A DNA stretch of 28,852 bases from a virus, in IMG/VR virus record IMGVR_UViG_3300022074_000275, positions 1-28,852 of that record, one strand, 5' to 3'. The translations under genes and the position numbers were made by a program. Below the pieces are notes generated by a model that was not told the origin of the DNA, searched no databases, and saw only the letters and a program-made list of their open reading frames with translations. Each line of letters opens with the position of its first letter. Positions within the stretch are counted from its first letter, which is position 1. Shown one piece after another: positions 1 to 28,852 of this stretch.

Positions 1-1
1 A

Positions 2-3000
2 AAAGGACTTGATAATAAACAATTTGAAGAACTTTTAAAACTGCAGTACAAAGCTGTACCTAAATCACAACCATCATTTCCAAATACTATGGGTAATGAT
101 GTAGTAAATTCAGCTATGTTTAATTCTTCTTTTGGAAAAGTATTTAACACAATAGGGGAACAATTTAAATTACCTGAAGGTATGAAATTTTGGAATAAAT
201 CAACATATCAAAGTGAACCTGTATATGGAACACTCAAAGGATTATTTAGAGCATTAGCATTAATTGGTGGTGCAGGAGCAAATGCAACTGTGGGTAAACC
301 TGTTAGAGCATTTGTGAAAACAGCAGAGGAAACCATAGAAGAACCTTTTTTAGAATTAGGTCAGATAAAAAGACAAAAAGCAGAAGATTTATCTGCTAGA
401 GGATTAGCAGGTGACCCAGATGTCACTATGTATGATGTTGCTGTTGCTAGAGATGAAGCAAACAAAGCAGAACGAATAGGTCAAATTGCTGGTTTTGGTT
501 TAACACTATCTGCTTTAACAGGTAAAGGACCTACAGGTTTAAAAAAAGTTATTGGTAAAACATTTGCTGACAATTACAAAAATGCAGGAGCATCTACTGC
601 AGGTGTAGCAGCACAAAAAATAAGAGAGGGTCAAGACCCTGGTGCAGTTTGGAAAAGTTTTGGTGAAGGATATTTTCCACAAGGAAGAATAGTTGCTGAA
701 GCATTAGAAGAACAAGAAGCCTATAAATATAGAGGTCAAAATATAACTGCTGGTAGGTATATTGCAGAACTTGCAGGAATAGAACAAAACACTTTGTTAT
801 TTAATGGAGTTTCAGGAACTTTTGATTTTTATAAAGTTTTAGTAACTGACCCATTTTTAGTTGGTTCTAAAATATCAAAAGGTATAAAGTTTGCTAACAG
901 TACACAAGGTAAAATACAAAAAGCATACAGAGCAGGAGAGTTTGAAAAGATACCTAATATTGTTGATAACTTTTTAAATAGTCCTAAATCAGAAGGATTT
1001 CTAACAGCGTTTGCAGAATCAAATGATTTTAAAAAAATATTTGATGCAGTTAAAGACCCAGAGCTAGCACTTAATTTAGTAAAAACTAAAAATATAGATG
1101 AAGTAAAAAATCTTATGCAAGGTTTTGTAATACAAAATCAAGGACTTGGAATACCTGCACTTATAAGGTCAAAGAATAGTTTAGGTTACAACAAAAATTT
1201 AGTAGATGCGTTAATGACTGCAAGAAAAGGGGATAAAGCTCCTTACTCTAAGTTTGGTGAATGGACACCTGATTCAGGAGCTGCTTATGATAATGCAACA
1301 GATTCTGTAAAAGTATTTAACCAATGGTTAGTAGAATTTAAAATACCAAAAAATATTGCTAATCAATTATCTATAGAGTTTGCAGAAAAATCTGTAATAG
1401 GTAATAGACCAGAAATGTCAAGAATATTATTTGAAAAATTACCAGAACAAGTAAAAATATTAATGAAGTCAGAAGGTTTTTCTAGTAAAACAATATCTAA
1501 AATAGATGACTACTTTGATGAGTTACAAGGAAAAATAAAAATATCAGGAACTAATAAGTATGATGTTCGTTCTTATTGGGCAAGTTTAGGAAAAACAGAA
1601 GGTGGTGGTTTACAACCAATAGAAAAAGTTTTTAAAGGTATGAGAAGTATTCCTGGACCAGATGGCAAGCCAATAGATATGCCTACTCCATTTGATATTG
1701 GACAACACTTTGATGAATTATGGTCATTAGGAAAACCATTAGATATAAGAAGAGCATTATCAACAGTTGAAAAATACACAAACATTGATGTTGGTAAAAC
1801 TAAGTTAGTAAATCTTGCAAAAAATTACATAGATGATTTGCCTGAAACATCAAAAATAAAATTACCTGTAGAAAGTTTATTAAAAAATGTAGTGCCAAAA
1901 GTAGATATGTTGGTAAGTTTTGTACCTGAAACATCAAGAAACTTTATTGATGATGTATTGTGGCCAGCTCAAAAATTATGGACAGGAGCTCAATTAATTA
2001 CAAGAATTGCATGGCCACTTAGACTATTTGGTGAAGGTCAATTTAGAATGGGATTAGATGGATTAGATAACTGGATAGAAAATCCTATTTCTACTTGGGC
2101 TTTTTCTAATTATTACAATGATATATTAGGTCAAGATTTTAGAAAAGGTATTAGACCTAGCAAAAGAGCTTATGATGAAATAGTTAGAGGTATAGTTGCT
2201 GATAGGCCTACAAATGTATTTGGTAAACAAGCACAAAAACAATTTGCACAACAAAGTTGGAAAAGAGTTATAAAGGGTGGAACTAAAAAAGAAAATTATG
2301 TTTCATCATGGCAACTTAATTTAAGATGGCCAATAGAAAGCGATTTAGCTCAATCAATAGCTAAAGAATTATTAGATGGTTCTGATTTAGTAAAAACAAA
2401 ACAAAGTTTTTGGAATGGTTCACTTGCAAAAATTAGAAATCAATTGAATGATACAAGATATGATTTTGATGGTAACCCAATGAATCCTTATGTAAAACTT
2501 GATGATGCAGAAAAATATGTAGATGATTATGTTCAATGGATTATGGACTTAACAAAAGGTGATGAAGAATTACTTGCTTTAATAGCAAATAGACAATTAA
2601 ATTACCAAGGAAAGGTTATTACATTTAATGATTTTGACAGATGGACACCAGCTAACCAAAATTTAATAAGACAATTTTTATCTGATAAATACGATATAGC
2701 ACCAGATGTTTTATCAGCACCTGATTGGATAACTAATCCACAAATAAAAAGTAAAACATTTGAAGGTTTTAATAAAGTTTCTCAGTATTTATGGTACACC
2801 CTTGGAGAGTTGCCTGATGCAGAACTACAAAGAATACCAACATTCACTCAATACTATTGGCAAAATGTTGCATCACAATTACCATTTGGAGATTTAAAAT
2901 CTGTAAAACATTTTGATGATTTGATAAAACAATCAAAAGTTCCTGAAGAAGTTGCTCAACTGTATATTGCTGGTAAAAATGCAGCTATAAAAAAACATGG

Positions 3001-4882
3001 TTCTATAGAAAAAGCAATTAAAAAAATACCAGAAAATATGAGATTATCTATAGATGAAATTAATGATTCTGCAAAAATGTATTCATTAGAAATGCACAAT
3101 AGATTGTTATATAACTTAAACCAAAAAGGATATGTTGCTGAAGCATTACGATTAGTATTTCCTTTCTTAGAACCTTGGAAAGAAATTATATTAAACTATC
3201 CAAGATTGTTAACAAAAAATCCAGCAGGACTTAGAAAAATACAACTAGCAACAGACAGAGGTACTAACAATGGTTTCTTTTATACAGACCCTGTATCAGG
3301 AGAAAAGTTTTATGTTACTGCTCCTACTGACTTAACAGAGTATGTATATGGAATAGAAGATAGAGATTTGACAGGTTTTGAAGAAGATGTTCAATTAAGA
3401 TTGTCATCACCTGTACAAGGTGCTAACTTGTTTACTCAATCACCAATACCAGGTTTAGGTCCAATTGCAAAATATTCTTACAAATTTATGAAACGATTTA
3501 TGCCAGACTCACAATGGACACAAAAAATTGAAGATACAATATTTCCTTATGGATTAGGTGACCCTGGATTAGAAGGTGCAACTATTGGACAGTTTCCTGT
3601 GTATATGCAACAAGCATACAATACAGGAACAAAAGGTGGTTTAGATGATATGGCTTGGGCTAATGATGTTGATAACGCATCTAAAATTATGACTAAAGCA
3701 TGGTTTGAAGGATATTTGCCTTATGACCCAAGAACAGATGAAGGTAGAGTTTTATTTGAAAAAGATGTTATAGATTTAGCTTCAAGAATGAATGTATTTG
3801 AAAGTATGGCTAAAGGTATAGCTCCTTCTTCTCCTAGATTAGAAGCAGCATATAAATTACAACTTAGTGATAGACTTGCAGAACAAGCAGATTTTTTAGA
3901 TAAAGAAAACCTTATAGAAGTATTAGAAGCCTTAATGCCTGCTGATTACGAGTTTGGTAAATATGATGATGATTACTTTACCAACACAGTTATAACTGCA
4001 TTGTTTAGACAAGTTATTAATCAAGTAGAACCAGGAGAAGAGTATTTAGCGTATCAAACAATTGCATCATTAATTGGTGGCACACCAGAAGATATGGATG
4101 CTGTATATACTGCTGTATATTTAGTGCAAGGAAACACAACAACATTAGGTATTAGTTTGCCATCAACAGAAGAAGAAGTTGAATGGTTTAATGCACATCC
4201 TGAAAAAGCAAAAGAGTATGAATATACATTTCCATTATTTGCACCAAATGTTTATGAGTATGATTTATTAGATGTTAACTCTTTTTATAATCAAGTAGAT
4301 GAAGGACAAAGAATAACATTATCATTAGATGAAAAAATAGAAAGAGCACAAGAAACATTTTTTAGAATAATGTTTAACTATCAATCTAAACCTATTAGAG
4401 AAGCTAGAGCAGAAAACAGAATATCAGAAAAAGATGCACAAGCTGAACTATCATTAATAAAAGCAAATCTATTAGAAGTAGTACCACTTGGTACAGATGC
4501 AAGAGATTTACCTAAAACAGAACCAGTAAGTAGATATGTTGTATTTGAAGAACTAAAGAAAGCAGCTAATGATGAGCTTATACTTACTACTGAATCAGGA
4601 AAAGGATTGCAAAAGTTTTTATATGGTGATGATAAAAATGTTGGTTTTATGTATATGATAGAAAAAATACAAAATGAAAAGAAAAAAGTTACACCAAGAG
4701 GTGTAGAAGTATTAAAACCAGAAAATGAAGCTATAGAATATTTAGGAAGACAAGAATCAGCACAAGCTATGCGTGATTACTTATTTAACTGGGGAGCACA
4801 AGTTGTAGAAGAATACCCAGACTTTGCAGGAATATATAGAACAAAGTTCTTATCCACAGTAGAATATCAATATACGCCATAA
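2..4882 (+). CDS. Very large probable internal virion (ejection) protein, 5'-truncated by window edge
   Basis: The first ATG in the window is at 89, but the frame is open back to base 2 (reading KGLDNKQFEELLKLQ before that Met), so the gene starts outside the window and at least 1626 residues lie inside. I recognise no catalytic domain. The protein mixes Gly/Ala-rich hydrophobic patches near its N-terminal part with long charged helical stretches and a Trp/Pro-rich segment around nt 3150-3230 (FPFLEPWKEI). It is followed 10 bases later by another probable virion gene with a good ribosome binding site. Size and position among structural genes suggest an internal virion protein ejected with DNA, as in podoviruses. 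A tape measure is less likely because no tail-tube genes are present and the gene precedes scaffold and capsid. Function is inferred from context only. Confidence 0.75.
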   Translation, partial: KGLDNKQFEELLKLQYKAVPKSQPSFPNTMGNDVVNSAMFNSSFGKVFNTIGEQFKLPEGMKFWNKSTYQSEPVYGTLKGLFRALALIGGAGANATVGKPVRAFVKTAEETIEEPFLELGQIKRQKAEDLSARGLAGDPDVTMYDVAVARDEANKAERIGQIAGFGLTLSALTGKGPTGLKKVIGKTFADNYKNAGASTAGVAAQKIREGQDPGAVWKSFGEGYFPQGRIVAEALEEQEAYKYRGQNITAGRYIAELAGIEQNTLLFNGVSGTFDFYKVLVTDPFLVGSKISKGIKFANSTQGKIQKAYRAGEFEKIPNIVDNFLNSPKSEGFLTAFAESNDFKKIFDAVKDPELALNLVKTKNIDEVKNLMQGFVIQNQGLGIPALIRSKNSLGYNKNLVDALMTARKGDKAPYSKFGEWTPDSGAAYDNATDSVKVFNQWLVEFKIPKNIANQLSIEFAEKSVIGNRPEMSRILFEKLPEQVKILMKSEGFSSKTISKIDDYFDELQGKIKISGTNKYDVRSYWASLGKTEGGGLQPIEKVFKGMRSIPGPDGKPIDMPTPFDIGQHFDELWSLGKPLDIRRALSTVEKYTNIDVGKTKLVNLAKNYIDDLPETSKIKLPVESLLKNVVPKVDMLVSFVPETSRNFIDDVLWPAQKLWTGAQLITRIAWPLRLFGEGQFRMGLDGLDNWIENPISTWAFSNYYNDILGQDFRKGIRPSKRAYDEIVRGIVADRPTNVFGKQAQKQFAQQSWKRVIKGGTKKENYVSSWQLNLRWPIESDLAQSIAKELLDGSDLVKTKQSFWNGSLAKIRNQLNDTRYDFDGNPMNPYVKLDDAEKYVDDYVQWIMDLTKGDEELLALIANRQLNYQGKVITFNDFDRWTPANQNLIRQFLSDKYDIAPDVLSAPDWITNPQIKSKTFEGFNKVSQYLWYTLGELPDAELQRIPTFTQYYWQNVASQLPFGDLKSVKHFDDLIKQSKVPEEVAQLYIAGKNAAIKKHGSIEKAIKKIPENMRLSIDEINDSAKMYSLEMHNRLLYNLNQKGYVAEALRLVFPFLEPWKEIILNYPRLLTKNPAGLRKIQLATDRGTNNGFFYTDPVSGEKFYVTAPTDLTEYVYGIEDRDLTGFEEDVQLRLSSPVQGANLFTQSPIPGLGPIAKYSYKFMKRFMPDSQWTQKIEDTIFPYGLGDPGLEGATIGQFPVYMQQAYNTGTKGGLDDMAWANDVDNASKIMTKAWFEGYLPYDPRTDEGRVLFEKDVIDLASRMNVFESMAKGIAPSSPRLEAAYKLQLSDRLAEQADFLDKENLIEVLEALMPADYEFGKYDDDYFTNTVITALFRQVINQVEPGEEYLAYQTIASLIGGTPEDMDAVYTAVYLVQGNTTTLGISLPSTEEEVEWFNAHPEKAKEYEYTFPLFAPNVYEYDLLDVNSFYNQVDEGQRITLSLDEKIERAQETFFRIMFNYQSKPIREARAENRISEKDAQAELSLIKANLLEVVPLGTDARDLPKTEPVSRYVVFEELKKAANDELILTTESGKGLQKFLYGDDKNVGFMYMIEKIQNEKKKVTPRGVEVLKPENEAIEYLGRQESAQAMRDYLFNWGAQVVEEYPDFAGIYRTKFLSTVEYQYTP

Positions 4883-4892
4883 TGAGGAAAGT

Positions 4893-5885
4893 ATGATAAC
4901 AATTTATAAAATAAAAGAAGATGGAAGTGTAGTTAATATACAAATTGAAAAATCAGAATTAGAAACATATTTAAATAGTGGTTGGCAAGAAGAAGAGCCA
5001 GTAGACATAACAGGTGCAATTGAAGAGGAAGGCAAAGCAGGTCAAGATATTGTATTAGGTGGTGGAGTAAATTACACATCTACTTCTCCTTTTGGTTATC
5101 CTTCATTAATAAATACAGGACAAAAAAACGAAGATGGTACACCAAAATTTCAAGATGTTAATGTTTATCTACAAGGTTTAAATCCACAAGGTAATTGGTA
5201 CTACCCAGGAGATGAGGACATAGTATTAGATAAATTAATTGAAACTCCTAAATTGTTAAGAACATTACAAGATAGATTAGTTAGAACACAATGGTTGTCT
5301 ATGGAAAATTATACTCAGGAATATGGAAGAGCAGGTAGGGAAACAAGAAATGCTTTAATAAAAGCTATGACAGCATCTAATTTTTCTACAGGTGTTGGTT
5401 ATGACACAGCAATAGATTTAGAATTATTAAATCCTGGTGAAGAGATTTATATACCAAAACAATATAGAGAAAGTGATAAAGCTACAAGACTACAAACAGT
5501 AGATGCAATATTTAATTCTATAGGCAAAAAAGCTACAAAAAAAGAAAGAAACTATTACGAATTAGTATTAAAAGAATTAGAAGAAAAAGAATTTTATACT
5601 GATGAAGCTATTGCAAGAATGTCTGTTGAAGGACCTGAAGTTACAACAATAGAAACTAGAAAAAAAACTGTTGAACCTTTGTCTGAAAGACCAATAGAGA
5701 CATTAGAAACAGAACAAATTATAGAGCCTATACCAGAAGAAGTAGATGCAGTATCAAGATTACAAGAAAGAATAACAGGAGATTTTGAAGGTGTACTTGC
5801 TAGACAACAAGATGTTGGTAGAGCAAGAAGAAATGCAGGAAACATAGGACAATCAATTATGCGTTTAAAAGCACTTGGTGGTTAA
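4893..5885 (+). CDS. Probable virion protein, unknown family (330 aa)
   Basis: The start is set by a GAGGAAAGT element immediately upstream of the ATG, just after the stop of the large virion gene. The N-terminal ~35 residues look like a short beta domain (MITIYKIKEDGSVVNIQIEK). A middle region mentions Gly/Tyr-rich loops, and the C-terminal third is charged and helical, ending in an Arg/Gln/Gly-rich tail (RRNAGNIGQSIMRLKALGG). No enzyme motif or membrane segment is visible. The next gene, the lysozyme, starts on the base after its stop, so the two are probably translationally coupled. Context (large ejection-type protein upstream, lysozyme downstream) suggests a particle component, perhaps internal, but the family is not recognised. 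Confidence 0.7.
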   Translation: MITIYKIKEDGSVVNIQIEKSELETYLNSGWQEEEPVDITGAIEEEGKAGQDIVLGGGVNYTSTSPFGYPSLINTGQKNEDGTPKFQDVNVYLQGLNPQGNWYYPGDEDIVLDKLIETPKLLRTLQDRLVRTQWLSMENYTQEYGRAGRETRNALIKAMTASNFSTGVGYDTAIDLELLNPGEEIYIPKQYRESDKATRLQTVDAIFNSIGKKATKKERNYYELVLKELEEKEFYTDEAIARMSVEGPEVTTIETRKKTVEPLSERPIETLETEQIIEPIPEEVDAVSRLQERITGDFEGVLARQQDVGRARRNAGNIGQSIMRLKALGG

Positions 5886-6716
5886 ATGGAAGTATCACCT
5901 CCAGCAATAGTCATAATACAAGATGAAGAAGTATTTAAAGATACAGCTTATGATGATGCAAGACCAGATTATGTTTTAAAACCTGGAGATAAAATAATAG
6001 GCACTTTAACAATAGGTTATGGTCACACTAATGCTGCTAGAAATGATGATGACACAATTAAAATTGGTGACACTGTTACTAAAGAAGAAGCAAAAGAAAT
6101 ACTTATTAAAGATTTACAACAGTATGTAGATATTGTAAACAACAGAATGAAAACATTTGATGTTGAATTAACTCAACCTCAATTTGATGGTATGGTTTTT
6201 GCCACAATGAACAGACCAAAAAAAATGAGTAGAGGTGGTTTGTGGAGAGCTATAGCTAGTAGAGATGAAGAAAAAATTAGAGAAGAGTGGAATAAAACTA
6301 TAACAAACTCTTTAAAGCAATTTCCTGGTTTAGCAGATAGAAAAGTTAAAGAGTTAAATATGTTTTTAGCAAAAGAACAACAAGAAATAAATTCAACAGA
6401 GATAGATACTAATATGCAAATTTCAAAAACTTCTACAACATCTATGCCTAGTTCTTTACCTGTTATTACTAAAGAGCCAAAAGTTGACAACAGCGAAATT
6501 AATATGGTATGGACTGACTTGTATAATAATTTAGCTAACGCATTTATTGATAATCCTAGAACAGCTAAAGAAAAAGAATTGTTTGGTAGAAATTCTATTA
6601 GCTATAAAGCTAAAGATAAACCAGTAAAAGTAGAGTATGATAGTAAAGAGAAACAAAAAATTGCTGAAATATACTCTGGTATGTTAAAAGCAATATCAGA
6701 AAGTTTAAAGAGGTAA
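5886..6716 (+). CDS. T4-type lysozyme (GH24 muramidase), probably virion-associated
   Basis: The N-terminal ~165 residues fit the glycoside hydrolase 24 family, which cleaves the MurNAc-GlcNAc bond of peptidoglycan. Glu15, Asp24 and Thr42 align with the T4 lysozyme catalytic triad Glu11-Asp20-Thr26: the Glu to Asp spacing is identical and Thr42 lies in the TIGYGHT signature. A family-like helix follows (TQPQFDGMVFATMN). The extra C-terminal ~110 residues are Ser/Thr-rich and then charged, with no known domain. No signal peptide is visible. The gene sits among virion genes about 12 kb from the lysis cassette and abuts both neighbours, so a particle-borne wall-piercing role during entry is more likely than host lysis. 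The family call is strong; the virion role is inference. Confidence 0.85.
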   Translation: MEVSPPAIVIIQDEEVFKDTAYDDARPDYVLKPGDKIIGTLTIGYGHTNAARNDDDTIKIGDTVTKEEAKEILIKDLQQYVDIVNNRMKTFDVELTQPQFDGMVFATMNRPKKMSRGGLWRAIASRDEEKIREEWNKTITNSLKQFPGLADRKVKELNMFLAKEQQEINSTEIDTNMQISKTSTTSMPSSLPVITKEPKVDNSEINMVWTDLYNNLANAFIDNPRTAKEKELFGRNSISYKAKDKPVKVEYDSKEKQKIAEIYSGMLKAISESLKR

Positions 6717-6717
6717 T

Positions 6718-8274
6718 ATGGCTGATTATGTATTTGTAGCTGACCCAGGTTTTGAAAGAAGAATACTTCAGGATGAAGAAGAAAATAGAGTATTTGTTAA
6801 TTCACAAGCAGAGTTTGATTATTATACAGCACAAAGACAAGGTGGACCTTTTAATGGTAGTTACTGGCAAGATGTAGGAAGTGCTGGTGTTATTACACAA
6901 GAAATTATAGATACACAGGTACAAGCATCAGGTAAAACTATTGCTGAAGAGTATAAAGAAAAAGAAAGTGCAGGAGACACATTAGTAAATCCTGATGTAG
7001 ATTTGTCTACTTTAAATTTATATGGACCAGATGGTGGAATACCTACTGGTAATGAACCTATAGATACATCATTTGGTGTTGGTTCAACAAGTTTCAGTGG
7101 TATGGCTAAAAGAAATATGCCTATTCCTACAGGTGCAGAATTTTGGAATGTAGATGGAAATTATTATATAGTATATTTTATTCCAGGAACAGGAACTCCA
7201 ATATATTATGATTCTAGTTTGCAAGATTTAGAAAATTTATTTGGTCCTGTTGAATTTCCTGCAATACAAGAAAGTATTAAAAGTCCTACATCTGAACAGT
7301 GGAATAGTTCAGTAAGATTTGGTGATTCTTTAGAGTTAGCAGACCCAAACATATATGACCCTAGTCAAAGTCCTTGGGTTTCTTTCGTAGATACTGTTGC
7401 TAAAGAATCAAAAATAAGACCATGGTTAAATGATGCACAAATGGTTGAATTATTAGCAGAAGCCACATTAGAAGGAAGAACAGTAACTGATGCAGAATGG
7501 CAATCTACTGAATGGTGGAGAACACATACACAAGCAGAAAGAGATTGGTTACTATTAGCACAATCTGATACAACAGATTTTACAGGTGTTTTAACTGCTG
7601 ATGCACAAAATAAAATAGAGAACGATAGATTAGCTATAAAAAATTTAATGGAACAATCAGGTATTAATAATCCATCTGATGAATTAATTAATTGGGTATC
7701 AGAAAAATTTACTACTGGTTTATGGTCAGAACCTTTTGTAGCAGACCAAATAGAAATATTATCAGACCCTACATTAGAAGCAAATTTAGATACAGAGTTA
7801 GATAATTTTATTACATCTGGAGAAGTAGATTACGATACAACTAGAGCAGGAGAATCACAAATTAAAAGACTTTCTAAAGAAATATTAGGACCAGTATTTG
7901 GTGCAAATATATCAGACTCTCAACTACAAACATGGGCAGGTATGATTAGAAATGACCCAGATGCAGAAATTAATATAAGAGAAAAAATGATGAATATGTT
8001 ACAAGGTTTGTTTGGAGAAAGTTACATAGAAGGTTTAACCTACGAAGAAATGGCAACACCTTGGAGAGGTTTTACTACAAATACTTGGGGTGGAACATTA
8101 GATGAAAGTTCTACATTATTTCAAAATGTTGTTAAAAGTAATGATATAAGTAAAGCAACTGAAATGTTATATAAAGAAGGATTAAAAGATGGTGGTTCAG
8201 AAAAGATAAAGAACGAAGTTTTATCTAGCATGGTAGGTCAATTTGGTGGTGGAGGAGTTAGGAGAATAGTATAA
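6718..8274 (+). CDS. Probable virion protein, unknown family (518 aa)
   Basis: The ATG follows the lysozyme stop by one base and has an AAAGAGG ribosome binding site inside the end of that gene. The first ~190 residues are aromatic- and Gly-rich with beta-type pattern (DPGFERRILQDEEENRVF, then a YYIVYFIPGTGTPIYYD stretch). The remaining ~300 are acidic and helical with many Trp residues, and the end is Gly-rich (GGGGVRR). No catalytic motif, signal peptide or membrane span is visible. It overlaps the next gene by one base. Position between the lysozyme and the capsid operon suggests a structural or ejection protein. The family is not recognised. Confidence 0.7.
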   Translation: MADYVFVADPGFERRILQDEEENRVFVNSQAEFDYYTAQRQGGPFNGSYWQDVGSAGVITQEIIDTQVQASGKTIAEEYKEKESAGDTLVNPDVDLSTLNLYGPDGGIPTGNEPIDTSFGVGSTSFSGMAKRNMPIPTGAEFWNVDGNYYIVYFIPGTGTPIYYDSSLQDLENLFGPVEFPAIQESIKSPTSEQWNSSVRFGDSLELADPNIYDPSQSPWVSFVDTVAKESKIRPWLNDAQMVELLAEATLEGRTVTDAEWQSTEWWRTHTQAERDWLLLAQSDTTDFTGVLTADAQNKIENDRLAIKNLMEQSGINNPSDELINWVSEKFTTGLWSEPFVADQIEILSDPTLEANLDTELDNFITSGEVDYDTTRAGESQIKRLSKEILGPVFGANISDSQLQTWAGMIRNDPDAEINIREKMMNMLQGLFGESYIEGLTYEEMATPWRGFTTNTWGGTLDESSTLFQNVVKSNDISKATEMLYKEGLKDGGSEKIKNEVLSSMVGQFGGGGVRRIV

Positions 8275-9134
8275 TGGATGAATTTTTAAGAGAAGCTAGA
8301 GCATTGTTACCATGGTTACCAGAATCTTTAATTCAGATATATGTAAACGCATTTTCTCAAACTCAAAGTAATGATATAGCTATAGCAGAAGTAAGAAAAA
8401 GTCCAGAGTATGCACAAGTATTTCCTAAAAATACAAGAGAAGATGGAACTGTAAGGCTTAGTGAACAAGATTATGCAGCAGTAAAAGAAAGCTATGGCTT
8501 AACTGTAGAAGATTATGGTTTAAATCCTGAATACTTTCAAGACACATTTGGTACTTTAATAGAAAAAGGAATTGCTCCTAATGAATTTAGAGCAAGAGTA
8601 GAAGCAGCAAGGTCAGGAATAACAGAAAATATTCCAGCAGTTAAAGAATATTACAGAACAAACTTTGGTATGAATCTAACTGACAATCAAATATTTGCAT
8701 CAATTATAGACCCAACAGTAGGTGAAGCAATATTAGAAGGAAGAATAACACAAGCACAAATTGGTGGAGAGGCAGCATCTAGAGGTTTTGATTTAAGTCC
8801 AGATGAAGTTCAAGCATTAGAAAGAGCAGGATTAACACAAGGACAGGCAAGACAATTATTTGCAGCAGCAGAAACAGAAGTTCCAAGATTAGCTGCATTA
8901 ACAAGAAGATTTAGAGGAGCAGATGAAGAAGTTGCAGAAGGACAATTAACAGCATCAGGATTATCTGAAAGAGAAGGTTTTGATATTGAAGAATTTGTTG
9001 AAGCACAAGTCTTTGCATCTGCTGAAGAGAGAGAAGAAATTAGAAGATTAGAGTCAGAAGAAGCAAGTACTTTTTCACCCATAACTGGACCTGCTAGAAG
9101 AGGTCGTAGGGTACTAGGTTTAGTAGAAGAATAA
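8274..9134 (+). CDS. Probable virion protein, helical, unknown family (286 aa)
   Basis: The start overlaps the previous stop (TAATG), a coupled arrangement. The N-terminus (MDEFLREARALLPWLPESLI) is an amphipathic helix. The body is helical, rich in Ala, Glu, Arg and Gln from about residue 150, and the C-terminus turns basic (GPARRGRRVLGLVEE). No enzyme motif is seen. It is the last gene before the strong promoter and leader at 9137-9376, so it closes the left structural operon. The helical character and the location beside the ejection-type genes fit an internal core or minor head component, but this is inference. Confidence 0.7.
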   Translation: MDEFLREARALLPWLPESLIQIYVNAFSQTQSNDIAIAEVRKSPEYAQVFPKNTREDGTVRLSEQDYAAVKESYGLTVEDYGLNPEYFQDTFGTLIEKGIAPNEFRARVEAARSGITENIPAVKEYYRTNFGMNLTDNQIFASIIDPTVGEAILEGRITQAQIGGEAASRGFDLSPDEVQALERAGLTQGQARQLFAAAETEVPRLAALTRRFRGADEEVAEGQLTASGLSEREGFDIEEFVEAQVFASAEEREEIRRLESEEASTFSPITGPARRGRRVLGLVEE

Positions 9135-9136
9135 AC

Positions 9137-9163
9137 TTGACATACTATATATAGTGGTATAAT
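9137..9163 (+). promoter_or_regulatory. Consensus sigma-70-type promoter for the scaffold-capsid operon
   Basis: TTGACA at 9137-9142 and TATAAT at 9158-9163 match both consensus hexamers exactly, separated by a short 15-bp spacer. TGG directly before TATAAT makes an extended -10, which would compensate for the spacer. The predicted transcript starts near 9170 and carries the ~200-nt folded leader before the scaffold gene. This is the best-matching promoter on the plus strand of the structural region, and it fits high expression of the capsid genes by host polymerase. Confidence 0.75.
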
Positions 9164-9169
9164 AAAATT

Positions 9170-9376
9170 ATCGCATAGTGGTAGTCTGCGAATATAAATT
9201 GACTCTGCACCTCCAGCTTATAACTGGCGTGTAAGCTGCGTATTACAATTCGCCTAGTATCTGAATAGCCCAGAAGTGGCTGACAATTCAAGTTATTCAT
9301 TATTTTAATTTGTCGCCTATCGCATTATATTCCCAAGGATAATGCAGTTAGTAGAAACTTGGAGTAGGAGATAACA
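9170..9376 (+). ncRNA. Highly structured 5' leader of the scaffold-capsid operon, with two possible pseudoknots
   Basis: No coding frame fills this stretch. Perfect or near-perfect complements occur one after another. TCGCA (9171-9175) pairs with TGCGA (9187-9191). ACTGGCG plus TGTAA (9223-9234) pairs with TTACA (9243-9247) and CGCC-t-AGT (9251-9258), leaving loop GCTGCGTA. AGCC (9267-9270) pairs with GGCT (9278-9281). GCATTAT (9322-9328) pairs with ATAATGC (9339-9345). CAGCTTA (9214-9220) is a perfect complement of TAAGCTG (9232-9238) and so competes with, or makes a pseudoknot with, the second stem. CCAAG in the last loop (9333-9337) is complementary to CTTGG (9358-9362), next to the AGGAG ribosome binding site at 9366-9370. 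A cis-acting element controlling capsid-protein output, or a processed RNA, is inferred; no known class was recognised. Confidence 0.6.
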
Positions 9377-9835
9377 ATGGAAAACGAGATGAACGAAACA
9401 GTAGAAGAAGGACAAGATAATAATGCTATCAAGCAGATGCGAGAACGCATCAAAGAGCTTGAAGTTGTTGAGAAAGAGTATAAATCTGTACAGGTAGCAA
9501 ACGCTATCAAAGATGCAGGTTTTGACCCTGTTTCTGGACAAGGTAAAGCATTAAAAGACTTGTACAAAGGTGAATTACAACCTGAAGCTATACAACAGTT
9601 TGCTCAGGAAAACTACGGCTGGGGCTCAGAAACCCCTACTGAAGTTGACCCACAAGCTGCACAAAAAGCAAGAGTAGTAAGTAGCCAGGAAAGTTTAGAT
9701 ACTGTAATTGAAGCATCAGTACCAGTAGAACCTGTAGGCATTGATGACCAAATTGCACAAGCTCAACAAGATGGTGATTGGCAAACAGCTTCAAATCTCA
9801 AAGCAGACAAACTAAGAGCATTAACCCAAAAATAG
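9377..9835 (+). CDS. Capsid scaffolding protein
   Basis: A 152-aa acidic, Gln/Glu/Lys-rich helical protein lies directly upstream of the major capsid gene, the standard place for a scaffold. Residues ~18-45 (NAIKQMRERIKELEVVEKEY) form a predicted coiled coil. A second helical segment carries a GKALKDLYKGEL motif, and the C-terminus (DWQTASNLKADKLRALTQK) is a charged helix of the kind that binds capsid protein. Such proteins template procapsid assembly inside the shell and are then lost or cleaved. The ATG is preceded by AGGAG at a 6-base gap, and only 15 bases separate its stop from the capsid start. The call rests on position and composition rather than a sequence signature. Confidence 0.75.
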   Translation: MENEMNETVEEGQDNNAIKQMRERIKELEVVEKEYKSVQVANAIKDAGFDPVSGQGKALKDLYKGELQPEAIQQFAQENYGWGSETPTEVDPQAAQKARVVSSQESLDTVIEASVPVEPVGIDDQIAQAQQDGDWQTASNLKADKLRALTQK

Positions 9836-9850
9836 TAAAGGAGATTTAAA

Positions 9851-10789
9851 ATGGGTGCAGTATCAGGATTGGGAGACTCTTATGACCTCCCCAATTATGT
9901 GGGTGAGTTATTTAATATAACTCCAAACGATACACCTTTCCTTTCTGCAATTGGTGGAATGACTGGAGGTAAATCAGTTACCTCTAAACAGTTCACCTGG
10001 CAAACAGTTGACAATGCAACAGCAGCTCAAACAGTAGTAGCTGAAGGTGCAGATGCAACTTTCGCAGAGAGAAGCAGAAGCGAAGTAACAAATGTTACTC
10101 AAATCATGCAATATGGTGTACATGTTTCTTACACAAAACAAGCAGCAACAGGAAACCTTAATGGAGAATCTATTATTGGAAATCAGCCAGTTCAAGATGA
10201 ATTGTCTTTCCAATTAGATATGGCTATGAAAAGAGCAGCCAGAGACATTGAGTTCTCATTCGTTAGAGGTTCTTATGTAGCTGACACAAATGTAGGAACA
10301 GCAAGAAAAACAAGAGGTATGCTTTCAGCTATCGCTACTAACGAAGTAGCTGGTGGTAACGCAGCTCTTGACCAAGCAAAAGTAAATGCTTTGATGAAAG
10401 CTATGGCAGATTCAGGAGCTCCATTTGAGCAACCTGTAATTATGGCTAACGCTTTCCAAAAGCAAAAACTATCTTCAATTTATTCAAGTGCTTTAGCACT
10501 TGCACCAAGAGATAGAAACTATGGTGGTGTTAATATCAACACTATAGAAACTGACTTTGGTGAAGTAGGTATTGTCTATAGCAGACACTTACCAGCTGAA
10601 GATTTAATTTGCGTTGACCTTGCATATTGTAAGCCTGTATTCTTAGACATCCCTGGAAAAGGACACTTCTTCGCAGAACCACTTGCACAAACTGGTTCAG
10701 CTTATAAGTTCCAAATCTATGGTGAAGTTGGATTAGAATATGGTCCAGAGCAATTCCACGGCAAAATTACATCACTAGCTACTTCCTAA
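9851..10789 (+). CDS. Major capsid protein, SU10/DUF5309 type (HK97 fold)
   Basis: The 312-aa protein opens with the family hallmark of SU10-like major capsid proteins (PF17236, formerly DUF5309): DLPNYVGELFNITPNDTPFL, then a Gly-rich turn and a TSKQFTWQTVD strand. The rest shows the expected long helix (DELSFQLDMAMKRAARDIE), a TRGMLSAI loop and a C-terminal beta domain. Length is normal for the family. Codon choice is visibly richer in C-ending codons than in neighbours (AAC, TTC, ATC), as expected for a very highly expressed gene. AAAGGAG lies upstream of the ATG. It forms the icosahedral shell with the scaffold encoded just before it. Confidence 0.88.
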   Translation: MGAVSGLGDSYDLPNYVGELFNITPNDTPFLSAIGGMTGGKSVTSKQFTWQTVDNATAAQTVVAEGADATFAERSRSEVTNVTQIMQYGVHVSYTKQAATGNLNGESIIGNQPVQDELSFQLDMAMKRAARDIEFSFVRGSYVADTNVGTARKTRGMLSAIATNEVAGGNAALDQAKVNALMKAMADSGAPFEQPVIMANAFQKQKLSSIYSSALALAPRDRNYGGVNINTIETDFGEVGIVYSRHLPAEDLICVDLAYCKPVFLDIPGKGHFFAEPLAQTGSAYKFQIYGEVGLEYGPEQFHGKITSLATS

Positions 10790-10813
10790 TTAGGAATTAG
10801 ATAGTATATTTAT

Positions 10814-10841
10814 TAGAGGGAGATAAATACTTCTCCCTCTA
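10814..10841 (+). terminator. Strong hairpin after the capsid gene, no T-tract (attenuator or processing site)
   Basis: TAGAGGGAGA (10814-10823) and TCTCCCTCTA (10832-10841) form a perfect 10-bp stem with an 8-base loop, 25 bases after the capsid stop. No run of T follows, so a full intrinsic terminator is unlikely. A partial terminator, or a 3' stabiliser that keeps capsid mRNA more abundant than the downstream tail genes, is the likely role. Confidence 0.5.
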
Positions 10842-10857
10842 GTAACATAGAGGATAT

Positions 10858-11760
10858 ATGGCAGCAGTAAGCACACTTATAGATAGAATTTATAGAGATT
10901 TTTTAAACAAGCCAGATGATTTATCTGCGTTTTCTCGTTTAGATGGAGGTATAAATAATTCAGTTACCTCATTGACTTATGAGTCAGGATTATTTTCATC
11001 TGAAGAAGAAAACTTATTAGGTAATGGAGCATTAGTTGAAGTAGGACAAGAGCTTATGCTTGTTACAGCAGCTAATACATCTACTAGAACATTAACTGTA
11101 TCAAGAGGTTACTCAGGTACAGATGCAGCAACACACGCTGATAAAACTAATATTTTTATTAACCCAACCTTTCCTCGTAAGTCTGTATATGATGCAGTAT
11201 CAGATAACATATCAAGATTATATCCAAGTTTATATAATGTAACTACAACAAATGTTACATCTAACAGCACATACCAGGAAGTTCCTGCATCAACTGTAGA
11301 GGTACTTACTTCTTATGTACAAAATGCAACAGGTGACCAGTACACATCTGCTGGAATACAGTTACTTAGAGATTTTCCACCATCAAGTACAAACACAGCA
11401 GTACAGTTTTTTAATACTTCAAATGGTAAAACAGTACATTTAGTTGTTAAAAGAAAATTTGTTAGACCAACAGATGAAACATCAGACATAGAATCTGTAT
11501 GTTTAGTTGCTGCTGAGTATGAACAGATAGTTATGGTTGGTGCTGTAGCAGACATTATAGGTGCTACAGATATAGATGCCTCAACACAAGAATTTATTAC
11601 AGAAAAACTAGCTGCTGACAGTTATCCAGTAGGCTCAGGAGAAAGACTTAGAAATGCACTACTTAGGCTTAGGTCATTGTTGATAGATGAAGCAAGAGGG
11701 AACTTGCGTTCTTTATATCCTGCTCCTGTATCAATTATGAACATAAACTATAGTGCATAA
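10858..11760 (+). CDS. Probable head-completion or head-tail adaptor protein (300 aa)
   Basis: The gene follows the capsid gene, where head-tail connector genes usually lie, and starts after an AGAGGAT ribosome binding site. The N-terminus (STLIDRIYRDFLNKPDDL) is helical. Residues ~35-110 look like a beta domain with a VEVGQELMLVTAANTSTRTLTVSRGYSGTDA-type pattern, cut here to its key features: repeated V-x-V strands and an RGYSGT turn seen in several phage particle proteins. The C-terminal part is helical (AAEYEQIVMVGAVADIIGA) and ends in an Arg-rich helix. No enzyme motif is present. It overlaps the next gene by one base. The role is inferred from gene order; the exact family is not recognised. 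Confidence 0.65.
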   Translation: MAAVSTLIDRIYRDFLNKPDDLSAFSRLDGGINNSVTSLTYESGLFSSEEENLLGNGALVEVGQELMLVTAANTSTRTLTVSRGYSGTDAATHADKTNIFINPTFPRKSVYDAVSDNISRLYPSLYNVTTTNVTSNSTYQEVPASTVEVLTSYVQNATGDQYTSAGIQLLRDFPPSSTNTAVQFFNTSNGKTVHLVVKRKFVRPTDETSDIESVCLVAAEYEQIVMVGAVADIIGATDIDASTQEFITEKLAADSYPVGSGERLRNALLRLRSLLIDEARGNLRSLYPAPVSIMNINYSA

Positions 11761-13670
11761 TGGCTGTATTACCATCACCTGCTAACACAAACGCACCAGA
11801 AGCACAAGGCTTTGAAGCTAACTTAGATGATTTATTTCTTAGATTTGCTGTAGGTCCTGGTAGGCAGATGAATATAAATACTGCTCCACTACAGGCACAA
11901 GCAATACAGACATCAGAAACACCAGAGGATTTCCAACAGGAGTTTGGTCAGATATTTTCAAGAACAGACTTTGCAGGTGGTAGTGGTTTAGATAAAGCAC
12001 ATAAAAGAAATGCAGGAGAAAATGATTTTCAAAGGTATTGGGATAGTAAGGGTGTTGATGTATTTAGTGGTAAAGCTGTAGGACAAGAATATAACATATC
12101 TTTGTTACACGATACAGATGAAGTACAGACAACAACTGGCACTAACTTGTATATGCAAGAACTTGGTGGAGAAATATTTTATGCAGATGGAGCTGTACTT
12201 AAAAAAGTAGCAACACCTTTAACTGGTTCTGTAGCTGATGATGGTACACCTAGTGCTGGTAACAATATTACTGGTATGGCTGTACTTGGAACTAAATTAT
12301 ATCTAGTTGCTAATGGAGATATTTATGTAAGAAATAGTGCAGGTAGTTATGCAACTTACAATACACACAAGACATTTGATAAGTTGTGGTCTATGAAAGG
12401 TAGATTAGTTGCTAGTGCTACTAATGGAGAGTTACACGAAGTAGCTGCAACATCAAGTCCTCCAACAATGAAAGCATTACCTAGTGGTAGCTCTTGGACA
12501 GATGTAGCAGATGGTGGTGCAGTAGTGTTAGCTTGTGCAGATGATGGTTATATATATTCTTTTGCAGATGAGTCATCAACATTAACACTTAAAGGACAGA
12601 CATTTGTAGAGGGTGAAGTACCTAATGCAATAGATGCAGCACAGGGTTTAATATTTTATGGTACATATCAGAACACAGCTAGTGGAAAGATAGGCAGATT
12701 GTACAGAGCAGAGATTACAAATGCTAACAATCTATATGTACTTGTAAATGCACAGTTAATAAAACAATGGGGAGATGGAACAACAACACTTAATCAAGCA
12801 CCTTACAGACTAATATCTACGAGAGACAGTATTTTTGTAGGAATAATTGATAGTGCAAGTAAGACAAATCTGTGGCGATATTATCTACCAACAGGTGGTA
12901 TAGCTAGAGATTTAGAGTTTGCAGAAAGTGGCATAGTAGAAGGTATAGCAGTATTCTCTGATAGATTGTTTGCAACAGTATCAGGTGGTGGATTATATAG
13001 AGAGAGTACAAACTATGTATCAACAGGTTATGTTATTACACCACTTGCAGATTTCTTTACATCAGAGAAAAAACAATGGGTAGGTGCAAAGGTAAATACT
13101 AATGTAGTTACTTCAGGTTCTGTAAAACTATTTACATCTACTATTGCTGCTGATATAAATAGTCCTACTGCTGCTACTTGGTCAGAACAAGTATCTATAT
13201 TTTCTGGTACAGGTGGAGAAGAAGAAGTTATGACACTTGTAGATGGTAGATGGATAACAGGAAAGATTGAAATAAATACAGATGATGTTACACAAACACC
13301 ACAGATGTTATCTTTTGCTATTAGAGGTTTCCAGCTTGTTAATGACTTAGTAGTAGATATGCCTATAAATATATCTGACCAAATAGAAAGACCATTTAGA
13401 AAAGCATTAAGAGTACAAGGTCAAGGAGATTTAGTATATCAGGCACTTCGTAACAGAGAAGGTAAGAATGTGCAATTAGAGATATTTAGACCAGATACAT
13501 TATTAAGAGGTATAATAGAAAATGTTAGTAGTCCTATAGAAGAAATTAGTCCTAGAGGGTCTGTAACAATGTATTGTTTGGTAAGATTTAGAGGTAGCAA
13601 AGTAGTACAAACTTCAACATCTGGAGTAGGATTAGGAATAGAACTATTAGGAGTAGGTAGATTAGGATAG
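11760..13670 (+). CDS. Probable tail protein with beta-propeller-like repeats (636 aa)
   Basis: Residues ~130-430 contain recurring beta motifs of the form G-x-I/L-Y plus a short hydrophobic strand (GTKLYLVANGDIYVR, DDGYIYSFADES, SDRLFATVSGGGLYRES), typical of propeller-type repeats. The C-terminal ~120 residues (IEIFRPDTLLRG-type strands, MYCLVRFRGSKVV) resemble a beta-sandwich that would pack against other tail parts. There is no signal peptide or enzyme motif. The gene overlaps its upstream neighbour by one base and is one base from the fibre gene downstream. Position between connector and fibre suggests a tail tube, nozzle or fibre-attachment component of a short tail. The specific role is inference. 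Confidence 0.65.
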   Translation: MAVLPSPANTNAPEAQGFEANLDDLFLRFAVGPGRQMNINTAPLQAQAIQTSETPEDFQQEFGQIFSRTDFAGGSGLDKAHKRNAGENDFQRYWDSKGVDVFSGKAVGQEYNISLLHDTDEVQTTTGTNLYMQELGGEIFYADGAVLKKVATPLTGSVADDGTPSAGNNITGMAVLGTKLYLVANGDIYVRNSAGSYATYNTHKTFDKLWSMKGRLVASATNGELHEVAATSSPPTMKALPSGSSWTDVADGGAVVLACADDGYIYSFADESSTLTLKGQTFVEGEVPNAIDAAQGLIFYGTYQNTASGKIGRLYRAEITNANNLYVLVNAQLIKQWGDGTTTLNQAPYRLISTRDSIFVGIIDSASKTNLWRYYLPTGGIARDLEFAESGIVEGIAVFSDRLFATVSGGGLYRESTNYVSTGYVITPLADFFTSEKKQWVGAKVNTNVVTSGSVKLFTSTIAADINSPTAATWSEQVSIFSGTGGEEEVMTLVDGRWITGKIEINTDDVTQTPQMLSFAIRGFQLVNDLVVDMPINISDQIERPFRKALRVQGQGDLVYQALRNREGKNVQLEIFRPDTLLRGIIENVSSPIEEISPRGSVTMYCLVRFRGSKVVQTSTSGVGLGIELLGVGRLG

Positions 13671-13671
13671 A

Positions 13672-16056
13672 ATGACAGCACAAGAAACTAACTTATTAAA
13701 TGCGTTTGAAACAACTTTAACAGGTACTATTGGTGCATCTGATTTAACTATAACAGTAAACTCTGTTGTAGATTCTGCTTCTAATACACTTACAGCTCCT
13801 TGTTATTTAGTTTTAAATCCTGATAGTGCAACAAATAGAGAGGTTGTACTTGTTAGCAGTATCAATGTAGGTACAAAAACATTAACAATATCTGCTATTA
13901 ATAATAGATATTTAACAGGTTCAGCAGCAAATTCAGGATTATCACACGCTTCAGGTTCTGTAGTTCGTATGTCACCATTACAACAACACATAGAAGATTT
14001 AAATGACAGAGTAGATGAGTTACCTACTAACAGTTCTACAGACACACTTACAAATAAAACAATAGATGCAGATAACAATACAATATCTAACTTAGAAGTA
14101 GATAACTTAAAGTCTGGTGTATTAGATACAGACTTATCATCTACTGCTGGTACAGATACAACATTACCTTCTGCAAAAGCTGTTAAGACTTATGTAGATA
14201 CACAGATTACTGCTGAAGATTTAGATGTGACAGCAGATAGTGGTGGACCAATATCTATTGATTTAGATTCTGAAACATTAGATATTGCAGGTGGTACAGG
14301 TATTGATACTACAGCAAGTGGTAATGAAATAAGTATTGCTATAGATTCTACAGTTGTAACAGAAAGCTCTACAGATACACTTACAAACAAATCTGTTGAT
14401 TTAGCGAATAACACTCTTACAACAACACTTGCTCAACTTAATACTGCTGTATCAGATGCAACACTTGTAGATTTAGATGATGCACAAACTCTTACTAACA
14501 AAGTTTTAAGTTTAGAAAGCAACACAGCAATAGTAGAGTTTGCAGTTACAGTTGCTAACCCAGGTTCTGGTAACAGATACTATTTAGATGGTGAGTTATC
14601 AGCTAATGTACAACTTGTACCTGGTGTAACATATAGATTTGACCAATCAGATGGCTCTAACTCTGGTCATCCACTTAGATTATCTACAACTAAAAATGGT
14701 ACACACGCTAGTGGTTCTGCATATACAACAGGGGTAACAGTTGTTGGTTCTGCTGGTTCTGCAGGTGGTTATACACAGATAGTTGTTAATGCTGCTACTG
14801 CTGATAATCTTTATTACTACTGTACATCACACTCTTTAATGGGTGGAGATTCTGTTATATCTATAAACACAAGTGGTAATGTTGCAGGAGATGGACTTAG
14901 TTTATCTGCTAATACATTTGCTGTAGATATTCCTAATTTAAGTAATGAGGGAACTGCTGACAATGATGACTTAATTATTATTTATGATGACACAGCTAGT
15001 GGATTAAAGAAACAAACTAGAGCTGCTTTCTTAACTGGAACTGGTGTTGGTAATATGAATAGCTTTACAATATCAGATGGCTCTACATCACAAACAATTA
15101 GTGATGGTAACACAATAACATTTACTGGTACTGCTGATGAAGTAACAGTAGCAGTAAGTGCTACAGACACAGTTACATTTAGTTTACCTGCAACAATAAA
15201 TGCAGCTACTACAGGTAATGCAGCAACTGCTACAGCTTTAGCAACTGCAAGAAATATTGGTGGCGTATCTTTTGATGGAACAGGTAACATTGATTTACCT
15301 GGTGTTAATACAGCAGGAAGTCAGAACACATCTGGTACTGCTGCAGGGCTGTCAGCAACATTAACTGTAGCTAGTGGTGGTACAGGTGCTACATCTTTTG
15401 CAGACAAGTCTGTAATCATTACACAAGATACAGGAACAGACACATTAGCTGCTGCTGCCATGGATGGAAATGGTGAACTACTGATTGGTGGTACATCTGG
15501 TCCAGCAGTAGGAACACTTACAGCAGGTTCTAATATTACAATTACAAACTCTGATGGTGGAATAACAATAGCTGCTGCTGCTGAAACTGGTGATATATCA
15601 TCAGTAAATACAAATGCAAACTCTGGTTTAGCTGGAGGTGCAGCAACAGGAGATGTAACATTAACTGTTGACCCATCTAACTTAGCTGATGGTTCAGGTG
15701 TTACAGTAGATACATCTAATGACTTCTTAATTATGGAAGATGTTACAGATGGTACAGTTTACAAAGTTAATCCAGACCAGATAGCTTCAGGTTCTGCTAA
15801 CGCATTAGTTGATGGAGATTCAGATTTTACAATTACAGATGGTGTTGCTTCTGGTATTCACTACGAGTTAGACAATACAGATATGGCTGACTGGAATCAA
15901 GGTGGTGTTGCATTAACAGCAGCAGGTGGAATGTTTAGACATAATCAAACACAATCTGCTACATTTACAGTAGCTGCAACAGAGGGTACAGTTCTCGCAG
16001 GACCTATTACAATAACAGGTACAGTAACAAATGCTGGTACTATGGTGATACTATGA
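13672..16056 (+). CDS. Tail fibre protein with repeated TNK modules and an embedded cupredoxin-like domain
   Basis: A 794-aa Thr/Ser/Gly/Asp-rich, Cys-poor beta protein. Repeats typical of marine phage fibres occur near residues 122-137 (DTLTNKTIDADNNTIS) and 233-248 (DTLTNKSVDLANNTLT), with a third partial copy (QTLTNKVLSLESN) near 270. A SAKAVKTYVDTQI segment is a common fibre element. Residues ~287-400 form an insert with a possible type-1 copper site: His333 in SGHPLRL, and Cys384, His387 and Met390 in YYYCTSHSLMGG. Later residues contain further Gly/Thr repeats (ATARNIGGVSFDGTGNIDLPG is the known phage fibre unit). It overlaps the next fibre gene by 4 bases (ATGA). It likely forms trimeric side fibres; the fibre call is strong, copper binding is inference. 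Confidence 0.82.
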   Translation: MTAQETNLLNAFETTLTGTIGASDLTITVNSVVDSASNTLTAPCYLVLNPDSATNREVVLVSSINVGTKTLTISAINNRYLTGSAANSGLSHASGSVVRMSPLQQHIEDLNDRVDELPTNSSTDTLTNKTIDADNNTISNLEVDNLKSGVLDTDLSSTAGTDTTLPSAKAVKTYVDTQITAEDLDVTADSGGPISIDLDSETLDIAGGTGIDTTASGNEISIAIDSTVVTESSTDTLTNKSVDLANNTLTTTLAQLNTAVSDATLVDLDDAQTLTNKVLSLESNTAIVEFAVTVANPGSGNRYYLDGELSANVQLVPGVTYRFDQSDGSNSGHPLRLSTTKNGTHASGSAYTTGVTVVGSAGSAGGYTQIVVNAATADNLYYYCTSHSLMGGDSVISINTSGNVAGDGLSLSANTFAVDIPNLSNEGTADNDDLIIIYDDTASGLKKQTRAAFLTGTGVGNMNSFTISDGSTSQTISDGNTITFTGTADEVTVAVSATDTVTFSLPATINAATTGNAATATALATARNIGGVSFDGTGNIDLPGVNTAGSQNTSGTAAGLSATLTVASGGTGATSFADKSVIITQDTGTDTLAAAAMDGNGELLIGGTSGPAVGTLTAGSNITITNSDGGITIAAAAETGDISSVNTNANSGLAGGAATGDVTLTVDPSNLADGSGVTVDTSNDFLIMEDVTDGTVYKVNPDQIASGSANALVDGDSDFTITDGVASGIHYELDNTDMADWNQGGVALTAAGGMFRHNQTQSATFTVAATEGTVLAGPITITGTVTNAGTMVIL

Positions 16057-16646
16057 GTGAAATACAAGTAAACACAATCAATGAATATACAGGTGCAAAT
16101 GGTGTAACCATTGATGGTGTTTTAATTAAAGATGGTAATGTAGATGGCGTAGATGTTAGTGCTATTACACAAGGTATTACAGAAGCAGACAATTTTAGAT
16201 TAAGTTCATCTTTAACTGCATCTGCAAACCCTATACCAGGTTCTAACTTTGATAGAAATGATGCAATATCAGGTATGACAGGTGCAAAAGTAGGAACAGG
16301 TATGAGCGTTGATAGTTCATCAGGACATTGGACATTTCCATCAACAGGAATATGGCTAGTGCAAATGAAAGCAAATATAGCTTTTTCAGCTTATTCAGGT
16401 GGGTATATATATCTTTATGGAACAGTTAATAATGGTGGTGCTTGGACTTTAATACAAAATGCAAACTCACAAGCACAAACAAACTATGATGTTGGAGAAC
16501 CACAATTATCTTCTATATTAGATATACAAGATACTTCTAATTACAAAGTTTATTTTAGATTTTATGATGAGGGTAGTGCAACATTAAGAGGTTCATCTAG
16601 TTCATCTCATACAACAGTTTCATTTATTAGACTAGGAGATACATAA
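16053..16646 (+). CDS. Fibre-tip / receptor-binding protein, C1q-like domain (cassette 1)
   Basis: The first ~30 residues (SEIQVNTINEYTGANGVTI, then DGVLIKDG) are nearly shared with the protein starting at 17745 and look like an attachment module. The remainder is a jelly-roll beta domain with the C1q/TNF-like signature strand GHWTFPSTGIWLVQMKA and terminal strand VSFIRLGDT, forms used by many phages as trimeric receptor-binding heads. It overlaps the long fibre gene by 4 bases and its partner gene by 1, so all three are probably made together. This is cassette 1 of three. The exact ligand is unknown. Confidence 0.72.
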   Translation: MSEIQVNTINEYTGANGVTIDGVLIKDGNVDGVDVSAITQGITEADNFRLSSSLTASANPIPGSNFDRNDAISGMTGAKVGTGMSVDSSSGHWTFPSTGIWLVQMKANIAFSAYSGGYIYLYGTVNNGGAWTLIQNANSQAQTNYDVGEPQLSSILDIQDTSNYKVYFRFYDEGSATLRGSSSSSHTTVSFIRLGDT

Positions 16647-16834
16647 TGACTAGAGAATTTGAAAACGCAGAAGAAGAAATATTATATACAAGAAGATTTG
16701 GATATGGAGATGTTGCTGTACAATTAGATAAATTGTGGCACGATATTGATGATGGAAAATTTGGTGCAGATGCTAAGACAGGAACTTGGTTTCTTGCAAT
16801 TAAACAAGTAAAAGATGACAACCCTAAAGGATAG
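16646..16834 (+). CDS. Small fibre-partner protein, short form (cassette 1)
   Basis: A 62-aa protein with the motif Y-x-x-x-x-x-QLDKLWHDIDDGK ... W-x-x-AIKQVKDDNPKG. The pattern (aromatic, QLD, then a final AI-x-x-VK-x-x-NPK) is a domain often encoded beside tail-fibre genes in marine phages. The same C-terminal module ends the partner proteins at 17433 and 18311, which carry an extra N-terminal domain missing here. The start overlaps the preceding stop by one base. Its last codons (CCT AAA GGA TAG) supply the AAAGGA ribosome binding site of the next gene. A fibre-assembly chaperone or a small virion decoration is inferred. Confidence 0.65.
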   Translation: MTREFENAEEEILYTRRFGYGDVAVQLDKLWHDIDDGKFGADAKTGTWFLAIKQVKDDNPKG

Positions 16835-16836
16835 AT

Positions 16837-17433
16837 ATGCCAGGTAGTATAAAGATAGATGATGGAAGTGGTAACTATACCATATTAACTAACGCAGGTT
16901 CGTTAGGTTCAGACAAGACAATTACTATTCCTAATGAAACAGCAACACTTGCTACTACTAATGGTATTACAGATTTTGATGAATGGTCATTAAATGCAGA
17001 CATAAATTCAGATGGAGTAATATCTGCTAATGTGTCAAGAGTTACTGGAACTTTACAACCTGCTTACAAAGGAAGTGGTATGTCTTTTAGTTCAGGTATA
17101 TGGACATTTCCTAGTACAGGTATGTGGTTAGTAATGTTTCAAGCATCAGGAGAAACTACATCTGCTGCGTTCCCTGAAGTTTTGTTGTATGTTTCTGATG
17201 ATAATTTTTCATCTGAACAATTAAAAGATGAGTTATATTTTGGAGAAAGAGCAAATGCAGGTGGAACAGGTTTTACTCAAACAATGTCAACTATTATAGA
17301 TGTAACAAATACATCAAATGATAAAATAAGATACAATACAAATAATTTAAATAGTTCTAACTATATTTATGGAGATACAGGAAATGGTAAAAAAAGAACT
17401 TGTATGAAATTTATTAGATTAGGAGATACATAA
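16837..17433 (+). CDS. Fibre-tip / receptor-binding protein, C1q-like domain (cassette 2)
   Basis: The N-terminus is a different attachment module from the other two cassettes: PGSIKIDDGSGNYTILTNAG followed by an SDKTITIPNETATLA beta repeat, common in marine phage fibre proteins. The C-terminal ~120 residues match the same C1q-like fold as the first cassette (GIWTFPSTGMWLVMFQA, ending MKFIRLGDT). This mosaic of a changed N-terminus on a conserved head is what recombination between fibre genes produces. AAAGGA inside the upstream stop region is the ribosome binding site. The protein overlaps its partner by one base. Confidence 0.72.
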   Translation: MPGSIKIDDGSGNYTILTNAGSLGSDKTITIPNETATLATTNGITDFDEWSLNADINSDGVISANVSRVTGTLQPAYKGSGMSFSSGIWTFPSTGMWLVMFQASGETTSAAFPEVLLYVSDDNFSSEQLKDELYFGERANAGGTGFTQTMSTIIDVTNTSNDKIRYNTNNLNSSNYIYGDTGNGKKRTCMKFIRLGDT

Positions 17434-17741
17434 TGCCAAATTTACAAAAAGCATTAGCTCATTTCAATACAGACAAGCATCAATGGTATGGTTGGAAAAA
17501 TTTAGAAGATGGAGAAGTTTATTCTAATGTTAAACTTAATGATGAAACTGCAACAATGCCTACTGAAGAACAAGTTAATGCAAAGATTGCAGAGATAACA
17601 GTTCCTGATTGGAAAGTAAATAGAGAGAAAGAATATCCTGGTTTATTAGATTGCATACACGCATTACTAGATGGTGGCGATACTCTTACAGATTTACAAG
17701 CAGCAAGACAAGCAGTAAAAGACAAGTACCCTAAAGGATAG
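17433..17741 (+). CDS. Small fibre-partner protein, two-domain form (cassette 2)
   Basis: 102 aa. The N-terminal ~50 residues (ALAHFNTDKHQWYGW, then GEVYSNVKLND and MPTEEQVNAKI) are almost the same as in the 18311 protein; the DNA of this part is also clearly similar. The C-terminal ~45 residues (YPGLLDCIHALLDGGDTLTD, then AVKDKYPKG) are a diverged copy of the module found alone at 16646. The start overlaps the fibre gene's stop. The final codons again hold AAAGGA for the next gene. Co-location with each fibre head suggests a dedicated chaperone or tip protein, as with Tfa or gp38-type proteins of other phages, though no sequence similarity to those is claimed. Confidence 0.68.
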   Translation: MPNLQKALAHFNTDKHQWYGWKNLEDGEVYSNVKLNDETATMPTEEQVNAKIAEITVPDWKVNREKEYPGLLDCIHALLDGGDTLTDLQAARQAVKDKYPKG

Positions 17742-17744
17742 ATT

Positions 17745-18311
17745 ATGGCAAGTGAAATAAAAGTAGATACAATATCAGAAAAGACTTCTGCTAATGGTGT
17801 AACTATTGATGGTGTATTAATTAAAGATGGTGCAATACCATCAGTTACTGGTTTAAAAGGAATTTCAATATTTAGAATTACAGCAAATGTAGCATCTTCT
17901 GGAGATATAACTTCTAATTGGTCTGAAGCTGATGATACAGAAAATGAAGCTAATTATGGAAGTTTAATTACAGAAAGTTCTGGTATATTTAGTTTTGTAG
18001 AAACAGGATTTTATTTAGTACATTTTACAGCAGGTTTTCAAATGGCTTCATCTGGTAATGCAGCAGCTTCTATATCAATAAAAGCTACAGATGATAATTC
18101 TACATACTCTACTATAAGTTCAGCAGCTTTTGGTGGAACTACTGATTACAATGGTGCTTCTCCTAAATGTGAAGCATTGTTAGATGTAACAAATGTCAGT
18201 AATGATAAAGTAAAGTTTAATTATAATGAAGATTTAGGTAGTCCTAGAATACAAGGTTCTGCAAGTGCAAATAAAAGTTGGGTTACTTTTATGAAAGTAA
18301 GTGAAACATAA
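17745..18311 (+). CDS. Fibre-tip / receptor-binding protein, C1q-like domain (cassette 3)
   Basis: 188 aa. The N-terminal module (ASEIKVDTISEKTSANGVTI, DGVLIKDG) is a close relative of cassette 1. The head domain has the same order of strands (SGIFSFVETGFYLVHFTA in place of GIWTFPSTGMWLV) but is the most diverged, ending VTFMKVSET rather than FIRLGDT. Its ribosome binding site AAAGGA lies in the previous gene's last codons, and the stop overlaps the next start. Divergence concentrated in the loops and surface strands fits a receptor-binding role under selection. Confidence 0.7.
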   Translation: MASEIKVDTISEKTSANGVTIDGVLIKDGAIPSVTGLKGISIFRITANVASSGDITSNWSEADDTENEANYGSLITESSGIFSFVETGFYLVHFTAGFQMASSGNAAASISIKATDDNSTYSTISSAAFGGTTDYNGASPKCEALLDVTNVSNDKVKFNYNEDLGSPRIQGSASANKSWVTFMKVSET

Positions 18312-18616
18312 TGGCTAATTTACAAGATGCACTAGCACATTTTAATACTGACAAACATCAATGGTATGGTTGGATTGACTTAAAAAATGGAGAGGTATAT
18401 TCTAATTTAAAACTTAATGATGACACAGCAACTATGCCCACAGAAGAAGAAGTAAATGCAAAGATTACAGAATTGCAAGTTATTAAAAATAGAAAAATTG
18501 CTTATGGTTCTCTACAAGACCAACTAGATATGCAGTATTGGGATAGCGTTAATGGAACAACTACTTGGAAAGACCACATAGCAAAGGTTAAATCAGACAA
18601 CCCTAAACCTGAATAA
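18311..18616 (+). CDS. Small fibre-partner protein, two-domain form (cassette 3)
   Basis: 101 aa and paralogous to the 17433 protein. The N-terminal half is nearly the same (ALAHFNTDKHQWYGW, GEVYSNLKLND, MPTEEEVNAKI). The C-terminal half (RKIAYGSLQDQLDMQYWDSV, then AKVKSDNPKPE) matches the module alone at 16646 better than that of 17433. It ends the run of three fibre cassettes, and its terminal PKPE lacks the built-in ribosome binding site seen in the first two, consistent with an operon end. The role (fibre maturation or tip) is inferred. Confidence 0.68.
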   Translation: MANLQDALAHFNTDKHQWYGWIDLKNGEVYSNLKLNDDTATMPTEEEVNAKITELQVIKNRKIAYGSLQDQLDMQYWDSVNGTTTWKDHIAKVKSDNPKPE

Positions 18617-18625
18617 AAAATCCTA

Positions 18626-18634
18626 TGATACAAT
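18626..18634 (+). promoter_or_regulatory. Extended -10 promoter giving a possible leaderless mRNA
   Basis: TGATACAAT is an extended -10 (TG-n-TACAAT) with no obvious -35. The expected start point, 7 bases downstream, falls on the A of the ATG at 18641. No ribosome binding site precedes that ATG, so a leaderless transcript for the lysis cassette is possible. Leaderless starts are common in Actinobacteria. Confidence 0.4.
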
Positions 18635-18640
18635 CGTATT

Positions 18641-18778
18641 ATGGAATATGTAATAGGCTTTATCTTTGGTTATTTTTTAAAAGATTTTAGTTTCTATCTT
18701 AAAAGAATAGCTAACTATCAATCACCAAATAAAACTGATTGGGATTGGATTACATTTAAGGAAGATGATTTACCCTAA
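18641..18778 (+). CDS. Small membrane protein, 45 aa, first gene of the lysis cassette
   Basis: The frame encodes MEYVIGFIFGYFLKDFSFYL followed by a basic and then acidic tail rich in Trp and Asp (DWDWITFKEDDLP). Residues ~3-20 are hydrophobic and could span the membrane. The stop overlaps the next gene's ATG (TAATG), as at other real junctions here, which supports coding. There is no Shine-Dalgarno sequence upstream; translation may be leaderless from the -10 element just before it. It could be a small holin or spanin-like membrane factor, but the family is not recognised. Confidence 0.6.
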   Translation: MEYVIGFIFGYFLKDFSFYLKRIANYQSPNKTDWDWITFKEDDLP

Positions 18779-18963
18779 TGCAAAATGGAAATGGATTTAC
18801 ACAGAAAGAAATGCTTACTCTAATATTGGAAGGGCAACAAGATATAAACAAACGCATAGATGAGTTACACGAAAAGGTTAATCAAAAGATTTCAAGACAA
18901 GAATTAAGTGGATGGCTTGTAGCTATTTCTGCATTGGTGGTGCTGATAAACAACTTAATGTAA
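18778..18963 (+). CDS. XhlA-like coiled-coil membrane protein, possible holin partner
   Basis: 61 aa: a helical, charged N-terminal ~42 residues (GQQDINKRIDELHEKVNQKI, heptad-like) followed by one hydrophobic C-terminal segment (WLVAISALVVLINNLM). This layout and length match haemolysin XhlA-type proteins (PF10779), which cooperate with holins in host lysis. The gene overlaps the genes on both sides by one base. The assignment is from architecture rather than close sequence identity. Confidence 0.6.
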   Translation: MQNGNGFTQKEMLTLILEGQQDINKRIDELHEKVNQKISRQELSGWLVAISALVVLINNLM

Positions 18964-19070
18964 TGGAAGATGACTTCGTACTTCCAGACAATATGTTTGC
19001 AGACAACCCAGAGTTTGTAGATACTTCACACGAATTTGATGATGACTGTGGAGATGCTTGTAAAATATGA
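18963..19070 (+). CDS. Tiny acidic Cys-containing protein (35 aa)
   Basis: MEDDFVLPDNMFADNPEFVD followed by TSHEFDDDCGDACKI. The start overlaps the upstream stop (TAATG) and the end overlaps the next ATG (ATGA), so it fills the gap exactly in a coupled chain, good evidence of translation. About a third of residues are Asp or Glu, with two Cys and one His near the C-terminus. No signal peptide or membrane segment is present. The function is unknown. Confidence 0.55.
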   Translation: MEDDFVLPDNMFADNPEFVDTSHEFDDDCGDACKI

Positions 19071-20983
19071 AAAAGTTTTTTAGTTTACTTGCAGCTTTCT
19101 TATTAGTTACAACACCTGCTTATGCGTATCACACAGAAACACAAACACCTTATGGTATAACTAATACATTAAACAATGATGGTAGCATTACAGTTAGTTG
19201 GCAGGAATCAGATGGCTTAGAAGATAATCAACCTGAATACTACATAGTTTATATTGGACTTACTGAAACTGCTGATGATGTGTCAGTACAAACTACCTAT
19301 GGTTTTACAGAAGAATTGTCCTGGCAAGTCTATAACTTTACAGCAGAGTATTTATATAACAATTTGTCTGTAGATAATCAAAAGATATATGCAAAAGTAA
19401 AAGCATTTCACGATACTAATGGTACAACTAGCGACTTTACGCCAGTAGAAAGTGTATTATATAATTATGATTATGTACCTACTTCAACGACATCTAGTTC
19501 GACAACAAGCTCTACCACATCATCAACGACTACTACCACGACTACAACTACGACTACGACTACTACAACGCTCCCTAAAGCAGAAGATGTTGTGGAAGAT
19601 GGTAACACAACTTATCTTGCGTGGGATGAATATGGTTGCGAACATCCTAACAATCCCTTATCGTTTAAAGAATACCTTGAAGCAGTAGAAAGTGGAGTTT
19701 GGTTTGGTTATCAAGATGGTGACTGCTCTGACATACCTGATGATGTTATTGATATTATCGCAGAAGAGGAGATAGAAGATGAGATATTTGAAGAGGATGT
19801 GGTGGTGGATGGACTTACAGATTTGGAACTACCAGAGGAAGAAGTCATTGAGGAACTCACAGAAGAAGAAATAGCTGCAATAGAAGCAGAGATAAAAGCT
19901 GAAGAAGAAAAATTAATTCAAGAACAAATAGAAGCAGAGGAAGAATTACTTATACTTGAAGAGTTAGAGGATAGTGTAATTATTCTTGATGATTTATCTG
20001 AAGAAGAAATACAAGAGTTCGTAGATGTTATTCAAGAGATAGAAGATACTATACAAATCATAGAGATTATTGAAGAAGAAATAATACTTGATATACCAGA
20101 TGATATTGTAGTTATAATAATTGAAGAAGAAATTATAGAGGAAATAGAAGATGAGTTGGACAAAGAGATACCTGGAGATGACCCCATCACAGAAGATGAA
20201 CTTCAAGATGAGGAGATTTTGGTTGAGCCAATACAGGAAGATGTTGAAGAAGAACCTGTAGATATTATAGAATCTATAACTGATATATTTAATGTAGAAG
20301 AAGTTGTAGAATTAACTGAAGAGGAACTACAAGTAGAAGTTGCAGAGATAGAAGAAGTTATTGTTATAGAGATAGAGATAGCAACTGAAGAAGAGATAGA
20401 GGAATTTACAGAAGAGGAGTTAGTTGAGTATGAAGAAGCAAAAGAAGAAGCTATACAAGAGTATGTACAAGAGCTTACCAACGAAGAAGCATCAGAAGTC
20501 CTAGAAGAAGTTAATGATATTGGTGTACAGAACTTAGACCAGGTATCAGAAGAAGTACAAGAGATAGTTCAAGCAGTAGTTGAAGAAGCTATTGAGGAGA
20601 TAGAAGAACTTACAGAGGAACAAGTAGAAGTTGTTGCTGAAGTATTACAAGTAGAAACAGAAGATGTTGAGATAATAGCTGAAGCTGTCAAAGAAGATGA
20701 AGTCGTAGCAGAAGCAGTAGAAGAATATGTAGAGAGAGCTGTAGAGAACGCAGATGTAGAGAACTATACTCTTGCTGATGTTGTTACAGAGGTACAGTAC
20801 GAAGCATTCTTAGAAAATCCAATAGAAACTTTTGTTGATTTAGATTTTGAAGAGATAACTATAAGTAGCATTGGTGATGATATGACACAAGACCAAAAAG
20901 AAAAAGCACAAGAAGTCGTAGTTCCTGTAATCTTGACTAGAATAGTAAGTATTGCAGCATTTGTAATGAGGAAAAGTTTATGA
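19067..20983 (+). CDS. Secreted FN3 / Thr-rich / extremely acidic helical surface protein
   Basis: 638 aa. Residues 1-20 are a classic signal peptide (MKKFFSLLAAFLLVTTPAYA, AYA cleavage). Residues ~21-135 look like a fibronectin type III domain (GSITVSWQESDG, YYIVYIGLTE, IYAKVKAFHDTNG). Residues ~142-172 are an almost pure Thr/Ser linker. A short Cys-containing domain follows (CEHPNNPLSFKEYLEAVESG, DGDC). From ~230 to ~600 comes an extraordinary Glu-rich, Ile/Val-rich helical region with repeats such as ELTEEE and EEIEE. The C-terminus (VVVPVILTRIVSIAAFVMRKSL, here split as a hydrophobic stretch plus basic tail) could anchor in the membrane. Such Thr-linker architectures are typical of marine actinobacterial surface proteins, so host capture is possible. 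The role may be cell-surface modification, exclusion or lysis. Confidence 0.75.
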   Translation: MKKFFSLLAAFLLVTTPAYAYHTETQTPYGITNTLNNDGSITVSWQESDGLEDNQPEYYIVYIGLTETADDVSVQTTYGFTEELSWQVYNFTAEYLYNNLSVDNQKIYAKVKAFHDTNGTTSDFTPVESVLYNYDYVPTSTTSSSTTSSTTSSTTTTTTTTTTTTTTTLPKAEDVVEDGNTTYLAWDEYGCEHPNNPLSFKEYLEAVESGVWFGYQDGDCSDIPDDVIDIIAEEEIEDEIFEEDVVVDGLTDLELPEEEVIEELTEEEIAAIEAEIKAEEEKLIQEQIEAEEELLILEELEDSVIILDDLSEEEIQEFVDVIQEIEDTIQIIEIIEEEIILDIPDDIVVIIIEEEIIEEIEDELDKEIPGDDPITEDELQDEEILVEPIQEDVEEEPVDIIESITDIFNVEEVVELTEEELQVEVAEIEEVIVIEIEIATEEEIEEFTEEELVEYEEAKEEAIQEYVQELTNEEASEVLEEVNDIGVQNLDQVSEEVQEIVQAVVEEAIEEIEELTEEQVEVVAEVLQVETEDVEIIAEAVKEDEVVAEAVEEYVERAVENADVENYTLADVVTEVQYEAFLENPIETFVDLDFEEITISSIGDDMTQDQKEKAQEVVVPVILTRIVSIAAFVMRKSL

Positions 20984-21168
20984 TTAAAAAAATATGGAAC
21001 TGGTTTATAGAAATAATTAAAGAAACACTAAATCTTTCGTGGACTTTAGTAGGTTTAGTTATTGCTACACTCACCCTTACTGGTTCAGCACAGCAAGTTA
21101 CAGGTTTAGCTACTATAATTACATTAGCTATATGGTTATTAACCATTGGTTTTAGAAAAGGAGAATAG
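20980..21168 (+). CDS. Small two-span membrane protein, holin-like
   Basis: 62 aa with two hydrophobic segments (residues ~20-36 LSWTLVGLVIATLTLTG and ~41-57 VTGLATIITLAIWLLTI) separated by a short turn (SAQQ), an amphipathic basic N-terminus and a charged C-terminus (FRKGE). This is the usual build of a small class II holin, which makes the membrane lesion that starts lysis. The start overlaps the previous stop by 4 bases. A second holin candidate lies at 21867, so one of the two could be an antiholin. The family is not certain. Confidence 0.6.
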   Translation: MIKKIWNWFIEIIKETLNLSWTLVGLVIATLTLTGSAQQVTGLATIITLAIWLLTIGFRKGE

Positions 21169-21169
21169 A

Positions 21170-21208
21170 ATGGACTGTTGTGGTAGTGGCTGTTGTGGTG
21201 GAAAGTAA
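21170..21208 (+). CDS. Candidate 12-aa Cys-rich micropeptide
   Basis: ATG at 21170 follows an AAAAGGAGAA ribosome binding site and encodes MDCCGSGCCGGK before TAA. Four of twelve residues are Cys, in two CC pairs separated by GSG, a plausible metal- or disulfide-binding fold in miniature. The good ribosome site at correct spacing is the main support. An overlapping frame in the same strand (roughly 21180-21296) also encodes a Cys-rich peptide, so the coding frame is not certain. Confidence 0.4.
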   Translation: MDCCGSGCCGGK

Positions 21209-21276
21209 GTGCTATACTTATATAGATAAAAATGGAACACATATAAGCGTGTGTAATTGTAAATATGGAGGTATAG

Positions 21277-21867
21277 GTGAAACTCACAGTTGTTAGAACT
21301 CAATTTGGAACAGATGCAACTAATGGAATACTTCTAGTTGATGGAGTGTTTGAAAATTATACATTAGAGGACCAATACCAAGCAGTAAAAGTAATGCACG
21401 AAACCTGCATACCAGAGGGTACATACGAGATAAAGTTTAGAACTGTTGGTGGCTTTCATATTAAATATGCAGAGAGATATGGTAACTCACACTATGGTAT
21501 GTTACATTTACAAGATGTACCTAACTTTACTTATATACTTATACACGCAGGTAATACAGATGAACATACATCTGGTTGCTTAATTGTAGGAGAAACACAA
21601 CAAGATTTAGATATAAGTGATGATGGGTTTATAGGACATTCAGGCAAAGCGTACTCAAAACTATATAACAAGGTTGCAAAAGAGTTATTACTTGGTAAAA
21701 AAGTAACCATAGAGTACACAACAATAACGAAATTATTAGAAAAACCTGCATCAAATGCTTCTACTGATGATGTAGTACTAGCTAAAACAGTTATGGAAAA
21801 ACTAGAAGAAGTCAATGGTAATGTCTTAGTGGGAAATGCTATGTTGAAAGGCAGGATAATAAGATAA
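21277..21867 (+). CDS. DUF5675-family protein, possible cell-wall enzyme of the lysis cassette
   Basis: 196 aa, GTG start with TATGGAGGT a few bases upstream. The first ~145 residues fit DUF5675 (PF18925): a CIPEGTYEI strand, then IHAGN (His90) and HTSGCLIVG (Thr98, Cys101). The H-x-GN ... T-x-GC layout recalls L,D-transpeptidase active sites, so Cys101 may be catalytic; this is inference, as the family has no established activity known to me. The C-terminal ~45 residues are an unrelated helical tail. It sits between two holin-like genes where an endolysin normally lies, and no other endolysin is seen nearby, so a peptidoglycan-active role is reasonable. No signal peptide. Confidence 0.68.
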   Translation: MKLTVVRTQFGTDATNGILLVDGVFENYTLEDQYQAVKVMHETCIPEGTYEIKFRTVGGFHIKYAERYGNSHYGMLHLQDVPNFTYILIHAGNTDEHTSGCLIVGETQQDLDISDDGFIGHSGKAYSKLYNKVAKELLLGKKVTIEYTTITKLLEKPASNASTDDVVLAKTVMEKLEEVNGNVLVGNAMLKGRIIR

Positions 21868-22148
21868 TGTTTGATAGAATTAAAAGAGCAAGAGACAAAG
21901 ATGGTAAGTTCAAAAAGGATTTATGGTGGACACCTTGGTCAGAATCGTGGGAGTATAAAATGAGTGAAGAACTCAAAGATATGATTGAGCGTACAGCTTG
22001 GACCTTCATTGAAGCGTTCATAGGTGCATTAACAGTTGCTCCATTAGTTGGTGTAGAAGCTGAAACACTTCAGTTAGCTGCATTAGCTGGTGGTGGTGCT
22101 GCACTTGCAGTCATCAAGACATACGCTAAAAAACAAATAACTAAGTAA
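21867..22148 (+). CDS. Holin (r1t-like)
   Basis: 93 aa. Residues ~45-85 hold two hydrophobic segments in the pattern of actinophage r1t-type holins (MIERTAWTFIEAFIGALTVA, then LAALAGGGAALAVIKTYAKK with a basic end). The N-terminal ~32 residues are basic and Trp-rich (FKKDLWWTPWSESWEY). An internal ATG at 21961 (MSEELKDMIERT) has its own GGGAG ribosome site and would give a 62-aa form lacking this basic part, so two products are possible. The gene overlaps its upstream neighbour by one base. The holin permeabilises the inner membrane late in infection. Confidence 0.72.
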   Translation: MFDRIKRARDKDGKFKKDLWWTPWSESWEYKMSEELKDMIERTAWTFIEAFIGALTVAPLVGVEAETLQLAALAGGGAALAVIKTYAKKQITK

Positions 22149-22154
22149 TAGATT

Positions 22155-22203
22155 TTGTCACTCCTTTGTAGTAAACTGTCAATGACAGGGCAAAGGAGGA
22201 CAA
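22155..22203 (+). promoter_or_regulatory. Hairpin burying the ribosome binding site of the metallophosphoesterase
   Basis: TTGTC-a-CTCCTTTG (22155-22168) pairs with CAAAGGAGGACAA (22191-22203): 13 base pairs with one bulged A, enclosing the full AAAGGAGG ribosome site and ending 0 bases from the ATG. A second small stem CTGTC/GACAG (22176-22188) sits in its loop. There is no T-run, so a terminator is unlikely. Translational repression, relieved when RNA is bound or when transcribed differently, is inferred. Confidence 0.6.
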
Positions 22204-23379
22204 ATGTCCAAAAAAACTACACCTGAAGAGTGGGGTAACAACTTCTATAAGTCAGGTTGGAAACCTGGCGTAGATATTAATGACCAAACTGGGCAAGGTG
22301 AAATCACACATGTTGGAACAGACCCAAACTACAACAATAAGTTTGATGAAATTCTAAAACAATGGGGGTATGACCCTAAATTATACGAAATTGAGGGTAC
22401 AGTTAGGTCATCTTCATGGCAAGTTCAACTGAAAGGTGGGAGAACTGAGACATTCTTTGCCTTTAAAGGGCTTGTAAAGAAGAAAAGACCTGGACATGAC
22501 AGGTATTTCCAAGCATTATTCAAACAAGCAGGTAGAAAACCACCATTAAAACTTAAAACACATGGAGGTGATACTGCTTTTTTGTTTTTTATGGCTGACT
22601 GGCAGCTAGGTAAGAAAGATTATGGCGTTGAGAATACCATTAAGCGCTACGATATAGCCCTACAAGATGCAGTAAATAGAATTAAGGAACTGCGTAAGGC
22701 AGGTGTCCAGATAGATGAGATATATATGATTGGACTAGGTGACCTTACAGAAAACTGTTATGGTTTTTACGATAGCCAACCTTTTAACATTGAACTAACA
22801 ATGATAGAACAGTATGCGTTGGCTAGGTCTATGATGATGAAAACAGTTGAGACATTCTTACCACTTGCAGATAAATTAATTTTGGCAGGCGCTCCAGGTA
22901 ATCATGGTGAGGCTTCTCGTTCACAAAAAGGTCAAGTTGTTACTAACAGATTAGATAACACAGATACTATGCACTTGCAGATATGTGAAGAGATAATGAA
23001 AGCTAACCCTGAGAGATATAAAAAGGTATCTGTTGTAGTTCCTGATGGCTTTCATCAAGTTATGACCATCAAAACTATTCCATGTGCTTGGACTCATGGT
23101 CACATGACTGGTTTTAGTGGAGGTAATCCTGAAACTAAGATAGAAAACTGGTGGAAAGGTCAGATGTATGGCTTTTTACCTGCAAAAGATGCACAAATTC
23201 TTATTACAGGTCATTACCATCACTTTCGTGCAAAGCAGCAGGGAGATAGGACTTGGTTTCAATCACCTAGCTTAGATAAATCCTTAGACTTTACTGCTAG
23301 AAGTGGTATGTGGTCGCACCCTGGTGTGCTTACCTTTACTGTTAATAAAAAAGGTTGGGATAACTTAAAGATATTATAA
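22204..23379 (+). CDS. Metallophosphoesterase (Mre11/SbcD-like fold)
   Basis: 391 aa. Residues ~125-365 carry the calcineurin-like metallophosphoesterase motifs in order: MADWQLG (Asp132, with Gln134 where the usual motif has His), GLGDLTEN (Asp180), PGNHGEAS (Asn233, His234), WTHGHM (His298) and ITGHYHHF (His337 and His339). The N-terminal ~120 residues are a separate basic domain of unknown fold (SSWQVQLKGGRTETFFAF). Such phage enzymes are usually related to Mre11/SbcD nucleases and may process replication intermediates or host DNA. The Gln replacing a metal-ligand His is notable. It is convergent with, and overlaps by 6 bases, the nuclease gene on the other strand. AAAGGAGG lies 7 bases upstream in a stem. 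Confidence 0.78.
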   Translation: MSKKTTPEEWGNNFYKSGWKPGVDINDQTGQGEITHVGTDPNYNNKFDEILKQWGYDPKLYEIEGTVRSSSWQVQLKGGRTETFFAFKGLVKKKRPGHDRYFQALFKQAGRKPPLKLKTHGGDTAFLFFMADWQLGKKDYGVENTIKRYDIALQDAVNRIKELRKAGVQIDEIYMIGLGDLTENCYGFYDSQPFNIELTMIEQYALARSMMMKTVETFLPLADKLILAGAPGNHGEASRSQKGQVVTNRLDNTDTMHLQICEEIMKANPERYKKVSVVVPDGFHQVMTIKTIPCAWTHGHMTGFSGGNPETKIENWWKGQMYGFLPAKDAQILITGHYHHFRAKQQGDRTWFQSPSLDKSLDFTARSGMWSHPGVLTFTVNKKGWDNLKIL

Positions 23380-23850
23380 AGGTAATGTCTTAAACTTTTT
23401 CTCTTGACCTTTGAAGTCTTTCTCGTGATAAGTTTCGTATTCCTCTATGCTATCCCACATCTGTAGTACTTCCTCAAATGAATACCACTTGACCTCTTTA
23501 GTTTTTCTGTTGACATAAGTCAAACCAACTTTAACTTCAGGATAATCTTTTGCTCTGTCATACATCTCTTGTAGTTTATCCATATCAGAAAACTTTATTT
23601 TCTTTGTGCCTTTAACCTCTGTCAAAAATAACTTATCTTTCCTGTTAAAGATGTAATCAGGAATAGTTATTATGTCTGTGTAGTACCAAAAGAAATTAAT
23701 ACTATGTTCCCATGGGCTAGTTGCTGCTTTTAACCAATCCTTTTGTTTAACTAGCCCTAAGTCTGTAAGGTGTTGTTCAAAAATATCCTCTGCTTGTTTA
23801 CCAACACCATCTTTTACCCTGTCGTTGTAATCCATTTCGTTAAAAAGCAT
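23374..23850 (-). CDS. PD-(D/E)XK-type nuclease
   Basis: 158 aa. The core holds the signature of the PD-(D/E)XK nuclease fold: TIPDYIF (Asp65) followed by LFLTEVKG (Glu78, Lys80), with a preceding helix bearing Glu21 (KQAEDIFEQHL) and a following helix (KFSDMDKLQEMYDR). The family cuts or resolves DNA; phage members include VRR-type nucleases, RecB-like exonucleases and junction resolvases. The start overlaps the upstream gene's stop by one base. Its partners in the operon are a Rad52-like annealing protein, so a recombination or end-processing role is likely. The specific substrate cannot be told. Confidence 0.72.
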   Translation of the reverse strand: MLFNEMDYNDRVKDGVGKQAEDIFEQHLTDLGLVKQKDWLKAATSPWEHSINFFWYYTDIITIPDYIFNRKDKLFLTEVKGTKKIKFSDMDKLQEMYDRAKDYPEVKVGLTYVNRKTKEVKWYSFEEVLQMWDSIEEYETYHEKDFKGQEKKFKTLPL

Positions 23851-24038
23851 TACTCTTCTTCTTGATTTACTGTTGTAAGTACTTGTATGTTAGGAAGTAT
23901 TGCAAGTAGTTGTTGTTGTCCATTAGGTAACAATATACTTTTGCCCATAAACAAAGGCACTTCCTTTTCGTTTCTCCTGTTTAATAATTCTGCAATCAAC
24001 ATACCCTCTGTTGCTTTGCTTAACATTACATCAATCAT
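23850..24038 (-). CDS. Unknown small protein (62 aa)
   Basis: The protein begins MIDVMLSKATEGMLIAELLN and ends in NQEEE. AAAGGAGAAAGA precedes the ATG, and the start overlaps the previous gene's end by 8 bases, a coupled pattern. The N-terminal half is amphipathic helix and the middle holds a Gln-rich beta-type segment (LPNGQQQLLAILPNIQVLT). No known motif is seen. It sits between the nuclease and a small basic protein and may be an accessory factor of the recombination set. Confidence 0.6.
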   Translation of the reverse strand: MIDVMLSKATEGMLIAELLNRRNEKEVPLFMGKSILLPNGQQQLLAILPNIQVLTTVNQEEE

Positions 24039-24150
24039 TCTTTCTCCTTTTATTTCCTCTTTTGTTTAACTTAACCCATACATCATAGTCAAAATTAAAA
24101 TGGTAGTTCAGTTGTTCTAGCTCCCTGCTCTTTCTCTCTGAGTAAGGCAT
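24031..24150 (-). CDS. Small basic protein (39 aa)
   Basis: The ATG at 24150 is chosen over an upstream in-frame Met at 24213 because GGAGG lies 7 bases before it. The product (MPYSERKSRELEQLNYHFNF then DYDVWVKLNKRGNKRRKND) ends in a strongly basic tail, a pattern seen in nucleic-acid-binding or nuclease-accessory peptides. The gene overlaps the end of the Cys-containing gene by 56 bases and the next start by 8 bases. The function is unknown. Confidence 0.6.
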   Translation of the reverse strand: MPYSERKSRELEQLNYHFNFDYDVWVKLNKRGNKRRKND

Positions 24151-24394
24151 TACATGTCCTCCATTCCCATTTGTATGGGTTATTGTCATCTTGTAGTTTA
24201 TATCTCTGTCCACAATATAAATTACCTTTGCTGTCTGTGTACATTACTTTATCTTTATTCTTACAAAGATAAGGTGCTTTACACTTTCTATCTGGCTCAG
24301 GTGGTATATCAAAATTGTAGTTAGGATATTTTTCTTTTAATTTTTCTTTAAGTTTCTTAACATTAAAGAGTTCCCCTGCACTTTCTAATTCCAT
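24095..24394 (-). CDS. Cys-containing protein, possible zinc-binding (99 aa)
   Basis: Cys38, Cys44, Cys61 and Cys81 are spread over a segment with two Cys near a Pro turn (KCKAPYLCKN), one after a beta hairpin (GNLYCGQRYK) and one in WRTCNALL; four Cys could hold zinc. The ATG at 24394 lies two bases past the annealing protein's stop, so it is translationally coupled. An in-frame TTG at 24421 has no ribosome site and is not preferred. Residues 1-30 form a charged helix (LKEKLKEKYPNYNF). A DNA-binding or single-strand-handling role next to the annealing protein is a guess. Confidence 0.6.
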   Translation of the reverse strand: MELESAGELFNVKKLKEKLKEKYPNYNFDIPPEPDRKCKAPYLCKNKDKVMYTDSKGNLYCGQRYKLQDDNNPYKWEWRTCNALLREKEQGARTTELPF

Positions 24395-24396
24395 AA

Positions 24397-25359
24397 TTAA
24401 GATGGGTCTTTGAGTGTCCAATCGCCATCTGTGTCAATCCAATCAAAGATATTTTTCTTTGTTGCATTACCACTAGCTAAAAAATCCTTAGCTTTTTTTA
24501 CAAGCTCTGTCTGTCCATCATCAGTAGCCTGTGCAACTTTATCATTAAATGTTTTAAGCTGCTTGTCTGTAGGTGGCTCTTGTTCCCATGCTCCACTTGG
24601 TATGTCTGTCATTTCATCTCCTTTTGTTTCATCTTGTATTGGTTGCGTATCAAACACAACATCAAGAATATTTTCATCCTCTAAAAACACTTCAACCCTA
24701 TTTAAGAATTTGTCCATGTCTTTACTTGTCCAGTTGTTAACATTTTCGCTAACCTCTGTGTCTTTTACCATGTCATTGTATATTTTAGTCTTTACCTCTC
24801 CCATTTTTTTTGAGTTAGGTATCATTTCTTTTAGTATCGTATTCAATTGCTCTGCAACAGGTTGTTTTGTAGCTCCAATGTCCTCTGCAAATTTGTTAGC
24901 ACTATCGTTAGTTGTTACTGCTACTTCTTTTGCAGTTGAACTAGGTTTATTTGGCTTTGGCTTTGGTTTTGGTGGAGGTGCTCCATCATCATCATAAAAA
25001 TCATCAGTTCCACTCCATAACTCTACGCCTATTGCTGCTCTCATACAAGCTCTTTTAAAAGCATCACTCTCTGCAAGTTTAAGACACTCACCCTGTGTTG
25101 CTCTAGCTAACGCAGGTCCTTCAACATCTCCTGCACCCATATAAACTTTACCTTCAATAGTTAACTTACCTTTAGCACCTATAACTTTGTCATTAATAAT
25201 GACAGGTTCAAACTCCCATTCATAATCAACATCAGCATCTCTTAGTCGTTCCACATATACTGCATGGTTTACAAACTTCCCAAACTTTCCCTTTGGTGGG
25301 TCTTGTACAACCTCCTCTGGAAAAGGTGCAAGAAGTTTCTTTTTAGTTTCTTTATTCAT
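24397..25359 (-). CDS. Rad52-family single-strand annealing protein
   Basis: 320 aa. Residues ~12-117 match the Rad52/22-like single-strand annealing fold: VNHAVYVERLRDADVDYEWE, a GKLTIEGKVYMGAGD strand pair, and the diagnostic helix LAESDAFKRACMRAAIG ending in VELW. A Pro/Lys linker (KPKPKPNKP) at ~131-139 is followed by an acidic, helical tail with a terminal WTLKDPS that may bind a partner such as SSB. These proteins form rings on single-stranded DNA and pair complementary strands for phage recombination. The start has GAGGAGGAATAA directly before it and lies next to the HTH gene's stop. Family assignment is solid; the partner nuclease at 23374 is inferred. Confidence 0.82.
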   Translation of the reverse strand: MNKETKKKLLAPFPEEVVQDPPKGKFGKFVNHAVYVERLRDADVDYEWEFEPVIINDKVIGAKGKLTIEGKVYMGAGDVEGPALARATQGECLKLAESDAFKRACMRAAIGVELWSGTDDFYDDDGAPPPKPKPKPNKPSSTAKEVAVTTNDSANKFAEDIGATKQPVAEQLNTILKEMIPNSKKMGEVKTKIYNDMVKDTEVSENVNNWTSKDMDKFLNRVEVFLEDENILDVVFDTQPIQDETKGDEMTDIPSGAWEQEPPTDKQLKTFNDKVAQATDDGQTELVKKAKDFLASGNATKKNIFDWIDTDGDWTLKDPS

Positions 25360-25578
25360 TTATTCCTCCTCTGTTCTTGTTGCCTGTATAACTGCGAATA
25401 CCCTTTGTCTTGTAACTTTAAGTATTGCTGCAATTTTTATCATGGATAGACCATTATTGTAAGCATGTGTGACAATTTGTTGTCGTTGTTCTAATAAATT
25501 GTCTAAGTTGTTTTGATTGTGGTCTATCTGTTGTTGTATATTTTCTAGTGTCAATTCAATATCATTAACATCTATCAT
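25360..25578 (-). CDS. Small coiled-coil plus helix-turn-helix protein
   Basis: 72 aa. Residues 1-38 are a Gln/Asn-rich amphipathic helix (TLENIQQQIDHNQNNLDN) likely to dimerise, and residues ~44-66 a helix-turn-helix of the sigma region 4 / terminase small-subunit kind (LSMIKIAAILKVTRQRVFAV). It could be a transcription regulator of the early operon. AGGAGG precedes the ATG. Its last codons GAG GAG GAA TAA (TEEE) double as the ribosome binding site of the annealing gene. Confidence 0.65.
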   Translation of the reverse strand: MIDVNDIELTLENIQQQIDHNQNNLDNLLEQRQQIVTHAYNNGLSMIKIAAILKVTRQRVFAVIQATRTEEE

Positions 25579-25640
25579 TTATCCTCCTTTAAATGTACAT
25601 ATCTAGTGTCAACTTTAACAGGTATTAACATGTATGTCAT
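25575..25640 (-). CDS. Candidate 21-aa peptide filling a gap in the operon
   Basis: ATG at 25640 encodes MTYMLIPVKVDTRYVHLKED plus K. The stop overlaps the next ATG (ATGA), and the end codons AAG GAG GAT hold the ribosome site of the HTH gene, matching the construction at other junctions of this operon. No clear ribosome site precedes its own start, two bases beyond the previous stop, so re-initiation would be needed. Function unknown. Confidence 0.42.
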   Translation of the reverse strand: MTYMLIPVKVDTRYVHLKEDK

Positions 25641-25642
25641 GG

Positions 25643-25918
25643 CTAAAATGGTGGTTTTTGGTAGTCCATTGCACCATCATAAGCTAATTCATCATTGAGT
25701 TCTGCTAACTCTACCTCTTTAAATAGTTTTTTTAGGTGTCTAATCTGCTGCTTGTATATATATTTCTTAGTATCGTATCGTGCATATCTATCATCACTCC
25801 ACCACCTAATACTATCTTTCTTTTCTTTCTTTAGGTTATTTAACTCTGCTTGTAGTTCATCTTGTAAATGTTCAATAACTTCGTACGAGTTAGGATAACT
25901 CCTAAATTTTTTTGACAT
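25643..25918 (-). CDS. Unknown charged helical protein (91 aa)
   Basis: The N-terminus SKKFRSYPNSYEVIEHLQDE is followed by heavily charged helix (LNNLKKEKKDSIRWWSDDRY) and a basic-aromatic stretch (YDTKKYIYKQQIRHLKKLFK), ending in an acidic tail. It looks coiled-coil and possibly nucleic-acid binding. The start overlaps the previous stop by one base with GAGGAG upstream. No family is recognised. Confidence 0.62.
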   Translation of the reverse strand: MSKKFRSYPNSYEVIEHLQDELQAELNNLKKEKKDSIRWWSDDRYARYDTKKYIYKQQIRHLKKLFKEVELAELNDELAYDGAMDYQKPPF

Positions 25919-26067
25919 TATTTCTCCTCTTTTGGTTTTGGTTTTTCTATTAATTGCAAATCATTAACATCAATTATGTCATTTAATAGTTCAACTTTAT
26001 GTATGGTGTACCACTTATCATCATCATCAACTATAGTAATATCCCATATCATTGGATTATTAGGCAT
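25918..26067 (-). CDS. Small acidic protein (49 aa)
   Basis: The start ATG at 26067 follows CAAAGGAGGAATA, one of the best ribosome sites in the operon. It encodes MPNNPMIWDITIVDDDDKWY then TIHKVELLNDIIDVNDLQLI and a Pro/Lys tail ending KEEK. Overlap with the next gene is one base (TAATG) and with the preceding 26-aa candidate 8 bases. The strand-turn pattern WDITIVDDDDKWYTIHKVEL suggests a small beta fold. Function unknown. Confidence 0.62.
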   Translation of the reverse strand: MPNNPMIWDITIVDDDDKWYTIHKVELLNDIIDVNDLQLIEKPKPKEEK

Positions 26068-26140
26068 TATTCCTCCTTTGTAATTTATAAATTCTATATG
26101 ATGCTTTTAGTTTCCATATTGTAAATTTAATTTTATTAAT
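26060..26140 (-). CDS. Candidate 26-aa basic peptide with an ATT start codon
   Basis: At a junction where the operon otherwise reads GAGGAATAATG, the sequence is GAGGAATAATT, and the ATT opens a frame reading INKIKFTIWKLKASYRIYKL plus QRRNNA to TAA. The upstream AAAGGAGGAATA is the same ribosome site used by neighbours, at the same distance, and the end overlaps the next ATG by 8 bases. No ATG, GTG or TTG is in frame. Either ATT is used as a rare start (known for infC) or the gene has lost its start. The product would be very basic. Confidence 0.42.
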   Translation of the reverse strand: MNKIKFTIWKLKASYRIYKLQRRNNA

Positions 26141-26358
26141 TATTCCTCCTTTATTGCACCTGTTAATACATAGTATTCGTGCAAATCTCTCTGTTGTTTT
26201 TGATTTAACATACCTACAACAAAGTTGTATCTATCTAAATCAATCTTGCTTAGCTTTTGTTGTTGTTTGAAATGTCTGCGTAGTGCGTAGTTATCAGCCA
26301 TAAGACCAGATAAAAACCATGCAAACAAAACACAACCTATTAATATATATACCTGCAT
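26140..26358 (-). CDS. Small single-span membrane protein (72 aa)
   Basis: The ATG at 26358 is preferred over an in-frame ATG 27 bases upstream because GAGGAGGAATA lies directly before it. Residues ~3-20 (VYILIGCVLFAWFLSGLM) are a transmembrane segment, followed by a charged cytoplasmic helix (RRHFKQQQKLSKIDLDRYNF). The end codons (IKEE) double as the ribosome site for the next frame. It could modify the host membrane early in infection, for example in exclusion; this is inference. Confidence 0.65.
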   Translation of the reverse strand: MQVYILIGCVLFAWFLSGLMADNYALRRHFKQQQKLSKIDLDRYNFVVGMLNQKQQRDLHEYYVLTGAIKEE

Positions 26359-26372
26359 TATTCCTCCTCTAT

Positions 26373-26642
26373 TTAAACTACCCAATATTTTTTAAGGGTG
26401 TCTAGTTCTTCTTGTGTAATAACATCTACTTTATAAACACTTACTAACTCATCTCCAAACCAATAAGCATCTTTAGTGCTTAGTGTATCTTTATATTTAC
26501 CCTCCATTTCTGTTAGGTCATCACAACCAAAATACACTTCATTAATATAATCTTCTTCAGTTAAATCATTATTAATAAAATAACTAAATTCTGTGTATTC
26601 TATATCACCATTTTGCCTAGTGAAAGTTACTAAATTAGCCAT
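26373..26642 (-). CDS. Small acidic protein (89 aa)
   Basis: The protein begins MANLVTFTRQNGDIEYTEFS and contains an acidic run (NNDLTEEDYINEVYFGCDDL), ending in KKYWVV. The start overlaps the previous gene's stop by one base, with AGAGGAGGAA supplied by that gene's final Glu codons. The protein is rich in Asp, Glu and Tyr, and the strand pattern suggests a compact beta fold. Acidic early proteins of this size sometimes mimic DNA or inhibit host enzymes, but nothing in the sequence proves that. Confidence 0.6.
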   Translation of the reverse strand: MANLVTFTRQNGDIEYTEFSYFINNDLTEEDYINEVYFGCDDLTEMEGKYKDTLSTKDAYWFGDELVSVYKVDVITQEELDTLKKYWVV

Positions 26643-26908
26643 TATTCCTCCTCTGTTAATATATCCTCGAACATGTCATCATCTTCGCTAGAAATTTCTA
26701 ACATCTCCTTGGTATGTTCTTTTACTTCCTCAACATTACAATCCTCGAATTTATTATCTAATATCCAACGTAAATCGTTCATGTATGTGTGTTGGTCGTA
26801 TTGGTAAGCCATGCGTAGATAGTATTCAACTAAATCTACTTCATTTTTTTCTACTATCTTTGTGGCTACTGTTTTAATTACATCACCTCTTGGTTCGTAA
26901 TATGTCAT
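26642..26908 (-). CDS. Small acidic helical protein (88 aa)
   Basis: Begins MTYYEPRGDVIKTVATKIVE and ends with a very acidic tail (EISSEDDDMFEDILTEEE). Tyr and Asp/Glu dominate, and the middle looks helical (EYYLRMAYQYDQHTYMNDLR). AAAGGAG precedes the start by about 10 bases. The terminal EEE codons are the ribosome site of the following gene. Function unknown; DNA-mimic-like composition is noted. Confidence 0.6.
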   Translation of the reverse strand: MTYYEPRGDVIKTVATKIVEKNEVDLVEYYLRMAYQYDQHTYMNDLRWILDNKFEDCNVEEVKEHTKEMLEISSEDDDMFEDILTEEE

Positions 26909-26909
26909 A

Positions 26910-27227
26910 TTAAATCAACTCCTTTAATTTTTCGTGGCTGCATACTTTTTCATACAACAGTTGAAATATATTTATCTGCAGTTGTCTTATTATGTTGTCG
27001 CCCTCGTGTTGAAACTCCATATAAGTAGCTCCTAGCCATACATCTGACCAGTCCTGCCCCTCCAACTCGTTGGCGAACTCTATAACACGACTGTTATAAA
27101 TTGGAACATAACTATCAACTATTTCAACAGCTAAATCGTGTGGATAGCTGTTTTCGTTATTATTTATTTCCTCTGCAATTTCTGTTGCAATATCATTTAT
27201 GTAATCGTTCATTGTTCTAACTTTCAT
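26910..27227 (-). CDS. First gene of the main early operon, acidic protein (105 aa)
   Basis: Begins MKVRTMNDYINDIATEIAEE and is mostly acidic helices (DYINDIATEIAEEINNN, HDLAVEIVDSYVP), with a central VWLGATYMEFQHEGDN segment. The ATG at 27227 has GGAGAGGAA directly upstream. It is the first gene after the promoter at 27256-27285. An in-frame second Met (MNDYIND) has no clear ribosome site. The promoter-proximal position suggests early host takeover or anti-defence, but no family is recognised. Confidence 0.62.
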   Translation of the reverse strand: MKVRTMNDYINDIATEIAEEINNNENSYPHDLAVEIVDSYVPIYNSRVIEFANELEGQDWSDVWLGATYMEFQHEGDNIIRQLQINIFQLLYEKVCSHEKLKELI

Positions 27228-27255
27228 TTCCTCTCCTTGTTAATATCTATATACA

Positions 27256-27285
27256 AGTATAAACCATGTGTACATCTGTTGTCAA
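27256..27285 (-). promoter_or_regulatory. Promoter of the main minus-strand (early) operon
   Basis: Read on the minus strand, TTGACA (27285-27280) and TATACT (27261-27256) are separated by 18 bp, an excellent sigma-70 match. Transcription would start near 27249 and reach the first ATG at 27227 after a short leader with GGAGAGGAA. The -10 is immediately followed by TTGT, giving TATACTTGT, the same nine bases as at the next promoter to the right, which suggests shared regulation. Confidence 0.7.
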
Positions 27286-27292
27286 TTCATAT

Positions 27293-27322
27293 AAAAGAAA
27301 AACCCCCTGCAATAACAGAGGG
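27293..27322 (-). terminator. Rho-independent terminator of the two-gene unit
   Basis: On the minus strand CCCTCTG (27322-27316) pairs with CAGGGGG (27309-27303), with one G-T pair and a 6-base loop. The run TTTTTCTTTT (27302-27293) follows at once. It ends the transcript of the 60-aa gene and insulates it from the early promoter whose -35 begins 8 bases further on. Confidence 0.78.
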
Positions 27323-27336
27323 CTTTCCTTCGTATC

Positions 27337-27358
27337 GTATAACTAAGGGGAGTTATAC
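27337..27358 (-). promoter_or_regulatory. 3' hairpin whose loop is antisense to the unit's own ribosome binding sites
   Basis: GTATAACT and AGTTATAC form a perfect 8-bp stem around a 6-base loop, overlapping the stop codon of the 60-aa gene (plus-strand TTA at 27353-27355). In the minus-strand RNA the loop reads CCCCTT, within CTCCCCTTAGTT (27352-27341). This is the exact 12-base complement of AACTAAGGGGAG, the ribosome site region of the same gene (27552-27541). The 126-aa gene has the near-identical AACTAAGGGAG. Translation control by loop-ribosome-site pairing, or mRNA circularisation, is inferred. Confidence 0.5.
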
Positions 27359-27535
27359 AGTTGTTCTAGGTTTTGTAAAACATAAACTCAAATTATCTTT
27401 AAGTTTTTTTTGTAAATCATACATTAAAGAATTATGCACCTGTGTTGATATATAAGCTAATTCATAATCAGTAAGTTCAATACCATTAGGTAAATTCTCT
27501 TTAATTTCTTTTTGTATTATCTCTGTTGTTTTCAT
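27353..27535 (-). CDS. Unknown small protein (60 aa), second gene of the two-gene unit
   Basis: MKTTEIIQKEIKENLPNGIE, then LTDYELAYISTQVHNSLMYD, then a Lys-rich helix and FTKPRTTV. It looks wholly helical and may dimerise. AAGGGGAG lies 5 bases upstream of the ATG. The gene is followed by a hairpin antisense to that site and then by a strong terminator. Regulated this tightly, it may be a small regulator or a protein that is harmful when overproduced; nothing in its sequence identifies a family. Confidence 0.6.
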   Translation of the reverse strand: MKTTEIIQKEIKENLPNGIELTDYELAYISTQVHNSLMYDLQKKLKDNLSLCFTKPRTTV

Positions 27536-27573
27536 TTTCTCTCCCCTTAGTTTTGGCTTTATCTTTTATAAAG

Positions 27574-27609
27574 CTCCTAGAGGATACCTGTTAAAATATC
27601 CTCCTAGAG
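27574..27609. repeat. Paired 9-bp repeat inside an imperfect hairpin, in the 79-bp gap between the two genes
   Basis: CTCCTAGAG occurs at 27574-27582 and again at 27601-27609 (centres 27 bp apart). Between them AGGATA (27581-27586) and TATCCT (27597-27602) are inverted and can pair. The gap has no clear promoter or coding frame. It could be a protein-binding site or an RNA fold between the two genes. Confidence 0.5.
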
Positions 27610-27614
27610 TTTTA

Positions 27615-27995
27615 CTAAGCTAAATAATTATATTGCTTAAATTTAGCTCCTCTTTCAAAGCTGCTAGGCGTAGCTTTGTGTAACTGTCCACTTCTAAGAT
27701 ATCTTTTAACTTGCTCTACATCCCATTTTCTTGTGTTCTTTTCTTGATACCAGGTTACTTTGTTATATTCTGTGTCAGTTACAAACCCAATAACCATAGT
27801 TTTTTTGTTAACTCTCACAATATATGCAGGGTATGTGTTGCCATTTTCTGTGGTTACTGCAATTGGTGTACCCTTGTGAAATTGACCTAGAAATAATTCT
27901 GCCCTGAAATTTTGTACATCTTTAATAGTTGCTTGTGCAACTTTTAATTCATGGTCAGTAAATTCCTTTAAGTCATTTCTTGTTAATTTATTCAT
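27615..27995 (-). CDS. Unknown protein with small beta-barrel-like core (126 aa)
   Basis: Begins MNKLTRNDLKEFTDHELKVA, then a helix (TIKDVQNFRAELF). Residues ~41-75 look like an SH3/KOW-type barrel (GTPIAVTTENGNTYPAYIVR, then KKTMVIGFVTD), followed by a basic Trp/Tyr-rich part (YQEKNTRKWDVEQVKRYLRS). AAGGGAG lies upstream of the ATG. It is the first gene of the unit from the promoter at 28034-28061, directly downstream of a palindromic operator. A role in nucleic-acid binding or transcription takeover fits the fold guess, but no family match is claimed. Confidence 0.62.
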   Translation of the reverse strand: MNKLTRNDLKEFTDHELKVAQATIKDVQNFRAELFLGQFHKGTPIAVTTENGNTYPAYIVRVNKKTMVIGFVTDTEYNKVTWYQEKNTRKWDVEQVKRYLRSGQLHKATPSSFERGAKFKQYNYLA

Positions 27996-28020
27996 TGTCT
28001 TAGTCTCCCTTAGTTAATTA

Positions 28021-28038
28021 ATACTTGTAAACAAGTAT
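28021..28038. promoter_or_regulatory. Perfect palindromic operator overlapping a -10 element
   Basis: ATACTTGT-AA-ACAAGTAT is a perfect 18-bp palindrome with 8-bp arms covering most of the -10 at 28034-28039. The half-site ACAAGTAT recurs at 27253-27260, in the same place relative to the early -10, and ACAAGTAC follows the -10 of the rightward promoter at 28672-28679. A dimeric repressor acting at several promoters is inferred. Confidence 0.6.
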
Positions 28039-28061
28039 AGACTATATATTATTTATTGCAA
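28034..28061 (-). promoter_or_regulatory. Promoter of the two-gene unit
   Basis: On the minus strand TTGCAA (28061-28056) and TATACT (28039-28034) are 16 bp apart. The predicted start is near 28027, giving a ~30-nt leader with AAGGGAG before the ATG at 27995. The palindromic operator overlaps its -10 and start site, so a bound repressor would block it. Confidence 0.6.
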
Positions 28062-28062
28062 G

Positions 28063-28251
28063 TTATTTAATAAAGTTTTTTTTCTGGGTTTCAATATGGG
28101 TGGGGGGTGTTCTAAAGTTTTTCCTATAAGTCTTCATGCATATAGCCACAACACCCACACAGAATAAAACATTTAACCACAGATGAATTCTAGAAAACTT
28201 CAAGAGGTTATATATGGTAAAAATTACCAATAAAATAAATGGTAATGTCAA
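28063..28251 (-). CDS. Doubtful small membrane protein (62 aa, TTG start)
   Basis: The frame reads MTLPFILLVIFTIYNLLKFS, then RIHLWLNVLFCVGVVAICMK and a basic tail, giving two hydrophobic spans. The only upstream start is TTG at 28251 with GGGGGA about 7 bases before it, not a normal ribosome site, and no ATG lies near the N-terminus. AT-rich DNA makes hydrophobic frames by chance. It is kept as possible because the length and layout match other small phage membrane proteins and the stop clears the next promoter. Confidence 0.33.
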   Translation of the reverse strand: MTLPFILLVIFTIYNLLKFSRIHLWLNVLFCVGVVAICMKTYRKNFRTPPTHIETQKKNFIK

Positions 28252-28332
28252 TCTGCGTCCCCCATTATTATATGTCTTAGATACCTATATTTAACTTACA
28301 CAAAGTGAACAATACAGTAAACAATTGGTCTA

Positions 28333-28449
28333 CTATATATTGTGTGTTTTACCTGACATACTACATCTAGTAGGTGCACTATCACAGTAGTACCTTGGTT
28401 GATTACCTATCTGTTTAAGTGTATTCTTACACTCTTTACATTTCTTCAA
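28333..28449 (-). CDS. Candidate 38-aa zinc-finger-like protein (TTG start)
   Basis: The frame from TTG at 28449 reads MKKCKECKNTLKQIGNQPRY then YCDSAPTRCSMSGKTHNI. Cys4-x2-Cys7, Cys22 and Cys29 with a YYCD turn match the layout of small phage zinc-ribbon proteins. Codon use is like its neighbours. The weak points are the TTG start and the lack of a clear ribosome site. It is isolated: non-coding DNA lies on both sides. Confidence 0.45.
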   Translation of the reverse strand: MKKCKECKNTLKQIGNQPRYYCDSAPTRCSMSGKTHNI

Positions 28450-28478
28450 TAGTGTCTAGTCTAGCTCGTTTTTTATAA

Positions 28479-28602
28479 CAGGCATCCAATGCAATATAGT
28501 TGCGATTCTGCCTGATTAGATAGTTTGGTTAGACCTTGGGTAGCTTACTTGTCTTTCTAGTTGGTCAGGTTTCCCTGGTAAGCCTTTTGTGCTCCTGATG
28601 CC
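28479..28602. other. Gene-free, GC-richer region with nested inverted repeats
   Basis: From 28450 to ~28640 no supported gene is seen. CAGGCA (28479-28484) pairs with TGCCTG (28509-28514); inside it AAT-GCAA pairs with TTGC-g-ATT. GCTTAC (28543-28548) pairs with GTAAGC (28578-28583) around CAGG-TTTC-CCTG (28566-28577). GGCATC (28481-28486) can also pair with GATGCC (28597-28602), closing the whole block. Base composition differs from the flanks. It could be a structured RNA or a replication-origin-like element. Confidence 0.45.
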
Positions 28603-28643
28603 CTCTTTACCTGTATCTACTTACTCCTAAATAATATTTATAG

Positions 28644-28671
28644 TTGAATAATAACATGGGTTCTGTATAAT
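28644..28671 (+). promoter_or_regulatory. Rightward promoter near the right edge
   Basis: TTGAAT (28644-28649) and a perfect TATAAT (28666-28671) are 16 bp apart. Transcription would begin near 28678 and run out through the three hairpins of the candidate RNA. ACAAGTAC just after the -10 resembles the operator half-site at the other promoters. Confidence 0.62.
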
Positions 28672-28677
28672 ACAAGT

Positions 28678-28832
28678 ACTGTATGTGAAACACTAAATAA
28701 TTCAGGAAATGGTTTTTCAGGCAACTGATTAGCCATTTTCTGTTATTATGGGAACAACATGATTCTTTATTCATGTTCCTCCCTGTATAGCCCTAGCTTG
28801 TCTAGGGTGTGCAAAATAAAAAATTTTTTTAC
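28678..28832 (+). ncRNA. Candidate small structured RNA with three hairpins
   Basis: No frame longer than a few codons follows the promoter at 28644-28671. Hairpin 1: CAGGAAATGG (28703-28712) pairs with CCATTTTCTG (28733-28742), 10 bp with one G-T, enclosing a second stem TCAG/CTGA (28717-28728) closed by a GCAA tetraloop. Hairpin 2: GGGA plus AACATGA (28750-28762) pairs with TCATGTT plus TCCC (28771-28783), with a 2x2 internal loop. Hairpin 3: CCCTAG (28791-28796) pairs with CTAGGG (28802-28807), loop CTTGT, then a T-run at ~28824-28830 that could end the RNA, though it lies ~16 bases after the stem. No known RNA class is recognised. Confidence 0.58.
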
Positions 28833-28852
28833 GCCTCTAATAAACTATAAAC

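Follow-up and report, generated by a model that had tools for sequence, protein, structure and literature searches.

A conserved 3' element complementary to the Shine-Dalgarno leaders of swappable genes in a phage operon

A minus-strand operon in the analyzed phage DNA (the window, the whole stretch of 28,852 nucleotides) ends in a C-rich 3' element whose sequence complements the leader of each of its two genes. In relatives from the same family of uncultured marine phages, the complementarity persists though the genes between the two segments differ. As the tail module is kept behind changing genes that carry AACTAAGG leaders, a conserved 3' anti-Shine-Dalgarno element, as judged from sequence comparison, faces swappable leaders. 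This element, which persists through gene swaps, may pair with the leaders of its own operon and limit their translation, a reading on which our confidence is evenly balanced. The original prediction had described a hairpin loop antisense to the ribosome site of its own gene. The observation is real and broader than that: an operon-wide pair of leader and tail was found in place of a single gene's ribosome site, and the perfect 12-bp match is one length variant of it.

Organization of the operon

The features of the operon are compiled in Table 1. The transcript presumably starts near 28027, and a TATACT-like box also lies upstream of many first-gene leaders in the relatives. AACTAAGGGGAG occurs in the window exactly twice, at 27341-27352 (+) and 27541-27552 (-), which confirmed the perfect 12-base complement between ribosome site and 3' hairpin. 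ORF positions and folding likewise bore out that these segments bracket the 60-aa gene, with the hairpin over its stop codon and a terminator behind it. The upstream 126-aa gene carries a related leader as proposed; its UAACUAAGGG stretch has 10 bases of complementarity to the 3' element. Module A forms two stacked hairpins, the 5' arm of the first holding AGGAGG and the loop being variable; it may serve in RNA processing or as a translational spacer.

Table 1. Features of the operon and its flanks in the window
Feature	Position	Strand	Remark
Operon promoter, predicted (TTGCAA-16-TATACT)	28034-28061	-	9/12 against consensus, the sole basis of the call
Operon transcript	28027-27293	-	Ends in stop codon, hairpin, and terminator module
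Leader 1, AACTAAGGGAG, ribosome site of 126-aa gene	28005-28015	-	
126-aa ORF	27615-27995	-	Other genes at its place in relatives
Module A, intergenic hairpins CTCTAGGAGGATA/TATCCTCTAGGAG and GCTTTATAAAAGATAAAGC	27553-27615	-	Conserved between differing gene pairs in relatives
Leader 2, AACTAAGGGGAG, ribosome site of 60-aa gene	27541-27552	-	12 bases complementary to 3' element
60-aa ORF	27353-27535	-	One among nine last-gene families at this place
Module B hairpin, GTATAACT-CCCCTT-AGTTATAC	27337-27358	-	UAA stop of last gene within 5' arm
Putative anti-Shine-Dalgarno element, CTCCCCTTAGTT, conserved core CCCTTAGTT	27341-27352	-	From sequence complementarity
Intrinsic terminator (A-tract/GC stem/T-tract), strong hairpin	27294-27331	-	From folding; missed by simple terminator scan
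Predicted promoter of next operon (TTGACA-18-TATACT)	27256-27285	-	11/12 against consensus; adjoins terminator

The 12-base match had been considered very unlikely to arise by chance. This holds once its position is counted, but not for a 12-base inverted repeat as such: one pair of inverted 12-mers spaced 60-400 bases was observed in the window, and 20 Markov windows gave 0-5. For a distal 12-bp complement anywhere within the 741-nt operon, P is about 0.04, while matches of 12 and 9 bp between leader 2 and a random UTR of equal length have a P of about 5e-5 and 0.0025, respectively. As a post hoc observation the 12-mer is weak evidence alone, so the relatives decide, and conservation among them is the decisive support for the reading from sequence rather than the match itself.

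Related contigs and gene swapping

IMG/VR contigs with the hairpin were gathered through DNA pattern and protein searches. In 25 contigs, counting the window and its relatives from IMG/VR, the same module of stop codon, hairpin, and terminator, GTATAACTCCC(C)TTAGTTATACGATACG, closes the operon. Module B comprises GTATAACTCCC(C)TTAGTTATACGATACGAAGGAAAG, followed by a terminator and often by a TTGACA-type promoter, and CCCCTTAGTT is a stretch of its tail element. Nine unrelated last-gene families stand in front of it, and the stop codon lies at most 5 bases from one position in 25/25 contigs, usually as GTA-TAA inside the hairpin. The GC stem and loop of the terminator vary among relatives and the preceding hairpin is constant. 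When a gene family with an internal position in one contig takes the last place in another, it gains a ...TV-stop ending there, and hence module B supplies the stop codon. In L010, which shares a contig with L004, genes of 44 and 110 aa take the place of the 60-aa gene, and an 85-aa gene replaces the 126-aa gene in L016/L061. Module A, located before the 60-aa gene, reads GTAAAACTCTAGGAGGATAT..GGTATCCTCTAGGAGCTTTATAAAAGATAAAGCC and then AAACTAAGGG(G)AG.

Since most family loci were obtained by exact DNA patterns, their invariance is partly ascertained. Eight contigs (L010, L020, L033, L041, L061, L069, L070, and L085) were reached by the exonuclease search too, and all of them carry module B at a fourfold-site divergence of the exonuclease from the window of up to 0.31; of the 337 exonuclease-bearing IMG/VR stretches found, 80 were retained. 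Leader and tail are both nearly invariant, with no clean compensatory change, so that the comparison upheld the retention of complementarity among relatives but yielded no true covariation. Covariation within the hairpin was looked for in the close family, where the stem is invariant and thus speaks neither for nor against the hairpin.

The scaffold L137 has N gaps at 1177-1186 and 2432-2441, where modules A and B are expected, which suggests that the shared modules break metagenome assembly. It was left out of the scoring because the gaps cover its modules.

Leaders and their match to the tail

Of the 37 gene clusters that start independently within the operon, 26 carry the AACTAAGG leader; beyond the operon, the same contigs have it in 1 of 82 such clusters (Fisher P about 2e-16, with counts that are non-independent as the clusters share phylogeny). 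It stands after several promoter types, after module A, or after a short gap; because it occurs behind several promoters and both A-type linkers, the shared part is AACTAAGG(G)AG only. Translationally coupled genes (TAATG) carry GAGGAGGAATAATG in its place. The AACT of the leader is complementary to the AGTT of the tail element and, to our knowledge, lies outside any usual Shine-Dalgarno match.

In every family contig whose leaders can be read, L028 excepted, own leader and own tail are perfectly complementary over 8-13 bases. The commonest pairing is G3 with C4 over 9-11 bases, and the window shares its perfect 12-base match with L060 and L061, which carry the same gene, and with L027, which carries another. 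In L041, the matches between the C3 hairpin and the G3 leaders span 13 and 11 bases, and only G3 leaders occur in the C3-hairpin contigs with readable leaders (L041 and L040/L070). A strict covariation between the number of G in the leader and of C in the tail was sought and is absent, with G2, G3, and G4 all occurring together with C4.

The best-supported rival to regulatory pairing, and one compatible with it, is that modules A and B are regulatory spacers (terminator, promoter, and ribosome site) acting as homologous recombination joints for accessory genes, in which case their conservation would serve solely recombination, termination, and initiation, with the complementarity as a by-product. 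We regard it as possible but somewhat doubtful. It would account for the stop codon given by module B to nine gene families, the ...TV-stop endings of internal families turned last, the contiguity of terminator and next promoter, and the assembly gaps of one scaffold exactly at the expected A and B. The invariant hairpin beside a variable terminator stem, the retention of AACTAAGG behind different promoters, and the complementarity of AACTAAGG to its own operon's tail are all left unexplained by such joints, and distant relatives hold the C-rich motif in non-homologous hairpins. The module layout resembles that of PeSLs of T4-like phages, composite terminator-promoter spacers bordering swappable small genes (Arbiol 2010; Comeau 2014, as cited in PMC4503421), and a conserved terminator and promoter between non-homologous genes was found here as well. 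As far as PeSLs are characterized in that source, the present case differs by a non-T4 marine phage, a spacer that includes the stop codon and the anti-leader hairpin, and a low density of two modules per operon. In the protein comparison, the nearest phages for the major head protein and the exonuclease are non-T4 ones, mostly actinophages.

Distant relatives and counter-examples

Among the matches listed, exonuclease relatives at 84-93% identity carry other hairpins at the same place. L119 and L101 have ACTTAATTAATCCCCTTAGTTAAGT and CTTAATACATCCCCCTTAGTTAAGG there, and L104 and L096 have ATCCCCTTAGTAAAGG/ATCCCCTTAGTGAAGG. All four have AACTAAGG leaders, and past the stop codon they keep UCCCC(C)UUAG(U) within unrelated hairpins. 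Four others (L075, L076, L094, and L106) have C-rich 3' UTR tails without TTAG (ATCTCCCTAAC, ATCCCCCTAACG, and ATCTCCCTGAC), and in these neither a AACTAAGG leader nor a match between tail and leader was found. From these few lineages, the C-rich anti-Shine-Dalgarno 3' UTR looks older than the precise match. The short C-rich motif of these four (ATCTCCCTAAC, ATCCCCCTAACG) lies a few bases past the stop, before the terminators.

There are two counter-examples, L028, which carries module B with AACAAAGGG/AATAAAGGG leaders (a 5-base match), and L081, which has ACCCCTTAGTAA in its 3' UTR and no matching leader. The outcome that would have spoken against the original prediction, one segment kept with complementarity lost, was therefore found in these two contigs and in none of the other 23 that have the 3' motif and readable leaders.

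These exceptions would suit a 3' UTR-derived small RNA of roughly 60 nt, made of hairpin and terminator, whose C-rich loop would target numerous Shine-Dalgarno sequences in trans, in phage or host, the own operon being just one of the targets. It has the expected two-hairpin shape and an invariant UCCCCUU loop, and the S. aureus small RNAs RNAIII and RsaE, as described in passing in PMC3868564, set C-rich loops with a UCCC motif against Shine-Dalgarno sequences and likewise end in a terminator. Their likeness goes no further in that description: the best matches here lie in the own operon and a separate RNA is not indicated. We consider a trans-acting RNA of this kind unlikely, as AACTAAGG is enriched in the same operon and nearly absent elsewhere, which points to own-operon targets. 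A search of the window against Rfam gave no match at gathering score.

A still less probable explanation is chance with shared ancestry, in which C-rich 3' UTRs came by accident, once in an ancestor, to match A-rich leaders bearing a G-rich Shine-Dalgarno sequence, and both were passed on with the modules. The chance rate of 12-base inverted repeats in the window, the lack of strict covariation, and the related L075, L076, L094, and L106 with C-rich 3' UTRs and no match agree with it. Against it, tail motif and leader occurred both in 23 contigs, tail only in 2, leader only in none, and neither in 4, i.e., the leader is present in 23/25 contigs with the tail motif and 0/4 lacking it (P 6e-4 on contig counts, ignoring the tree). 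The match also survives replacement of gene, promoter, and hairpin. A mobile element with terminal inverted repeats was rejected, since the repeats stay and the enclosed genes change.

Folding of leader and tail

Folding was carried out with equilibrium models that leave out ribosomes. Duplex energies were -19.3 kcal/mol for the 12-bp pairing, -16.5 for G3:C3, -13.0 for G3:C4, and -11.1 for AGGAGG:C4, compared with -5.4 to -5.7 kcal/mol for the local hairpin alone; by computation, leader-tail pairing outcompetes the local hairpin. The 60-aa cistron folded alone forms the leader-tail helix with 11.8 of 12 expected pairs. When the whole 741-nt operon is folded, the tail is taken by leader 1 at the 5' end. 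The long-range pairing foreseen for the minus-strand RNA thus formed in the models, and the tail paired with at least one leader in 12/12 operons folded, at about 8-10 expected pairs in total. Scrambled tails keep some pairs, since bases in the flanks are still able to pair, and this makes for a weak control. G-rich Shine-Dalgarno sequences of any kind pair to some degree with a C-rich tail; the internal leader, for instance, scores -8.8 against the tail.

Proposed mechanism and known systems

In a complete transcript, the first gene's AACUAAGG(G)(G)AG leader would base-pair with the UCCCCUUAGUU element, which may also or instead pair with the leader of a later, independently started gene. Pairing could take place in cis, or in trans from another copy of the transcript. 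The duplex would block ribosome entry, so that translation of a message may be shut down by the message itself, and it might be a substrate of RNase III, as in S. aureus icaR. That the two segments pair in the cell, with less translation as the outcome, is our reading of the conserved complementarity. Through the leader shared by most inserted genes and the stop codon supplied by the module, gene swaps would keep the control.

The position of the stop codon suggests that a ribosome terminating on the last gene would cover the anti-leader, keeping translated messages open, and that idle messages alone, finished and untranslated, would close from tail to first leader. A plug-in operon of this type, with a module that carries the last stop and the anti-leader, ribosome-gated closing, and new genes under feedback at once, is put forward tentatively and as an improbable rather than a favored extension of the pairing model.

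Natural gene swapping serves here as a comparative experiment, with nine last-gene families, many first genes, and constant leader-tail complementarity. If confirmed, the pairing would be a phage-family-wide, gene-independent device of mRNA self-silencing and would explain how small phage genes are added without disturbance of dosage. We know of very few worked examples of regulation by 5'-3' UTR pairing in bacteria, icaR being the foremost.

By analogy, the closest known case is the 5'-3' UTR interaction of S. aureus icaR (Ruiz de los Mozos 2013, PMC3868564). There, UCCCCUG in the 3' UTR faces UAGGGGG in the Shine-Dalgarno region, pairing in cis or trans blocks ribosome loading, and repression and RNase III cleavage were shown experimentally (PMC3868564). 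The present operon shares a 3' UTR UCCCC motif, nearly the same, complementary to the Shine-Dalgarno region of its own mRNA, and motif and complementarity are kept while other sequence changes, with the exceptions L028 and L081. It differs in the place of the element, which begins right at the stop codon and sits in a small hairpin beside the terminator, whereas that of icaR lies 260 nt downstream. In addition, the complementarity is longer, extends past the Shine-Dalgarno sequence into AACU, and is conserved through gene swapping, several leaders compete, and the system belongs to a phage operon known from its sequence alone.

Phage, host, and flanking sequences

The nearest named relatives of the exonuclease are nearly all actinophages, and for the head protein actinophages come first, with some proteobacterial phages ranking lower. 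The phage is most likely a marine actinophage, presumably with a marine actinobacterial host. In the bacterial genomes searched, neither the exact motif nor an exonuclease relative was found, and annotated phages included no close DNA relatives. Weak DNA matches were short and partial (E 0.003 or worse), probably terminator-like, and were disregarded. The 60-, 126-, and 105-aa proteins of the window had no match in Pfam or PHROG, and four relatives' genes had none in Pfam, leaving the suggested role of the products as toxic or regulatory proteins unsupported.

The region 28063-28852 (-) is a long, mostly non-coding block with one 55-aa ORF; it has no match in Rfam, and many relatives keep it ahead of the operon. 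A dyad, ATACTTGTTTACAAGTAT, at 28016-28033 (-) overlaps the predicted -10 region of the operon, and CATAGTAATCTATG dyads occur in relatives (e.g., L010) at the same place behind module B. Both are possible operators.
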